Shown here: positions 1-64,000 of the stretch, in pieces | Numbering within the stretch: the stretch's first letter is position 1 | Layout: each line of letters opens with the position of its first letter | Origin: Pseudomonadota bacterium | GTDB taxonomy: Bacteria > Pseudomonadota > Alphaproteobacteria > UBA8366 | Direction: 5' to 3' | NCBI GenBank assembly: GCA_036339585.1 | Contig: JAYZAS010000017.1 | Coordinates: forward strand, 1-64,000 | Length of the DNA: 64,000 bases | Position numbers and translations under genes: made by a program | The notes under the pieces: generated by a model | What the model was told of the DNA's origin: nothing | The model's database searches: none | The model's input: the letters and a program-made list of their open reading frames with translations, nothing else

Positions 1-1033
1 GCCGAGCAATGGTTTCAGCTGCTTCCTTCGCAAGATCATTTTCACGAGCTAAATCTCTTTCAATTTGATCAAGCCGGCGGGAGATCTCAGCACTAGCTTC
101 TGAGATCCGAGATTCTTCATTATCAAGCTCTTTAAGGGCCACGGTAAGTCTTTGCAACTCGGCTGCCGCTTGCACGGCAGTATTGCGTAGTTGCGGTAAA
201 GCCTGCTGGGCGTCAGCTCTTCGTCGTGAGGCAGAAGCTGCTGCTCGAGTTCGCTCCGATACAAGGTGCTCTATCCTCGTTAATTTTGCAAACGAGGATT
301 CCTTAGCATTTGATGCATCCCTCCAGCGTAAATGCAGAAGAATAGCTTCTTTTTCTAAGATTTTTGCGGCAATTTTCCTGTAACGCTGAGCTTGTCGAGC
401 TTGACGTTGTAGGCCACGGCTCTGATCGTCAAGCGCGCCGATAACATCATCAAGCCGCTCTAGATTAGATTCAGCGGCTTTTAAACGAAGCTCTACCTCG
501 TGGCGACGCGAGTGGAGCCCGGTTATGCCCGCTGCTTCCTCTAGAAGAGCACGTCGTTCTGATGGTTTTGCACTGATTAAAGCACCCACCCTGCCCTGAC
601 TGACCATTGCTGTGGAGTGGGCCCCACTGGCCAGATCAGCAAAAAGCAATTGAATATCCCGCGCACGTACATCATTGCCGTTTACTCGATATTGAGAGCC
701 AGAGTCTCGCTCTATACGCCGTGAGATTTCTAATACTTCCGCGTCGTTAAACCGTGCAGGGGCGCCTCGGTCGGAATTATCGAGTGATAAGGTTACCTCG
801 GCAATATTACGCGCTGGCCGACTAGCACTTCCGCCGAATATAACGTCGTCCATCTCAGCGCCGCGCATCCTTTTAGCTGAGGTTTCTCCCATTACCCACC
901 TCAAAGCCTCGACTATATTGGACTTTCCGCAACCATTAGGTCCGACAATACCTGTCATTCCAGTTTCTATGGGCAATTCTACTGGTTCAACAAAGGATTT
1001 AAATCCTATAAGGCGGAGGGTTGTAAAATGCAC
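1..1033 (-). CDS. smc: Chromosome segregation protein SMC, N-terminal part (cut by window edge)
   Basis: SMC is a condensin ATPase that organises and helps segregate the chromosome. About 344 codons are visible and the frame is open to position 1, so the hinge, second coiled coil and C-terminal ATPase half lie outside the window. The N-terminus reads M-H-F-T-T-L-R-L-I-G-F-K-S-F, a classic SMC start. It is followed by a Walker A, GPNGCGKSN, at residues 31-39, and then by a long charged stretch rich in Arg, Glu, Ala and Leu from about residue 170, typical of the first coiled coil. The start is a GTG at 1033-1031; an in-frame stop lies three codons upstream, so no longer start is possible. It is the last gene of a minus-strand run with the DsbA-like and DUF721 genes, an arrangement common in Alphaproteobacteria. 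Confidence 0.95.
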   Translation of the reverse strand, partial: MHFTTLRLIGFKSFVEPVELPIETGMTGIVGPNGCGKSNIVEALRWVMGETSAKRMRGAEMDDVIFGGSASRPARNIAEVTLSLDNSDRGAPARFNDAEVLEISRRIERDSGSQYRVNGNDVRARDIQLLFADLASGAHSTAMVSQGRVGALISAKPSERRALLEEAAGITGLHSRRHEVELRLKAAESNLERLDDVIGALDDQSRGLQRQARQAQRYRKIAAKILEKEAILLHLRWRDASNAKESSFAKLTRIEHLVSERTRAAASASRRRADAQQALPQLRNTAVQAAAELQRLTVALKELDNEESRISEASAEISRRLDQIERDLARENDLAKEAAETIAR

Positions 1034-1090
1034 TTTTAATCAAATTCAATTCTAATGGGTTTGGTAATGAAGCTGAGTTCTGCAGGTGTT

Positions 1091-1678
1091 TTATTTATTG
1101 ATGATTTTTTCTATAGACGAGTAATCTCCATCCACCTTTTCTCCGTTGACAATAATTGTGGGAGTAGAGTCAACGCCAAATTTTTTTGCGTATTCTGACA
1201 TCTTTTTCCGCATGCCTTGGTAAAGTTCTTCATTTTTGAGGCAAGAATCAAATTCTTCTGATCCCATACCACCTAATTTAGCTATTTTTTTGAGCGCTGC
1301 GACGGGGTCACTTTTACGTGTCCAGCTGCTAAAATTTTTAAACAATGTAGTTACGTAAGGTCGATAATATTTGCGTGGTGCGCATCTGCTGACCATATGG
1401 GCAAGTACTGCTAGATTATTGAGCGGAAAGTCCCTCGAAATGAATTTTGCTTTTCCTGTGTCGATCAGGTTCTTCTTTATTTTCGGCAGTACGTTAGCAT
1501 GAAATTTCGCACACTGACCACACGTTAGAGAGAAATATTCTATGATAGTATTGGGAGCCTCGGGGTCACCCATAACGATGTCTTTTAACTGTGATTTGGT
1601 GTCTAGAGCTTTGGTCTCTACCGGTTGAATGGCGATAATCAAAGCTGATAATAGAAATATTTTGAAAGCACGGGTCAC
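1091..1678 (-). CDS. DsbA-family periplasmic thiol:disulfide protein
   Basis: A 195-residue thioredoxin-fold protein with an N-terminal signal peptide (hydrophobic residues about 5-18, ending near VETKA). The CxxC active site is CGQC at residues 53-56. The cis-proline motif S-T-P-T lies near the C-terminus (about residue 170). This matches the DsbA/BdbD-like thioredoxin_4 family that often sits beside smc in Alphaproteobacteria. It probably oxidises or isomerises cysteines of exported proteins, although the CGQC dipeptide differs from the CPHC of E. coli DsbA, so the redox potential and direction are uncertain. It lies between smc and the DUF721 gene on the same strand. Confidence 0.88.
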   Translation of the reverse strand: MTRAFKIFLLSALIIAIQPVETKALDTKSQLKDIVMGDPEAPNTIIEYFSLTCGQCAKFHANVLPKIKKNLIDTGKAKFISRDFPLNNLAVLAHMVSRCAPRKYYRPYVTTLFKNFSSWTRKSDPVAALKKIAKLGGMGSEEFDSCLKNEELYQGMRKKMSEYAKKFGVDSTPTIIVNGEKVDGDYSSIEKIINK

Positions 1679-1813
1679 TGTTTAATCCTTAGTTTTTCTA
1701 ATGAGCGATTATAAGGAAACTAATGTGGCTCAATCAAGGTGCCCTCCATTATCGAACCTAATAAGTTAAACCGGATGATTTTTTCGATATATAACTCAAG
1801 CAATTCTCAAAAA

Positions 1814-2305
1814 TTAGTCTTTTTTACTTGATTCGCGCATTTTTACAGATCGGCCAAACCGTTCTAGTAAGTGCATTAACTTTGGAGCACTGGTTTTTTG
1901 GTCGAGGGATTTTTTATAAATAAACTCGGTTGAAGTGACTGCTTCATTCTTGGGTTTGTTTACAGGGCCATTGATAATATTCAATCGCATTACCGCTCGG
2001 TAACCAAAATAGGTATTTATGCGATCGAGAATTTGGGGTTCTAGGTGTTGAATTTCTAGTGCTGCCCCCCCCTCAGCTTTAAGACTAAGCACACCAGAAT
2101 CTCGTTTATTTCGTGGAAAGGTGAGTTTTTCTGGTGCGCTCATTTGTGCAATATCAGGCCCAACTATGGTTGGCCAGTCAGTAATGAGCCCAATATAGGA
2201 AAACCCGAATTTACCGAGCGCTTTTCGTGTCAGTGTTGGCAAAAGCGCGGCGAGCGGTAATGGTCCGCTCCGGCGCCTTTTGTAAGCATCTTCGAAATCT
2301 TGCAT
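1814..2305 (-). CDS. DUF721 / DciA-like protein
   Basis: A 163-residue protein of the DUF721 family. The N-terminal part (about residues 15-110) carries the family's features: a hydrophobic helix followed by W-x-x-I-V-G-P and a region ending in an E-x-Q-H-L-E-x-x-I-L-x-R-I-N pattern. Bacterial DUF721 proteins include DciA, which helps load the replicative helicase where DnaC is absent. That role is inferred for this protein and not shown. It is divergent from mutY (104 bp gap), as is usual in Alphaproteobacteria. The lysine-rich C-terminal tail (about residues 115-163) is not recognised. Confidence 0.8.
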   Translation of the reverse strand: MQDFEDAYKRRRSGPLPLAALLPTLTRKALGKFGFSYIGLITDWPTIVGPDIAQMSAPEKLTFPRNKRDSGVLSLKAEGGAALEIQHLEPQILDRINTYFGYRAVMRLNIINGPVNKPKNEAVTSTEFIYKKSLDQKTSAPKLMHLLERFGRSVKMRESSKKD

Positions 2306-2408
2306 ATACCTGAAAACTTTTTGATTGTTTTAGATTGTAGATTGATTTCCAGCTAGTAAAGTATATCGTCACTATCCTGCTCTAACTCTCTTCAATGGAA
2401 GATTAGCT

Positions 2409-3479
2409 GTGTCAACGAAAGATTACATGACTGCCGCTAATGAGTTACTCAAGTGGTATGACACAAATCGCCGTAACATGCCATGGCGTGTGAGCTCGAG
2501 CCAAAAACCAAATCCTTATTTTGTCTGGATGAGTGAGGTCATGCTGCAGCAGACGACTGTCGCGACTGCCGGACCTTATTTTAAACGCTTTATTGCTCGC
2601 TGGCCAACGGTGGCAGACATGGCGCGAGCTGAACTCGACGAAGTTCTAATGGGTTGGGCTGGCCTAGGCTATTATGCGCGGGCGCGAAACCTTCATAAAT
2701 GTGCGCGAATAATTGTTGATAAGTATGATGGCCACTTCCCTGATCACGAGGCGGAGCTTTTAAAACTTCCGGGTATTGGGCGTTATACCGCAGCTGCAAT
2801 TTCTGCAATCGCTTTTGGAAGGCCAGCTGCGGTAATGGATTCCAATGTAGAGCGTGTGATGGCTCGTCTGCACTCCGTGCTTGACCCGTTGCCAGCGTGT
2901 AAACCAACACTTTACAGCCATGTGTCAGATATGACTCCAACTTTTAGGCCCGGGGACTATGCTCAGGCGGTCATGGACCTTGGAGCAACCGTATGTACAG
3001 TGCGGAAGCCAAAATGTGATCTATGCCCCTGGACAAAAAGATGCCAGGGAAAGAACATTGCAGAATTCATTCCATTGAAAGGGTCGAAGCCAAAACGTCA
3101 AACAAGGCGTGGGATAGCATTTTGGATAACAAATCCCAAAGGCGCGGTGCTTTTGCGAAGGAGGCCCGAAAAAGGCTTACTTGGTGGAATGATGGAGGTA
3201 CCCAGCACAAACTGGGTTGAAGGTGCCTTGCCAGACAGGAAAACAGCAGCCATGGCAGCACCGCTGCAGATGGCTTCTTGGGATGAAATTTCTGGAACAG
3301 TAAGGCACACTTTTAGTCATTTTCATCTTGAGCTAAACGTGGTTACAGCTTCAGTGGACAGGGTGCACACGGTGCCGCAGGATTGCATATGGTGTCAACT
3401 GATAGAACTCGAAGAACAAGCGTTACCTACAGTAATGCGTAAGGTGGCAAGGCTTGCAGTAACAAATCTTCGAAGGTGA
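2409..3479 (+). CDS. mutY: A/G-specific adenine DNA glycosylase MutY
   Basis: MutY removes adenine mispaired with 8-oxoguanine, preventing G:C to T:A changes. The 356 residues show the full family layout. The catalytic Glu lies in S-E-V-M-L-Q-Q-T (E43). The helix-hairpin-helix L-P-G-I-G-R-Y-T is at about 120-127 and the catalytic Asp is D144 in M-D-S-N-V. A 4Fe-4S loop has Cys196, Cys203, Cys206 and Cys212 (spacing 6-2-5). A C-terminal MutT-like domain for 8-oxoG recognition begins at about 230. The start is a GTG; an in-frame ATG six codons later is a possible alternative. Length is normal for the family. It ends 2 bp before the convergent ccrM stop. Confidence 0.96.
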   Translation: MSTKDYMTAANELLKWYDTNRRNMPWRVSSSQKPNPYFVWMSEVMLQQTTVATAGPYFKRFIARWPTVADMARAELDEVLMGWAGLGYYARARNLHKCARIIVDKYDGHFPDHEAELLKLPGIGRYTAAAISAIAFGRPAAVMDSNVERVMARLHSVLDPLPACKPTLYSHVSDMTPTFRPGDYAQAVMDLGATVCTVRKPKCDLCPWTKRCQGKNIAEFIPLKGSKPKRQTRRGIAFWITNPKGAVLLRRRPEKGLLGGMMEVPSTNWVEGALPDRKTAAMAAPLQMASWDEISGTVRHTFSHFHLELNVVTASVDRVHTVPQDCIWCQLIELEEQALPTVMRKVARLAVTNLRR

Positions 3480-3481
3480 TA

Positions 3482-4582
3482 TCAGTTGAGTTCCGACCGT
3501 AACTGCTGACGCAACGAGTCAATCGGAATTGTTTTACCTTCAACGTTCATGCACCAAAATGTCCAGCCATTGCAACTAGGGGCACCTTGAACTGCTGCGC
3601 CAACTTGGTGAATGGAACCCCGATGTGTCGCAGAAATTACCGTGCCGTCCGCCCTTACTTTTGCAGTATGTTGATGATCGGGGCTTACCAGCACATCGCC
3701 CGCAGAGAGTAGTCCACGCTCTACAAGCCAACCAAAGGGAATTCGAGGTTGGCGCCGCTTCGAGGGACTTCTTATCAATTCTAATGAATGTGGCTCCGGA
3801 GTCGCTCCAATTCGCTCTCGGGCTGCCTTGACATATGCAGGATCACTATCGATGCCAAGATATCGTCGTCCCAACTTTTTTGCCACCACCCCAGTGGTGC
3901 CAGTTCCAAAAAAGGGGTCTAGAACTAAATCGTCGGGATTAGTCGCAGCCAAAATAGCGCGATAGATTAGCGCTTCCGGCTTCTGAGTAGGATGGATTTT
4001 ATCTCCTTTTTGATCACGCAACCTTTCCGAGCCCGTGCAGATTGGAAGGAGCCAATCGCTGCGCATTTGTAGATCTTCGTTGAGCGCTTTCATAGCATCA
4101 TAATTGAAGGTGGGTTTGCTTGTTTCTGATTTTGCACACCAAAGAAGCGTTTCGTGGGCGTTGGTAAAACGAGTGCCCCGGAAGTTGGGCATTGGATTGG
4201 TTTTGATCCATACTATATCGTTCAAAAACCAAAATCCCATGTCCTGAAGCGTTGCTCCTACTCTATAGATATTGTGATAAGTGCCAATGACCCATATAGT
4301 ACCATCATCTTTTAAAACGCGCCGCGCTTCGGCAAGCCACTTGCCAGTGAAGGTATCGTAATCTGCAAAAGTTCCAACTTTGTCCCATGCATTGTCGACA
4401 CCGTTGACTTTGGTGTTGTTTGGGCGGTGAAGATCGCCTCTAAGCTGTAGATTATAGGGTGGGTCAGCAAAAATCATATCTGCACACTGATCAGGCAGTT
4501 TAGACATCACTGTTGCGCTGTTTCCAAGAATGATTTTCGAATTAATCATTTCTTTGGGAGAATGTTTTACACTCAAGGCCAT
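3482..4582 (-). CDS. ccrM: Cell-cycle DNA adenine methyltransferase CcrM (GANTC)
   Basis: A beta-class adenine N6-methyltransferase of the CcrM family, which methylates GANTC in Alphaproteobacteria and couples methylation to the cell cycle. The motif order fits: catalytic D-P-P-Y at residues 40-43 comes first, then a target recognition region, H-P-T-Q-K-P at 197-202, and the AdoMet-binding F-F-G-T-G-T-T-G at 224-231. The C-terminal 100 residues form the RAMA-like tail typical of CcrM, which distinguishes it from shorter restriction-linked enzymes. The upstream 137 bp are very AT-rich and contain two dyad repeats (see separate entries) that could bind a regulator. In Caulobacter ccrM is under CtrA control; whether that applies here is unknown. 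Confidence 0.96.
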   Translation of the reverse strand: MALSVKHSPKEMINSKIILGNSATVMSKLPDQCADMIFADPPYNLQLRGDLHRPNNTKVNGVDNAWDKVGTFADYDTFTGKWLAEARRVLKDDGTIWVIGTYHNIYRVGATLQDMGFWFLNDIVWIKTNPMPNFRGTRFTNAHETLLWCAKSETSKPTFNYDAMKALNEDLQMRSDWLLPICTGSERLRDQKGDKIHPTQKPEALIYRAILAATNPDDLVLDPFFGTGTTGVVAKKLGRRYLGIDSDPAYVKAARERIGATPEPHSLELIRSPSKRRQPRIPFGWLVERGLLSAGDVLVSPDHQHTAKVRADGTVISATHRGSIHQVGAAVQGAPSCNGWTFWCMNVEGKTIPIDSLRQQLRSELN

Positions 4583-4666
4583 TATATCGCCTGCATCCTA
4601 TTATCTTAAACCTGCGTGATAAAGTAATAAACAATATTAAAATATACAATACTTATGCAATGCTAA

Positions 4667-4685
4667 GTAATACATTTTGTATTAC
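4667..4685. repeat. Perfect inverted repeat upstream of ccrM
   Basis: GTAATACA-TTT-TGTATTAC, two 8-bp arms around a 3-bp spacer, lies 85 bp before the ccrM start codon and 35 bp after the rnhB stop, in a very AT-rich stretch. It looks more like an operator than a terminator because no run of T follows on the minus strand. The binding protein is unknown. Confidence 0.5.
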
Positions 4686-4699
4686 ATAAAGATACTTAC

Positions 4700-4711
4700 A
4701 CAATATATTGT
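4700..4711. repeat. 12-bp palindrome upstream of ccrM
   Basis: ACAATATATTGT is a perfect palindrome between the rnhB stop and the ccrM start, 15 bp from the inverted repeat at 4667-4685. It may be part of the same regulatory region, or a chance product of high AT content. Confidence 0.35.
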
Positions 4712-4719
4712 ATCGAACA

Positions 4720-5328
4720 TTAAAATTTTGATATTATTTTAGCGACAGGAGAGAATGTCTTTCGGTGATGCGGTGTAACCCCTATCTTTGCAAGCGCCTC
4801 CCGGTGCTCCTTGGTTCCATAGCCCGCATTTTTCTCCCAGCCATACCCGGGAAAGGTTTTGGCTAGCATGGCCATCTCACGATCGCGATGGACTTTTGCA
4901 ACAATTGAGGCCGCTGCGATTGAAAGGGATAGGGAGTCGCCTTTCACCAATGTTTCGACTTTACAGGGAAGATTTGGTGCCTGATTGCCATCGACTAGCG
5001 CAATATCAACTGAAATCGAGAGTGCTTGTAATGCTCGCTTCATAGCCATAAACGTTGCACTTAGAATATTAGTGTCATCGATCTCGGTTACCTCTGCGCG
5101 GCCGACACCAATTTCTGCGCATAAGTGAAGCAAAGAGAAAAGGTGTTCACGCTTTGCCGAGGAAATAACTTTTGAGTCTCTAATTCCAAATCTTAATTCA
5201 TCTGGCATTTTGCTCTGGTGCAGGACAACGGCAGCAGCGACAACTGGGCCAGCCCAAGGACCACGGCCTGCTTCATCAATACCAGCAACTCGGCCGCCCA
5301 TGGAAATCTCGCGGCTTAAATCAGGCAC
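4720..5328 (-). CDS. rnhB: Ribonuclease HII
   Basis: RNase HII cuts the RNA strand of RNA-DNA hybrids and removes ribonucleotides misincorporated in DNA. The 202-residue protein has the family signature G-I-D-E-A-G-R-G-P-W-A-G-P near the N-terminus, with metal ligands D18 and E19. A D-S-K segment (about 50) and V-D-G-N (about 112-115) carry the other acidic ligands. The C-terminal G-Y-G-T-K-E-H pattern is also typical. It is transcribed with ccrM downstream on the minus strand, the usual rnhB-ccrM arrangement of Alphaproteobacteria, though the 137-bp gap with dyads suggests ccrM also has its own promoter. Confidence 0.95.
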   Translation of the reverse strand: MPDLSREISMGGRVAGIDEAGRGPWAGPVVAAAVVLHQSKMPDELRFGIRDSKVISSAKREHLFSLLHLCAEIGVGRAEVTEIDDTNILSATFMAMKRALQALSISVDIALVDGNQAPNLPCKVETLVKGDSLSLSIAAASIVAKVHRDREMAMLAKTFPGYGWEKNAGYGTKEHREALAKIGVTPHHRKTFSPVAKIISKF

Positions 5329-5361
5329 TATGAGTTATGCAGAGCAAGTTATCAAACTTTC

Positions 5362-6738
5362 CTAAGCAATTTTCAGTCCAGAGAGCGCCGTGCATATACC
5401 AGACTGACATTCAAATGACCAAACTGCATCGATAACTTGATTAGTGTTACAATGGCCGATTAGGGGTCCTGCCAACGCCCTGAACTTGTGTTCGAGTTTT
5501 TCACCTTGAGTGCCAAAATCCTCCACTGGCGGTCCCATGTCTCCATGTTCGGTAATAACGGTTTTATTATCAAGATAAACGAAGACATCACTTGCATAGC
5601 GATCAAGATTTTTTGCAGAACTAACAAAAACTTTTTTTCTCATCTCTGCAATATCCGCACGTTGGGCGGCAACGTCATTGTAGCTTCTAAGACTACTTGT
5701 TTCTTCTCCAAGGATTGCCAATGCTGCACTATGGCGGTAGCTAAATTTTGCCTCATAACCGGTTTTTGGTTCCTGAATATTGCAAACATCGAGCGCAAAT
5801 GGTGGCACTCGCAGCTCAATTCTTTCCAGCTTTTCTGCATCAAAAGCTGGATTTTTCTTAATCGTTGCTAATGCTTCCAGCATTGCGTGGGTCCCGAAGC
5901 ATGATGCATGGTATTTAAATTTTACATCCAATGTATGGAATATATTTCCTAACCCTTCTAGTGCTTCGTGCGGTTGAAAGCTGTCTGTTTGAGTATCTGC
6001 AAAGCCCTGTCTACATTCAAGGACATCGGCCCTGCTGATAAATTTACGGGCTGCGAGTTCAGCCGCTATCACGCCGTTCATTGCGGCTTTCCCTGCATGG
6101 AGGGGCTTGCATTCGGTTCCAAACATGCACTTCAAGCCTGCAGCTTGAGTAGCTGCAATGCCTAGGCAATGGGCAGTCTGGTCCGCGTTTAGATTCATTA
6201 AGCGAGCGGCAGCTGCAGCAGCTCCCAAAGTGCCCACGGTACCCGTTGCATGCCAACCTTTCTCGTAATGTTTGTCTCCCATCATAGCGCCCACGCGTGC
6301 ATCAATCTCAACCCCGGCAACAAAAGCCGTTATCATTTCTTTGCCACCGACTGCGAGCTTTTCTCCGAGGGCTAGAACAACCGGCAGTACAGTAACTGTT
6401 GGATGCCCGTGTAAAGGACGCAAGACATCGTCATAATCAAGTGCGTGGGCAGCAGTTCCATTTACAAAAGCAGCTTGTGATGGAGAGGTGCGGTCCCCAT
6501 ATCCAACAACCGTCGATTTTGGATTGCCCCCCTCTTCTCGAACAAATGATATGACCTTTTTGGCAAGCGGTTCACGCGAGCCTGCGAGCATAACACCTAG
6601 GCCATCGAGAACGCACTGTTTGGCTACTAAAACGACGTTACTTGGGAGGTTTTGGAATTTCAATCCACTCGAGTAAGCTGCGAGTTGCCGTGTTATATTT
6701 TCAGCGTAAGAGCCCACATCAACAGCATGTCGCGCCAT
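5362..6738 (-). CDS. MmgE/PrpD family protein
   Basis: A 458-residue protein of the MmgE/PrpD family. Characterised members include 2-methylcitrate dehydratase and cis-aconitate decarboxylase. Visible hallmarks are L-D-G-L-G-V-M-L-A-G-S near residue 45, H-A-L-D-Y-D-D-V at about 116-123, and G-W-H-A-T-G-T-V-G in the substrate-binding region. A second, smaller alpha-beta domain starts at about 270. No prpB or prpC is adjacent, so a role in propionate breakdown is not supported by context. Many marine Alphaproteobacteria carry stand-alone paralogues of unknown substrate. Length is normal. It lies 33 bp upstream of rnhB on the same strand and may be cotranscribed. Confidence 0.85.
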   Translation of the reverse strand: MARHAVDVGSYAENITRQLAAYSSGLKFQNLPSNVVLVAKQCVLDGLGVMLAGSREPLAKKVISFVREEGGNPKSTVVGYGDRTSPSQAAFVNGTAAHALDYDDVLRPLHGHPTVTVLPVVLALGEKLAVGGKEMITAFVAGVEIDARVGAMMGDKHYEKGWHATGTVGTLGAAAAAARLMNLNADQTAHCLGIAATQAAGLKCMFGTECKPLHAGKAAMNGVIAAELAARKFISRADVLECRQGFADTQTDSFQPHEALEGLGNIFHTLDVKFKYHASCFGTHAMLEALATIKKNPAFDAEKLERIELRVPPFALDVCNIQEPKTGYEAKFSYRHSAALAILGEETSSLRSYNDVAAQRADIAEMRKKVFVSSAKNLDRYASDVFVYLDNKTVITEHGDMGPPVEDFGTQGEKLEHKFRALAGPLIGHCNTNQVIDAVWSFECQSGICTALSGLKIA

Positions 6739-7004
6739 TTTCCCCCCTTTGGTGCATCTCTGTTGCCTGCCTTAAAGGCTGAGCAAATCAAATCTAGTAT
6801 TTCACCAGTCCCTGCGCAGCGCTTTTGTGAAGAAGAATATATTTCATATTCTTTCGAAACTGCGAATTATTAGCCTAGACTATACCAGATATTCATTATG
6901 AAGTGCAAATAAAGGCAGGTGTGAAGGAGGACTATCAAGCCATATTCGCGGTGGCGGTCCCGCCTTAAAACCGATCACTTTTCGCATATATGCACATGTT
7001 TTCT

Positions 7005-8342
7005 TCAATCTTTCCCGTAGCCTTTTATCCGCTTAGAAGCTTGATCTGAAATTTTTATCCAGAATTGCTTAAGATTGCGTAAAATGACCTTTGTTCTGAT
7101 TATGGTATTTCGGCTAAATTCGTCGACAAAATGCCATTCACGGTAATAGACAAAATGCAGGAGATCCCCAAGACTTTGTATTCGATCAGTAGCGCGATGT
7201 TGCAATCGATGCATGGTATTTAGCCAAAGTGGGCTGATTATCAGTGAAAGTACCGTAATGGCAACTATTAAACGATGTGTTTCGCTCGCTATTATCCTGT
7301 GGTCTATTGCAACAGCGCCCAACACAAAGGAAAACTCGCCAATTTGTGCTAACATTAAACTTGCGAGGAATGCGTGACGCCAAGGCTCACCGAACAAATG
7401 CAAAAGCCCAACATTTAAAGCAGTTTTAAATACCGAAACAAAGAGCCATAAGATTATCACCAAACTGAGATTATCTAACAAAAATTGGAGATCAATTAAA
7501 AGACCGATTGAAAGAAAGAAAACCATTAGTAGGATATTTTCTATAGGTTTAGCTAAATCAAAAAACAATGATCGTTGTCGGCTGTTGCCTACAAATAGCC
7601 CCGCCAAGAAAGCACCGAATGCTGGCGAGAGGCCGAGCAGGCCAGCCAGGGCGGCTGAACCAAAACACCCCGTGAGAGCAGCCAGAGGGACTAACTCCTT
7701 TTTATCCTCTGCAATTTTCCCAAGCGGTAAATCTATAGCCTGGCGCCGACTGAAGTAGAGAACTGCGAAAATGAGAAGTGCAATGGTCATGCCGACTTTC
7801 AAAATCACATTAAAAACGGTCACATCCTTGCTCAAACTTTCTAGAACTAAAAGCATTGGTGCTACGGCAAGGTCTTGCGCAATGAGGATTCCAACCGCAA
7901 TCATGCCAACCCGGCTTCGTAGTTCACCGGTATCCTCTAGTAATCGTATAGCGACGGCAGTGCTGCTCAGCGCTAAGACGAATGCAAATAGGATGGCGTG
8001 TTCAAGTGGCCAGTCCAGAGCCCAGCGAAATAACAGCATCACGATGAGAGAAACAACAATCTGTAAGGCGGCTACTCCAACCGCAATCCGCCAAATGCGC
8101 CGGAAGCTGCGAAGTGAAAGCTCCATGCCGATGAAAAAGAGCAGCATCAAAACGCCTAGTTCTGCTAGCGGTCCAATCAACATTCGGTCCTCTACAATAG
8201 CAAATGCCGAGGGTCCGAGTATAATGCCAGCAAAGATATAACCGACTATTGGCGGTTGTTTTAAGCGCGCCAAGGCCATTCCGCATAGTGTGGCAGCCGC
8301 AGCTACGATTGCTAGCCCTGTAAAATCGCTTCCGTGTTCCAT
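7005..8342 (-). CDS. Kef-type cation:proton antiporter, transmembrane domain only (CPA2)
   Basis: A very hydrophobic 445-residue protein of the monovalent cation:proton antiporter-2 family (Kef/Ybal-like). About 12 membrane segments are visible. Typical CPA2 motifs are L-K-Q-P-P-I-V-G-Y-I-F-A-G (about 27-39), I-L-I-A-Q-D-L-A-V-A-P near 153 with the ion-binding Q-D pair, and P-A-F-G-A-F-L-A-G at about 234-242. The usual C-terminal RCK/TrkA-N nucleotide-binding domain is missing: after the last membrane helix (about residue 385) there are only about 60 basic and aromatic residues. Export of potassium or sodium in exchange for protons is inferred. It stands alone between non-coding gaps of 266 and 420 bp. 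Confidence 0.85.
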   Translation of the reverse strand: MEHGSDFTGLAIVAAAATLCGMALARLKQPPIVGYIFAGIILGPSAFAIVEDRMLIGPLAELGVLMLLFFIGMELSLRSFRRIWRIAVGVAALQIVVSLIVMLLFRWALDWPLEHAILFAFVLALSSTAVAIRLLEDTGELRSRVGMIAVGILIAQDLAVAPMLLVLESLSKDVTVFNVILKVGMTIALLIFAVLYFSRRQAIDLPLGKIAEDKKELVPLAALTGCFGSAALAGLLGLSPAFGAFLAGLFVGNSRQRSLFFDLAKPIENILLMVFFLSIGLLIDLQFLLDNLSLVIILWLFVSVFKTALNVGLLHLFGEPWRHAFLASLMLAQIGEFSFVLGAVAIDHRIIASETHRLIVAITVLSLIISPLWLNTMHRLQHRATDRIQSLGDLLHFVYYREWHFVDEFSRNTIIRTKVILRNLKQFWIKISDQASKRIKGYGKD

Positions 8343-8762
8343 GTTTTATTGCTTCTTACTCAACTTGCCCAGCAAACTACGAGATATTTCTTCATTTGAG
8401 GTATTTACAATCTGTCTTTGTGCACATTTTCAGTACGGACAGACGCTTTAATACGCTGATACAAATTGATGTGGCATGTACATTATTGAAACTCTATGGA
8501 GTAATCCAATTCTATTTGCTTGAGATCGCAATGCTATGTTGCCTTTCTTCTACCTAAACTCTTAAGTTACATGCGCAAACTAATGTACTAGCAAGGTGAT
8601 AACTTTTTAAAAGAAGTCATAATACAAATGTCATTATAAATATTGGAATATTTATTTCCGCAAATTGAAAACTTAAACCTAACTTGTAAGAAAGAAGTCG
8701 CGACATTTATACATTTCTTTCCGGAAAGAGCTTAAAGGAAATTTACAAAACAGGAATACAAG
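8343..8762. other. Non-coding gap between divergent genes
   Basis: This is a 420-bp AT-rich stretch between the antiporter gene (minus) and the glycosyltransferase gene (plus). No convincing ORF, RNA gene or repeat was seen. Promoters for both flanking genes must lie here, but I could not single out a convincing pair of boxes. Confidence 0.5.
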
Positions 8763-9449
8763 GTGGATAAAATAAGTATCATTATACCCACTCTTAACGT
8801 TGCACATGTGGTGGGTGCTACGCTTCAATCTCTTGGGACTTTGGATGGGCTTAATTTGATTCGGGAAGTGATTTTCTCTGACGGTGGCTCTGATGATTCT
8901 ACTGAAGAAATTGCTTCGGCATGTGGGGCAGAGTTCATTAAGGGACCTGCCGGTCGAGGCAGGCAGTTGCAGCGCGGTGTGGAAGCTTCCACGGGGTCAT
9001 GGCTGTTAATACTGCATGCGGATACCAAGCTTTCTTCGGGGTGGGAAAAGCATCTGCAAAATTTCATGCAGGAGCATAAATGCCACGCTGGATATTTCCA
9101 ATTTGCCTTGGACGACACCGGAATACGGCCATATTTACTCGCTCGGCTAGTATCCTTTCGCTGTCGCGTCTTCTCCTTGCCCTACGGTGATCAAGGTTTG
9201 TTTGTCTCGAGAGACCTTTATGACGCGGTTGGTGGGTATGCTGGAATCCCTTTGATGGAGGATGTTGATCTTGTTCGCCGGATAGGGCGAAAAACCCTTC
9301 GAGAAGTTCGTGTTACCGCTACAACCTCTGCCGTTCGGTACCAGCGATACGGATATATGGTTCGTATAATACACAACTTGTTTTGTTTGTTACTTTTCTT
9401 TTTTGGTGTGCCGCCTGCAAAAATAAAAAATATATACGAGGCCATATGA
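8763..9449 (+). CDS. Family 2 glycosyltransferase of the TIGR04283 type
   Basis: A 228-residue GT-A glycosyltransferase. The N-terminus I-S-I-I-I-P-T-L-N is the GT2 opening, S-D-G-G-S-D-D-S-T lies near 40-48 and the metal-binding L-H-A-D-T-K is at about 84-89. Motifs P-Y-G-D-Q-G-L-F and L-M-E-D-V-D-L-V follow (about 140 and 163), as in the short TIGR04283 family. That family was originally described as rSAM/selenodomain-associated transferase 2 and is now annotated with arsenosugar biosynthesis. A hydrophobic C-terminal helix may contact the membrane. The start is GTG. It overlaps the next gene by 4 bp (ATGA), so the pair is translationally coupled. No ArsM or radical-SAM partner is visible within the window, so the sugar product is unknown. 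Confidence 0.85.
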   Translation: MDKISIIIPTLNVAHVVGATLQSLGTLDGLNLIREVIFSDGGSDDSTEEIASACGAEFIKGPAGRGRQLQRGVEASTGSWLLILHADTKLSSGWEKHLQNFMQEHKCHAGYFQFALDDTGIRPYLLARLVSFRCRVFSLPYGDQGLFVSRDLYDAVGGYAGIPLMEDVDLVRRIGRKTLREVRVTATTSAVRYQRYGYMVRIIHNLFCLLLFFFGVPPAKIKNIYEAI

Positions 9450-10036
9450 GGCATCTTGTGATAATGGCGAAAGCCCCACACCTAGGGGCAGTTAAGAGTC
9501 GGCTGGGGCACGACATTGGCAGTTTAGCCGCACTTCAATTCTATGAACGTAATTTGCGCTCAACTTTGAGGAGACTTTCCAGAGACCGCCGTTGGCGCAC
9601 AAGCTTGGCAACCACTGGCGCACCAACTCGTTGGTCGAACATCACTCCTCGCAATGTTCAAATAATGGAACAAGGACACGGTGATTTGGGCGATAGGATG
9701 AATCGAGTAATGGAAGCCATGCCCTCTGGGCCCGTTATCATAATAGGTAGCGACATTCCGAATATTTCGCATCATGATATTTACGAAGCATTCTCAGAGC
9801 TGGGTCGTAATGATGTAGTGTTAGGGCCAGCCCCTGATGGGGGGTTTTGGCTTATAGGCGAGGCCCGCCGCCGACTATTACCCCCTATTTTTCGAAATGT
9901 TCGGTGGTCAAGCCAATACACTCTTAAGGATACGTTGGATAATCTCGACTACCGTCACGCATATTCGTTCATTAGAGAATTATTGGATGTAGATGACGGT
10001 AAAAGTTACGATACTTGGCGTAAAATGAATAAATAA
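9446..10036 (+). CDS. DUF2064 / TIGR04282-type glycosyltransferase-like protein
   Basis: A 196-residue nucleotidyltransferase-like GT-A fold protein. The N-terminus R-H-L-V-I-M-A-K-A-P-H-L-G-A-V-K-S-R-L is the TIGR04282 (DUF2064, CofC-like) signature. I-I-G-S-D-I-P at about 102-108 and G-P-A-P-D-G-G-F-W-L-I-G at about 130-141 are also family motifs. I chose the ATG that overlaps the upstream stop as ATGA; longer in-frame starts would only extend into the GT2 gene. This family and TIGR04283 usually occur as a pair and probably act on successive steps of the same glycosylation. The product (arsenosugar-like or other) is inferred from the family and not from this context. Confidence 0.87.
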   Translation: MRHLVIMAKAPHLGAVKSRLGHDIGSLAALQFYERNLRSTLRRLSRDRRWRTSLATTGAPTRWSNITPRNVQIMEQGHGDLGDRMNRVMEAMPSGPVIIIGSDIPNISHHDIYEAFSELGRNDVVLGPAPDGGFWLIGEARRRLLPPIFRNVRWSSQYTLKDTLDNLDYRHAYSFIRELLDVDDGKSYDTWRKMNK

Positions 10037-10115
10037 TACAATTTATGACTTAAAAATTCTATCATTATTGGCTCGGTAGAAGGCAACGTATTCGATGATT
10101 ATATTGAAGCAAATA

Positions 10116-10637
10116 CTAATGTTCTTTCAATCGAGGCATCAGCTCGACAAAGTTACATGGGCTGTGCCGGCTATCTAATTGATACATTAAAATCTCGTCC
10201 CAGCCATCGCGACATGCGTTGGGTGAACCAGGTAAGGAGAAAATATAGGTGCCGTTGGCGACCCCAGCGCAGGCTCGGCTTTGTATCGTTGACGTAGCAA
10301 TTTTTTGATAGCTTATCCAGCGGAATAATTCGCCGAAACCTGGGATTTCTTTATCCCAAATCCGCCCTACGGCCTCTGGCGTTACATCCCGTCCGGTTAT
10401 CCCCGTGCCGCCAGTAGTGATGATGACGTCTACATCCGTTTCATTAATCCATAAAGCTAGTTTGGTAACGATTTTTTCTACATCATCTTCTACAATATCA
10501 CGGAACAGTAGGTTATGACCGGCTTCAGTTATGCGTTGTTCAAGCAAATCGCCGGATCGATCATCTTTTTTCTTACGGGTGTCCGAGACGGTAAGTATCG
10601 CAATATTGACTGAGGTGATCGAATTTTTATTGTTCAT
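10116..10637 (-). CDS. moaB: Molybdenum cofactor biosynthesis protein B
   Basis: A 173-residue MoaB/MogA-family protein, which adenylates molybdopterin before metal insertion. Visible motifs are [12 protein letters not shown] at the N-terminus, [13 protein letters not shown] at about 73-85 (the molybdopterin-binding loop) and [12 protein letters not shown] near 139-150. I place the start at the ATG at 10637, which overlaps the end of the upstream slt gene by 11 bp; a longer in-frame reading would run 63 bp further into slt without a family match. moaD and moaE are about 35 kb away in the same window. Confidence 0.92.
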
Positions 10638-12411
10638 GTCTCGTGTTTTCCTTGGCGTTTTTATCAAGCGCAATGTAAGTGGGCCATTTTCCTGAAGCAA
10701 GAGCGTTCAGCGAAGGTGCTTTTTGTTTAAGGTGCTCACGGTAAATCCAATAATTTGCTAACACGCGCTCCACAAAGGTGCGCGTCTCACGGGCTGGAAT
10801 GCTTTCTATGAATAAAAGGGGGTCAGACTGGTAATCTATTTCTTTTTGCCAGTGAGAAAGATTACCTGGCCCACTGTTATATGCAGCAATCAAGTAAAAA
10901 AGGTTTTTGCCGATAAAATCATTCCTAATAAGGCGGCGCAGATATTTTTGACCTAACGTTATATTTAGCACTGGATCAGACAAAGATGAGCGTCGGCCAT
11001 TCCACATACTGTGGCCCGCAATATCGCGGGCTGTGCGAGGCATTAATTGCATGAGCCCAGTGGCTCCCATGCGACTTCGAGCACGCGAACGAAATCTTGA
11101 CTCCTGACGCATCAACGCAAAGATCAGAGCGTTATCTATAAGGAAACCATTTGCCGGCTTCCAAGCAGGCAATGGATATAAGGCACTATCGAACGGTTTG
11201 CCATCTTCATCAATGAATGTGTGCCCTAGGCGATAGGAAAGTTGAGGAAGCTTGCCTCGAATTGCAATATTTAAAAGTATACGAGTGTTTTTTTTGGATT
11301 CTCGAAGCGCAACAAATTGCATCTCAGCTTCAGCTCGTACCCATTGATTGAGCTGAATTAGAGCTAGAGCTCGTCTGAGGCGAGGGTGATGTTTCATTGC
11401 ATCGACATCTTGCGCCTTTAGTGGAGGTATATGCCAATTAAGTGTTGGGGCGGCGCCGAGCAGGTGGCATGCCAGCATTCCATAAAAAGTACGAGGTTTC
11501 TGAGCCGCGATACTAAGGTACTGATTGACTTGACTTGGCTGTGCGGCTCTCAAGTAAGCACGTGCTGCCCAAAAAGCTGCAGCTGTTTTAAGAGGTGTTA
11601 TTATCGTTCTGTCTTTAGACACTTTTGAAAAGTAGATAGCAGATTTTTCAAAGTTACCTAAGCGCCAACTTGCTAAGCCTGCCCACCAATTTGCGTCTTC
11701 ATTACCAATAACCATCCGTTTTGCAGCACGGTCAGCGAGAGTCACTGCCAGTTTGTCTCTTTTTTCATGGTAATAACCTCTTGCCAATGCCGCGTAGGCT
11801 TTAGCAAGCCCACGACTTCCTAAAACTTTAGAATTCCTTCTGGATTTAAGAAGGGCGTGGGCATTCCTCGTCTTACGTTTTGCAATTAACCCATTTAAAC
11901 GGCGCAGGAACCGGCGAGTTTCCCTCGAGCTATTATTTGATATTTTGCGTTTTTGAGGTGCTCCATGGCTAAAAATAATTTCTTCAGACAAAACACCTTG
12001 TACCTTTGGTAACTTAGGTAGAGGTACTATCGTATGCTTCGTGGGCCTTCGTTTCTTTGCTAATCGATAGATTCGTATTGCCCCAGGCCGATCGGAAAAT
12101 TTTTCAAGCCAAGATTTCAGTTCATGGAATAGAGCTCTGTGTTTTGTTGGATGCATATAACGTTGAAACAATACGTGGCTTTCCAGAGATTTGTCATTAA
12201 TCTTTTCAAAGAACTTAGTGGCTTGAGCCCATTTTCCAACTTGTTGAAGTGCAAAAACTCTCTGATAGAGGTGAGCGTCTCTCACTGAAAGCACATTGGG
12301 TAAGCTGGTTGCCGAATTATCTCTCAGGTCAGCGGCTGTTGCTATACCAATCAGTGCAAAATTTAGAAACACAAATACAACGAGGCCTTTTCGTATGTAT
12401 CCAATATCCAT
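10627..12411 (-). CDS. slt: Soluble lytic murein transglycosylase
   Basis: A 594-residue periplasmic lytic transglycosylase that cleaves peptidoglycan glycan strands to 1,6-anhydro-MurNAc ends. It has a signal peptide (hydrophobic residues 9-27, cleavage near ATAA). A long alpha-helical superhelix of TPR-like repeats covers about 40-400, with a lysine/arginine-rich linker at about 115-195. The catalytic SLT domain starts at about 424, with catalytic Glu437 in M-R-Q-E-S-R-F. G-L-M-Q-L-M-P follows at about 452-458 and A-Y-N-S-G-P-G later in the domain. Length and order match Slt70-like proteins. It overlaps moaB by 11 bp, so the two are probably cotranscribed. Confidence 0.94.
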   Translation of the reverse strand: MDIGYIRKGLVVFVFLNFALIGIATAADLRDNSATSLPNVLSVRDAHLYQRVFALQQVGKWAQATKFFEKINDKSLESHVLFQRYMHPTKHRALFHELKSWLEKFSDRPGAIRIYRLAKKRRPTKHTIVPLPKLPKVQGVLSEEIIFSHGAPQKRKISNNSSRETRRFLRRLNGLIAKRKTRNAHALLKSRRNSKVLGSRGLAKAYAALARGYYHEKRDKLAVTLADRAAKRMVIGNEDANWWAGLASWRLGNFEKSAIYFSKVSKDRTIITPLKTAAAFWAARAYLRAAQPSQVNQYLSIAAQKPRTFYGMLACHLLGAAPTLNWHIPPLKAQDVDAMKHHPRLRRALALIQLNQWVRAEAEMQFVALRESKKNTRILLNIAIRGKLPQLSYRLGHTFIDEDGKPFDSALYPLPAWKPANGFLIDNALIFALMRQESRFRSRARSRMGATGLMQLMPRTARDIAGHSMWNGRRSSLSDPVLNITLGQKYLRRLIRNDFIGKNLFYLIAAYNSGPGNLSHWQKEIDYQSDPLLFIESIPARETRTFVERVLANYWIYREHLKQKAPSLNALASGKWPTYIALDKNAKENTRHEQ

Positions 12412-12471
12412 TTAAAAAATACGGTCGGGCCCGCCGACTGCTCCTTTGTTGAGTCAACCGGACATATCAAA

Positions 12472-13311
12472 TTAGCAATGTTCTAGCAATTTTGTTTTAA
12501 CTGCGCGGAAGTCCCGCCAAGCCTGTCGTTTTTGGTTAGGTTGACGCAACAAAAATGAGGGATGAAACGTTGGCATGCATGGGATTTCATGGTTCACATT
12601 CGCAAGTTGAATATTTGACCACTTTCCACGTAACCGCATTATGCCTTCCTGGGTGTTTAAAATAGTCTTGGCAGCAATTCCACCCAACAAAATAATGACC
12701 TTTGGATTTTTCAACTCGATGTGACGCCAAACAAACGGTAGGCATGCTGCGATTTCAGATTTTGTAGGATTGCGGTTGCCGGGGGGGCGCCAGAAAAGTA
12801 TATTCGTGATGTAACAATCATTAGATCTATCTAGATCAATGCTATGCAGTATTTTATCAAGAAGAATTCCGCTTGCACCAACGAAAGGGCGGCCGCACTT
12901 ATCTTCTTCAACTCCGGGAGCTTCTCCGATTATCATCAAATCCGCAGCTGGATTGCCGTCTGAAAACACGGTGGTTGTAGCTGTGAACTTTAGTGCACAC
13001 CCTTCAAATCTCTCAACTACAGCTCTCAGTTTTTCGATGTCTGTGGCAGCCGATGCTCCTGTGGCGGCGTCATGCGCTCCCTCAGCGGGAGCCATCTGGT
13101 TTTTGCCAACCGGTGCAGGACGCGACACTAACCCATTTGCCGGCTGAACTATTCGCGTTGCGGTGTCTTTAATTTTTGGTCTATTATTCTGATTTGTGTT
13201 TACAAAACGATCGATTGGCGTTTTTGAAGTTAATTCATCAGCTCCCATTTCAATCAGCCATTTAAGGGCTTGGGTAGCGTAGAGTTTTGAGCGGTCAGTA
13301 TAGCTTACCAT
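12472..13311 (-). CDS. Uracil-DNA glycosylase, family 4 (Fe-S type)
   Basis: A 279-residue type 4 uracil-DNA glycosylase, which removes uracil arising from cytosine deamination. The conserved domain covers about residues 95-275. G-E-A-P-G-x-x-E-D at about 128-136 contains the active-site loop, followed by G-R-P-F-V-G-A-S-G. N-I-L-F-W-R-P-P-G-N-R-N-P-T at about 166-179 and M-P-T-F-H-P-S-F-L-L at about 243-252 are also diagnostic. Cysteines near 110 and 158-170 are consistent with a 4Fe-4S cluster. The N-terminal 90 residues are low-complexity and typical only of alphaproteobacterial members. It is divergent from the ETF-QO gene. Confidence 0.9.
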   Translation of the reverse strand: MVSYTDRSKLYATQALKWLIEMGADELTSKTPIDRFVNTNQNNRPKIKDTATRIVQPANGLVSRPAPVGKNQMAPAEGAHDAATGASAATDIEKLRAVVERFEGCALKFTATTTVFSDGNPAADLMIIGEAPGVEEDKCGRPFVGASGILLDKILHSIDLDRSNDCYITNILFWRPPGNRNPTKSEIAACLPFVWRHIELKNPKVIILLGGIAAKTILNTQEGIMRLRGKWSNIQLANVNHEIPCMPTFHPSFLLRQPNQKRQAWRDFRAVKTKLLEHC

Positions 13312-13410
13312 CTTGTCGGAGGCCCCCTCTGTAACTATGTAGTGTAGTATACCGATTTGCTATAAAGAGATAACGTAAAAGAATAAATCTGTGATATCCG
13401 GAAGGGGCAC

Positions 13411-15057
13411 ATGGAACGTGATTCGATGGAATATGATGTGGTTATTGTTGGCGGAGGGCCGGCAGGCCTTTCTGCTGCAATCCGACTTAAGCAGCTATGT
13501 GTTGAGAATGGCGCGGAAATAAGCGTTTGCGTATTGGAAAAAGGGTCAGAAGTTGGCGCACACATCCTGTCAGGTGCAGTTTTGGAACCTCGGGCTTTAA
13601 ACGAGCTTTTTTCTGACTGGAGGGACATGGGCGCTCCACTCAACACACCAGTTACTGATGAAAAGTTTATGTTACTTAACGAATCATCAGCGTTTAATAT
13701 CCCCACTTTCTTGTTGCCCCCGGCAATGCACAATAAGGGTAACTATATAGTCAGTTTGGCAAACTTTTGCCGGTGGCTCGGAGAGCAGGCTGAAGCGCTG
13801 GGCGTGGAAATCTATCCTGGCTTCGCTGCATCAGAAATTCTTTATGGCGACGATGGTGCTGTGCGTGGTGTTGCTACCGGTGACATGGGCGTGTCAAAGA
13901 CAGGCGAAAAGAGCGATATGTTTCAGTCTGGGATCGAACTTCACGCAAAATATACGTTCTTCGCCGAGGGATGTCGTGGTCATCTAGGAAAAATTTTGAT
14001 GGAACGGTTTGGGCTTCGTGCTGGCGTCGAACCACAGACTTATGGTATCGGGCTGAAAGAGCTATGGGAAATTGATCCAGACAAGCATCAAGAAGGCCTC
14101 ATCTTGCATAGTGCTGGTTGGCCCCTGAAGAGCGATACGTATGGCGGATCATTTTTATATCACCTCGAAAACAATCAGGTGTCTGTTGGTTACGTAGTAG
14201 GGTTGGATTATTCAAACCCATATCTTTCCCCTTACGAAGAATTCCAGCGTTTTAAAACACACCCAAAAATCAGACCGTTCTTTGAAAATGGTCGAAGAGT
14301 GGCTTACGGGGCACGGGCCATAAACGAGGGCGGCCTCCAATCGTTGCCGAAATTAGTATTCCCCGGAGGGGTTCTTGTTGGTTGTGAAGCCGGGACCGTA
14401 AACATGCCCAAAATTAAAGGCAGTCACACCGCCATGAAAACGGGTATGTTAGCGGCTGAGGCAGCCTTTGACGCGTTAACCGGTGGGAATGCTCCTGCCG
14501 AACTACTTGCGTATGCAGATGCGTTCGAGAAAAGTTGGGTATATGATGAGCTTAAACAAGCGCGTAATGTTCGTCCTGCTTTTAAATGGGGTCTCTGGGC
14601 CGCCACACTTTACACTGGTATAGACCAAATTCTTCTCCGTGGCAGGGCTCCTTGGACACTAAGCCATGCTCATGCCGACCACGAGAGTTTAGAGAAGGCT
14701 GCTGATTGTGTCCCGATCAATTATCCAAAACCTGATGGTGTTATTACTTTTGACCGTTTAACAAACGTATCTTTCTCAGGTACCAACCACGAGGAAGATC
14801 AGCCAGTACATTTGACTTTAAAGGATCCAGATGTGCCGATTAATCACAACCTTGCAACTTATGATTCTCCAGAACAACGCTATTGCCCAGCCGGTGTATA
14901 TGAAATTATCCCGGGCGATGGTGACGCTGCTCCCAGGCTACAAATCAACGCACAAAATTGTGTTCACTGTAAGACCTGTGATATTAAGGATCCGACCCAA
15001 AATATAAATTGGGTTACACCACAAGGTGGAGAGGGGCCCAACTACCCCAATATGTAG
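13411..15057 (+). CDS. Electron transfer flavoprotein-ubiquinone oxidoreductase
   Basis: A 548-residue ETF-QO, the inner-membrane-associated enzyme that moves electrons from electron transfer flavoprotein (fed by acyl-CoA and other dehydrogenases) to ubiquinone. The N-terminal FAD site is Y-D-V-V-I-V-G-G-G-P-A-G-L at about 8-20. A hydrophobic ubiquinone-binding region sits in the middle. The C-terminal 4Fe-4S cluster has Cys492 in Y-C-P-A-G-V-Y and Cys517, Cys520 and Cys523 in N-C-V-H-C-K-T-C. Length is normal. The start ATG at 13411 follows a GGAAGGGG Shine-Dalgarno. The etfA and etfB genes are not in the window. Confidence 0.96.
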   Translation: MERDSMEYDVVIVGGGPAGLSAAIRLKQLCVENGAEISVCVLEKGSEVGAHILSGAVLEPRALNELFSDWRDMGAPLNTPVTDEKFMLLNESSAFNIPTFLLPPAMHNKGNYIVSLANFCRWLGEQAEALGVEIYPGFAASEILYGDDGAVRGVATGDMGVSKTGEKSDMFQSGIELHAKYTFFAEGCRGHLGKILMERFGLRAGVEPQTYGIGLKELWEIDPDKHQEGLILHSAGWPLKSDTYGGSFLYHLENNQVSVGYVVGLDYSNPYLSPYEEFQRFKTHPKIRPFFENGRRVAYGARAINEGGLQSLPKLVFPGGVLVGCEAGTVNMPKIKGSHTAMKTGMLAAEAAFDALTGGNAPAELLAYADAFEKSWVYDELKQARNVRPAFKWGLWAATLYTGIDQILLRGRAPWTLSHAHADHESLEKAADCVPINYPKPDGVITFDRLTNVSFSGTNHEEDQPVHLTLKDPDVPINHNLATYDSPEQRYCPAGVYEIIPGDGDAAPRLQINAQNCVHCKTCDIKDPTQNINWVTPQGGEGPNYPNM

Positions 15058-15069
15058 AAAGTAGTGTTC

Positions 15070-15102
15070 GGCGGTTGTGTGTCGTTGTCTACGACATCCG
15101 CC
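15070..15102 (+). terminator. Imperfect hairpin after ETF-QO, possible terminator
   Basis: An outer GGCGG/CCGCC stem and an inner GTCGT/ACGAC stem enclose a 5-nt loop, with an asymmetric internal bulge, 12 bp after the stop codon. There is no T-run directly after it, so a classic intrinsic terminator is uncertain; it may instead stabilise the 3' end of the mRNA. Confidence 0.35.
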
Positions 15103-15190
15103 ACATTGTGTTGAATTTGACGTAAATTAGTTTGTGGCGGTGGTGCCACGTCCTTTGGATCTGTGTTTAAAATCTTTATTGGATAAATTC

Positions 15191-16960
15191 ATGACAAGAT
15201 CAGTTGCGAAGGTATTTCTCGGACTTACGTCAATCGCAGTGGTTATTAGTGTGTTGGCTTATTTACTGCTATTAACCGACAAGAAATCCGGGAAAATTAT
15301 TACGAAATCAGAAGTTATTACCCCCCCGTCATTGGCCATTGAAAAACCCTCGATTTTTGGCAGGTTCTTAGCTGGGCGGTTTGCCGAACGACGCAGTGAT
15401 TTGAAGCATGCCGCACTATTAATGGAAGAAGTACAACAAGAGGAGCCCAAAAATGAGTTGTTCTTGAGTCGAGCATTTGTGCTGGCTGTGAGTGCCGGAT
15501 TTAATAATAAAGCACTAGAGTTTGCTCGACAGATGGAGGGAAGATCTGGTTATGATTCAACTGCTCGGATTGTTCAAATCGCTTTTGATTTTAGAAAGAA
15601 AAACTATTCTGCAGCGTTGGGCAGGTTAAAGAATGCTGAGACTAGTGGTTTGGGCCTTTATGTCGTGCCGCTGGCAAGAGCTTGGAGCCTAGCGGGCCAA
15701 AAAAAATTTTTTGAGGCCAGAAATGCCCTCGCTGTAATGGCACAGGAAAAAGGATCAAACTCGATATATCGGTTGAATATGGGTTTAATTTATTACCTGG
15801 CGGGCGATCTTGATGCAGCTTATGAACAGCTTATAAAAGTCAATAACGATGGGAATTTTTTGACTGCGCCAGTCCGTGTCCAGCGGATTGTAATTCCAAT
15901 ACTCCAAAAACTAGGTAAAAGAAAAGAGGCATTAGAAATTATTGATGGGCAACGGGAGTCGGATGTTGATGACGTTATCTTTTCAGGTTTACGCGAGAAT
16001 ATAGAGAGTGGAAAACTTGTTGCATCTCTAGTGGAGACGCCCGCACAAGGATTAGCGGAGGGTTTATTCAGTTTGGCTAGTGCGTTGCCACGTGACCGAG
16101 CCAGCAATATGATTTTACTCTACACGCGGCTTGCCTGCATGTTTAAGCCGCATTTTCCGCTTGCGGAAATTTTGATAGGTGACATTTTAATGTCACGACA
16201 GCGGTTTAAAGATGCAGTTGAAAGTTATAGCAAAGTGGCTTCTGCGTCAGGTTATTCATGGACTGCGCAGCTGCGGACTGCTGACGCATTGTATGAGGAC
16301 GGACGCTTGAATGAGGCACAGGTGCTTCTTGAGAAAATGGGAAACCTCCGGCCACGTAGGTTAGATGCATTACTTCGACTTGGTAACTTCTTTCGATTTA
16401 AGGAACGCTATTTAGAAGCTGTCGAAGTCTACGATCGCATGTTTGCTCGATTAGAAGCGCCAAAGAAGGAAGATTGGAACCTGTTTTATGCACGAGGTAT
16501 TGCGCTAGAACGATCAAAAAATTGGGAAAGGGCCGAAAAAGACTTTCTGAAGGCGTTAGAATTAAATCCTAATCAACCGTACGTTCAAAACTATCTAGGT
16601 TATTCATGGGTGGAGAAACGGAAAAATCTAACACGAGCGAGACAATTGATAGAGAACGCCGTTGCTCAACGGCGCAATGACGGTTACATTGTCGATTCTA
16701 TGGGCTGGGTTCTTTATCGGCTCGGAGAATTCGATAAAGCGGTACCGCATCTCGAACGAGCTGTACAAATAAGGCCACATGACCCGATTATTAACAATCA
16801 TTTAGGCGATGCATACTGGCGTGTTGGGCGCAAGCAAGAGGCCCAATTTCAGTGGCGGCGGGCTCTCAGCTTTAAACCGGAAAAGGAGGAACGTGAGGAA
16901 ATCGTCATAAAAATTCAAACTGGTCTCGGTAAACCAGAAATATTAGGAAATAGTAAATGA
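15191..16960 (+). CDS. TPR-repeat membrane-anchored protein
   Basis: A 589-residue protein of tetratricopeptide repeats, with repeats clearest in the C-terminal half (for example R-A-E-K-D-F-L-K-A-L-E-L-N-P and A-V-P-H-L-E-R-A-V-Q-I-R-P). An N-terminal signal anchor (hydrophobic, about residues 8-27) suggests export with the repeats in the periplasm. I favour the ATG at 15191. An in-frame GTG at 15134 would add 19 residues in front of the signal sequence. Alphaproteobacteria typically carry this TPR gene between ETF-QO and ispE. The stop overlaps ispE as ATGA. The exact role is unknown; an envelope scaffold is a guess from the repeat type. Confidence 0.85.
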   Translation: MTRSVAKVFLGLTSIAVVISVLAYLLLLTDKKSGKIITKSEVITPPSLAIEKPSIFGRFLAGRFAERRSDLKHAALLMEEVQQEEPKNELFLSRAFVLAVSAGFNNKALEFARQMEGRSGYDSTARIVQIAFDFRKKNYSAALGRLKNAETSGLGLYVVPLARAWSLAGQKKFFEARNALAVMAQEKGSNSIYRLNMGLIYYLAGDLDAAYEQLIKVNNDGNFLTAPVRVQRIVIPILQKLGKRKEALEIIDGQRESDVDDVIFSGLRENIESGKLVASLVETPAQGLAEGLFSLASALPRDRASNMILLYTRLACMFKPHFPLAEILIGDILMSRQRFKDAVESYSKVASASGYSWTAQLRTADALYEDGRLNEAQVLLEKMGNLRPRRLDALLRLGNFFRFKERYLEAVEVYDRMFARLEAPKKEDWNLFYARGIALERSKNWERAEKDFLKALELNPNQPYVQNYLGYSWVEKRKNLTRARQLIENAVAQRRNDGYIVDSMGWVLYRLGEFDKAVPHLERAVQIRPHDPIINNHLGDAYWRVGRKQEAQFQWRRALSFKPEKEEREEIVIKIQTGLGKPEILGNSK

Positions 16961-17850
16961 CCGCCCGCGCAGACGATGCGATACGAGTATATGCCCGAGC
17001 AAAAATAAATTTATACCTTCATGTCTTAAACCGACGTGAGGATGGCTATCATGAATTAGATAGCCTTTTCGTTTTTGGAGATTTAGCGGACGTGATTGCG
17101 GTTACTCCCGCACGTTCATTGAGTTTGGAAATACTGGGCCCATTTGCTGGAAAATTGTCAGCTGAAGAAGATAATTCCGTGCTCCGGGCAGCCCGTCTGC
17201 TCGCAGATGCCGTGCAAATAGAGCCGCAGACAAAAATTACATTAACGAAGAATTTGCCAATTGCTGCGGGTCTTGGTGGAGGCTCTGCCGATGCTGCGGC
17301 AGTACTTCGGGCCTTGGCAGAACTTTGGAGAATTTCGCCCTCAGCGGTCGATCTCACGCTACTGGGATTAGGTATTGGATCAGATGTGCCAGCTTGCCTT
17401 CTTAGCGAGCCTTGCTACGTAGGCGGCATTGGCGAGCAGATAGAACCGGTTCCTTGTCTGCCGGCCTTGCCCTTATTATTAGTAAATCCAGGGTTAGAAT
17501 TGGCAACGAGCTCTGTTTTTAGAACTTTTGGTACAAAATTTTCAGAAACTGCGCGGTTTCCAGAAGTTCCATCCACAATCCCTGATTTGGTAAGTCTTCT
17601 TCAAACTCGACACAATGACCTTCAGCGGCCAGCGATTGAAAAATGTTCAATGATTGCCGAGATTTTACACGTGATTAATGAAACGGAGGGGTGTTTGCTG
17701 GCTAGACTTTCCGGCAGCGGAGCCACTTGCTTCGGAATTTATGAGAATATTGTAGAGGCCAAGCAGGCAGCTGCATTACTCAAGAAACGAGGTTGGTGGG
17801 CAGAAGCTACTATTACTGCAAAAGCAGAGCGCCCATGGGAAAATCTTTAG
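16957..17850 (+). CDS. ispE: 4-diphosphocytidyl-2-C-methyl-D-erythritol kinase
   Basis: IspE is the GHMP kinase of the MEP isoprenoid pathway, phosphorylating CDP-methylerythritol at the 2-hydroxyl. The 297-residue protein has A-R-A-K-I-N-L-Y-L-H-V near residue 13, R-R-E-D-G-Y-H-E-L-D-S-L (about 26-37) and the ATP-binding glycine loop L-P-I-A-A-G-L-G-G-G-S-A-D-A at about 97-110. G-S-D-V-P-A-C-L near 145 and L-S-G-S-G-A-T-C-F-G near the C-terminus complete the family set. It is translationally coupled to the TPR gene (4-bp overlap) and is followed by tRNA-Gln, as in many Alphaproteobacteria. Confidence 0.95.
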   Translation: MTARADDAIRVYARAKINLYLHVLNRREDGYHELDSLFVFGDLADVIAVTPARSLSLEILGPFAGKLSAEEDNSVLRAARLLADAVQIEPQTKITLTKNLPIAAGLGGGSADAAAVLRALAELWRISPSAVDLTLLGLGIGSDVPACLLSEPCYVGGIGEQIEPVPCLPALPLLLVNPGLELATSSVFRTFGTKFSETARFPEVPSTIPDLVSLLQTRHNDLQRPAIEKCSMIAEILHVINETEGCLLARLSGSGATCFGIYENIVEAKQAAALLKKRGWWAEATITAKAERPWENL

Positions 17851-18025
17851 CCAAATTTGTGCTAGGCATACTGTGGGGGCGTGGAGGTTTGTACGATCGG
17901 TCGTTGATATGGTAGTTCTGGCCCAACACTTTTTAAAGGATATCAGGGTAGGCTATTTTATAAAATAGATGCTTTTTTCTTTGCGCTAAGAGTTGGTTTC
18001 GGCTAGCAAAGCCTTACGACTTGAA

Positions 18026-18048
18026 ACAGCTGGGTTTCTGTCAGCTGT
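18026..18048. repeat. Inverted repeat between ispE and tRNA-Gln
   Basis: ACAGCTG and CAGCTGT form a perfect 7-bp inverted repeat with a 9-bp spacer, 80 bp before the tRNA. Possible roles are an ispE terminator or an operator; no T-run follows, so the function is open. Confidence 0.3.
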
Positions 18049-18086
18049 ACAGATGTATATCGATGTCGGGCTGTACACATGGTCGC

Positions 18087-18115
18087 TTGCCCTCGTCGTC
18101 ATTCACTTCTATCTT
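18087..18115 (+). promoter_or_regulatory. Candidate sigma-70-like promoter for tRNA-Gln
   Basis: TTGCCC and TATCTT are separated by 17 bp. The -10 box ends 11 bp before the mature tRNA start, which gives a start site about 4-5 bases upstream of the tRNA. Spacing and position fit; each box matches the consensus at four of six positions. Confidence 0.4.
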
Positions 18116-18126
18116 TCAAGTCAGGA

Positions 18127-18201
18127 AGGGGCGTAGCCAAGCGGTAAGGCAACGGGTTTTGATCCCGTGATGCGCAGGTTCGAATCCTGCCGCCCCTGCC
18201 A
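18127..18201 (+). tRNA. tRNA-Gln (anticodon UUG)
   Basis: A 75-nt cloverleaf. The acceptor arms AGGGGCG and CGCCCCT pair perfectly. The D-arm contains A-G-C-C-A-A-G-C-G-G. The anticodon stem ACGGG/CCCGT holds the loop TTTTGAT with anticodon TTG. The T-arm is CAGGTTCGAATCCTG. The discriminator base G is followed by an encoded CCA at 18199-18201. It sits directly after ispE, a conserved alphaproteobacterial position. Confidence 0.97.
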
Positions 18202-18231
18202 TCATGTTGCTGCTAGGCGGAGTGTGAAATC

Positions 18232-19659
18232 ATGATGGACGTTCTATTGATTGCCCCGTGGCTGATTTTGCTTAGTTACGGGCTTCTAATTTGGCTGGTA
18301 ATGCCAAGGGGAATTACAAGCACTCAATTTTTTAGCGGTAGTAGCAAAGGCGGTACCGAACCGAGTTTAGTGCTACTAACAGCAAGTGCTGCAATTTCCT
18401 GGATTTTCGCAAAGTCTATCACAAATGTTGCTGATTTAAGCGCTGCTTATGGGTGGATTGGGGCAATAGGATACTCTGCTTATTACCTTTGTTTTATTAT
18501 TGTCGGCGTTACAATCTATTTTATTCGTACTCGAGGTGGCTGGGAGTCTCTACCCAGCTTCTTAATACACAAATACGGCCGAACCTGCACCAAACTCTTT
18601 ATGGTAGCTATAGCAATTCGGCTTATCAATGAAATTTGGTCAAATACAAAGGTTGGCGCACTTTATTTTGGCATTGAAGGCAGTAGCGGGTATTGGATTG
18701 CAGTCATAGTTATCACAGGTTTCACTCTATTTTATTCTTGGCGAGGAGGTTTGCGTTCAAGTCTGGTTACTGATGGCGCGCAGATGCTATTGGCTGCGGT
18801 ATTGCTGGTTGTTGTGCTTTCAACGCTTGGGCCGGGTCTATTTGCAGCTGGGCCACCAAGGGTTAACAATTCAACTATGCTTGCAGGGTCGACCTTTTTG
18901 TGTCTCGCCCTTGTTCAAGCATTCAGCTACGGGTTTCATGATCCCGTGATGACTGATCGTGCTTTTATCACTAGCCCAAAACGCATGGTTAAAGGCTTTT
19001 TCTTAGCGGGCTTAGTAGCTGGTAGCTTCATTTTACTTTTCTCTATAATTGGACTTTACGCACTGTCCCAAGGCCTAGATGGTGTGGCAGTTGTTGTGGT
19101 GCCAGGCGTATTCGGTCTTCCGATGCTTCTGGTGTTTAATGCCATTATGTTGACGAGTGCCGGCTCGACGCTTGATTCAACGTTCGCATCAACGGCGAAA
19201 TTAGGGGCGCGAGATTGGACAAATAACCAAGAACATCCAACGGATAAACATTCGGCGCTTGGTCGGCGCCTGATGCTGGCGCTTGCCTTTTTAGGAAATT
19301 TGCCGCTACTAAGCATCTACCTCGGAGATTCTTTGGGGCCTGCAGTCATTGCTGCAACTACAATAAGTGGAACTATGGTAATGGGATTGGCACCAATATT
19401 TCTTCTGTCATGGATTAGAACGGCTGGAAAACTAAGTTTTCATCTGGCCTTTTGGCCAGGTTTGTTCTTCGGGGTGTTACTGACGCTGGAGAGCGCATTC
19501 AATATCCAAGTTTTCCCTGCAGCTCTTGACATAGGGGCAGGCAAATACGCAGATGATCTTGGCGTTAACATCTATGGCCTGTTAGTTTGCACCGGGGGAT
19601 TTTTGCTCGGTGCCATGTTCTCAAAGCGGGACACTCGCGCACGTGAGATATCAGTTTAA
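18232..19659 (+). CDS. Sodium:solute symporter family protein
   Basis: A 475-residue integral membrane protein of the SSS (LeuT-fold) family with about 12-13 hydrophobic helices. Supporting features are the F-F-S-G-S-S-K-G-G segment at about 35-43, the S-A-A-I-S-W-I-F-A-K-S stretch at about 52-62, W-R-G-G-L-R-S-S-L-V-T-D (about 169-180) and T-S-A-G-S-T-L-D-S-T-F-A-S (about 306-318), the conserved S-x-x-S-S/T sodium-site region. The substrate cannot be told from sequence; SSS members carry sugars, proline, urea, organic acids and others. It starts 30 bp after tRNA-Gln. Downstream on the opposite strand is a PhyH pseudogene. Confidence 0.85.
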   Translation: MMDVLLIAPWLILLSYGLLIWLVMPRGITSTQFFSGSSKGGTEPSLVLLTASAAISWIFAKSITNVADLSAAYGWIGAIGYSAYYLCFIIVGVTIYFIRTRGGWESLPSFLIHKYGRTCTKLFMVAIAIRLINEIWSNTKVGALYFGIEGSSGYWIAVIVITGFTLFYSWRGGLRSSLVTDGAQMLLAAVLLVVVLSTLGPGLFAAGPPRVNNSTMLAGSTFLCLALVQAFSYGFHDPVMTDRAFITSPKRMVKGFFLAGLVAGSFILLFSIIGLYALSQGLDGVAVVVVPGVFGLPMLLVFNAIMLTSAGSTLDSTFASTAKLGARDWTNNQEHPTDKHSALGRRLMLALAFLGNLPLLSIYLGDSLGPAVIAATTISGTMVMGLAPIFLLSWIRTAGKLSFHLAFWPGLFFGVLLTLESAFNIQVFPAALDIGAGKYADDLGVNIYGLLVCTGGFLLGAMFSKRDTRAREISV

Positions 19660-19734
19660 ACATAAGGTTATTTGGTTGCCCGCTTGTCAGAGCCCATAGG
19701 TCCAAAACATCGAGTCTTGAGTGTTTGCTGATTC

Positions 19735-20577
19735 TCATAGATAGAACCTTGATGGAGTGCTAATGGAAAGCATTTTCACGGGAATATTTGCAAGTCTTGG
19801 TTCCAATGTGGAGACACCGCGAACAATTAAGGCATCAAAGTTATCTATACCTTGCCCATCACGAATGCCATTCAGCGGCCATGCGTCGGCAGAAAAATAG
19901 CCTTGGATCAATAACCGGCGTGGTTTCGTAGAAGCGTTCGAAGCCGATCCGTGCCCAGAGCGTACATGATGGAGCGTTAACGGGCCGGCCGCTCCTGTCA
20001 GGGGTACAGCTTATGAAAAAGCCATTGGTGTTTTAATTGGATCGATCGCTCCACAGAAATACCCCTCACTGTGATGATCGATTACGCCAGCCTTGTGGGA
20101 GCCGGGAAATACCATCTTAGGCCCATTATCTTCATCAACGTCATCAAGATAGACACCCAATGCTAGGCCTGTATCGTTAGTGTGTTGATAGAATGCCCAG
20201 TCAGAATGTCATTCAACTGCCGCACCGTACCCCGGCGCTTTCATATTCATTTTTTTATTCTAGGGCCTAATATTGGGACCAATAATTTGCTCTACTGGGT
20301 TTAGGGCGATGTCACTGCGCAGGCATTCATTGAAAACAGCCCAACACGTGAATGGTGATTTAAGACGCCTAACCCTGGGCTTATGTGACGAGTGTGTTTG
20401 TTCAAGATCGTAGAATTCGTTGCTTTCAGTCAATCCTTTAGCATCTTCTACTATTTTATCCCTTAATCTCAGAATCTTATCTAACAAGCTAGTTGGCAAA
20501 GGCCTATCTGTAACGGTAACACTATCTTCCCAGTATTGTTCTAATTTGTCGGGCATAAAGCTTTTTGACCATAACAA
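19735..20577 (-). pseudogene. Phytanoyl-CoA dioxygenase family pseudogene (three in-frame stops)
   Basis: Read as one continuous frame of 280 codons, this translates to a full-length Fe(II)/2-oxoglutarate dioxygenase of the PhyH family. K-L-E-Q-Y-W-E-D lies at the N-terminus. R-V-R-R-L-K-S-P and I-G-P-N-I-R precede the core, then K-A-P-G-Y-G-A, H-S-D-W-A-F-Y (H-x-D iron site), N-G-P-K-M-V-F-P-G-S-H-K and L-H-H-V-R-S-G-H-G-S. Three stops interrupt it: TAG at 20260-20262, TGA at 20209-20211 (where the family usually has Trp before H-x-D) and TAA at 20011-20013. All three can be explained by single transitions (CAG, TGG, CAA). No frameshift has accumulated, so inactivation is probably recent. 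The three stop types differ, which argues against recoding. Confidence 0.88.
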
Positions 20578-20723
20578 CGTTTCTTAATTCCAAATTCACA
20601 TGTCATAAGGAAAAGCACCAGCCGAGCCCCTGTACCTTTCAAGATATATAATCAGTTACGCTAAATATAAATACGCGTAAATTTCATTTAATTACTATCG
20701 TGTGCGTTTTTTTTAGACTAATT

Positions 20724-20733
20724 TGATCGATCA
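20724..20733. promoter_or_regulatory. Palindrome upstream of the CoA-transferase gene
   Basis: TGATCGATCA is a perfect 10-bp palindrome in the 263-bp AT-rich gap before the CaiB-family gene, about 108 bp before its start. It could be an operator half of a catabolic regulator; no regulator gene is adjacent, so this is only a possibility. Confidence 0.2.
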
Positions 20734-20840
20734 TATACTAGTTTTGAGGAGAACGCAGAACAGTGTGGGTCGCATGTCTGTTCTCTACTTGACTGTTAAA
20801 TTTATATTGGTGGCTATTGAATAACTCCTGAGGACAATGG

Positions 20841-22043
20841 ATGGACGATGATCTCCCTTTCAACGGCGTAAAAGTACTTGATCTTAGTCAAGGTGTAGCG
20901 GCTCCTTATTGCGGAATGATGTTGGCGCGTAATGGCGCTAGTGTAATTAAAGTAGAGCCGCCTGGAACCGGTTGCTGGAGCCGTCAGCTTGGTAAGCATA
21001 AGGGGGACCAGACTGCGCATTCAGTCGTTGTGCACCGCGGCAAAAGATCATTAGGTCTCAATCTTAAGAAAGATGAGGGCTTGAAGATCGCAAAAAAAAT
21101 TGCTGCCCAATGCAACGTTGTTCTGCAGAACTACCGTGTTGGTAAAATTGACAAATTCGGTCTTGATTATGCTAGCGTTTCTAAGATGAATCCATCAGTC
21201 GTGTATCTATCGGTCACAGGGTTTGGCCATGAGGGCCCGCGCCGTAATTTGCCAGCTACAGATTCTGTGATGCAGGCATACACCGGTATGATGTCGATCA
21301 ATCGTGACTATAACGGTACCCCCCAACGGATGGACATGTTGACTATTGATTTCGGCGCTGGGCTCTATTGTTTTCAGGCAGTAGCAGCCGCGCTCTACAG
21401 ACAGGCCATTAGAGGTAGTGGAAAGCATATTCGAACTAGTCTGCTCGAGGCATCATTAACTTTCCAGGAGGCGGCAATGATGGAGTCTTACCTTCAAGAA
21501 GGCGATGCAGAACCGATCGGCATGCCGGTTGGATGTTTCAAGACCAAAGACGGCTTTATGAGCATCAATGCGCGTCGGGATCCCCATTTTAAAGCATTTT
21601 GTGAACTGATTGAAAAAGAAGAATGGATAGATGATCCACGCTTTGCCAATGCGCTCGATCGGGTTACCCACCGGGAGAAACTTTTAGAAGAGATTCGCCC
21701 CATCATACAAACGAAGACTTGTGATGAATGGAATGAGGCTCTGGATGGGATCGATGTATTGAACGCAAAAGTGCACACCCACAATGATCTGTTTAAAGAT
21801 CCACAGGTCAAGGCAATGAGGGCAGTGCATTGGGTTAAGAATGACACCCTTGGTATGTTACCCATGGCGACAATTGCCGGGCAACCTCTGCCCGAAGATG
21901 GTCATCCGCTTACCCACAGCCCACATTTGGGGGAGCACAATGATGAAATACTAAGCGAACTGGGTTACTCCCAAGCTTATACAGATCAACTTAGAGCCAA
22001 GGGAGTGATAGGAGGTTATTGTAATGACAAGCCTTCAAAGTAG
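20841..22043 (+). CDS. CaiB/BaiF family (class III) CoA-transferase
   Basis: A 400-residue family III CoA-transferase, moving CoA between carboxylic acids. Typical features are G-V-K-V-L-D-L-S-Q-G-V-A-A-P-Y-C-G at about 9-25, D-V-hydrophobic V-I-K-V-E-P-P-G near 35-42, L-G-L-N-L-K-K-D-E-G at about 71-80 and N-Y-R-V-G-K-I-D-K-F-G-L at about 97-108. The catalytic aspartate is probably D170 in L-T-I-D-F-G-A-G. A TGAGGA Shine-Dalgarno lies before the ATG. It is convergent with the TauD-like gene, with stops 1 bp apart. The substrate is unknown; with the neighbouring dioxygenases it may serve catabolism of an organic acid. Confidence 0.9.
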   Translation: MDDDLPFNGVKVLDLSQGVAAPYCGMMLARNGASVIKVEPPGTGCWSRQLGKHKGDQTAHSVVVHRGKRSLGLNLKKDEGLKIAKKIAAQCNVVLQNYRVGKIDKFGLDYASVSKMNPSVVYLSVTGFGHEGPRRNLPATDSVMQAYTGMMSINRDYNGTPQRMDMLTIDFGAGLYCFQAVAAALYRQAIRGSGKHIRTSLLEASLTFQEAAMMESYLQEGDAEPIGMPVGCFKTKDGFMSINARRDPHFKAFCELIEKEEWIDDPRFANALDRVTHREKLLEEIRPIIQTKTCDEWNEALDGIDVLNAKVHTHNDLFKDPQVKAMRAVHWVKNDTLGMLPMATIAGQPLPEDGHPLTHSPHLGEHNDEILSELGYSQAYTDQLRAKGVIGGYCNDKPSK

Positions 22044-22044
22044 A

Positions 22045-22902
22045 TTAGGCCGATACTGGGACTGTACCGCGCACTGTGATTCGCTGCATCCTGCGTCGCA
22101 GTGGTAGCTCGAAGTTGTGTTCAACAAAATGTTGTGTTGGGAAATTATCCCATATTAATAAATCGCCCACCTGCCATTTATGTCGGTAGACAAAGCTTGG
22201 TTTTTTTACCCACTCAACCAGAAAGCCCAGCAAATGCTCGCTTTCCTCTGTTGGCAGATCATTTATGCGGACAGTCATGGCTTCATTGCAAAATAAAATT
22301 TTCCGTCCGGTAAAGGGATGCTTGATTACTAGTGGGTGTTCAACGTCGTTGAGAGCTTCTGCTGATTTCGCAAATTGCTCTCCTTGGCCAGATTTGAAAT
22401 AGGCGTAGGCATGTCGATTGATGATTGATTTACCATCAATGCGGCTTTTGATGTCATCGGGCAGCTCGTCGTAGGCTGCAGCTGTGTTGGAGAACAATGT
22501 ATCGCCGAGCACGGTTCCGTCATCTGAAATAGGCACTTCAAAGGAATAGAGAAGTGATGCCCGGCTCGGTGTTTTGGTGTATGCGAGATCAGTATGCCAA
22601 AATTTACCCGCATCGGACACGCCGATCGGTTTGCCGTCTTCGTCGAGGACATTAGAAATTATAACGATCTCGCCGTGATTCGGATGAGAAAAGTGGCCAT
22701 AGATATCATTGTCTATTTCGCCAATACGTTGGGAAAACCGGATGTGATCCTCCTCCGAAATGTCCTGATTCCGAAAAACAATGACTGAATGGGTGTGAAA
22801 AGCATTTAGTATTGAATCGAAAGTGTTGTCGTCAAGCGGCCGACTAAGGTCAACACCGATTATCTCAGCGCCGTGAGCGCCGCCAGAGGGAATAACTTCC
22901 AT
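22045..22902 (-). CDS. TauD/TfdA family Fe(II)/2-oxoglutarate dioxygenase
   Basis: A 285-residue TauD-like dioxygenase, which hydroxylates substrates such as sulfonates or aryloxy acids using 2-oxoglutarate and oxygen. The N-terminal G-A-H-G-A-E-I-I-G-V-D-L-S-R is a family hallmark. The iron ligands are His103 and Asp105 in F-W-H-T-D and probably His258 in W-D-N-F-P-T-Q-H. The 2-oxoglutarate arginine lies in the R-R-R-M-Q-R-I-T stretch near 270. Spacing matches E. coli TauD (H99, D101, H255, R266). No sulfonate transporter is adjacent, so taurine is not supported as the substrate. Confidence 0.9.
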   Translation of the reverse strand: MEVIPSGGAHGAEIIGVDLSRPLDDNTFDSILNAFHTHSVIVFRNQDISEEDHIRFSQRIGEIDNDIYGHFSHPNHGEIVIISNVLDEDGKPIGVSDAGKFWHTDLAYTKTPSRASLLYSFEVPISDDGTVLGDTLFSNTAAAYDELPDDIKSRIDGKSIINRHAYAYFKSGQGEQFAKSAEALNDVEHPLVIKHPFTGRKILFCNEAMTVRINDLPTEESEHLLGFLVEWVKKPSFVYRHKWQVGDLLIWDNFPTQHFVEHNFELPLRRRMQRITVRGTVPVSA

Positions 22903-22949
22903 CGCCTTTCTCCCATGTCAGATTAAATTTCTAGTAGTGCGATATATTT

Positions 22950-23636
22950 TTAAGTTACGGAGTTTTTAATTGTCAATTCAGGTGCTTTTTGCCACGGTGT
23001 TGAGCTGGGGGCAAGGCGCGGTAACTCTAATATAGGAATATTGGTCAGAAACCGTTTTATAGAATTAGCTGTTTCGTGGATAGGGACCGGGCTATATTCT
23101 GACTCGCTGATCACTATGGAAGCGACATTCAACCCGAACTTTTGTGCAGTCTCTACAGTGGTTAGCGTATGACTGATTGTCCCAAGGTATGAACCGGCAA
23201 CCATTATAACGGGGTATTTCAACGCTTGGATCCAGTCTAGGACAGTCTTGGAATCTGTCAGGGGTACCATCAATCCCCCTACACCCTCGATTAGCAGGAG
23301 ATCGTCCGACCCGGCTTCTGCTTCCCGACAAAACTCTACAATAGATTCGAAGTCTAGGCGCATACCTTCTCGTGCTGCTGCCATGTCTGGAGAAAGTGGT
23401 GCTTTAAACCGCCATGGCGAAATCGACTCTATCGCGGCATTTGTTTGTTCAATCTCAAGGCATTGCAAAATTTGCGTTGTATCACTTTGGTTGCATGTTT
23501 TCTCATCAAAACCGCTAATCACTGGCTTTAATACACGAACCGATTTACCTTTTTTCCGAGCCTGCCAAGCGAGCGTTGTAGTGACAACCGTCTTCCCGAT
23601 TTCAGTGCCTGTAGCAGTTATAAAGAGTTTCTTCAT
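22950..23636 (-). CDS. bioD: Dethiobiotin synthetase
   Basis: BioD closes the ureido ring of dethiobiotin from 7,8-diaminononanoate, CO2 and ATP. The 228-residue protein has the family P-loop G-T-E-I-G-K-T at about 10-16, the V-L-K-P-V-I-S-G segment (about 35-42) and the glycine-rich I-E-G-V-G-G-L-M-V-P at about 114-123. It overlaps bioF by 4 bp and is the second gene of the leftward biotin operon. Confidence 0.94.
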   Translation of the reverse strand: MKKLFITATGTEIGKTVVTTTLAWQARKKGKSVRVLKPVISGFDEKTCNQSDTTQILQCLEIEQTNAAIESISPWRFKAPLSPDMAAAREGMRLDFESIVEFCREAEAGSDDLLLIEGVGGLMVPLTDSKTVLDWIQALKYPVIMVAGSYLGTISHTLTTVETAQKFGLNVASIVISESEYSPVPIHETANSIKRFLTNIPILELPRLAPSSTPWQKAPELTIKNSVT

Positions 23637-24865
23637 GAGCTAACCTTGAAAGGATTAATAGGCTTTTCAGGTAGAAAAGGTCGTAACAAATTAGCAAGCT
23701 GACGCACATCGGCCTCTTTGTGCTCGGCAGTAAAAGTAATACGTAGCCTAGATGTACCCTCTGCGACGGTCGGGGGGCGAATTGGCGTGACAATATACCC
23801 TTCGTTTTCAAGTGCTGAGCTAGCTTCGAGCGCCTTTTCTGCGGAACCAAGGATCACTGGCACAATACAGCTTTCAGGCTCTGATAGGCCGAGGGTATTA
23901 GAAAATAGTTTGGCATGCATCATAGGTTTTTTCACCAATTCTTTGTCCGTAGAAATTAACTCAAGAGAGGCAATCGCAGCGGCTAATGTTGCGGGTGGTA
24001 GACCTGTGGTATAGATAAAGCTGCGTGCACGGGTTTTGATGAAGTCGATTACAGGTTTAGAGGCACATAGATAACCCCCGTAACCACCAATCGCCTTCGA
24101 TAGAGTGCCCATTTGCAAGGGCACCGGAATTCGATTTCCATCAACGTAGGAACTGCCTTTGCCTTCTGCAACAACGCCGAGCCCATGAGCATCGTCGATT
24201 AATAGCCAGGCATCGTACTTCTCAGCTAATGATGCAATTTCTTTAACCGGCGCTCGGTCACCGTCCATACTGTACACCCCATCGACAAGAATCATACATT
24301 TTGGATACTGACTTCGCGATATTTCAAGTATTGCTGTCAATTGATTGACATCGTTATGGTGAAAAGTTTTAAAGGTTGATCTGCTTAAGTGCGCCCCAGC
24401 ATATAAACATGCATGGCAGAGTTCATCGGCGATTATGAGATCATCGCGTCCAACAAGGCAAGGGATTGCGCCAAGATTTGTTAAGTACCCGCTACCGAAA
24501 ACAATGGCATCCTCACTTCCCTTAAAGTTTGCGAGCTTAGCTTCTAGTTTTGCGTAAAGCGGAGTGTTGCCAGTTACTAAACGTGATGCTCCAGATCCTG
24601 CCCCATAACGATATAGTGCTGAATTAGCCGCAGAAAGAACTTTTGGATGATGCGATAGATCCAGGTAGTCATTACAAGAAAATGAAACCATATCTTTTCC
24701 TGTGCGCCGTGTTTTTGCCGGACCATGGCGATCGGTTTCGACGAGGATGCGGCGTAATTTTTTTGCCTCCATGTCGTCGAGTTTTCCTTGGCAAAACTGA
24801 TCGAGTGAATTCAAATCAATCTCCTTTATTCTGTCTAAAGCCCTGCACGAGTATGCGTCTCTCAA
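23633..24865 (-). CDS. bioF: 8-amino-7-oxononanoate synthase
   Basis: A PLP-dependent alpha-oxoamine synthase joining pimeloyl thioester and alanine in biotin synthesis. The 410-residue protein shows S-C-N-D-Y-L-D-L-S-H-H-P near 64-75, G-A-G-S-G-A-S-R-L-V-T-G (about 90-101) and D-D-A-H-G-L-G-V near 222-229. The PLP lysine lies in G-T-L-S-K-A-I-G-G-Y-G-G (about 253-264). The N-terminus, with about 20 extra residues before the conserved part, could also start at a later Met. It is divergent from bioB and coupled to bioD by a 4-bp overlap. Confidence 0.94.
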   Translation of the reverse strand: MRDAYSCRALDRIKEIDLNSLDQFCQGKLDDMEAKKLRRILVETDRHGPAKTRRTGKDMVSFSCNDYLDLSHHPKVLSAANSALYRYGAGSGASRLVTGNTPLYAKLEAKLANFKGSEDAIVFGSGYLTNLGAIPCLVGRDDLIIADELCHACLYAGAHLSRSTFKTFHHNDVNQLTAILEISRSQYPKCMILVDGVYSMDGDRAPVKEIASLAEKYDAWLLIDDAHGLGVVAEGKGSSYVDGNRIPVPLQMGTLSKAIGGYGGYLCASKPVIDFIKTRARSFIYTTGLPPATLAAAIASLELISTDKELVKKPMMHAKLFSNTLGLSEPESCIVPVILGSAEKALEASSALENEGYIVTPIRPPTVAEGTSRLRITFTAEHKEADVRQLANLLRPFLPEKPINPFKVSS

Positions 24866-24896
24866 TGAGGTCTCGAACAGTTATTTGACTTTATCC

Positions 24897-24926
24897 TTGC
24901 GGTTAATGAATATGCACATTTATAGT
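24897..24926 (+). promoter_or_regulatory. Candidate bioB promoter in the bioF/bioB divergent region
   Basis: TTGCGG and TATAGT are separated by 18 bp, 23 bp before the bioB ATG. The 84-bp divergent region must serve both arms of the biotin cluster. I looked for a BioR-type (TTATCTATAA-like) or BirA-type operator and saw no convincing match. Confidence 0.3.
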
Positions 24927-24949
24927 ATCTGGAATTGAAAGTATTTTGA

Positions 24950-25951
24950 ATGAGTTTAGCTGAAATAGATCCCGTCGCTTTCACTGAAAATGATGGATTA
25001 CGCCATAACTGGCGCCGTAGAGAAATAATGGAGCTTTTTGCACTCAGCTTTAATGATCTTCTATTTGAAGCTCAAACAGTCCATCGTCGGCATTTCAACC
25101 CTAACCACGTGCAGAAAAGTCGTTTGCTATCAATCAAAACTGGCGGTTGCCCAGAGGATTGCAAGTACTGTCCGCAAAGTGCACACTATCATACGGAATT
25201 ATCGGCCGAAAAATTACTAGAAGTGGAAGCAGTGCTAGCCGAAGCTAGGGCTGCAAAAGATACTGGTGCCTCACGGTTTTGTATGGGGGCGGCGTGGCGT
25301 AATCCGAAGGATCGTGATCTCGATAAGATAATTGCCATGATAAAAGGTGTAAAAGATCTTGGAATGGAAAGCTGCATGACACTTGGAATGCTAACTAAAG
25401 AGCAGGCCTCTCGACTTTCCGAAGCTGGTCTTGATTATTATAATCATAATGTTGATACATCAGAAGAATTTTACTCAGAAATAATTACAAGTCGTACCTA
25501 CCAAGATAGGCTTGATACCATAGACCATGTTCGAAATTCCGGCATGAATGTCTGTTCTGGCGGTATAGTTGGTCTTGGCGAGGAACGAGAAGATCGAGCA
25601 GGCATGTTGATGACACTTGCAAACATGAAACAGCACCCCGAGAGTGTTCCAATAAACATGTTGGTGAAGGTGGAGGGAACACCACTTGACAACAACGAAG
25701 ACTTTGATGTGCTGGAGTTCATTAGAACCATAGCAGTAGCGCGTATCTTGATGCCTAAAAGTTTTGTGCGTCTTTCTGCTGGACGTGAAAGCATGAGTTG
25801 TGAAGCTCAAGCCTTATGTTTTATGGCTGGGGCGAATTCAATTTTTTGTGGTGAAAAGCTTTTGACTACGTCTAATCCCGAAGTTGATGAGGATGATGCT
25901 CTATTCGCGCGCCTAGGTATTTGTCCTCTAGAGATGCCACTGAACGAGTGA
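24950..25951 (+). CDS. bioB: Biotin synthase
   Basis: BioB is the radical-SAM enzyme that inserts sulfur into dethiobiotin. The 333-residue protein carries the radical-SAM motif Cys67, Cys71 and Cys74 in [13 protein letters not shown]. Family motifs Y-N-H-N-V-D-T-S (about 164-171), G-G-I-V-G-L-G-E (about 206-213) and R-L-S-A-G-R-E near 271-277 (the arginine ligand of the 2Fe-2S cluster region) follow. Length is normal. It is followed 7 bp later by bioA. Confidence 0.96.
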
Positions 25952-25958
25952 TTATTTT

Positions 25959-27242
25959 GTGATGGATAATGCTTGGCCAGACTGGGCGAGGGATGGATAT
26001 CCTCATTTGTGGTTACCGTACGCTCAGATGCAAACACAAACAAATCCGGAAGCAGCGGTTCGTGCGAGCGGAGTTCGGATTGAGCTAGCTGATGGCACTA
26101 GTTTAATTGACGGCACTGCATCTTGGTGGACGGCGTGCCACGGCTATTCGCATCCTCATATTCGTCAGGCCGTTGCATCGCAACTTGAGAAATTACCGCA
26201 TGTCATGCTCGGAGGTTTTATTCACGAGCCGGTTGCTCGGCTGTCAGAGCGCTTAGCTAATATACTACCTGGTGATCTCGGTCATGTTTTCTATTCTGAG
26301 TCAGGGTCAGTTTCTATTGAGGTCGCGATGAAAATGGCCGTGCAATATTGGCTTAATCGTGGTCAGCGCGGGCGGGCTAAATTTGTTAGTTTTCTTAACG
26401 GTTATCACGGCGATACTATGACAGCGATGTCGGTTTGCGACCCCGAAGAGGGGATGCATTCGATGTTCAAGGGGGTATTACCCGAGCAGTTCGTGATGCC
26501 TTTACCGAGAACTGATGAAGAATTTGAAGATTTTGAGTCCTTTCTCGCCGATGAATCAGTCCGCCTTGCAGCAGTACTCTTAGAACCGTTAGTGCAAGCG
26601 GCAGGTGGCATGAAATTTCATTCACCCGAAATATTACGGCGTGTAAGCAAACTTTGCCATCGCTATGATTTACTGCTGATCCTTGACGAAATTGCGACAG
26701 GCTTTGGGCGCACCGGTAGCATGTTTGCCTGCGAACAAGCAGGCATTACTCCAGATATCATTACATTATCTAAGGCGCTCACCGGCGGTACAATGCCGTT
26801 AGCGGCAACTGTTGCTAATGATCGGGTCTACGAAGCATTCTTATCAGAGGACTCAGGTAAAGCATTTATGCACGGTCCTACTTATACTGGGCATGCATTG
26901 GGCTGTGCCGCAGCAAACGCCTCGCTGGATTTGTTTGAAAGTGAGGATCGATTGGCACAGGTCGATTTAATACAAACCCAACTATCGGAAGAACTCCATG
27001 AATGCGCCAGACTTAACGGGGTGATTGATGTCCGCGTAAAAGGCGCCATTGGCGTTGTTCAGCTAGACCGCGTGCCTGATTTAGCTGCCATGCGCAAGCA
27101 ATTTACATTGGAGGGGGTGTGGGTTAGACCTTTCGGAGATTTTGTTTATCTGATGCCTCCCCTTATAATTGAACCAAATGATCTTACTGTTCTAACTCGA
27201 GCGGTATACAAGGTTATTTCACAATGGTCTAATGAAGGGTAG
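25959..27242 (+). CDS. bioA: Adenosylmethionine-8-amino-7-oxononanoate aminotransferase
   Basis: BioA is a class III PLP aminotransferase that converts 8-amino-7-oxononanoate to 7,8-diaminononanoate with SAM as amino donor. The 427-residue protein has W-L-P-Y-A-Q-M near the N-terminus, [12 protein letters not shown] at about 52-63 (BioA-type), [14 protein letters not shown] (about 241-254) and the PLP lysine in L-S-K-A-L-T-G-G-T (about 272-280). It completes a bioF-bioD / bioB-bioA divergent cluster. bioC and bioH are not present here. Confidence 0.94.
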
Positions 27243-27295
27243 AGGCTCGAAACGGCATCAATTATACGTTTTTAATATTGAAAACGGCACTTTCC

Positions 27296-27691
27296 TTACT
27301 TAGGGTTTAGTTTTAAAGACGCCGAGTTAATGCAGTAACGTAGGCCAGTTGGATGAGGTCCATCAGAAAATACGTGCCCGAGATGCCCATTGCAGCGAGA
27401 GCACATTACTTCCGTGCGTACCATTGAATGGCTGATGTCCTGTCGTTCGGTAATACTATCCTCTTTTATTGGTTGGGAAAAACTTGGCCAACCGGTCCCA
27501 GAGTTGAACTTGGCTTTTGAACTGAACAAGTCCTGTCCGCAACAAACGCATTCGTACGTGCCGTCGATGGTACAATCATAATATTCACCCGTAAAAGCCC
27601 TCTCAGTGCCTGCCTCCCGAGTGATGTGATATTGCTCTGGAGTCAGTTGTTTGCGCCATTCAATATCGGACTTGATGACTTCTCCCGGCAT
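27296..27691 (-). CDS. msrB: Peptide-methionine (R)-S-oxide reductase
   Basis: MsrB reduces R-methionine sulfoxide in proteins. The 131-residue domain has two zinc-binding Cys pairs (C-V-C-C-G and [12 protein letters not shown]), the S-G-T-G-W-P-S-F segment and the catalytic Cys in [12 protein letters not shown] chose the second in-frame ATG at 27691 because an AAGGAGAGG Shine-Dalgarno stands directly before it; the longer ORF start 24 bp upstream lacks one. It is convergent with bioA. Confidence 0.94.
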
Positions 27692-27893
27692 TTTCCTCTC
27701 CTTGGTGTTGTGCAAAACTACACCATCAATGTTCTAGCTCAGCCAATATACTTGTCTCATTATATAATCTAAAGGGGTTGAGAATATTGCATCAGACAAT
27801 TAACGCTTCTGCATTTGCTCTTTCTGGGCGCGGAATTTAAGAAATCCATATTTCTGATCTAATTTTTACGAACACAGTCAAAAAAGTTTCGTA

Positions 27894-28676
27894 CTATACG
27901 TTTGGCATTATGCAAGAACAGCTTCCAAGTTCGCCAAAGTTAGCCTCGACCTTTGAGCCGGCGCCAATTGGTATTGGCCCTGTGGCAGCGCCAGTGCTTA
28001 TCCACTCTCCGGCTTTCAAGTCAATGCCACGATTAGCAAGTTTATTTGCGAGAAACGATATTGAGTTTAATGGATTATCTAGTACCCAAGCACCAGTAGA
28101 CTCTTTTATTAATTCACCATCAACTATGTGTTGGACTTTGTGACTGGGCAAATCAAAGCGCTGCCAGTCTGCGCTTCCCTCGGCAAATACGAAGGCAAAA
28201 TTACCAGCGAAATCCATTGTCGAGCCCGGCCTTCCAAGATTGCTTCTTGTCTTGAACCTCATGCCCGTAATCTCAATGGCCGGATGGACACTGCCCACTG
28301 CTTCCGCAGCTTGTGCTGTTGTATAAGGTGCGCCAGAGGCTGGAAGATCTTCTTTGAGAATTACCGCGAATTCACACTCAATGCCACCTATGGTGGGTTG
28401 GCCGTCGGAAAAAATATGACCATTATCAAAAACAAACTCTTCAAAAATTGGTCCATAGGCAGGTTCAGTGACCCCTGCTTTTTCCTGCAGTTCCTTATTT
28501 GTTAGAGCCACTTTCCATCCATTATGAGTCACCTTATCGTGGTTCATAATTGCAAGCTGTACTTCTATCGCCTCGTCCGGTGTCTGTGCTTTGCAATCGT
28601 CTGGGATATCTTCTAGTAGTTCATTCCGAAGGTGCGCGGTAATAAGGATGTCAGCAGCTTTAATCGCGTCAACCAT
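27894..28676 (-). CDS. 2-keto-4-pentenoate hydratase family protein (copy 1)
   Basis: A 260-residue member of the fumarylacetoacetate-hydrolase superfamily, hydratase/decarboxylase branch (MhpD, DmpE-like), which hydrates or decarboxylates 2-oxo acids from aromatic degradation. Supporting residues are G-W-K-V-A-L-T-N near 53-60, the metal-binding E-C-E-F-A-V-I-L at about 101-108, a conserved S-V-H-P-A-I-E-I segment near 129-136, and S-T-G-A-A-T-G-P-I-P-I near the C-terminus. A GAGGAGG Shine-Dalgarno precedes the start. It is a paralogue of the gene at 29855-30667. No ring-cleavage dioxygenase is nearby, so the substrate is unknown. Confidence 0.82.
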   Translation of the reverse strand: MVDAIKAADILITAHLRNELLEDIPDDCKAQTPDEAIEVQLAIMNHDKVTHNGWKVALTNKELQEKAGVTEPAYGPIFEEFVFDNGHIFSDGQPTIGGIECEFAVILKEDLPASGAPYTTAQAAEAVGSVHPAIEITGMRFKTRSNLGRPGSTMDFAGNFAFVFAEGSADWQRFDLPSHKVQHIVDGELIKESTGAWVLDNPLNSISFLANKLANRGIDLKAGEWISTGAATGPIPIGAGSKVEANFGELGSCSCIMPNV

Positions 28677-28913
28677 AACGAAGTCCTCCTCTAATCCTAA
28701 TTTTCATTTCTTGATTTTCTCAGCGTGGTTGTCTCACTACTCTGCCTCAAGTCAAAAATGTATGCTAGCCTTTAACACGGCTCAATTCTTTTCCATAACT
28801 CAGCTGTTTGTGTATAGGGTTCCGAGGTTCTATCCTCCGCCACAATATTAAAAGAATATGCGTTGTAATTGAATAAAAGCATTCCACAAATTTCTATGCC
28901 GTTTAATAAAAAA

Positions 28914-29858
28914 CTAATCCTTAAAAGGCTTAGCCCATTTGAAAGCTCGTACAAATTTATCCACAAGCTGTGACGCGTTCTCTAGTTCTTTCGCTTGGGC
29001 ACGCGCATTTATCTGAATTATGAAGTTATTTTTCTCTAGCAAATATAGTCCGGTCCAAAGTTCAGTTCTATTCTTAGGATCATTCACTAACCATTGTGCT
29101 TGGAGACCCTTTAAGCCATGTGTTTTTGCGACGCTATAAGTGCCTCTGCTCTGACGACGTGCATCGCGGTAGCGTTGTACAATCATCAAGCGTATTTGAT
29201 CAAACAGTTGGCGAAGTGCTTCTTTTTGTTTGGGGTATATTAAGATTTCAGCGGAAACAGCACTTTCACCAAGCCATTTGGCATACTTCCCTTTGACGTG
29301 CGGCATGTCGGTTTTGATTTTTCTTAAGCTTGTGCGATGAAATTCTGAGATATTTGCTCCAAATAGAAATCCTGTTGTCGTATGACGCAAGCCGAAGTCA
29401 TGACTGCGCGGCACAAAGGGGGAATTGCTGTTTTCTCGAATTTTTATAGCCTCATTCACCAGTGTTTGTATTTCACCGGCTTTGCCCTCCTTGTTGTGAA
29501 GAGCATAAGCAAGCACTTCGAGTAATTGGCCGCGAACTTGCGGTAAGGGATCGAGCAAAGTGCCTGTATTGAGACCTTTTCTTGCTGCATTTCCGGCCTC
29601 ATCCAGCAAACCACTAAAAGCTAGGGCCTCAGCTAATTGGAGGTTTGTCACTGCCATAGGTAGTCCGTCGGAGGCCCTTTCCCTTGCATGTTCAAGGTAT
29701 CCGACTGTAGACATCCAATCGCCAAGCTCTCGGGACATCTCACTGCGGCCCATCATTTCATCCCAGCCACCCTCGTGTGGTTTGTCTTCTTGCTGTGCGG
29801 CTACCCGCACTCCAAGAAATGTGAAAATCATTATGATGGAAAGAAGTGTTATTCTCAT
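28914..29858 (-). CDS. Secreted protein of unknown function
   Basis: A 314-residue protein I do not recognise as a known family. It has a cleavable-type signal peptide (hydrophobic residues 3-20, ending near R-V-A-A-Q). It then has a helical region (about 30-140) with TPR-like spacing of Leu and Ala, and a C-terminal alpha-beta part with basic patches. I place the start at the ATG that overlaps the upstream hydratase stop as ATGA, implying coupled translation. The 8-residue-longer reading would overlap by 28 bp. Lying between two keto-acid hydratase paralogues, it may share their pathway, but the sequence gives no direct clue. Confidence 0.75.
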   Translation of the reverse strand: MRITLLSIIMIFTFLGVRVAAQQEDKPHEGGWDEMMGRSEMSRELGDWMSTVGYLEHARERASDGLPMAVTNLQLAEALAFSGLLDEAGNAARKGLNTGTLLDPLPQVRGQLLEVLAYALHNKEGKAGEIQTLVNEAIKIRENSNSPFVPRSHDFGLRHTTTGFLFGANISEFHRTSLRKIKTDMPHVKGKYAKWLGESAVSAEILIYPKQKEALRQLFDQIRLMIVQRYRDARRQSRGTYSVAKTHGLKGLQAQWLVNDPKNRTELWTGLYLLEKNNFIIQINARAQAKELENASQLVDKFVRAFKWAKPFKD

Positions 29859-30667
29859 TGTGCTTTGCAGTTTAACTCGCATTGTCCAAGCGGTCCGAAA
29901 TCAGCAATTAGCTCACAAGATTGTGGTACTGGATGCATCCCTGTGCAACTTCCAGTTGTTACATATTGGCCTTCTGTCACAGTGTAGCCGTCAACGCAAA
30001 GTCGATTAATTGTCCAGACGAGGGACTTAAGTGGATTGCCCAACACATTCTTGCCCCCCCCTATCGCGGCTTGTTCATCATTGACGCTGAGTGTCACCGG
30101 TTGATTTATTATGTCGAGAGAGTGCCACTCCGATGTTCCAGCGCCAGCCACAAATGCATAATTACCGCAATGATCGGCGACAACGGCCCGTGCGCCTATG
30201 TCAAATGCACCATTAACACGCACATGTACAACCTCAATAGCTGGATGGAGCGATGCCACGCCAGAGATAATCTCATCTAGAGAATATTTCTCGTCGCGAG
30301 GCCCGAAGTCGGCGGCTAGTTTAAAAGCGTACTCACATTCAATTCGGCGCAAACAGTGGTCGGGCGATTTTAAGGTATCTCCGGAGATAAAAGTTGAACC
30401 CTCAAAGAGGGGCCCATAAGCGGGCTCATCAGTTTTCATCATCTCCATTGCTGGCGCCGCAGTAAAAGCAGCTTTCCAACCCGTTAAAGCTTCGCCATAG
30501 TCCTTAGCTACGGCACGTTGAATTGCGTAGGCGTCGGCAAGATTTTTTGGAAATTCCTCGATTTGCATAATTGTGTCGGATTTACGGGCGGCGATAAGTT
30601 CATTAGCGGTGGCGGAGATATCCAATGTTTGATCCTCTTCGTTATATTTTTGCACTGTAAGGTGCAT
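29855..30667 (-). CDS. 2-keto-4-pentenoate hydratase family protein (copy 2)
   Basis: A 270-residue paralogue of the hydratase at 27894-28676, with the same landmarks: G-W-K-A-A-F-T-A near 63-70, R-I-E-C-E-Y-A-F-K-L with the acidic metal ligands near 108-117, S-L-H-P-A-I-E-V-V near 139-147 and T-T-G-S-C-T-G-M-H-P-V near 240-250. The divergence between copies is large, so they probably have different substrates. The stop overlaps the secreted-protein gene by 4 bp. It begins 164 bp downstream of the aminotransferase gene on the same strand. Confidence 0.82.
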   Translation of the reverse strand: MHLTVQKYNEEDQTLDISATANELIAARKSDTIMQIEEFPKNLADAYAIQRAVAKDYGEALTGWKAAFTAAPAMEMMKTDEPAYGPLFEGSTFISGDTLKSPDHCLRRIECEYAFKLAADFGPRDEKYSLDEIISGVASLHPAIEVVHVRVNGAFDIGARAVVADHCGNYAFVAGAGTSEWHSLDIINQPVTLSVNDEQAAIGGGKNVLGNPLKSLVWTINRLCVDGYTVTEGQYVTTGSCTGMHPVPQSCELIADFGPLGQCELNCKAQ

Positions 30668-30831
30668 GGCTTTTTACAGTAGCATTATTAAAGCTCAGTC
30701 ATACCGAAAGATATTTGTCAAAGCATATCCATATTTTTGGGCTGATATCTTATTTAGTTTTTCTTATCAGTCACGTGAAAAACGATCTCGGGCCTTTTGA
30801 TGTGCTAAAGAAAGGAAATTTAAAAATTTTA

Positions 30832-32034
30832 TTACACTAATGCTGCGCATGCCCGTTGGATCCGTGCACAGCAATCTTGAACCACATCTGTTGCGGCGGC
30901 ATATGACAGACGAAAGAAAGGTTCAAGTCCAAATGCTGCGCCGTGCACGATGCCCACGCCTTCTGTTTCTAAAATATAATTACAAAAGTCTTCATCGGTT
31001 TTTATTATTTGTCCGGCAGGTGTTTGTTTTCCCAGGCATCCAGCAATGCAAGGATATACATAGAAAGCCCCTTCGGGAGTGGGACACTCTAATCCATTCG
31101 TCTGGTTGAGCATAGAGACGCAAATATCACGCCGTTTTTGAAATGTCTGGACCCATTCTTTTAGGAAAGATTGATCGCCTTCCAATGCAGCGACAGCGGC
31201 CCATTGACTAATGATACTGGTGCCCGTGCAGGCTTGACTTTGAACCATGTTCATTTTTTTTATCAACTCCATCGGTCCACCCGCGAAACCAACTCTCCAC
31301 CCTGTCATGCTGTAGCCTTTTGAGCAGGCATTGAGGGTCAGCGTCCTCTCTTTAAGCTGAGGGGCTGCTTCTGCAAAAGTAACAAAATTAAAGCCGTCAT
31401 AAATAATATGCTCGTATACATCGTCTACAAATATGGAAACATGTGGGTGTTTCTCTAGCACCTCAGCCAACGCCTTGTAGTCAGCAGAAGAATACGCCAC
31501 ACCTGTTGGGTTAGAGGGGCTATTTAAAAAAAACCATTTGGTCCTAGGTGTTATCGCTGCTTCTAATTTCTCTGGTGTTAGCTTGAAATTCTCCGCAAGA
31601 CCGCAATTCACAATTATCGGTTCACCGTCGCAAAGCAGAACAATATCGGTATAACTCACCCAATATGGCGCGGGGATTATCACCTCGTCTCCAGCTGATA
31701 GCGTCGCCATCATCGCATTGAAAATAACCTGTTTACCACCAACCGTCACACAAACTTCATCAATACTATATTCAAGATTATTGTCCCGTTTGAACTTAGA
31801 TACTATGGCCTCGCGAAGCTCAGGAATGCCAGCTGGTGGTGGATATTTTGTTTCACCGCGTCGCATGGCGTCAATTGCCGCATCTACGACATGCATAGGA
31901 GTATCAAAGTCAGGTTCCCCAGCGGCAAGGCTTACCACGTCATTACCTGCGCGTTTGAGATCGTTTGCCTTTGTGTTGATCGCGATTGTTGGGGATGGCT
32001 TGATGCGCTTTAAGCGCTCAGCGAGAAGGGACAT
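30832..32034 (-). CDS. Class I PLP aminotransferase, aspartate aminotransferase type
   Basis: A 400-residue fold-type I aminotransferase resembling the alphaproteobacterial aspartate/prephenate aminotransferase group. The N-terminus L-A-E-R-L-K-R-I-K-P-S-P-T is typical. Visible motifs are A-A-G-E-P-D-F-D-T-P (about 37-46), N-S-P-S-N-P-T-G-V (about 172-180) and D-D-V-Y-E-H (about 204-209). The PLP lysine is in N-A-C-S-K-G-Y-S-M-T-G-W-R-V-G (about 237-251), and R-L-S-Y-A lies near the C-terminus. It is probably the main aspartate aminotransferase of nitrogen metabolism; substrate range cannot be fixed from sequence. It is divergent from the PhyH pseudogene at 32175. Confidence 0.9.
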   Translation of the reverse strand: MSLLAERLKRIKPSPTIAINTKANDLKRAGNDVVSLAAGEPDFDTPMHVVDAAIDAMRRGETKYPPPAGIPELREAIVSKFKRDNNLEYSIDEVCVTVGGKQVIFNAMMATLSAGDEVIIPAPYWVSYTDIVLLCDGEPIIVNCGLAENFKLTPEKLEAAITPRTKWFFLNSPSNPTGVAYSSADYKALAEVLEKHPHVSIFVDDVYEHIIYDGFNFVTFAEAAPQLKERTLTLNACSKGYSMTGWRVGFAGGPMELIKKMNMVQSQACTGTSIISQWAAVAALEGDQSFLKEWVQTFQKRRDICVSMLNQTNGLECPTPEGAFYVYPCIAGCLGKQTPAGQIIKTDEDFCNYILETEGVGIVHGAAFGLEPFFRLSYAAATDVVQDCCARIQRACAALV

Positions 32035-32174
32035 GACAGGCCTCCGAACCGAATTACTATTTTAATAAGTCTAACGATACGCTGATGACGTTCGCTATTC
32101 AACGCTATTTGTGAGTGTTTGACCATGGATGCCTATCGCACCTTAATGTTATAAGACGTGAATGGGAGGAATAT

Positions 32175-33048
32175 ATGGGTAAAATATTGACTGAAGAGGA
32201 AGTGGCATCTTACGCTTCTGACGGATTTCATTTTCCCGTCCAAGTTATGAATAAGTGTCAGGCCAGATCTTTTAGAACAAAGCTTGAGGATTTTGAGGCG
32301 AAGAACGATAAGAACATACGGCAAAAAATTAAAACAAAAATGCACCTAGTTTTAACATGGATAAATGATTTAGTAACCTTGCCAACAGTTCTTGACTCCG
32401 TGGAGGATGTAAATGGGGCCTGATATACTCTGTTGGAACTCGACTTTTTTTATAAAAGAAGCGCATCATCCTGGGCATGTCACATGGCATCAGGATTCTA
32501 CGTATTGGGGTATGGACTCTCCAGATATTGTTACTGCCTGGATAGCGTTATAATGTTTTTCTATTGAGACGGGACCAATGCGCGTCATTCCAGGTTCACA
32601 CAAATGGCCTCAGTTAGACCATGAGGATACTTTTGCAGAGGATAATCTCTTAAGTCGCGGGCAGAGGTTAGTCGAAGATCCAGACGACACTGATGGAATT
32701 GATCTTGTCTTGGAAGCAGGGGAGATGTCGCTTCACCATGTTGCATTGGTGCATAGTTCATCACCGAATTGGACCAACGAGAGGAGAATAGGCCTTGCCG
32801 TTCGCTACTTACCGCCCCACGTGAGGCAGGTCGGAGGAATTGAAGACACGGCGCTGCTTGTTAGAGGGGAGGATTGTTACAATAATTTCCATCATGAGCG
32901 TCCTCCAAAAGCAGATATGGATCCTGCAGCATTAGAATATCATTCTCAAATCATTCACAATATGGCGAAGGTAAAATTTGCTGGTACGGGTCGTGGTTAT
33001 AGCAAGTGGAAATTATATCAGTGGCTTGCCATAAACCTCTTACCTTAA
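32175..33048 (+). pseudogene. Phytanoyl-CoA dioxygenase family pseudogene (frameshift plus stop)
   Basis: The start ATG follows a good GGGAGGA Shine-Dalgarno. The N-terminal part (L-T-E-E-E-V-A-S-Y-A-S-D-G-F) runs in frame to a GGGG at 32415-32418, where one extra G throws it to a stop at 32421. Shifting frame restores G-P-D-I-L-C-W-N-S, then the iron site W-H-Q-D-S-T-Y-W-G. A TAA at 32551-32553 then interrupts, and the same frame continues with M-R-V-I-P-G-S-H-K, L-H-H-V-A-L-V-H-S-S and a normal C-terminus. The G-run could be an assembly error, but the separate nonsense codon supports real decay. It differs from the pseudogene at 19735 and is a separate family member. Confidence 0.85.
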
Positions 33049-33055
33049 TTATTAG

Positions 33056-33905
33056 ATGACTGTTGCTGTTACTTTTCTAATTCTTGCAGCCGCCGTGATG
33101 CATGCAATCTGGAATGCTTTTATCAAAAGAGCAACAGATAAAGTGGCAATGGCCACATTGATATATGGCTCCGGGCTCATCGTTTCCATTCCCGGAATAA
33201 TTCTTTTCCCTTTACCCCTATTAGAAATTTGGCAATTAATTTTCGTTCATGCTTTCTGTCATTTGATCTATAAGATTGCCTTGGTTGCAATGTAAGAGGA
33301 ATGTGATCTTATTCAGGTATACCCAACTACCAGGGGCATAGCACCATTGATCACAACTTTACTGGCTATTCCTATTATTGGGGAAGTGCCTAACTTGCAG
33401 CAAATAGGCAGCATTATCGTTATTTGCCTTGGTTTGTTAATTTTCGTGTTTGGGCCCGGCACATTTTCTCGAAAACGAATATGGCCGCTTGTTCTGTCCG
33501 GTGTCGCGGGGATTGCACTGAGTATATACCATTGCCGACACAATCGCGATACGCCTTCCTGAAGCCCGGTTTGCATTCATTGAATGGATTTTTTTATTTG
33601 ATGCCCAGACCATGTTTGTGCTTGCTTATTTTCGCCGCGGTAATCATTTAGTGGGACTTCTTTTAGCGGAATGGAAGATTGGCATTTCCTGTGGTATCGC
33701 CGCATTTTTGAATTTTGGTATAGTGTTATGGGCTCTTAGCATTACGCAAATCGGACGTGTGGTAGCGCTTCGAGAGACGAGCGTGGTTTTCACGGCACTT
33801 ATCGGCACATGCTTTATGAAGGAAAGATTTGGCACTAGGCGAATCATAGCTTCCATTGTGATTGCTGGGGGCATCATTGTAATGCATTGCGCAGCGGCGG
33901 GCTAA
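33056..33905 (+). pseudogene. EamA/DMT-family transporter pseudogene
   Basis: Membrane-protein pieces in order reconstruct an EamA-type permease of about 280 residues with about 10 helices. The first part (A-A-A-V-M-H-A-I-W-N-A-F-I-K) ends at a TAA (33293-33295), but the same frame continues with L-I-Q-V-Y-P-T-T-R-G-I-A-P-L. Near 33525 the frame must shift by one to reach T-I-A-D-T-I-A-I-R-L-P-E-A, after which it runs to the natural stop at 33905. It begins 7 bp after the PhyH pseudogene, so the two were probably one operon for uptake or export and oxidation of a metabolite, now both broken. Its stop overlaps the convergent ABC gene. Confidence 0.83.
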
Positions 33906-34702
33906 GATCGACGGCTACGTGGAGACTTTTTCTTTGTCTTTTTTCGGAGGGAACGTTCTTCAACCCAGCTTTTGATATATTTTTGCACATGCGGGTTATC
34001 AGATTTTTCAATTAATTTAGTAGGTCCTTGCCAACTAATCTGTCCATTTTTGAGCATAGCAGCTTTGTTTGAGATTACGCGTGCGCTATCGATATCATTG
34101 GTAATTGAGATTACTGTTGTATCGAGTTCCTTAGTGATATTTGAGATCAATTCGCTAATTCCATTACTTAAAATGGGGTCAAGGCCTGCCGTGGGCTCAT
34201 CGAGTAACAAGATTTTCGGGTCACCTGCCATAGCGCGTGCGAGGCCGACACGCTTTTGCATGCCACCTGACAACTCCGCTGGCATAAGATCTGCCACGCT
34301 TCTTCCCATTTGAACTAAGGCTAGTTTTTGAAGTGCGAGTTTTTTGCCCTCACTTCGGCTGCAGATTTTGGACTGCAGAAGCCGAAAAACAATATTTTCC
34401 CATACACAAAGGCTGTCGAAGAGTGCCGAGCGTTGGAACAACATTCCTATCTTGTTAAGATGCTGGGTTTTCTTGTCAGCGCCATGGCCATTAGTGATTT
34501 TGCCATCTATCAAAATGTTGCCGGCATTAATATCTAGTAATCCAAGAATGCATTTCATTAGTACCGATTTGCCGCTTCCAGATTCTCCAAAGAGCACTAA
34601 CGATTCGCCATTTTGCGCCTCGATATCTACTCCTTTCAAGATTTGGTTCGCTCCAAAGGATTTGTGCAGATTACGAATGCTTACTTTATTTTCAGTCACC
34701 AT
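33902..34702 (-). CDS. MlaF-like ABC transporter ATP-binding protein, orphan
   Basis: A 266-residue ABC ATPase most like MlaF/Ttg2A, which power retrograde phospholipid transport at the outer membrane. Motifs are Walker A G-E-S-G-S-G-K-S (39-46), Q-loop Gln90, signature L-S-G-G-M-Q-K-R (144-151) and Walker B I-L-L-L-D-E-P (164-170). The switch (H-loop) residue is Asn202 in I-T-N-D-I-D-S-A-R, where the family has His, so hydrolysis may be impaired. No mlaE permease, mlaD or mlaC is next to it, and both flanks are decaying genes. It could be a functional subunit paired with distant partners, or an early pseudogene. Confidence 0.85.
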   Translation of the reverse strand: MVTENKVSIRNLHKSFGANQILKGVDIEAQNGESLVLFGESGSGKSVLMKCILGLLDINAGNILIDGKITNGHGADKKTQHLNKIGMLFQRSALFDSLCVWENIVFRLLQSKICSRSEGKKLALQKLALVQMGRSVADLMPAELSGGMQKRVGLARAMAGDPKILLLDEPTAGLDPILSNGISELISNITKELDTTVISITNDIDSARVISNKAAMLKNGQISWQGPTKLIEKSDNPHVQKYIKSWVEERSLRKKTKKKSPRSRRS

Positions 34703-34885
34703 CGGTCCACTTTTACGATTTCTATTAAAGTGTCAAGTGTCTCTGTCGTTGCTTAAAACTTTCGGGTCCTCTCGTGCCTTGTTTTTGACGTAATTGAGCA
34801 TAAAACGGTCCAATTTTCACCCAGAAGCCGACCCAATCTCTTTGTTATGTAGTGACACTGTTAAACTTAAAAGGAGTTTGGAAGC

Positions 34886-35026
34886 ATGGTTCCATATAGA
34901 CAAAGAACTTTTTTGGTGCCCCATTCAACTAAGGGGAGGATTCTGCGCGACCTTGGTGTTCTCGCCACTGCCGCTATCATTTTCATTTCAATTGCAATAC
35001 TGTGTTTAACAGTCAACGTTCCTTAA
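34886..35026 (+). CDS. Small single-pass membrane protein (putative)
   Basis: A 46-codon ORF beginning with ATG 7 bp after an AAAAGGAG Shine-Dalgarno. A basic N-terminal half (Arg and Lys at about residues 5-21) is followed by one strongly hydrophobic helix (about 22-43), then a short tail. The topology and ribosome binding site make a real small protein plausible, but I know no homologue and it lies between decaying genes. It is the only coding candidate in the 516-bp gap from 34703 to 35218; nothing else was seen there. Confidence 0.4.
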   Translation: MVPYRQRTFLVPHSTKGRILRDLGVLATAAIIFISIAILCLTVNVP

Positions 35027-35218
35027 ACTCTGGCATAAGGTATAGGTATTAAAACGGTAAGTTAATATCATTGTACAATGGCACTTATTGGTATTTTTCT
35101 CGTTCAAAGGCCGAATGCAAATTATGCAATGAGGACCGTTGACCCAAATATGTCTTATTCTATTGGGCGCCGTTACTCGCACTCGAAGTGCCTATGGCAA
35201 TATATGTTTGTATTACTA

Positions 35219-36136
35219 TCAGTGCTTCATAATTGATCTCGATGCAGTGGTAACGCTATATAGCCCAATGGTAATAAGCAGACCTCCCAGTCCATGGTAG
35301 ACTTATAGTGTTTCGTCTAAAAAAATTATCGCCCAAAGTGCGGCAGAGATCGGCACTAGGTGCTGAAAGTACCCAGCGATGTTGGGGCCTACTAATGTCA
35401 ACTGCTTTATTAAACAGAATAAGTGCCAGTGCGGTGGGGGAAAAGCCCAAATATAAAACAACATACAATGATGTTTCTGTAACTGGCATTGTTTGGATGA
35501 AGAGACTTTCAAACAGGTATACCGGGAAGAGCAAAACAACGGCAACAGTCAACACAACAGTCAAAAAGCAAAGAGATGAGTTTGTTTATCTCTTTTTTTT
35601 ACCAAAACTGAATAAACCGACCAAGAAACAGTTGCAGCTAACATTAAAATATCACCAACGCTAAGTGTGACCTCCGACATTGTATCCCATTTGCCACGGG
35701 TGATGATAATGCTTATGCCGATAAAAGATAATGCAAGTCCAAAGCACTGGCGCACATTTAATGATTCCCTGAGGATTACAAAGGCTAACGCCGGAATGAT
35801 AGCGGGCGTTAGTGATAAGGAAAGTGCTGCGCTTACAGCCGTGGCAGATTGGACTGCCCTCTATAATAAACAATTAAAACCGGTAATACCGAATAAGCTC
35901 CCCAACAGAACAACCCACTTTTGCCTTTGGAATGCCGGTATAATGTTGTGCCAATGGTGCCTAGCTATTAACCCAATCAGCAGCAAGGCTGCACAATTTC
36001 TCCAGAATGTAAGTGCAATTGGTCGGAAATCCTCGTAAACGCTGCGGCCAATTGTGATATTGCTTCCCCACATCATTGCGGAGATCATCAGAAGAAGGCA
36101 CGCGAAAATAGGCCTCCCTGGGTGACGTTTATGCAT
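35219..36136 (-). pseudogene. EamA/DMT-family transporter pseudogene (second)
   Basis: An about 305-codon EamA permease with at least four lesions. The start and first helices (L-L-M-I-S-A-M-M-W-G-S-N-I) read cleanly to a TAG at 35861-35863. The same frame then continues with V-Q-S-A-T-A-V-S-A-A-L-S. In the T-run near 35563-35567 one T appears missing, which shifts the frame. Near 35395 one extra base restores it before V-G-P-N-I-A-G-Y-F. A TAA at 35303-35305 interrupts the final helix region before the end at 35219. The two shifts cancel, so the overall length is still a multiple of three. It is divergent from the selenoprotein gene. Confidence 0.82.
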
Positions 36137-36215
36137 AGGAAAATATGGTGGACACAGATATAACGACGTACAAGATAACTAGTAATGAGAAACGGCATTT
36201 CAGAAGAAAACTATC

Positions 36216-37484
36216 ATGGTACGCTTAAAGGATATTCCTTCCGGCGAAAGAGAAATGCTCAAGGAATTACCTTGTCCTGAATTTGAAGACACACCGTTCG
36301 TCAGGATAAACAAACCTCTCTCCCAATGCCGCATTTCGTTGTTATCTACAGCTGCTATACAGAGGCGTGGTGAAAAATTATTTTGGCGTGGCGCAGTAGA
36401 TTATAGGGTTATCCCAGGTGATATTGAGCCAAATGATATTGTGATGTCACATTCATCTGTCAATTTTGATCGGACGGGTTTCCAGCAAGATCTAAATATT
36501 TGCTTTCCGCTTGAGCGTCTTCAAGAGCTCGTTAGTAGGGGTATTGTTGGTTCAGTGGGGGCATTCCATTATTCAGTGATAGGTGGTTCGGAACCGGAAC
36601 AGCTTAAACCTGCTGCACTAGAAATAGCGCGGATGTTAAAAAACGATCATGTCGATGTTCTTTTCCTCGTGCCGATATGACCGAAATGTACGCGCGCCGT
36701 TGGCGGGCTTTCACATTACTTCGAGCAGGAAGGAATTGCTACCTTGCAGATAAGTCTCGTGCGATTACATTCTGAAAAGATCCGGCCACCACGGGCTCTC
36801 TGGGTGCCGTTTGAGTTAGGGCGACCGTTGGGTGTTCCAAACGATCCCAAATTCCAGCATCGCGTAATTTCTGCCGTCCTTGATCTCCTTAAGCACGATG
36901 GAGGTCCGGTCTTAGAGGACTATCTGGAGGAAGTGCCAGACGGAGAAGCGAAAGACAGGCAGGCTGGGATGAATGGCCAATTTTGTCCAATTAGTTCAAT
37001 CTCAACACGTTCAAAAGATAGCGATCTAATGAAGGCATTTGAAGCTGAGATTAATCATCTCGCGCCTTGGTATGAAATGGCTGTTAACCAGCGTCGTCGA
37101 ACTACGGTTGGCGTTAGCGAGCTCGAGATTTTAGAGGCTGCCCGTTTCTTAGCAGCAATGATCGAGAGCGGGGATCCCCCAGTTCCTCGTAATGACCTTG
37201 AACGTGGACCTATGTTGAAACTGTGTTGTGAGGACCTCACCTCTTTTTACGGTGAAGCCATATCAGTCCAGCCTGGAATGAAAGCTTCTATCGCAGTAGA
37301 AAACTGGATTTGGGGCCATACAATTCTGGGGGAAACGATGTGGAGAATCCGCGAGATTAATCTGGAATCGAAGGATGATTTTATGCGTTACCATGCCCAG
37401 CGCTCGCTAGTTCCAGACCGGCAAATACACCTTCGAGAGGAGAATCCGAGGATTTTTAGGAGTTGGTCTTTGGTTAAAAAATAG
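36216..37484 (+). CDS. Selenoprotein, glycine/sarcosine/betaine reductase B (GrdB)-family, Sec at codon 155
   Basis: One 422-residue frame runs from ATG 36216 to the stop at 37482-37484, interrupted only by TGA at 36678-36680. Reading TGA as selenocysteine gives V-P-I-U-P-K-C-T-R, a U-x-x-C redox motif at the position where the GrdB-like family carries its active residue. The upstream part has the family stretch V-N-F-D-R-T-G-F-Q-Q-D-L-N (82-94). The downstream part has P-P-R-A-L-W-V-P-F-E-L-G-R-P-L-G. A hairpin with a G-U-U loop starts 11 nt after the UGA (separate entry). Characterised GrdB enzymes are anaerobic Stickland reductases, and the role in this apparently aerobic organism is unknown. 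The Sec insertion genes (selA, selB, selC) are not in the window. A TTG start at 36744 for a separate second ORF is much less likely. Confidence 0.85.
36692..36708 (+). promoter_or_regulatory. Candidate bacterial SECIS hairpin
   Basis: Directly after the in-frame UGA, CGCC (36695-36698) pairs with GGCG (36702-36705) around a G-U-U loop. A G-G mismatch and two further pairs (GC/GC) extend it below. The loop begins 18 nt after the UGA and has G as its first base, as published models of bacterial selenocysteine insertion elements require. The hairpin lies inside the coding region and must also encode T-R-A-V-G-G. Confidence 0.6.
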
Positions 37485-37685
37485 GCTGATGTTTAAATTC
37501 GCTACCCCCAGTGTGGCACTAAAGAGTAATGGTAGTGCGGTTGTCATTTGAGACTAGAAACAAAAAGTTAAACCGTGCTGTTATACTCATTAATTTAAAG
37601 TTTAGATTGTGAACGGTAATCAAAGTTCTATGCGTAAAAATGTTGAGAATCGTAATTCATTTTTTAGGGGCCTTATGAAGTAGGG

Positions 37686-39872
37686 ATGGGCGAAGATATT
37701 GAGAATATTCGAAAATCGGGTGATTTTTTGGTCTCGTGGCATCCAGAAAAACGCTACAAACGCCCGTTGTCCGAAGGCGGCATTCCATTTGCATTGAAGA
37801 GTGATTTCAAGCCTGCAGGTGATCAGCCGGACGCGATTAACGAATTGGCATCTGGTTTGAGGGCTGGTGAGCGCGATCAAGTTTTGCTTGGTGTAACCGG
37901 CTCCGGGAAAACCTTTACCGTTGCACAAGTAATACAGGAGTTACAGCGGCCCGCCATAATGCTGGCCCCAAATAAGACGCTGGCAGCTCAACTTTATGGT
38001 GAGATGAAAGGATTTTTCCCCGATAATGCGGTTGAATATTTTGTCTCCTACTATGATTACTATCAGCCGGAAGCATATGTCCCGCGTTCGGATACATATA
38101 TTGAGAAGGATGCATCAATTAACGAACAAATTGATCGTATGCGCCACGCAGCAACTCGTGCTCTTTTGGAGCGAGACGATGTAATTATAGTTGCATCAGT
38201 GTCATGTATTTACGGCATCGGCTCGGTGGAGAGCTATTCGGAGATGGTCGTATCGTTGCAAGTTAGCCAACACATCAATCCTCGTGACTTATTGAAAGAG
38301 TTTGTGGCACTGCAATACCGACGTAATGATGGAAATTTCCACAGAGGCACTTTCCGTGTTCGAGGTGATACGATTGAGATTTTTCCGGCTCATTATGAAG
38401 ATCGTGCTTGGCGTATTGGTTTTTTTGGTGATGAAATAGAAAGTATCCACGAATTTGATCCGCTGACCGGAGAGAAGATTAATACGCTAGAAAAGGTTCG
38501 GATATATGCAAACAGTCATTACGTGACGCCAAAGCCTACCTTGAGTCAAGCCATGAAGGGTATTAAAAACGAGCTTCAGGGCCGCCTGGACCAGCTGCAC
38601 GGATTATCAAAGCTTTTAGAAGCACAAAGACTCGAGCAACGCACAATCTTTGATCTTGAAATGATAGAAGCAACTGGGTCCTGTGCGGGAATTGAAAATT
38701 ATTCGCGTTATTTGACAGGTAGAAATCCTGGAGAGCCTCCCCCAACACTTTTTGAGTATATACCCGACAATGCAATATTAATTGTAGATGAGTGTCATGT
38801 CACAGTACCTCAAGTAGGGGGAATGTTTCGTGGTGATTATAATCGAAAATCTACTCTTGCTGAATATGGCTTCCGTTTGCCCTCTTGCGTTGATAATCGG
38901 CCCTTAAAATTTGAAGAATGGGACGCTATGCGCCCCCAAACAATTTTCGTCTCCGCTACCCCTAGCCCGTGGGAATTAGAGCGCACGGATGGTGTGATAA
39001 TCGAACAGGTGGTGCGGCCGACCGGTTTGATTGATCCAGTCTGCATTGTCCGCCCCATCCAAAGGCAGGTTGATGATCTACTTGCTGAATGCAGAGGTTG
39101 CGCTGAACGGAACCAGCGTGTCTTGGTAACGACCCTAACAAAAAGGATGGCAGAAGATCTTACTGAATATATGACCGAAGCAGGCCTCAAAGTCAGGTAT
39201 CTCCATTCCGATGTTGATACCCTTGAGAGGATCGAGATTATCCGTGACCTTCGGCTCGGAATTTTTGACATACTTATTGGTATAAATCTTTTGCGGGAAG
39301 GATTAGACATTCCAGAATGCGCTCTGGTCGCAATTTTGGACGCAGATAAGGAAGGTTTTTTAAGATCTCGTACGTCGCTTGTGCAGACAATTGGTCGTGC
39401 CGCTCGTAATATTGACGGCCGCGTGATCCTTTATGCTGATACCATTACTAATTCGCTGGAGTCTGCCATTAGTGAAACAAACCGGCGCCGCAAGAAGCAA
39501 GAAGCATATAATAAAAAATATGGTATTACACCGGAGAGTGTGCGGAAAGAGATCGGCGACATTCTAGATAGTGTTTATGAAAAAGATCACTTGACCGTAG
39601 ATACGGGCGACCCGGAACACGCTCATCTGATCGGGATGGATTTAAAAGGCTATATCAGCGAACTTGAGAATAGAATGCAGGCTTTCGCAGCGGATCTGGA
39701 ATTTGAAAAGGCGGCACAGCTGCGGGATGAGATCTCTAGGCTTGAGGCTTACGATCTCGATATGCCAGCCGATACACTGCCCATAGATCCAAATATTGCT
39801 GCTGAAATTAAATCTGTCTCGCGCGATATTTTGCCCAAGAGCCGAAAGCGCCAAAAAAAGCGCCGAAACTAA
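37686..39872 (+). CDS. uvrB: UvrABC system protein B
   Basis: UvrB is the damage-verifying helicase-like subunit of nucleotide excision repair. The 728-residue protein has Walker [10 protein letters not shown] at about 67-75, the beta-hairpin [12 protein letters not shown] (about 119-130) and a DEAD-type motif [10 protein letters not shown] at about 363-372 (most UvrB have D-E-S-H). The helicase motif G-R-A-A-R-N is at about 570, and the C-terminal UVR domain (A-A-Q-L-R-D-E-I-x-x-L-E) near 680-695 binds UvrC. The lysine-rich tail is normal. uvrC is 3.1 kb downstream with the two enolase-superfamily genes between. Confidence 0.96.
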
Positions 39873-40003
39873 TCCTCTCGTGATTCAAAAAACCAGCTAT
39901 CTCACAGAATTCATCAATTGGATATTAGGCACCGCCAAGCAATGACCTCGTGTGTGGAGATACAGGTCGTTATATTCGACATTAAACCCTATGGGAGGCC
40001 GAC

Positions 40004-41152
40004 ATGAAAATTACTAAAGTTAAAACCCATCCACTTTTTGCCCCAATCAGAGAACCTTATTGGACGGCGCAAGAGGCGAGCAACGGAGTGCGCGCGATAA
40101 TCACTGAGATTGAAACAGATCAGGGCATTACTGGCTACTCGAAAATACAGGGGACACCTCAAAAGGATATTTGTAAGTTTATCGAACAATTTATTGAGTT
40201 GATTAAAGGTTGGGATCCCCTTGAGTCAACGGTCATCTGGGAATACCTCTTTAAATTAGCCTGTCCTCGACCGCGTGCGCCGTACCAAGAGGATGGCTTG
40301 CCGGATCCTTTGCCGCGCTCAGCTCGTCCACAAATAACGGCCGCAATAGCTGCAATAGATATCGCGCTTTGGGATATCAAAGGTAAGGAAGCAGGTATGC
40401 CTGTCTGGAAAATACTTGGTGGGTCGAAGTCCCCAATTCTTAGCTATTCTACTGGTGGTTATTTCAGACAGGGGCGAGAAAGGCTTTCCGTCGTTGACGA
40501 ATTTTCTGGTTTCGTTGCGAAAGGTTATAAAGCAGTAAAGTGCAAAATGGGTTTCGAAACGATGGAAGATGATCTAGAGCGGATTGCTGCTGTGCGCAAT
40601 GTTATTGGCCCAAATGTTCAGCTTATGCTTGACATGAATGCTTGCTATGATTTGCGCACCTGCATTGAGTTTGGAAAACGTGTTGCTGAGAATAACATAA
40701 CATGGATTGAGGAACCCCTTCATTGGTATCTTCAGCCGCGCGACTACAAGAAGCTTGCAACCTCTGTTCCCATTAAATTAGCTCATGGAGAACGTGAGAT
40801 GACACGATTTACAATTCGTGACTTTGTTGATGGAGGAGGTGTAACGTTTGTGCAGTTTGACTCAACTCGTTATTCGGGCTTGACTGAATGTTTAAGAATA
40901 GCTCAAATTTGTGAACAATATGGGGTTTATATAGTTCCTCATCACGCCGCTGAGTTACATGCCCATGTGGTTTCTGCATTTCCATCAGCCTCATTCATGT
41001 TGGAGACACACGGAGATCCCGAACGAGATCCTATATGGCATTACCTTTTTCGTGAACGAGCAGAGGTGGTAGATTCATATGTCTATTTAAATGACAGACC
41101 TGGTCTTGGTATTGAGTTTGATTGGGCTTTTGCAAAATCAATCGCAGCTTAA
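40004..41152 (+). CDS. Mandelate racemase/muconate lactonizing enzyme family protein (tandem copy 1)
   Basis: A 382-residue enolase-superfamily enzyme. Such enzymes abstract a proton alpha to a carboxylate with Mg2+ bound by three acidic residues. The N-terminal capping domain starts M-K-I-T-K-V-K-T-H-P. The barrel carries the K-x-K motif K-C-K, then L-M-L-D-M-N (Asp ligand), W-I-E-E-P-L-H-W (Glu ligand) and A-H-G-E-R-E (third ligand). A late P-H-H-A-A-E region may supply a general acid/base His. It is about half identical, by eye, to the next gene, pointing to an old tandem duplication. The substrate (a sugar acid or similar dehydration) is unknown. Confidence 0.88.
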   Translation: MKITKVKTHPLFAPIREPYWTAQEASNGVRAIITEIETDQGITGYSKIQGTPQKDICKFIEQFIELIKGWDPLESTVIWEYLFKLACPRPRAPYQEDGLPDPLPRSARPQITAAIAAIDIALWDIKGKEAGMPVWKILGGSKSPILSYSTGGYFRQGRERLSVVDEFSGFVAKGYKAVKCKMGFETMEDDLERIAAVRNVIGPNVQLMLDMNACYDLRTCIEFGKRVAENNITWIEEPLHWYLQPRDYKKLATSVPIKLAHGEREMTRFTIRDFVDGGGVTFVQFDSTRYSGLTECLRIAQICEQYGVYIVPHHAAELHAHVVSAFPSASFMLETHGDPERDPIWHYLFRERAEVVDSYVYLNDRPGLGIEFDWAFAKSIAA

Positions 41153-41171
41153 GTTTAGGGGGGTAGTCGGC

Positions 41172-42329
41172 ATGAAAATCACTGAAGTTATTACACATCC
41201 AATGAAAGTTAATCTCAAACAGGCGAGTTGGACTGCGCATGAGATAAGTGCATCGGCGGCATTGACACTTTTTGAAGTACATACTGATGAAGGCATTGTT
41301 GGTTACGGTGAAGTTCAAGGAGGACCTCAGAATGTGATCTGCGAATTAGCGCGGCAGTTCAAGGAATGTATTCTAGGTATGGACCCACTCGGGCATATTG
41401 AGATTTGGGAAAAGCTTTTCTCTGCGACCTCACCAAGACCTGGAGGTCTTGGCTCATGGGATGGACTGCCGGCGCCCCTTCCTCGAGAGCGGCGGCCACA
41501 GGCAATGGCGGCGATTGGTGGTATAGACATTGCGTTGTGGGATATAAAAGGTAAATTCGCAAACCAACCAGTCTTCAAGCTGTTAGGAGGTACCCGTACA
41601 AAGGTATTCACATATTCTACTGGCGGATATTATGTTGAAGGTGAATCTTTAGGCGCTTGTGCAAAAGAATTCGCCGGATTTGTGGAGAAAGGATATCGTG
41701 CGGTTAAACTCAAGACCGGCGCTTTGGGGATTAAAAGGGAACTGGAACGCATTCGTGCGGTACGGGAAGTGATAGGGCCTCAAACTAAACTAATGCTGGA
41801 TATGAACGCACCGTATAATGTCCAAGATTGCATTGCATTCGCGAGGGCGGTGGAGCCATTTGATATTTACTGGTTAGAAGAGCCGTTGCACTGGTACCTT
41901 CAACCAGCTGACTACGTAAGATTAGCTGAGGCTTCACCAATACCGTTAGCACATGGTGAGCGTGAATGGAGTAGGTTTACTGTACGCGACTTTATAGATA
42001 GTGGAGCGCTAGGATACGTTCAGTTTGACTCCACTCGCTACGCTGGGTTTACCGAATCTTTGAGGGTAGCGCATTATGCAGAGCAAAATGGCGTTATAAT
42101 TGCGCCACATACGGCTCCGCAAATACACGCACACTTGGTTGCGGCATTCGGAGAAGCCGCATTCGGTGCAGAATCGCATGGAGGGCATGACCGTCATCCG
42201 ATTCAGCATAGGCTTTATTCTGAATGTGCCAAAGCCATGCCTGATGGCATGGTACATTTGAATGAAAAGCCGGGTTTTGGATTCGAAATTGATTTTGACT
42301 ATGTCAAGTCGGTTTCTCTTAATAATTGA
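41172..42329 (+). CDS. Mandelate racemase/muconate lactonizing enzyme family protein (tandem copy 2)
   Basis: A 385-residue paralogue of the gene 20 bp upstream. It keeps the enolase-superfamily catalytic pattern: K-L-K (K-x-K), L-M-L-D-M-N, W-L-E-E-P-L-H-W, A-H-G-E-R-E-W and A-P-H-T-A-P-Q-I-H-A. The second His of the late motif in copy 1 (P-H-H) is replaced here (P-H-T), which may change acid/base chemistry or substrate. I use the ATG at 41172, which follows a purine-rich stretch and aligns with the start of copy 1; longer in-frame readings would overlap copy 1. The two genes are probably cotranscribed. Confidence 0.88.
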   Translation: MKITEVITHPMKVNLKQASWTAHEISASAALTLFEVHTDEGIVGYGEVQGGPQNVICELARQFKECILGMDPLGHIEIWEKLFSATSPRPGGLGSWDGLPAPLPRERRPQAMAAIGGIDIALWDIKGKFANQPVFKLLGGTRTKVFTYSTGGYYVEGESLGACAKEFAGFVEKGYRAVKLKTGALGIKRELERIRAVREVIGPQTKLMLDMNAPYNVQDCIAFARAVEPFDIYWLEEPLHWYLQPADYVRLAEASPIPLAHGEREWSRFTVRDFIDSGALGYVQFDSTRYAGFTESLRVAHYAEQNGVIIAPHTAPQIHAHLVAAFGEAAFGAESHGGHDRHPIQHRLYSECAKAMPDGMVHLNEKPGFGFEIDFDYVKSVSLNN

Positions 42330-42984
42330 GAATAGGCTTTCCAAGCTAAAATAAAGTATAGATTTGCAAATTAATATGTCTTGACTAATGGCAGGCTGTA
42401 ATATTGATGCTTATACGGCAAGTGGAATTCAAGCCTTTAAGTAGGAGAATCTATTTTGCAGTCAAAAGTATACTTGATACTTTAAAAAAGCTGGCCCGAC
42501 TAAATTATGTATTTGAGGGTGCCTTGGTTGGATCTATTCAAAACTATTGACTTTTCCGGTTCAATTTTTAGGCGTCTTAACTGTATGATTGTACAAGTCC
42601 CTATCAAAGAAAGGCTTTTTCGGCTCAGTTTTTAGTTGGAAGTTGTACACAGCATCCTTTAACAACTACGACTCACGGTGTTTATTTTTTTTCAGTTAGG
42701 TATTAACGAAAATATTATTTCAAAAATGTCTTTTATTGATATAAAACAATGCCTTATTTTATTTGCCTAAATTTTGTGCAAAAATGCAGTTTGCAGGGGA
42801 TTTCAATGCTTGGGTTGGTCGAGGACAGGATTTCAACAGAGTTATCCACATAATAGGCGCAAATGAAAAAAGTGCTTGCATTACTCGCACCACCAAGTTG
42901 CTAGGGTCGAAGGTGGCTGCCTGAAACTTTTAATTGTGGTCGCCCTAAAACTGTTCCGAAAATACTCAATAGGAAGCCGGAGGA
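42330..42984. other. 655-bp AT-rich non-coding gap with DnaA-box-like sites
   Basis: No gene could be supported here. It holds one perfect DnaA box (separate entry) and two near matches: TTGTACACA at 42643-42651, and TTTTGCACA on the minus strand near 42775-42783. A very AT-rich stretch with T-runs and A-runs lies at about 42675-42775, between the near matches. This could be a regulatory region for uvrC, or conceivably an origin-like element. Confidence 0.45.
42842..42850 (+). promoter_or_regulatory. Perfect DnaA box TTATCCACA
   Basis: An exact match to the consensus DnaA box, 135 bp before the uvrC start codon and 70 bp after an AT-rich tract. A single 9-bp match is not rare across a genome; its value comes from the two near-consensus sites in the same gap. 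Confidence 0.5.
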
Positions 42985-44925
42985 ATGAGCGCCAGCAAAA
43001 TACAAATGCAAAAACAAAAAACAGTTGTGGGGCAGTCTATAAATTTAGCGCGTGGTGTTGAGGTAATTAAGGCAAACTTAGCAACATTGCCAGGAAAGCC
43101 TGGTGTTTATCGTATGCAAGACCCAAATGGTGACGCACTCTATGTGGGTAAGGCCCGTAACCTAAAAAAGCGAGTGGCGGCTTACACTAAACCTATGCGC
43201 ATGCCCACAAGAATTCAGCGCATGGTGGCCGCAACTGTTTCTATGGAATTCATCACTACACATACCGAAGCTGAGGCGTTGTTATTGGAGTCCAATCTGA
43301 TAAAGAAGTTGAGACCGCGTTACAATGTACTGCTCAAGGATGACAAGTCTTTTCCATATATTTTGATAACTGGTGAGCATGATTTTGCGCGGGTAGTTAA
43401 GCATCGTGGGGCCCGAAAAAGAAACAATGATCGGGCTGGTCGGTATTTTGGTCCATTTGCCTCTGCAGGCTCTGTTAATAGGACAATTTCAGCGCTCCAA
43501 CGTGCATTTTTATTACGCAATTGTTCGGATCATATTTTCTCTACGCGCACTAGACCGTGTCTCCAGTATCAGATTAAGCGGTGTGCTGCACCCTGTGTTG
43601 GCAAAATTAATAAAGAGGAATATGCGGCGTTAGTGGATCAGGCTTATGATTTTCTGTCTGGGCGTTCGCATCGTGTTCAGCAAGCTCTAGGTGAGCGAAT
43701 GCAAGCGGCCAGCGATGCTCGTGACTTCGAGAGGGCCGCCCAAATTCGTGACCGTATTCGCGCTCTGAGTCGGATTCAGGCTCATCAAGATATAAATATT
43801 TCTGGTCTTGGTGACGTCGATGTAATAGCAGTTGCACAAGAGAGTGGACATTGTTGCATACAAATATTCTTTTTCCGAGGTGGCCGCAACTACGGTAACA
43901 GGGCATATTTCCCAAGCCACGACCGTAACGACCGACCAGAGAAGGTCTTGGCCGCATTCTTAGGACAATTTTATGAACAAAGTCCGGCACCGAAGTCGAT
44001 TGTACTTGGTATTGAAGCGCCAGAACAGAAATTGATCGCTGAGGCAATTTCTTTGAGAGCCGGCCACAAGGTCAGTATCCGGACTGCAAGCCGAGGAAGG
44101 AGAAAGAAGCTTGTTGAGCATGCGTTTACAAACGCTTGTAACGCACTTGCTAGGCGTTTAGCCGAGCAGGAATCACAAATCAGGCTTCTCAAAGAGTTAG
44201 GTCAAAGACTTGGTTTGGAAGGACGGCTAGATAGAGTAGAGGTATACGATAATAGTCACATACAAGGTGACAACGCCGTTGGCGGCATGGTCGTTGCCGG
44301 TCCGTCTGGATTTATCAAAAATGCATATCGCAAATTTAATATTCGTTCAAAAAATGCTGCTACAAGTCGCTCAAAAAGAAGTCGTGGTGGAGACGATTAT
44401 GAAATGATGCGAGAAGTACTGAAACGTAGGTTCTCGCGCGTCCTAAAAGATGACCCGGAAAGACGGTCAGGGCAGTGGCCTGATTTGGTCATTCTAGATG
44501 GGGGGAAGGGTCAATTGTCAGCTGCGAAAGACGTTCTCGGCGAATTAGACATTCAAGATGTGCCTCTTCTTGCAATCTCTAAAGGACCTGATCGACATGC
44601 TGGACGAGAACAGTTTCACATGCTTGGAAAAGCTTCATTTATCATGCCGTCTCGCGATCCATTGTTGCATTATTGCCAGCGGCTTCGTGATGAAGCTCAT
44701 CGTTTTGCCATTGGGGCACACCGGACTCGACGTAAAAATTCTATCGCAATGTCCCCACTGGATGAGATCGCTGGTATTGGGGCAAAACGGAAAAAATCCC
44801 TGCTGATGCGATTTGGATCTTCTAGGGGTGTTTCAGAGGCTGGTTTGTCGGACCTTAAGGCAGTCGAAGGCATAAGTGGGCATGTTGCAAAGAAAATTTA
44901 TGATTATTTTCATGACGATGTTTAA
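42985..44925 (+). CDS. uvrC: UvrABC system protein C
   Basis: UvrC makes both incisions in nucleotide excision repair. The 646-residue protein has the N-terminal GIY-YIG nuclease (P-G-V-Y-R-M-Q-D and A-L-Y-V-G-K-A-R-N-L-K-K-R-V, residues about 39-66). A UVR domain binding UvrB lies near 240-255, followed by the RNase H-like C-terminal nuclease with Y-D-N-S-H-I-Q-G-D at about 418-426. The helix-hairpin-helix pair is near the end (I-A-G-I-G-A-K-R-K-K and V-E-G-I-S-G-H-V-A). The start ATG is preceded by GGAGGA very close by; a later in-frame ATG at 43006 is possible. Confidence 0.95.
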   Translation: MSASKIQMQKQKTVVGQSINLARGVEVIKANLATLPGKPGVYRMQDPNGDALYVGKARNLKKRVAAYTKPMRMPTRIQRMVAATVSMEFITTHTEAEALLLESNLIKKLRPRYNVLLKDDKSFPYILITGEHDFARVVKHRGARKRNNDRAGRYFGPFASAGSVNRTISALQRAFLLRNCSDHIFSTRTRPCLQYQIKRCAAPCVGKINKEEYAALVDQAYDFLSGRSHRVQQALGERMQAASDARDFERAAQIRDRIRALSRIQAHQDINISGLGDVDVIAVAQESGHCCIQIFFFRGGRNYGNRAYFPSHDRNDRPEKVLAAFLGQFYEQSPAPKSIVLGIEAPEQKLIAEAISLRAGHKVSIRTASRGRRKKLVEHAFTNACNALARRLAEQESQIRLLKELGQRLGLEGRLDRVEVYDNSHIQGDNAVGGMVVAGPSGFIKNAYRKFNIRSKNAATSRSKRSRGGDDYEMMREVLKRRFSRVLKDDPERRSGQWPDLVILDGGKGQLSAAKDVLGELDIQDVPLLAISKGPDRHAGREQFHMLGKASFIMPSRDPLLHYCQRLRDEAHRFAIGAHRTRRKNSIAMSPLDEIAGIGAKRKKSLLMRFGSSRGVSEAGLSDLKAVEGISGHVAKKIYDYFHDDV

Positions 44926-44951
44926 GGTAGACTGAGGTAGGAGATTATTTG

Positions 44952-45524
44952 ATGTTTACCAATTTGCCCAATTTGCTAACTGTCTCGCGCATTTTTGTTA
45001 TCGTGCCGTTGATAGCATTGCTGTATGCGGAAGGGCATGTTTTGCGCTGGATTGCGCTGGGATTATTTACGTTGGCTTGTTTAACGGATTTCTTTGATGG
45101 CTATATCGCACGTTCAATGAACCAAATATCAAATTTTGGCCGATTTTTGGATCCCGTGGCGGATAAACTTCTGGTCGTCGCAGTCGCCTTAATGCTTGTT
45201 GCCGATGGTCGTATTGACGGCTTTGTTGTGTTGGCAGCTTTGGTAATTATGATGAGGGAAATACTAGTTTCTGGTTTGCGAGAATACTTAGCTGAGTTGA
45301 AGGTTCGGCTTCCAGTTTCAAGTCTTGCAAAATGGAAGACTGTGATACAAATGATTGCGCTTGGGCATCTCATTATCCATGATGCAGGGCCTGCTGCTTA
45401 TCCTACGATTTTAGTTGGAGAGACGGGACTCTGGAGTGCTGCTGTGTTTACCTTAATAACGGGTTATGACTATCTCAGTGCTTCCCGAAGGCACCTGAAA
45501 GACGTGGGCTCAAGTAATTCTTAG
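44952..45524 (+). CDS. pgsA: CDP-diacylglycerol-glycerol-3-phosphate 3-phosphatidyltransferase
   Basis: PgsA makes phosphatidylglycerophosphate, the first committed step to phosphatidylglycerol and cardiolipin. The 190-residue membrane protein has four to five hydrophobic helices. It carries the CDP-alcohol phosphotransferase motif D-x2-D-G-x2-A-R-x8-G-x3-D-x3-D as D-F-F-D-G-Y-I-A-R followed by G-R-F-L-D-P-V-A-D (about 40-65). I start at ATG 44952, one codon inside a TTG-initiated frame. It sits between uvrC and moaD on the same strand, a common alphaproteobacterial order. Confidence 0.94.
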   Translation: MFTNLPNLLTVSRIFVIVPLIALLYAEGHVLRWIALGLFTLACLTDFFDGYIARSMNQISNFGRFLDPVADKLLVVAVALMLVADGRIDGFVVLAALVIMMREILVSGLREYLAELKVRLPVSSLAKWKTVIQMIALGHLIIHDAGPAAYPTILVGETGLWSAAVFTLITGYDYLSASRRHLKDVGSSNS

Positions 45525-45542
45525 CGCAATGGATGATTTACC

Positions 45543-45794
45543 ATGAAATTACTTTATTTTGCATGGGTTCGGCAACAAACGGGGGTTAACGAAGAGTACG
45601 TTACTCCTCCTCATGATGTTAATAATGTAGGTAAGTTAATTGATTGGCTGCGCCAGCGTGGGCCACAATACGCCCGAGCATTTGAAGACGTCGCTGCACT
45701 CAGGGTGGCTATTAACCACGAAATCGTCGATTTTGATGCTAAACTTAGCGAGGACGATGAAGTCGCACTTTTTCCCCCGGTCACAGGGGGGTAA
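45543..45794 (+). CDS. moaD: Molybdopterin synthase sulfur carrier subunit
   Basis: MoaD is the ubiquitin-like small subunit of molybdopterin synthase and carries sulfur as a C-terminal thiocarboxylate. The 83-residue protein starts with M-K-L-L-Y-F-A-W-V-R and ends with the essential diglycine in P-P-V-T-G-G. Its stop is one base before the moaE start, so the two subunits are made together. Confidence 0.94.
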   Translation: MKLLYFAWVRQQTGVNEEYVTPPHDVNNVGKLIDWLRQRGPQYARAFEDVAALRVAINHEIVDFDAKLSEDDEVALFPPVTGG

Positions 45795-45795
45795 A

Positions 45796-46254
45796 ATGAC
45801 TGTGCGTGTGCAAGAACATGATTTTGACGTTAATGCCGAGTTGGCTGGTCTCACGGTCGGACAGCACAATGTAGGGGGCTTGGTTAGTTTCATTGGCTTG
45901 GTACGTGATTTTGGTGATCTAGATTCAGTGGCTTCAATGACATTGGAGCATTATCCCGGTATGACAGAGAAAATATTGGGCAAGATAGCCTCTGAGGCGG
46001 TGGAACGCTGGAACTTATCTTCAAGTCTGATCATTCACCGCTACGGGTATTTGGAGCCTGGCGACAGGATAGTATTAGTAGCTGCTGCGAGTGAGCACAG
46101 AGTATCGGCATTCAATGCTTGTGAGTTTCTTGTTGATTGGCTCAAAACAAAAGCACCATTCTGGAAGCTCGAAGAGGGGAACGGAAATGCCAAGTGGGTT
46201 AAGGCGCGCATGGATGACAATGCAGCATCTGCCCGCTGGTCAGTGAAAAAGTGA
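45796..46254 (+). CDS. moaE: Molybdopterin synthase catalytic subunit
   Basis: MoaE transfers sulfur from MoaD thiocarboxylate to precursor Z. The 152-residue protein has the family stretch G-G-L-V-S-F-I-G-L-V-R-D near 29-40, M-T-L-E-H-Y-P-G-M-T (about 50-59), the H-R-Y-G-Y-L-E-P-G-D segment (about 80-89) and K-T-K-A-P-F-W-K-L near the catalytic lysines (about 117-125). I start at ATG 45796; longer in-frame readings overlap moaD. It is convergent with ilvE. Confidence 0.94.
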   Translation: MTVRVQEHDFDVNAELAGLTVGQHNVGGLVSFIGLVRDFGDLDSVASMTLEHYPGMTEKILGKIASEAVERWNLSSSLIIHRYGYLEPGDRIVLVAAASEHRVSAFNACEFLVDWLKTKAPFWKLEEGNGNAKWVKARMDDNAASARWSVKK

Positions 46255-46261
46255 AATAGGA

Positions 46262-47164
46262 CTATGCAGCATTCAGTGTCACAGGGACTTCACGACGCAC
46301 TTCTTCATCATAAGCTTCTAGTAGTGTTCGTGTAATTTTAGCTGGCGCAAAACTATACTGGCCTATTTCCTTCACTGGGGTCACTTCTACCGCACTTCCT
46401 GTCAGAAAGACCTCACTTGCATCGGCTAGTTCCTCTGGCTTGATGTGGCGTTCAATGACCTCATATCCGAATTTTTTTGCAAGAGCGATGACGGTTCGTC
46501 TCGTAATACCGTTAAGAAAACAGTCCGGCTTCGGCGTATGCAACTTCCCATTAATAACAAGGAATATATTGGCACCCGTTGCCTCCGCAATATAACCCCG
46601 ATAGTCCAACATTAAAGCATCATTATAACCTTTTGCTTCTGCCGCATGTTTTGAGAGAGTGCAAATCATATAGAGACCGGTAGCCTTGGTGTCCGCGGGG
46701 ATTGTTTCTGGATCTGGCCGTTTCCATTTTGACCATTGCATTCTAATGCCTTCCATTCGGGCATCTGATGAAAAATATGCTGGCCACTCCCAAACAGCGA
46801 CTGCAACGTGTATCTTCGTGGCTTGAGCAGAGACTCCCATTAACTCCGACCCTCGCCACGCAATGGGGCGAACATAACCGTCTTTGATGCCGTGGTCAGC
46901 TACTACCGCATTGCACGCATCATTGATTTCTGCCGCAGAATACGGCATTTCCATGTCAAGTTGGCGCGCACTATAAAAAAGACGCTCAGTATGTTCATGT
47001 AGTTTAAAAATGCGGCCCTCATAAATTCGTTCGCCTTCAAAGACCGCTGATGCGTAATGAAGAGCATGCGTCAAAACATGAACCGTAGCATCCTTCCAAG
47101 GTACCAACGCACCATCAAACCAGATTCGTCCTGGGCGATCATCGAAAGGTTGGTTAAAAGTCAT
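46262..47164 (-). CDS. ilvE: Branched-chain amino acid aminotransferase
   Basis: A 300-residue fold-type IV PLP aminotransferase, which performs the last step of Leu, Ile and Val synthesis. Landmarks are I-W-F-D-G-A-L-V-P-W near 14-23, T-H-A-L-H-Y-A-S-A-V-F-E-G (about 32-44) and R-P-I-A-W-R-G near 98-104. The PLP lysine region is S-K-H-A-A-E-A-K-G-Y (about 172-181). Y-I-A-E-A-T-G-A-N-I-F (about 192-202) and F-L-T-G-S-A-V-E-V-T-P-V (about 253-264) follow. Length is normal. It is divergent from the response regulator gene. Confidence 0.94.
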   Translation of the reverse strand: MTFNQPFDDRPGRIWFDGALVPWKDATVHVLTHALHYASAVFEGERIYEGRIFKLHEHTERLFYSARQLDMEMPYSAAEINDACNAVVADHGIKDGYVRPIAWRGSELMGVSAQATKIHVAVAVWEWPAYFSSDARMEGIRMQWSKWKRPDPETIPADTKATGLYMICTLSKHAAEAKGYNDALMLDYRGYIAEATGANIFLVINGKLHTPKPDCFLNGITRRTVIALAKKFGYEVIERHIKPEELADASEVFLTGSAVEVTPVKEIGQYSFAPAKITRTLLEAYDEEVRREVPVTLNAA

Positions 47165-47354
47165 TTTATATCTCCCGTGGGTTTTCGAGCTATTCTACGG
47201 CTTTTCTTCAAACACATAGCCAAAAGCTATGGGCAGAACGTCGTTCTTAACCTTTATTTTACACATTACTTAAGGATTATCATTTCGTATTTAAAAAAAA
47301 TGTGACGCGATGGTAAACACCTTCAATGTTAAAAAAACTGGTATACTTATATCT

Positions 47355-48053
47355 ATGCACTTAGATCCCGCACATATTCTTGTGGTAGACGATGATACAC
47401 GACTACGCAATTTGTTAAAAAAATTCCTAAATGACAATGGTTATCGGGTAACCACCGCTCATGACGCCGAATCGGCAAAAGATGTTCAAAGGTCAATTCA
47501 ATTCGACCTAATGGTACTTGATCGCATGATGCCTGGCCTTGATGGACTAAGTTTAGCACGTGAATTTAATAAAAGAAATGTGGTGCCGATATTAATGCTT
47601 ACCGCAATGGGCGAAATTAAAGACAGAATTGAAGGTCTCGAGGCCGGCGTTGAGGATTACATCTCTAAGCCATTTGAGCCGCGTGAACTTCTTTTGCGGA
47701 TAAGGACTATCTTGCGACGGACCCAATCGCATAAACCGGATATTGAGGACGAAATACCGTCGAGTGTGATGCTTGGTGCATTCTGTTTTGAGCCTAAACG
47801 AGCCTTGTTAAGTGGTACAGATGGCTTGATTAAACTAACTTCTGCCGAAGCAAGTTTGTTAACTGCATTAGCTATTCGACCCGGTGTGGTCCTAACGCGA
47901 TTAGAATTAACGGAGGAGTGTGATATCGAAGGTGGAGAACGTAGCGTTGATGTTCAAGTGACCCGTCTTCGCCGGAAATTTGAGAAGGATCCAAAAACAC
48001 CTCGCTACTTGCAGACGGTGCGAGGTCGTGGCTATGTGTTAAGGCCGGACTGA
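47355..48053 (+). CDS. OmpR/PhoB-family response regulator
   Basis: A 232-residue two-domain regulator. The receiver domain has the acidic pocket V-V-D-D-D near 10-14 and the phospho-acceptor Asp in L-M-V-L-D-R-M-M-P-G. A conserved Lys follows in Y-I-S-K-P-F. The C-terminal winged-helix domain (about 130-232) ends with V-Q-V-T-R-L-R-R-K-F and V-R-G-R-G-Y-V-L. I chose the ATG at 47355, whose product begins close to the receiver; an in-frame ATG at 47310 would add 15 residues. The kinase gene starts 4 bp downstream, so they form a cognate pair. The signal is unknown; similar alphaproteobacterial pairs are annotated OmpR/EnvZ. Confidence 0.93.
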   Translation: MHLDPAHILVVDDDTRLRNLLKKFLNDNGYRVTTAHDAESAKDVQRSIQFDLMVLDRMMPGLDGLSLAREFNKRNVVPILMLTAMGEIKDRIEGLEAGVEDYISKPFEPRELLLRIRTILRRTQSHKPDIEDEIPSSVMLGAFCFEPKRALLSGTDGLIKLTSAEASLLTALAIRPGVVLTRLELTEECDIEGGERSVDVQVTRLRRKFEKDPKTPRYLQTVRGRGYVLRPD

Positions 48054-48057
48054 AAAC

Positions 48058-49416
48058 ATGCGAAATATTCCTATATTAAACTTCATCTTTCGTATCAGGC
48101 CATTTTTCTTTCTAAAGCGGTTTCTACCTAAAACCCTACTGGGCCGTTCTCTAATGATCATTGTCACTCCTCTGATTATATTACAGGTGGTGTCCGCAAT
48201 AATCTTTTTTGATAGGCATTGGGAGACTGTCACGCGGCGTCTAACGAGTGCCATTGCTGGCGAGATCGGTTTCGTGATTGAAAAATTAAATTGGGATTTC
48301 CAAGGCGATAATAAAGATGAGATCTTTTATCAATCACGTCGTCATTTCTTATTAGATATGAAATTTCTTCCTTATCAAGAACTCCCCTCTGTAAATCAAT
48401 CCCATTTGGGGATTCTTGATAAGGCACTTGCCAAGCAACTTACAGAACGGGTGCAGTTACCTTTTGTGATTGATACTTCCTCTTTTAAAGAGAGAGTATT
48501 AATACATTTGCAAATGCCAAATGGCGTGTTGGAGGTTACAGCTCCTGGTGAGAGGGTTTTTAGCGATACCACTTACATTTTTATACTTTGGATGGTTGGA
48601 ACATCTGTTATTTTACTTGGTGTGGCTGCAGTTTTCATGCGCAATCAAGTAAAGCCCATTCGCAGACTTGCGGCAGCGGCAGATGAATTTGGCAAGGGCC
48701 GCGAGATCAGTTCAGATATCAATATTGCAGGAGCAACTGAGGTACGGCAAGCAGGAATTGCCTTTAATTTGATGCGAGGGAGACTTCGCCGTCAAATGCG
48801 TCAGCGTACAGATATGTTGTCTGGGGTAAGTCACGATTTGCGGACACCCTTGACCCGAATGAAACTCCAGCTCGAGATGATGGCAGGGGCGAGTGGCATA
48901 GAGGATCTCAAGTCAGATATTACAGAAATGGAGTTAATGATAGATGGTTATCTCGCCTTTGCACGAGGAGAAGGTGATGAAATTGCTGAGCCCGTGGAGA
49001 TCTCAGCTTTCGTAGAGGCTGTAGTTGCGGATTGGAAACGCAACGGTATAGCGATAGACTGCCACGTAGAAGGTAAATTTGAATTACCCATAAAGCGTGA
49101 GGCATTAAGGCGTTGTTTGAATAATTTGATTGCTAACGCGTGTCGCTATGGTGAACACGTGTGGGCTTTGACTGGCAAACGGCAGGGAATGATCGAAATC
49201 ACAATCGATGATGATGGGCCTGGTATTCCAGAGGCTGATCGTGGCGACGTGTTTCGCCCATTCCATAGATTAGATCAGTCACGTAATTCAAAGACTGGAG
49301 GGACTGGTTTGGGGCTTGCGATAGCAGAAGATATTGTTCGTGCCCATGGGGGAGATATTTCTCTGACAGATTCACCTCGAGGGGGTCTTAGAGCTAAATT
49401 ACGTATTCCGCAATAA
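48058..49416 (+). CDS. EnvZ-like sensor histidine kinase
   Basis: A 452-residue membrane histidine kinase partner of the preceding response regulator. Two transmembrane segments (about 32-52 and 174-196) enclose a periplasmic domain of about 120 residues, followed by HAMP (about 197-250). The phospho-accepting His lies in G-V-S-H-D-L-R-T-P-L-T-R-M. The ATPase domain has N-L-I-A-N-A-C-R-Y-G (N box), D-D-D-G-P-G-I-P (G1) and T-G-G-T-G-L-G-L-A-I (G2). Confidence 0.93.
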   Translation: MRNIPILNFIFRIRPFFFLKRFLPKTLLGRSLMIIVTPLIILQVVSAIIFFDRHWETVTRRLTSAIAGEIGFVIEKLNWDFQGDNKDEIFYQSRRHFLLDMKFLPYQELPSVNQSHLGILDKALAKQLTERVQLPFVIDTSSFKERVLIHLQMPNGVLEVTAPGERVFSDTTYIFILWMVGTSVILLGVAAVFMRNQVKPIRRLAAAADEFGKGREISSDINIAGATEVRQAGIAFNLMRGRLRRQMRQRTDMLSGVSHDLRTPLTRMKLQLEMMAGASGIEDLKSDITEMELMIDGYLAFARGEGDEIAEPVEISAFVEAVVADWKRNGIAIDCHVEGKFELPIKREALRRCLNNLIANACRYGEHVWALTGKRQGMIEITIDDDGPGIPEADRGDVFRPFHRLDQSRNSKTGGTGLGLAIAEDIVRAHGGDISLTDSPRGGLRAKLRIPQ

Positions 49417-49440
49417 GTTTAAGGGGACGGACGTCTAGAC

Positions 49441-50061
49441 TTAGGCCTTTGCCATAGGGTTTGGTTTGAAAGACAAAGGCGCTTTAAATCGATTAAGGAA
49501 GCTCTTTCCGCGCCGCAAATTTTTGTCGAGGGTAGCCATGGTCAGGCTCTGATCTGGGTTGTCATCAGTAAGCCAAGTGCGAAAAGTAGACAACCATATA
49601 ATTAAAAGCCCATGGGTTTCGGCTACACCAGCTAGGCCAGTTGTCGAATGTCCTGAGGCGTTGAGCATTCGTGACATTGACAGCAGAAGTGTCGGGCCGT
49701 TCGCCAACACACTGAACGGGTCCAAAGTTAGGTCACGGCTAATTCGGGCTAAGGCTGGCTTGTATTCCTGCATTGTCTCAAGGCGGAGCATGAGCATTTC
49801 AAAAATTCGATCTCGGGTCGTATCTTGTTCAGTGAATTGTATTTCCTCGGCTAGGACTAACGAATCAATGTAGTGTTCAAAAGTTGAAAGTATGACTGCC
49901 TTAGCAGGGCAATGGGCGCGAACAAGCATTGGGCTCATTGATGTCTTCTCGGCAACTGCATGAGCAAGCTGTGAGAGTGAAAATGCTCTCCAACCATTTT
50001 CGAGAGCTAAATCAAATGCAGTCTCAATAATAACTTTATCTAAGTTTTTTGCTATAGTCAT
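49441..50061 (-). CDS. TetR-like / COQ9-type protein
   Basis: A 206-residue all-helical protein with a TetR-like N-terminal helix-turn-helix (E-T-A-F-D-L-A-L-E-N-G-W-R-A-F-S-L-S-Q-L at about 13-32). A C-terminal helical domain resembles the TetR/COQ9 family of Alphaproteobacteria. COQ9 relatives bind lipids and aid ubiquinone synthesis, whereas TetR relatives repress transcription; sequence alone does not decide. It heads away from proC on the same strand (33 bp gap), and ubiK, a ubiquinone accessory factor, is in the same run, which slightly favours the COQ9 reading. Confidence 0.7.
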   Translation of the reverse strand: MTIAKNLDKVIIETAFDLALENGWRAFSLSQLAHAVAEKTSMSPMLVRAHCPAKAVILSTFEHYIDSLVLAEEIQFTEQDTTRDRIFEMLMLRLETMQEYKPALARISRDLTLDPFSVLANGPTLLLSMSRMLNASGHSTTGLAGVAETHGLLIIWLSTFRTWLTDDNPDQSLTMATLDKNLRRGKSFLNRFKAPLSFKPNPMAKA

Positions 50062-50093
50062 ACTCTTATAATACCGTAAGGTGTAGGAAAGTC

Positions 50094-50918
50094 CTAGTCC
50101 GCTAATTCCCTGCTTCGGCGCGTAGCAGCAGAAACTGCGTTTGAAATTAATTGTTTCAGTCCGTTGTTATTCGCTGTTAGTACCTGTAGTGCCTCAAAAG
50201 TGGTTCCGCCCGGACTGGTTACATTCTGTCTCAATTGTTCTGGGGTTTCCGAGCTCTCTGAAGCAAGCATACCCGCTCCGGAAACCGTTTTAAGGGCTAA
50301 CGCTCTGGCTAACTGTAGGGGTAGGCCATTTTCCACTCCAGCTTGTGTGAGACACTCGATCATGAAAAACACATAGGCCGGCCCACTACCAGATATAGCA
50401 GTAACGGGGTCGAGCAGGTTCTCATCGGAGATGAAAATTACTTCGCCAATTGTTTCTAATAGCAGCTTCGCAGATTCCAATTGAGAATCGGTTATTGCTG
50501 AATTTGGGCATGCAACAGTGATTGCTTGTTGAATTAAAGCTGGCGTGTTGGGCATAGCCCGGACAATTGGAGCACTTGATCCTAAAATACCTTCAAAAAA
50601 TTTGATAGTAGTGCCTGCAGCTATAGAAATGAAAAATGCACCGCTTTCTACAAACCGCAAATAATAGGGTACGACTTTTTCCATTTGTTGTGGTTTAACT
50701 GCAAAGATGATGATACTTGGCTCCAAGTTTGACGGCAATTCCTTTGCTTCCTTAAAAACAGAAATACCATCTCTGCAGGCCTGTGCAGGGATACCAACTG
50801 GGTCAACAACCTTGATACAAGCGCTTGATTGGATCTGGGGAAGCAATCCCGAAAGTATTGCAGAACCCATTTTTCCACATCCCACTAAAATTAATGGATG
50901 CTGTGTTTCAATGTTCAT
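50094..50918 (-). CDS. proC: Pyrroline-5-carboxylate reductase
   Basis: ProC performs the last step of proline synthesis, reducing pyrroline-5-carboxylate with NAD(P)H. The 274-residue protein has the Rossmann start L-I-L-V-G-C-G-K-M-G-S-A-I at about 9-21, V-K-P-Q-Q-M (about 75-80), the M-P-N-T-P-A-L region near 121-127 and the C-terminal signature G-S-G-P-A-Y-V-F near 175-182 with T-S-P-G-G-T-T-F-E-A-L (about 235-245). Length is normal. Confidence 0.95.
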   Translation of the reverse strand: MNIETQHPLILVGCGKMGSAILSGLLPQIQSSACIKVVDPVGIPAQACRDGISVFKEAKELPSNLEPSIIIFAVKPQQMEKVVPYYLRFVESGAFFISIAAGTTIKFFEGILGSSAPIVRAMPNTPALIQQAITVACPNSAITDSQLESAKLLLETIGEVIFISDENLLDPVTAISGSGPAYVFFMIECLTQAGVENGLPLQLARALALKTVSGAGMLASESSETPEQLRQNVTSPGGTTFEALQVLTANNNGLKQLISNAVSAATRRSRELAD

Positions 50919-50943
50919 ATTTTATACTCGTAAGTTTTTAGAT

Positions 50944-51447
50944 CTAGGCCTCGCCGACTGTCTCCATCATAGCAGATGCCATTGCGTCTTTGGGAGTTCG
51001 CCCGGCCCAAACCACGAATTGTAAAGCCGGATAAAAGCGTTCACACTCCATTAAGGCTATGTCAACTAGATCCTCCAATTGTTCAATTGACACGGTGTTG
51101 CGTCCACGTGCTAGCATTGTGTAACGATATACGGGGAGGCCATCCTCTGAGCCAACTTCAAAATGCCCTAGCCACAGTTTTTCATTAACTAGCCCTGTAA
51201 GTTCGATTACTGCGAGGCGTTTTTCTTCAATGACTCTAGATTCGAATACCGAGGTAAAATAAAGGGCGCTCAAATCTTCGCGCCATACAAAAAATAATCT
51301 ATAGTTACACCAACAACCGCTCGTTTCTACGACTAATTCATCTTCACTTGCTCTCTCGTATGGCCATTCATTAGCCATAACTAACTCTTCTAACAAATCT
51401 AAGGGATTGAATCTCCTCTCAGAAAATTCCTCAGATATTAGGGACAT
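50944..51447 (-). CDS. YbjN domain-containing protein
   Basis: A 167-residue cytoplasmic protein of the YbjN (DUF1790) family, with a mixed alpha-beta fold. Recognisable parts are N-P-L-D-L-L-E-E-L near the N-terminus, V-E-T-S-G-C-W-C-N-Y-R-L-F-F-V-W-R-E (about 39-56) and L-V-N-E-K-L-W-L-G-H-F-E (about 86-97). The molecular role is unknown; in E. coli YbjN affects motility and stress phenotypes, which need not hold here. Alphaproteobacteria usually carry it beside proC. Confidence 0.85.
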   Translation of the reverse strand: MSLISEEFSERRFNPLDLLEELVMANEWPYERASEDELVVETSGCWCNYRLFFVWREDLSALYFTSVFESRVIEEKRLAVIELTGLVNEKLWLGHFEVGSEDGLPVYRYTMLARGRNTVSIEQLEDLVDIALMECERFYPALQFVVWAGRTPKDAMASAMMETVGEA

Positions 51448-51649
51448 ACGCTCCTGCCTCCAGACCGCCTTAGATTGATCACAACGAAAATATTTTTATG
51501 CCAAACGTACTGTGTAAAAAAATCGCAAAGATACATAAGATGCCCAGATATAGTGTCTAATAGACAATCTAATACTATTGGTAGACTGCACTATCTGAAT
51601 TATCTATTGCAATAGGAGAATTAGCTTTTGACCAATTAGACGTGGATAA

Positions 51650-51946
51650 CTATTTCTTTGAAGGTCTTTTGGAGCGCTTAACACCTTTTTTAGAATGGTT
51701 CTTATTAAGAGATGTTTCTAGTTCAGCAACTCTTTCTTCCAATAACTCTTGCTCGGCCCGCGCCCGGGATGCAACCGCTTTAACCGCTTCGAATTCATCA
51801 CGAGGTACCAGATCCATATCCGCCAAAATGCGCTCTAAACGCTGTTTGATCATGCTCTCCAACTCAGTACGAATATTTATCAGCGTTGAGGTGGCACCAC
51901 TAGCCACACGCGCAATGTCATCGAAAAATCTATTTTCTGTCTGCAT
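51650..51946 (-). CDS. ubiK: Ubiquinone biosynthesis accessory factor UbiK (BMFP)
   Basis: A 98-residue coiled-coil protein of the BMFP/UbiK family, which binds lipids and assists ubiquinone synthesis. M-Q-T-E-N-R-F-F-D-D-I-A-R-V-A-S-G-A is the family N-terminus. A D-M-D-L-V-P-R-D-E-F-E-A-V-K segment (about 43-56) and a Glu-rich coiled coil (about 60-78) follow, ending in a Lys/Ser-rich tail. I chose the ATG at 51946, with an AGAAAGG Shine-Dalgarno, over the longer frame starting at 52009. Confidence 0.88.
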   Translation of the reverse strand: MQTENRFFDDIARVASGATSTLINIRTELESMIKQRLERILADMDLVPRDEFEAVKAVASRARAEQELLEERVAELETSLNKNHSKKGVKRSKRPSKK

Positions 51947-52090
51947 GACAACCTTTCTAACCAAATCGTACGTATAAATATAAGCGAATCTGAAAACTGT
52001 TTCAATCATTCAGCTTGTATTGTTTATGGTGCTTGCAGGAAATTAGTTAGCGAGCTAAGAAAAGGAGTTATAAAATCGGGTGCATGTATT

Positions 52091-53074
52091 ATGATTATAA
52101 TCACCGGAGGTTCTGGATTTATTGGCTCTAACCTAGTTGCTGCATTGAGTGATCGTGGTGAGGGGCCATTAATAGTTTGCGACCGAATTGATTGCGCCGA
52201 GAGACAGGGTAACCTAAAAAAACACAATGTATCCGAGATTGTTGCACCAGCGGATTTGTCCAAATGGCTTATGGAGCGTGCTGGCGAAGTCGACGGTATT
52301 TTCCACATGGGGGCAACATCAGAGACTACTGAAACCGATTTTGCCCACCTGTTAGATAATAACTTCGGCGTATCCATGATGCTTTGGCGTTGGTGTGTGG
52401 AGAATGACGCAGCTTTTATTTATGCCTCCTCAGCGGCCACTTACGGAGATGGGAAACAAGGCTTTGACGATGATAATCATCCGGCTGCGTTGGCCGAGCT
52501 TAGACCGTTAAATGCCTACGGATGGTCTAAACAGCTGTTTGATCAGCAAGTGCTGTCTATGTCAGCAGCGGGCTTTAGTCCAAAAAAATGGGCGGGGTTA
52601 AAATTTTTCAACGTCTACGGGCCAAATGAATATCATAAAGGTGGCCAGCAAAGTGTAGTAGTGCAACTATTTGAACAAATCTCCAGAACTGGGCGTGCGA
52701 AACTTTTCCAATCCCACCATCCTGACTATGCTGATGGGGGCCAAATGCGCGATTTCGTCTGGGTCAACGATTGTGTGGACATCATGCTTTGGCTTTATTC
52801 GACGAATAAAGTAAATGGCATTTATAATTGTGGTACAGGGGAGGCACGGAGCTTCAGAAACCTTGCGGAAGCCTGTTTTGCGGCGATGGGTGAAAAATCC
52901 TGTATTGATTACATTGCTACTCCAATAGCCATCCGCGAGAAATACCAATATTTCACTGAAGCAAAGATGTCGCGTTTGCGGGGAAGTGGGTACAATAAGC
53001 CTCTTACATCTATTGAGGACGGCGCCAAACAATACATCCGTAATTATCTCTCTACGACTGACCGGTATCGCTGA
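52091..53074 (+). CDS. hldD: ADP-L-glycero-D-manno-heptose-6-epimerase
   Basis: HldD epimerises ADP-D-glycero-D-manno-heptose for the lipopolysaccharide inner core. The 327-residue SDR protein has the Rossmann start I-I-I-T-G-G-S-G-F-I-G-S-N and F-H-M-G-A-T-S-E-T-T-E-T-D (about 71-83, typical of HldD). The catalytic Y-x3-K is Y-G-W-S-K (about 141-145), and F-N-V-Y-G-P-N-E-Y-H-K lies near 177-187. It shows that the organism makes heptose-containing LPS. It heads the plus-strand run with lgt, midA and pgeF. Confidence 0.94.
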   Translation: MIIITGGSGFIGSNLVAALSDRGEGPLIVCDRIDCAERQGNLKKHNVSEIVAPADLSKWLMERAGEVDGIFHMGATSETTETDFAHLLDNNFGVSMMLWRWCVENDAAFIYASSAATYGDGKQGFDDDNHPAALAELRPLNAYGWSKQLFDQQVLSMSAAGFSPKKWAGLKFFNVYGPNEYHKGGQQSVVVQLFEQISRTGRAKLFQSHHPDYADGGQMRDFVWVNDCVDIMLWLYSTNKVNGIYNCGTGEARSFRNLAEACFAAMGEKSCIDYIATPIAIREKYQYFTEAKMSRLRGSGYNKPLTSIEDGAKQYIRNYLSTTDRYR

Positions 53075-53077
53075 AGT

Positions 53078-53902
53078 ATGGGCCCTTATGTTTTTCCGCA
53101 GTTCGATGTAGTGGCTTTTGCCCTTGGTCCTTTTGAAATACATTGGTACGGATTAGCCTACATTTTAGGTTTGGTCTTTGGTTGGCGCTATTGCATCTCA
53201 TTGACTTTGCGTCAGCCGTTCATTGTAAAGCAAGTCGATATTGACGATTTGTTCGTATGGGTGACCCTAGGCGTTTTAATTGGAGGGCGGCTAGGGTTTG
53301 TTCTCCTTTGGCACCCCGCGTATTACATCGATAATCCGATTGAGGTGTTACAACCATGGAAAGGCGGTATGGCTTTCCATGGCGGTTTATTAGGGGTAAT
53401 TTTCGCCATATATCTGTACGGGCGGATGAAAAACAAAGATTTTTGGCCATTGGCCGACTTGTTGGCTGCAGCAACCCCGGTGGGACTATTTCTTGGCCGG
53501 ATAGGTAACTTTGTGAACGGTGAATTATGGGGCCGAATTACCGACGTGCCTTGGGGTGTAATTTTTCCAAGGGCGGGGCCTGAGGTGCGTCACCCAAGCC
53601 AACTTTATGAGGCGGGACTTGAGGGCATAGTCCTTTTTGTTATCCTGACCTGGCTAATATTTAGACGTGATGCATTGATGCGTCCTGGACTGATCGGTGG
53701 GACATTCCTAGCAGGATATGGGTTTTTACGTTCGGTAGGAGAAATCTTTCGGGAACAGACCCATTTTGTTGGTGAATTGCCTCTCGACATAACCTGGGGG
53801 CAACTATTGTCATCAGTAATGATCGTTCTGGGAACGCTAGTTGTGGTTCGTGCTTTGCGTCAACCGCCTATCAGAGTAAACAAGGAATTGATAAAAGGTT
53901 GA
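53078..53902 (+). CDS. lgt: Prolipoprotein diacylglyceryl transferase
   Basis: Lgt transfers diacylglycerol from phosphatidylglycerol to the lipobox cysteine of prolipoproteins. The 274-residue inner-membrane protein has seven predicted hydrophobic helices and the signature G-R-I-G-N-F-V-N-G-E-L-W-G-R at about 146-159. H-W-Y-G-L-A-Y at about 22-28, H-G-G-L-L-G near 101-106 and a conserved H-P-S-Q-L-Y-E near 175-181 also match. The stop overlaps the TTG start of midA by 4 bp. Confidence 0.95.
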   Translation: MGPYVFPQFDVVAFALGPFEIHWYGLAYILGLVFGWRYCISLTLRQPFIVKQVDIDDLFVWVTLGVLIGGRLGFVLLWHPAYYIDNPIEVLQPWKGGMAFHGGLLGVIFAIYLYGRMKNKDFWPLADLLAAATPVGLFLGRIGNFVNGELWGRITDVPWGVIFPRAGPEVRHPSQLYEAGLEGIVLFVILTWLIFRRDALMRPGLIGGTFLAGYGFLRSVGEIFREQTHFVGELPLDITWGQLLSSVMIVLGTLVVVRALRQPPIRVNKELIKG

Positions 53903-54987
53903 ACGAACTTCTCCAGACCTTGCGAAGGCGAATTAGGACACAGGGTCCAGTGACAATTGCCGCTTTTATGGCGGAAGCATTGTTGCATCCGCAGTACGGA
54001 TATTACAGAACAGCAGATCCATTCGGTTGCGATGGTGATTTCATTACATCCCCCGATATTAGCCAAATTTTTGGTGAGCTTATTGGTTTGTGGGTTGTTG
54101 AAATGTGGCGGGCGTTAGGTTCGCCTGCAGATGCTGCCTTGGTGGAACTAGGGCCGGGTCGCGGAACACTGATGACAGATGCACTACGTGCTGCGAAAGT
54201 TGTACCAGAGTTTCTAGAGGCTATCTCTGTGCATCTTGTAGAAACAAATCCTGTACTTCGAAAGACCCAAAAGGCTCAATTATCAGATTATAGTCCAACA
54301 TGGCATGACAGTGTGGCTACTTTGCCGGATATGCCAAACCTTATTATTGCGAACGAATTTTTTGACGCTTTGCCAATTCACCAGTTTCGTTACACTGATG
54401 CGGGATGGCGCGAAGTTTTAGTTGGAATAGGCATAGAGGGACTTGATTTGATTATCAGTCCGCGGGAGACGCCACATATAGCTTTGATAGACGATGTGAT
54501 TACTCGCAACGCTAAAATTGGAGATATTACAGAGATTTGCCCTGCTGCTATTTCTCTGTTTGAAATTCTAGCCTCAGGGATAACAAAAAACGGTGGGGCG
54601 GCGTTGGTGATTGATTACGGTTCTGAGTTCAAAGAGCCAAAAGCAACTCTTCAAGGATTACGTGGGCATCAAACAACGAATTTTCTTGATTCTCCGGGTG
54701 AGGTGGATATTTCGGCTCATTTAGATTTCTCGGCCTTGAAGCGGGCTGCTCCTTCGGGGGTATGTTGCTGGGGACCTGTGGCACAACGCGATTTTCTTTT
54801 GTCTTTAGGCATAGAAATTAGGGCCTCACGCCTTACAAAGCTTGCGACTGAAAAAGAAAAGGCCAGAATACGCAGCGCTTGTAATCGTTTGCTTGCACCC
54901 AGCGAAATGGGCACCTTGTTCAAGGTGCTGGCGGTGACTTCGGGGGAGGAGGTGCCGTCGCCAGTCCCACCAGGATTTGTTAAATGA
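53899..54987 (+). CDS. MidA/NDUFAF7-family SAM-dependent methyltransferase
   Basis: A 362-residue class I methyltransferase of the MidA family, related to mitochondrial NDUFAF7, which methylates an arginine of a complex I subunit. The conserved N-terminus G-P-V-T-I-A-A-F-M-A-E-A-L-L-H-P-Q-Y-G-Y-Y is at about 15-35. The SAM-binding V-E-L-G-P-G-R-G-T-L-M lies near 87-97 and I-A-N-E-F-F-D-A-L-P near 148-157. Start is TTG, overlapping the lgt stop; the following pgeF start overlaps this stop as ATGA, so lgt-midA-pgeF are coupled. Confidence 0.9.
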   Translation: MNELLQTLRRRIRTQGPVTIAAFMAEALLHPQYGYYRTADPFGCDGDFITSPDISQIFGELIGLWVVEMWRALGSPADAALVELGPGRGTLMTDALRAAKVVPEFLEAISVHLVETNPVLRKTQKAQLSDYSPTWHDSVATLPDMPNLIIANEFFDALPIHQFRYTDAGWREVLVGIGIEGLDLIISPRETPHIALIDDVITRNAKIGDITEICPAAISLFEILASGITKNGGAALVIDYGSEFKEPKATLQGLRGHQTTNFLDSPGEVDISAHLDFSALKRAAPSGVCCWGPVAQRDFLLSLGIEIRASRLTKLATEKEKARIRSACNRLLAPSEMGTLFKVLAVTSGEEVPSPVPPGFVK

Positions 54988-55766
54988 CAGACAAAGGTTT
55001 GCAGATACTAACGGACCGTGGACTTTCAGTTTTAAGTGGTTTTCGGCATGGGTTTTTCACTCGTAATGGAGGGGTTAGTGATGGCATATATGCATCTCTT
55101 AATGTCGGTTATGGGTCTAATGATGCCACCGATAAAGTAACCAAGAACCGCCAGATAATTATCGACTCTCTCGGCGCCACGAGTTTGCACAGTGTTTTTC
55201 AGGTGCATGGTAAGAGGGTTGAATATGTGGATGGAAGTTGGGCCAGAGAGGAAACGCCTCGAGCCGATGCGATGGTCACCAACAAGTCTGGGATTGCAAT
55301 TGGCATATTAAGCGCTGATTGTGCGCCTGTTCTGTTTTGTGATCCCAAAGCAAGAATAATAGGCGCTGCACACGCAGGCTGGCGCGGTGCTCTTACAGGT
55401 GTCGTAGAGGCTACCATAAATGAAATGCGCAAAATAGGGGCACAACCGGATTCCATTATTGCAGCTATTGGTCCCACAATTGGGCCTAATTCTTATGAGG
55501 TAAGTGAAACATTTCTAGAACCTTTTTTAGATCAGAACCAAAAAAATGCAGCTTTTTTCAGCGAGGCATCACGAGCAGCACATTTTTTATTCGATTTACC
55601 GGGTTACATCATAAGTTTGATGAAAGACCAAGGACTAGATAAAGTCAGTTGGACTGGTCATGATACGTATGCAGACAATGAGCGGTTTTTTAGTTACCGT
55701 TATGGGTATATCCACGAACAACCGGATTATGGTCGAATGCTGTCAGCCATAATGATCGAAAAATAA
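54984..55766 (+). CDS. pgeF: Peptidoglycan editing factor PgeF (multicopper laccase-like)
   Basis: A 260-residue PgeF/YfiH-family protein, which hydrolyses misincorporated L-serine from UDP-MurNAc precursors; older databases call it a laccase or polyphenol oxidase. Visible are R-H-G-F-F-T-R-N-G-G-V-S-D-G near 21-34, V-H-G-K-R-V near 73-78, the metal-binding S-A-D-C-A-P-V-L-F (about 110-118) and H-A-G-W-R-G near 131-136. D-T-Y-A-D-N-E-R-F-F-S-Y-R lies near the C-terminus. Confidence 0.92.
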   Translation: MTDKGLQILTDRGLSVLSGFRHGFFTRNGGVSDGIYASLNVGYGSNDATDKVTKNRQIIIDSLGATSLHSVFQVHGKRVEYVDGSWAREETPRADAMVTNKSGIAIGILSADCAPVLFCDPKARIIGAAHAGWRGALTGVVEATINEMRKIGAQPDSIIAAIGPTIGPNSYEVSETFLEPFLDQNQKNAAFFSEASRAAHFLFDLPGYIISLMKDQGLDKVSWTGHDTYADNERFFSYRYGYIHEQPDYGRMLSAIMIEK

Positions 55767-55846
55767 ACTAGGAAAAATTGAAACGACATTTATGCCTTAT
55801 TTACTGCAACTTCTGATATTTTGCCTAGCAGGCCTAGTGGTGTGCT

Positions 55847-56896
55847 GTGTTATGCTTTAATCGCCCCATTTTGGCATTATTAATAGTTTCACATTTAATT
55901 GGAGCATGTGGGCAGTTGCCCCGCCCTTTCGGGCAAAAACCGTCCAAACTGAGTGATGCACTTCGCCAACTCGATGATGTCGGTGGGGTGTTTATTGCTC
56001 CCGTAAACGGGCTACCAGCGAATATATCCGCAACTTTGCAGCAGGCAATTATTCAAAACCTTAATGATATAGATATTCCAGCAAGCGTCAGCGACGCACA
56101 TCGCTATGGTCATACGCTTAGGGGGTTCGTACGTTCCAAAAACTCAAAAACCAGCATGGTGCAATTTCATATAAATTGGGAACTTCTAGATGAGAATGGT
56201 AAATTACAGGGGAATTTAAAAATAAAGGAAAATTCTGTGACGACCCGCGACTTTCGCCAGCGGATTAAGCCTTTCGCATCAGAAGTTAGCCGCGAGACAG
56301 CCCGTATACTGCGTACAAATTTGGATCATCACAGTCCATTTGTGGAGCCCCCTACGGTAGCAGTAGGAATAGTATATGGAGCCCCTGGTGATGGTGCGAA
56401 AGTATTGCCGGTGGCATTACGTGCTGTACTCCGAAAGTCAGGTGTAAACGTAACTAACAAATTGGGAAACGCTGACCTCACGATAAATATTTTTATTGCT
56501 ATCGAGCATTTAACGAGGGCAAGTGATGAAGTTGAGATTATCTGGATTTTTCGTGATCGTAGAGGAGATATTGTAGGCCGTCTAAGGCAAAGCAATCGGG
56601 TTCCGAAGAATTTGCTGAAAAACCGATGGGGGCCTCACGCCTATGATATAGCTGTCGCAATGAGGAATAGTATAAAAGATATTTTAATGTCTTTACCGAA
56701 TCTTAATATTAAGGAGAAAGATCATACCCCTAGTAGGTGGGAACCCTATGTTGCACCGACTCAAAAGGATAAAGAAATTGGGTCGAAGGGCTCTCCCGTC
56801 GAATCTATACTTCGACCGCTGGAAACGACACAAATAGAAGTACCTAACGTTGGACCTGCAAACCCTCTCCAAAAGGTCTTTTCGCATACACGATAA
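55847..56896 (+). CDS. Lipoprotein of unknown function
   Basis: A 349-residue protein with a lipoprotein signal peptide: hydrophobic residues 8-18 and lipobox L-I-G-A-C, with lipidated Cys21. Beyond that I do not recognise a family. Residues about 30-170 and 175-300 look like two related alpha-beta halves, the second opening with V-G-I-V-Y-G-A-P-G-D-G. The C-terminal 60 residues are hydrophilic and proline-containing. The start is GTG; no strong Shine-Dalgarno is visible. It follows pgeF and precedes prs, a neighbourhood where alphaproteobacterial genomes often carry an uncharacterised lipoprotein. Confidence 0.7.
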   Translation: MLCFNRPILALLIVSHLIGACGQLPRPFGQKPSKLSDALRQLDDVGGVFIAPVNGLPANISATLQQAIIQNLNDIDIPASVSDAHRYGHTLRGFVRSKNSKTSMVQFHINWELLDENGKLQGNLKIKENSVTTRDFRQRIKPFASEVSRETARILRTNLDHHSPFVEPPTVAVGIVYGAPGDGAKVLPVALRAVLRKSGVNVTNKLGNADLTINIFIAIEHLTRASDEVEIIWIFRDRRGDIVGRLRQSNRVPKNLLKNRWGPHAYDIAVAMRNSIKDILMSLPNLNIKEKDHTPSRWEPYVAPTQKDKEIGSKGSPVESILRPLETTQIEVPNVGPANPLQKVFSHTR

Positions 56897-56961
56897 AAAA
56901 TAAATATATATATTTAATGATCCAGCCGTAACAGCGTTTACAGACATGCCATGTGTTGTTA

Positions 56962-57007
56962 TAGACCAATCTGCTTAAAGATCTTTTCACGAAACAATAT
57001 TGGTCTA
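56962..57007. repeat. Nested dyad in the prs leader
   Basis: TAGACCAAT and ATTGGTCTA form a perfect 9-bp inverted repeat with a 28-bp spacer. Inside the spacer lies the 10-bp palindrome AAAGATCTTT (56977-56986). Both are 79-124 bp before the prs start. It may be a terminator of the lipoprotein gene, an operator or an attenuator for prs. Confidence 0.4.
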
Positions 57008-57085
57008 CGATAGCCGTGCATCCTAAAATCAAGAGAGGTGGGACTCCATGAAGCCTGTGGTTCTAGCACGCTCGGAGGTGAATTA

Positions 57086-58021
57086 ATGAAAATTCTAAGC
57101 TGCAATAGTAACCGGCCACTTGCTGAAGCAATATCTGCTTATCTAAATGTGCCGCTAACAGAGGCAGCAGTGCGCCGCTTCTCAGATATGGAAGTTTTCG
57201 CAGAGATACTTGAAAATGTGCGTGGGGAGGATGTCTATGTGATCCAGTCCACCAGTTACCCAGCAAATGACAATCTCATGGAACTTTTGGTCTGTCTGGA
57301 TGCGCTACACCGTGGTTCCGCCAAGCGGATTACAGCTGTGATTCCCTATTATGGTTACGCGCGTCAAGACAGGAAAACAGGTCCACGGACGCCAATCTCG
57401 GCTAAGTTGGTTGCTAATTTAATTACGACTGCTGGAGCTCATCGTGTGTTGACACTGGATCTCCACGCGGCTCAGATACAGGGATTTTTTGACGTACCAA
57501 CCGACAATCTTTACGCTGCTCCAGTCTTTGGTAAAGACATTGAAGAAAACATTAAGAAAAATGGTGATTTGACAGTAGTTTCACCTGATGTTGGTGGTGT
57601 AATACGGGCTAGAGCAATTGCGCGACGTGTAGATGCTGATTTGGCCATCATTGATAAGCGCCGGGAGCGAGCCGGTGTTTCCGAGGTAATGAACATTATT
57701 GGCGATGTAAAAGATAAATACTGCATAATGGTTGATGATATTGTAGACTCAGCCGGCACACTGTGTAATGCAGCTGTCGCACTGAAAGAAGCTGGCGCAA
57801 AGACGGTGAGTGCATATGTTACACATGGTGTACTATCCGGCGGCGCTGTTGCTCGTGTAAGTTCATCCCCGCTTGAGGAAATGGTAATAACTGATAGTAT
57901 CATGGGAACGGAGGCAGTCAGGCTCGCTCAAAATATACGGCAGATCTCAATAGCACCGCTTTTGGGAGAGGCTATAAAGAGGATAGCCAAATCTCAGTCT
58001 GTCTCTTCTCTATTCGATTAA
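57086..58021 (+). CDS. prs: Ribose-phosphate pyrophosphokinase
   Basis: Prs makes PRPP, the ribose donor for nucleotides, NAD, His and Trp. The 311-residue protein has the ATP/ribose-5-phosphate binding region (R-F-S-D-M-E-V-F at about 28-35), [10 protein letters not shown] (about 87-96) and [12 protein letters not shown] (about 126-137). The PRPP-binding signature [11 protein letters not shown] is at about 214-224. I chose the ATG at 57086, which has a strong GGAGGTGAA Shine-Dalgarno; the longer frame from 57038 lacks one and adds no conserved residues. Confidence 0.95.
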
Positions 58022-58109
58022 GTCCTAAAAAAAGAAAAAAAAGATTGTATTTCGGCTACATGAGCCGTTAAAACCCTGAGGTTCGCTTGACCGCTAAGGA
58101 GATAGATCG

Positions 58110-58799
58110 ATGTCCAATGCCGTTGCAATGAATGCAGAAATCCGAGATCGAGCTGGCAAGGGTGCCGCACGAGCAGTGCGACGCGCTGGTCGTGTGCCCG
58201 CTGTTATTTATGGTGGAAACAAAGAACCAGCAATTATCTCTGTCGATCCGCGCGATGTTATAAAGGGTGTTGATTCTGGTGAGTTCTTTTCAACAATTTA
58301 TGAGATTAAGCTTGAAAGTGGATTGGAGCGAGTATTGCCTCGTGATCTTCAGGTCCATCCCATTAATGATCTACCGCAGCATTTAGACTTTCTTCGTGTC
58401 ACTGCTGAGACTAGGGTAACGGTGGAAGTTCCAGTTAATTTTCTTAATGAGGAAGAGAGCCCGGGCCTGAAGAGGGGTGGAGTGTTGAATGTTGTGCGCT
58501 ACACTGTTGAAGTGAATTGCTCAGCGGAAGATATCCCTGCGAGTTTTGATCTGGACTTGACGGGCCTTGAGATTGGAGATGGGCTGCATGCGTCGAGTTT
58601 AATATTACCAACTGGCGTCGACCTAACTATTTCGGATCGTGATTTCACTATTGCCTCTGTTGCTGCGCCGACCGTAGTTGAGGAGGACACAACGGTAATC
58701 GAGGATAGTGAGGAAGGTGAAATTAGTCAGGATGGTGCAGAGGGCGGTGATGTCTCTGAAGATGAATCAGGCGACGCCTCCGGGAAATCAGACGGTTAG
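58110..58799 (+). CDS. rplY: 50S ribosomal protein L25/Ctc
   Basis: The 5S-rRNA-binding ribosomal protein L25 in the longer two-domain Ctc form (229 residues). The N-terminal L25 domain has G-K-G-A-A-R-A-V-R-R-A-G-R-V-P-A-V-I-Y-G (about 17-36), followed by the TL5-type C-terminal beta domain (about 95-190). The last 40 residues are a strongly acidic, Gly/Ser/Glu-rich tail. An AAGGAGAT Shine-Dalgarno precedes the start. It is followed by pth and ychF, a common order. Confidence 0.94.
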   Translation: MSNAVAMNAEIRDRAGKGAARAVRRAGRVPAVIYGGNKEPAIISVDPRDVIKGVDSGEFFSTIYEIKLESGLERVLPRDLQVHPINDLPQHLDFLRVTAETRVTVEVPVNFLNEEESPGLKRGGVLNVVRYTVEVNCSAEDIPASFDLDLTGLEIGDGLHASSLILPTGVDLTISDRDFTIASVAAPTVVEEDTTVIEDSEEGEISQDGAEGGDVSEDESGDASGKSDG

Positions 58800-58818
58800 C
58801 TAGTAAGATAGGCATACT

Positions 58819-59442
58819 ATGTTATTGCTAGTGGGGCTGGGTAATCCGGGTCTCAGATATGAAAATAATCGACATAATGTCGGTTATATGGCCGTTGATG
58901 ACATAGTTCAGCAATACTCATTTGGAACTTATAGATCTAAATTTCGTGGGCAAGTTGCAGATGGAGTTATTCGCGGACAGAGAATCCTTGTTCTTAAACC
59001 TGAAACTTTTATGAATGAATCGGGCCAGTCAGTACAAAAGGCTACGAGATTCTATAAAATCGCGCCGAGGAATGTTATCGTCGCCCACGACGAACTCGAT
59101 TTGGCTTTTGGAAAATTACGGTTTCGAACCGGGGGAGGTCTTGCTGGTCATAATGGCCTACTGAGTATTCAAAATTACATTGGGGCGGATTTCAGTCGCA
59201 TACGGATTGGCATTGGTCATCCCGGCAGAAAAGAGTTGGTAAATTCACATGTGTTGAGTGATTTTTCCTCTGCTGAACGACAACTTGTACGTTCCATATT
59301 GGGTGGTATAAGTGAGTCGATAGGATCACTTGTCGATGGTAATGGAAATACTTTTATGAATAAATTGGCGCAGGTATTGGGACCTTTACAAAAAAACATC
59401 AATATTGAGCAGAAAAATACTATGAGTCGGAAAAAGGACTAA
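58819..59442 (+). CDS. pth: Peptidyl-tRNA hydrolase
   Basis: Pth releases stalled peptides from tRNA for recycling. The 207-residue protein has V-G-L-G-N-P-G-L-R-Y-E-N-N-R-H-N-V-G at about 5-22 (catalytic His20), K-P-E-T-F-M-N-E-S-G near 63-72, H-D-E-L-D-L near 93-98 and the G-G-L-A-G-H-N-G-L segment near 110-118. It lies 1 bp before ychF. Confidence 0.95.
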   Translation: MLLLVGLGNPGLRYENNRHNVGYMAVDDIVQQYSFGTYRSKFRGQVADGVIRGQRILVLKPETFMNESGQSVQKATRFYKIAPRNVIVAHDELDLAFGKLRFRTGGGLAGHNGLLSIQNYIGADFSRIRIGIGHPGRKELVNSHVLSDFSSAERQLVRSILGGISESIGSLVDGNGNTFMNKLAQVLGPLQKNINIEQKNTMSRKKD

Positions 59443-59443
59443 A

Positions 59444-60544
59444 ATGGGTTTTAACTGCGGTATCGTTGGATTGCCTAACGTCGGTAAATCCACCCTTTTT
59501 AATGCGCTTACCAGCACGGCTAAGGCAGAGTCCGCCAATTATCCGTTCTGCACGATTGAGCCAAATAGTGGGCGTGTTGCCGTTCCTGACGATAGACTCT
59601 TTAAATTAGGGGAACTCAGTAATTCCTCGACTATTATTCCAAGTTTTCTTGAAGTTGTTGACATAGCAGGTCTTGTCAAGGGAGCGTCTAATGGAGAGGG
59701 CCTTGGCAATCAATTTCTAGGTTATATCCGCGGTGTAGATGCCGTCATCGCTATGTTGCGCTGTTTTGAGGGCGATGATGTTTCTCATATTGAGGGGTCT
59801 GTGGATCCAATTAGAGACGCTGATATTGTGGAGACAGAGTTGCTTCTCGCTGACTTAGAGAGCCTGGAGCGCAGGACCGAGCACATGCATCGACGGTTCA
59901 AAGGTGGCGACATTAGAGAGAAGGTATTATACGATTTAATGATGCGAGTGCTCGAGGCCTTAAGAGAAGGGAAGCCAGCGCGGGAATTTGATTATAGTGG
60001 TGACGAAGCTCCGTTTTTTAAGGAACTAGCACTACTAACCGCTAAACCTATACTTTATGTCTGTAATGTTGATGAGGGTTCAGCAGCGAAAGGTAACGAG
60101 CATTCCGAAAAGGTAATAAAGCGGGCCCGGAACGAAAGAGCCGAGGCTGTGGTTATTTCGGCGGCAATTGAGTCAGAAATAGCTCAACTAGAGAGCCCCC
60201 GAGAAAAAACTGAATTCCTTCAAACCTTAGATCTTGACCAAACGGGTCTTTCTAAGGTTGTAGAGGCAGGGTACAGGCTTTTAGATCTAGTAACATTTTT
60301 GACCACAGGGCCTAAGGAAAGCCGGTCGTGGTCAGTCCCAAATGGCTCTACGGCACCCCAGGCGGCGGGCATCATTCATAGTGATTTTGAGAAGGGTTTT
60401 ATCTGTGCGGAGACTATAAGCTACCATGATTTTGTAACCTTCGGTGGTGAGCAATCGGCTAAAGATGCAGGTAAGATGCGACAAGAGGGACGTGACTATG
60501 TTGTTAAGGACGGCGACGTTATTCTATTTCGTTTTAATGTTTAA
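59444..60544 (+). CDS. ychF: Redox-regulated ATPase YchF
   Basis: An Obg-family P-loop protein that prefers ATP to GTP and binds ribosomes. The 366-residue protein has G1 G-L-P-N-V-G-K-S-T (8-16), a switch region with the D-I-A-G-L-V (Walker B/G3) at about 73-78, N-V-D-E-G (G4-like, lacking the standard N-K-x-D) and the C-terminal TGS domain (about 280-364). The modified G4 motif is the known reason for ATP preference. Confidence 0.95.
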   Translation: MGFNCGIVGLPNVGKSTLFNALTSTAKAESANYPFCTIEPNSGRVAVPDDRLFKLGELSNSSTIIPSFLEVVDIAGLVKGASNGEGLGNQFLGYIRGVDAVIAMLRCFEGDDVSHIEGSVDPIRDADIVETELLLADLESLERRTEHMHRRFKGGDIREKVLYDLMMRVLEALREGKPAREFDYSGDEAPFFKELALLTAKPILYVCNVDEGSAAKGNEHSEKVIKRARNERAEAVVISAAIESEIAQLESPREKTEFLQTLDLDQTGLSKVVEAGYRLLDLVTFLTTGPKESRSWSVPNGSTAPQAAGIIHSDFEKGFICAETISYHDFVTFGGEQSAKDAGKMRQEGRDYVVKDGDVILFRFNV

Positions 60545-60754
60545 TACCAAGTTTATGTAGATAAAACGTTTGGGCAAGCCTTACTCATAACTAATATTTT
60601 TAATTTTTGATTAGCAAGAAGTTTAGTCCGACGAACAATCAACTATTCCGCTGTGCGATGGAGAGCTCTTCGCCATTTTATTTTATCTCCGGTACTGGTT
60701 GAGTGAAGTCACTTAGATATTGCATGTTTATTCTTTTCTGGAGTGAGGTGATTA

Positions 60755-61150
60755 ATGATTTGTCATGGAGTGAAAGAGTTGGTGGCCAAAGCGACCTCTG
60801 AAATAGAGACCATTCCCATTGAAGGTGCAGATTTGCTTATGGAGAATAGGGAAATCATTTTGGTTGATATCAGAGATGTGCGTGAACTCGAGCGTGATGG
60901 CACCATCCCCGGATCTGTGCATGTGCCCCGAGGAATGCTCGAATTTTGGGTTGATCCAGAAAGTCCCTACCACAGAGAAGTGTTCGCCAGCGACAAAACG
61001 TTTGTGTTTTTCTGTGCAAGTGCATGGAGATCGGCCCTTGCCACCAAAACTGTACAGGATATGGGTTTAAAAAAGGTAGCTCAATTAGAGGGAGGATTCG
61101 GAGCTTGGAAGAAATTAAAATACCCCGTCGAAAAACGGCAAAGAAAATGA
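60755..61150 (+). CDS. Rhodanese-like domain protein
   Basis: A 131-residue single-domain rhodanese. Motifs are L-V-D-I-R-D-V-R-E-L near 36-45, G-x-I-P-G-S-V-H-V-P-R-G (about 50-61) and the active-site loop F-F-C-A-S-A-W-R-S-A-L-A with the nucleophilic Cys near 88. E-G-G-F-G-A-W-K-K lies near the C-terminus. The likely role is transfer of sulfane sulfur or thiol chemistry; the acceptor is unknown. It follows ychF after a 210-bp gap in which no gene was seen, and is convergent with mtnP. Confidence 0.9.
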   Translation: MICHGVKELVAKATSEIETIPIEGADLLMENREIILVDIRDVRELERDGTIPGSVHVPRGMLEFWVDPESPYHREVFASDKTFVFFCASAWRSALATKTVQDMGLKKVAQLEGGFGAWKKLKYPVEKRQRK

Positions 61151-61157
61151 GGTTGGT

Positions 61158-62057
61158 TCACAGAACCCGCCCGGCTATTGTTTGAAGCTGAGACACTAAT
61201 CTTGGATCACGCGCTTCAGGTGCGGTAACCAGTGCGTTGTCGAGCGCAGTGTGACAACCAGCTGGGCAGTTTCTTGTCCGCTCCGCAAGTTTCGGAATTA
61301 CCGCACTTAATAGTGTCTTAGCTTTTTCAGCATTTCCAATAAGGGTTTTCAAAATCATGTCTGCTGTGACGTTGTCGTGGTTCTGATGCCAACAATCATA
61401 GTCAGTTACCATTGCAACTGAGCTATAGCAAAGTTCTGCTTCACGCGCGAGTTTTGCTTCTGGCATGTTAGTCATACCGATTACGTCACACCCCCAATTT
61501 CGATAAAGCTCCGACTCTGCACGAGAAGAAAACTGTGGGCCCTCCATGGCCAGATAAGTGCCGCCACGAACGACCTCTATATCTAGTCCACTTCCGGCAT
61601 CTTGTATGGCATCACCGAGCCTTGGGCAAACCGGGTCCGCAATTGACACATGGGCTACCAAGCCTGTTCCAAAAAAACTCTTTATCCGCGCAAAAGTACG
61701 GTCAATGAATTGATCAACGATTACGAAGGTGCCTGGAGATAGACCTTCTCGAAGCGATCCCACTGCTGATACGGATAGTATTTCGGTTACACCAAGCTGC
61801 TTCATCGCATCTATATTGGCTCTAAAGTTGAGTTCTGATGGAGGAATTTTATGGCCTCGGCCATGACGTGGTAGGAATACTATTTGCGCGGTGTTGAGGG
61901 TACCGCTCATCAGTTGATCTGACGGAGGCCCAAAGGGGGTATCGACATCGTGCCAAACGGTATCTTGTAATCCCTCCAATGCATATATTCCAGTGCCTCC
62001 GATTATACCTATAACAGGAGCCGCCTTAGCAACACACGGAATCTTGTTGTCAATCAT
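61158..62057 (-). CDS. mtnP: S-methyl-5'-thioadenosine phosphorylase
   Basis: MtnP phosphorolyses methylthioadenosine, a polyamine and SAM by-product, to adenine and methylthioribose-1-phosphate. The 299-residue protein has I-G-I-I-G-G-T-G-I-Y near 17-26, F-L-P-R-H-G-R-G-H (about 62-70), S-A-V-G-S-L (about 97-102), Y-L-A-M-E-G-P-Q-F-S (about 168-177) and M-T-N-M-P-E-A-K-L-A-R-E near 195-206. The rest of the methionine salvage pathway is not in the window. Confidence 0.94.
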   Translation of the reverse strand: MIDNKIPCVAKAAPVIGIIGGTGIYALEGLQDTVWHDVDTPFGPPSDQLMSGTLNTAQIVFLPRHGRGHKIPPSELNFRANIDAMKQLGVTEILSVSAVGSLREGLSPGTFVIVDQFIDRTFARIKSFFGTGLVAHVSIADPVCPRLGDAIQDAGSGLDIEVVRGGTYLAMEGPQFSSRAESELYRNWGCDVIGMTNMPEAKLAREAELCYSSVAMVTDYDCWHQNHDNVTADMILKTLIGNAEKAKTLLSAVIPKLAERTRNCPAGCHTALDNALVTAPEARDPRLVSQLQTIAGRVL

Positions 62058-62146
62058 TCAGAGATACTAACATGCCCCGTTCTGGCATTAAACCTAGTTG
62101 TGTTTGGGTTAGTTTTTATTGGGATAAAGTTATCAACTCAAATTAA

Positions 62147-62911
62147 TTAATGAACGTCTGCCCAGGTCCGCCGCTTCATAGCGATCAGGATCGCAAGAAA
62201 AGCGAATAGGAACAACATCACCTTGAGGCCCATACTTTTTCGTTCCTCCAAATTAGGCTCTGCGGTCCACGCAAGGAAAGCAGTAACATCAGTTGCCATT
62301 TGTTTCACCGTTGCCTTGGTTCCATCAGTATACTCGACGGCTCCATCATCTAGCGGGGCTGACATTGCAATCTGGTGCCCCGGATAAGCAGAGTTGTAGT
62401 TCATGCCTTCACTTATTTTCATTCCTGCGGGCGGTTCTTTGTAACCAGTCAATAAAGCGTATAGATAATCAGCTCCTTGGGGGCGAGCTTCAACCATTAA
62501 CGATAAATTGGGGGGATAGGCGCCGTTGTTAGATGCCCGAGCAGCCTGTTCATTAGGAAAGGGTGAGGGGAAATAGTCAGTCACACGTCCAGGGCGAGTG
62601 TAAGCATCACCCTCTTCGTTAGGTTCAGGGTTCTTGATATCGAACGTTTTGGCGAAAGCACGTATTCCCTCCTTAGAATAACCGAGGTCAACAAGGTTGC
62701 GGAATGCGACATATTTAAGCGCATGACAACCAGAGCATACCTCTTTATAAACCTGCAGGCCTCTTTGGAGTTGCGCTCTATCGTAAGTTCCAAAAATACC
62801 TTGCCAAGACCAGTTCTGAGGCTCGTGTTTGAGTGGCCCGGCTGCCATAGAAGTCGTAGCAACAAATAAAAAACCTACAGCAAACATGCATTTCAGCATT
62901 TGCCGACGCAT
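62147..62911 (-). CDS. petC: Cytochrome c1 of the bc1 complex
   Basis: A 254-residue c-type cytochrome subunit of ubiquinol:cytochrome c reductase. The signal peptide covers about residues 5-24. The heme site is C-S-G-C-H (Cys59, Cys62, His63), the axial Met lies in Q-I-A-M-S-A-P-L, and a C-terminal transmembrane anchor spans about 228-246. The start codon ATG shares its last base with the stop of cytochrome b (TAATG), so the two are coupled. Confidence 0.95.
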   Translation of the reverse strand: MRRQMLKCMFAVGFLFVATTSMAAGPLKHEPQNWSWQGIFGTYDRAQLQRGLQVYKEVCSGCHALKYVAFRNLVDLGYSKEGIRAFAKTFDIKNPEPNEEGDAYTRPGRVTDYFPSPFPNEQAARASNNGAYPPNLSLMVEARPQGADYLYALLTGYKEPPAGMKISEGMNYNSAYPGHQIAMSAPLDDGAVEYTDGTKATVKQMATDVTAFLAWTAEPNLEERKSMGLKVMLFLFAFLAILIAMKRRTWADVH

Positions 62912-64000
62912 TAGGCTTTCTCCTTTTTTGCTGCTGCTGCCCCAATAGGAGCAGAGCCACCACCGCTAGATGGGGGGATAACAGGTTTGCTAATTGATGT
63001 GGGGAGCGGTTTTGGCGTTTCAATGAACCCTAAAACAGGCATAAGGAACAAAAAATGTCCAAAATAATAGATGGTGCCTATAAGCCCGAGAGTTTTGTAA
63101 TCGAACCAGCTTATGCCAGGAAACACCAAGTCGCTTGGTGATTTCACTCCTACGATCCCAAGAATTACGCAATCGACCAGCAAGACCCAAAAGAAAATAC
63201 GATAAAGTGGACGATAACGAGCACTACGCACTTTTGAAGTATCAAGCCACGGAACTATTAATAAAATCATGACCGCTGCCCCCATTGCTATGACTCCAAG
63301 TAATTTTGCTTCTAAAAAGAAAATGTCAAAGGTTATGGAACGCAAAATTGCGTAAAATGGTAGGAAATACCATTCCGGTACAATATGAGCTGGAGTAGCA
63401 AGTGGATTGGCTTCTATATAATTGTCAGGATGCCCTAGATAATTAGGGGCAAAGAAAACGAAGAAGGCGAAGACTATTAAAAATACCCCAAGCCCCACCG
63501 AGTCCTTTGCCGTGAAGTAGGGATTAAAAGGTATAGTGTCCTGTGGTTCCTTAATATCTATTCCGTCGGGGTTGTTTGATCCATGCACATGCAAAGCAAT
63601 AACGTGAAGGGCAACTACACCCACTATTACAAACGGTAGCAAATAATGCAGGGAAAAAAAGCGATTGAGTGTAGCATTATCTATAACAAAATCGCCTCGT
63701 AACCATTCAGTTAATGGATTTCCTATGATGGGAATTGCTGTGAAGAAATCTGTGATAACCTGAGCTCCCCAATAACTCATCTGGCCCCATGGCAGTACGT
63801 AGCCCATAAATGCAGTTGCCATCATCAATAGAAGTATTACTACACCTAACATCCAAAGTAGTTCCCGGGGTGCCTTATATGACCCATAATAGAGACCCCT
63901 GAAAATATGGATATAGACGACTATAAAAAACATTGAGGCGCCATTGGCGTGGATATATCTAATAAGCCAGCCATAATTCACGTCACGCATAATTCGTTCT
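62911..64000 (-). CDS. petB: Cytochrome b of the bc1 complex (5' end cut by window)
   Basis: About 363 codons are visible and the frame is open at position 64000, with I-M-R-D-V-N-Y-G-W as the first clear family residues, so roughly the first 70-80 residues lie outside. A Met at 63990-63988 is internal and not the start. Transmembrane helices follow with heme-binding His residues (H-A-N-G-A-S and [12 protein letters not shown]). The Qo-site motif [13 protein letters not shown] is clear. The C-terminal extension ending in K-K-E-K-A is proline- and alanine-rich. The Rieske protein gene is expected just beyond the window. Confidence 0.96.

Follow-up and report, generated by a model that had tools for sequence, protein, structure and literature searches.

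A putative long-form PrdB/GrdB-like selenoprotein in an alphaproteobacterial genome lacking the pyruvoyl subunit

We assessed a gene of 422 codons (36216..37484, forward strand) in a 64,000-nucleotide stretch of an alphaproteobacterial contig (hereafter the window), and its apparent stop is, on comparative sequence grounds, almost certainly a selenocysteine codon. The gene is very probably a working selenoprotein gene, with a predicted product in the PrdB/GrdB superfamily, of which it represents a long form. Translation confirmed the earlier note's claim of a single frame interrupted by one TGA: the only internal stop is the TGA of codon 155 (Sec155, 36678..36680), it falls in a U-P-K-C motif completed by Cys158 (codon 36687-36689), and the frame ends with a TAG at 37482-37484. 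Under translation table 11 the same region is listed as two open reading frames, 36216-36680 (154 aa) and 36744-37484 (246 aa, from a later start), and routine annotation splits or misses genes of this type. Selenoproteins of this kind are already known; the apparently new part is the long, partner-less subfamily.

Conservation of the in-frame TGA

Homologues were sought in 98 related genomes, which yielded many matches, nearly all with one internal TGA. In an alignment of 57 long-form sequences from related genomes (a few of them duplicate or partial), the Sec column was occupied by TGA in 56, by CGA (Arg) in one and by Cys in none, while Pro156, Cys158, Thr159 and Cys257 (36984..36986) were invariant (57/57). 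The single CGA homologue (L070:2103-3353, reverse strand) is otherwise open, and reflects either a real loss or an assembly error. The earlier note had proposed position 155 as the column to compare, and the alignment bore out selenocysteine there: two annotated clostridial PrdB genes carry their own TGA at the aligned position, and short alphaproteobacterial relatives, from genomes without selA, carry TGC (Cys). Across the 98 genomes, selA was present in 24 of the 26 with a TGA homologue (Fisher p 2e-18, the genomes being related and not independent); the two TGA genomes without selA are 64% and 77% complete, and three genomes with only stop-free relatives also lacked it.

Relatives with 88-89% protein identity have the TGA at the same place, which rules out a sequencing error of one assembly. 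Constraint also continues downstream, as the codons after the TGA, compared with those of an 89%-identical sister (L012), gave a pN of 0.067 against a pS of 0.348, implying purifying selection past the TGA. These observations bear on the alternative in which a nonsense mutation created the TGA and left the gene a young pseudogene, like those around it. Real pseudogenes do adjoin it, including a DMT/EamA-type transporter that lies divergently and directly upstream (36178-35228, reverse strand) with 4 internal stops. A second DMT-type transporter (33056-33899, forward strand) carries a frameshift that divides it between two frames, and also has one stop. A phytanoyl-CoA dioxygenase-like gene, named by eye from its sequence (32115-33048, forward strand), is broken into two open reading frames. 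The contrast drawn in the earlier note, between several lesions in neighbouring pseudogenes and one TGA in this gene, proved sound, since the pseudogenes are real and their lesions are absent from a sister genome, in which the counterparts of the two transporters are an open frame (L041 5004-5969) and an intact gene (L041 2839-3690), respectively. However, 56 of the 57 homologues, which come from many genera, retain the TGA and selection persists beyond it, so the pseudogene reading has a negligible probability. Conservation of the TGA rules out both a sequencing error and a nonsense mutation.

The window genome (2.79 Mb in 25 contigs, rated 100% complete) also encodes paralogues of the gene, in the form of a tandem pair with one TGA each (L049:6436-8878, reverse strand) whose neighbourhood is common to several relatives. 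Up to 11 family matches, most with one TGA, were found in one related genome (e.g. G028), which is an unusual expansion. In a phylum-wide sample, the long form was found in 0 other of the 398 genomes drawn, with a single partial, stop-free match, and the long form therefore seems to be confined to the same order and a few other alphaproteobacteria. The named relatives were Rhodospirillaceae, Rhodospirillales and other alphaproteobacterial MAGs, and record names together with published surveys suggest that they are marine.

Selenocysteine machinery and the hairpin downstream of the TGA

All four components that the earlier note had listed for a search were recovered from the genome, although selB was identified by where it lies and how it reads. 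A selA gene on contig C10 scored 588 bits, over its cut-off, and is directly followed by a 647-residue open reading frame that reads as SelB. After selB lies a tRNA-Sec (69.8 bits; gathering score 47) to which ARAGORN assigned the anticodon tca, and selD was detected on contig C18 (311 bits). On gene content, the cell is thus able to insert selenocysteine. Close behind the tRNA-Sec is a further selenoprotein gene of the UGSC type (L010:11315-11800, forward strand), with its TGA in AIGD-U-GSC.

A SECIS-like hairpin follows the TGA of the window gene, with the core GC-g-CGCC[GTT]GGCG-g-GC at 36692..36708 (forward strand). Its pairing begins 11 bases past the TGA, and its loop (36699-36701) starts with G, 18 bases past it. 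Among 55 distinct sequences, 297 of 330 pair cells were kept (90%), compared with 110-160 (33-48%) for slid pairings; the loop reads GTN in all 55, and one pair changes from C-G to T-A in four. Because the hairpin lies inside conserved coding sequence, part of this pairing is forced by the protein, so that synonymous constraint constitutes the stronger evidence for a SECIS element. Codons 159-161 show almost no synonymous choice (Arg as CGC in 49/53, Ala as GCC in 52/57), and the codon entropy of stretch 158-164 was the second lowest of 93, beside its own overlapping neighbour. Folding energy was rejected as proof of a SECIS element: that of the hairpin is ordinary (z -0.9 to -1.3), as is the energy averaged over the 57 downstream stretches, relative to the rest of the genes. 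An Rfam search over 36000-37700 returned chance matches only. The hairpin inferred in the earlier note is therefore present, but its energy alone is unremarkable and its support is comparative; judged in this way, its place just past the UGA and the G at the start of its loop are as expected of a bacterial SECIS element. On strong comparative support, UGA codon 155 would be read as Sec by SelB and Sec-tRNA, directed by this short hairpin 3' of the UGA.

Family assignment and protein architecture

The earlier note had placed the protein in the GrdB family. Membership of the superfamily held, and assignment to GrdB proper did not: among NCBIfam models, PrdB (TIGR04483) ranked first (2e-25, 89.6 bits), followed by GrdH, GrdF and GrdB, with GrdB (TIGR01917) scoring 25.3 bits against a cut-off of 602. 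The equivalog cut-off of TIGR04483 (300 bits) was likewise not reached, and the gathering cut-off of Pfam GRDB (PF07355) was narrowly exceeded (24.2 vs 22 bits). NCBIfam models were matched by all 47 aligned members. In a tree, the long form was one group, with clostridial PrdB and the Cys forms outside it, albeit with joins that involve long branches, as the tool warned.

Two domains were delineated. The PrdB-like alpha/beta domain spans residues about 26-225 (36291..36890, forward strand; TIGR04483 match 25-225) and is modelled by AF2 as a strand, a loop, UPKC and a helix. It is followed by an all-helical C-terminal domain (residues 262-422; 36999..37481, forward strand) that does not occur in the two clostridial PrdB compared. 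In the AF2 model of the whole protein (pLDDT 88.5), UPKC opens a helix that comes after a strand, and the helical C-terminal domain follows; this domain was predicted alone with a pLDDT of 91. Fold searches with the whole model gave unspecific Rossmann-like matches (best Z 8.2), and the C-terminal domain alone had no Foldseek match at E<=0.001 and nothing convincing otherwise (best Z 4.8). No Pfam family was assigned to the C-terminal domain of the window member, searches of the PDB by single sequence and profile found no match, and neither did a phage search. A PADLOC match to DpdC (E 0.032 over 38 residues) was taken as noise.

We then considered the pyruvoyl subunit (PrdA/GrdE). A search of the window genome with PF09338 was empty, although the same model recovered PrdA and GrdE-type proteins from clostridial plasmid records, and a PrdA protein query had no match in the genome. 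In one such record, the PF09338 (PrdA-type) frame directly before prdB (L094; NZ_CP007453.1 258999-260039) is absent from the PLSDB gene table. A GRDA search of the window genome was also empty, albeit one that had no working control. The genome encodes a heme-copper oxidase, and this, together with the missing PF09338 subunit, implies that the textbook anaerobic reductases do not fit. As judged from sequence, the protein is not a canonical PrdB: its NCBIfam score lies under the cut-off, PF09338 is absent from the genome, and it has an extra C-terminal helical domain.

Possible function and comparison with known systems

No pathway could be read from the neighbours, as they vary among genomes and no gene consistently accompanies the family; syntenic neighbours look housekeeping (uvrB, and for the paralogues murJ and trpS, identified by eye). 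In the predicted structure, Sec155 would open a helix, with Cys158 three positions further along, corresponding to the place of the catalytic Sec in clostridial PrdB. Sec155 may attack the substrate to form a selenenylsulfide with Cys158, which a cellular thiol system would then restore. The likeliest reading, to which we give about an even chance, is that the product is a soluble, stand-alone reductase that runs this cycle without a pyruvoyl (PrdA/GrdE) subunit, and the helical C-terminal domain and invariant Cys257 may, speculatively, replace that subunit. The substrate is a tentative first guess by analogy with relatives, and could be a small amino acid, a betaine-like compound or another nitrogen compound. 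Taken as a whole, it is possible, but less than probable, that the family forms a lone-acting Sec branch of PrdB/GrdB in oxygen-respiring marine bacteria, in which the C-terminal domain and Cys257 substitute for the pyruvoyl subunit in an undescribed reductive cleavage.

Two other functions were weighed against a stand-alone reductase. A true subunit of D-proline (or glycine, sarcosine or betaine) reductase with the clostridial reaction might be expected from the rank of TIGR04483 as best family at 2e-25, the Sec column common to both and a GRDB Pfam score just over its cut-off. However, a score (89.6 bits) below the 300-bit cut-off, the missing PF09338 subunit (with a control that worked), the empty but uncontrolled GRDA search, an oxygen-respiring gene content and the extra domain of the window protein together make this improbable. 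The main rival has the selenoprotein serve in thiol or peroxide defence, as a general UxxC oxidoreductase that is not substrate-specific, and we assign it a minority likelihood. It would be in keeping with a modelled UxxC at a helix start, an aerobic setting and the absence of a fixed pathway among the neighbours, whereas superfamily members of known function cleave amino-acid C-N bonds, and several diverged copies per genome suggest different substrates.

Seawater has yielded selenoproteins labelled PrdB since 2005, and these are among the commonest there (PMC1088965, PMC2398784): Sec-containing PrdB ranked third by frequency among the families of the Sargasso Sea survey, with 42 genes (PMC1088965), and 235 PrdB genes were counted in the Global Ocean Sampling set (PMC2398784). 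PrdB with UxxC also appears in reviews of 2022 and 2026 (PMC9312934, PMC13188914). The earlier note was right in calling the physiological role unexplained; Sec-containing PrdB is not new to oxygenated seawater, having been counted in these surveys. Excerpts of all four papers contain no description of a long form or a missing partner. The marine 'PrdB' of the surveys probably includes the long-form family, a reading that follows from their labels and not from a comparison of sequences. Should marine members act without a pyruvoyl subunit, D-proline reductase would be the wrong label for them, and marine bacteria would have a widespread selenium-dependent reaction that awaits assignment. The function can be tested by assay, given the conserved motif, the lack of a partner and the presence of several paralogues per genome.

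Among known systems, PrdB of Peptoclostridium and Terrisporobacter (TIGR04483) shares the alpha/beta domain, a Sec encoded by TGA at the corresponding column and a Cys three residues on, at about 26-30% identity to the window protein. It differs in its length (237-241 aa), in having no C-terminal domain and in adjoining prdA, whereas the window genome has no PrdA-type gene. GrdB, GrdF and GrdH of glycine, sarcosine and betaine reductase (PF07355) are weakly matched in their C-terminal half; the window protein does not have their N-terminal half, and no GrdE-type subunit was found in its genome. The marine 'PrdB' of the Sargasso Sea and Global Ocean Sampling surveys (PMC1088965, PMC2398784) resembles it in being PrdB-like, in its UxxC and in coming from the surface ocean, but was labelled by homology, and the excerpts describe no long form and no missing partner. 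The short alphaproteobacterial 'glycine/sarcosine/betaine reductase selenoprotein B family' has a homologous domain with CPxC at the Sec column, and differs in its Cys for Sec, its length of about 300 aa and its other C-terminus.
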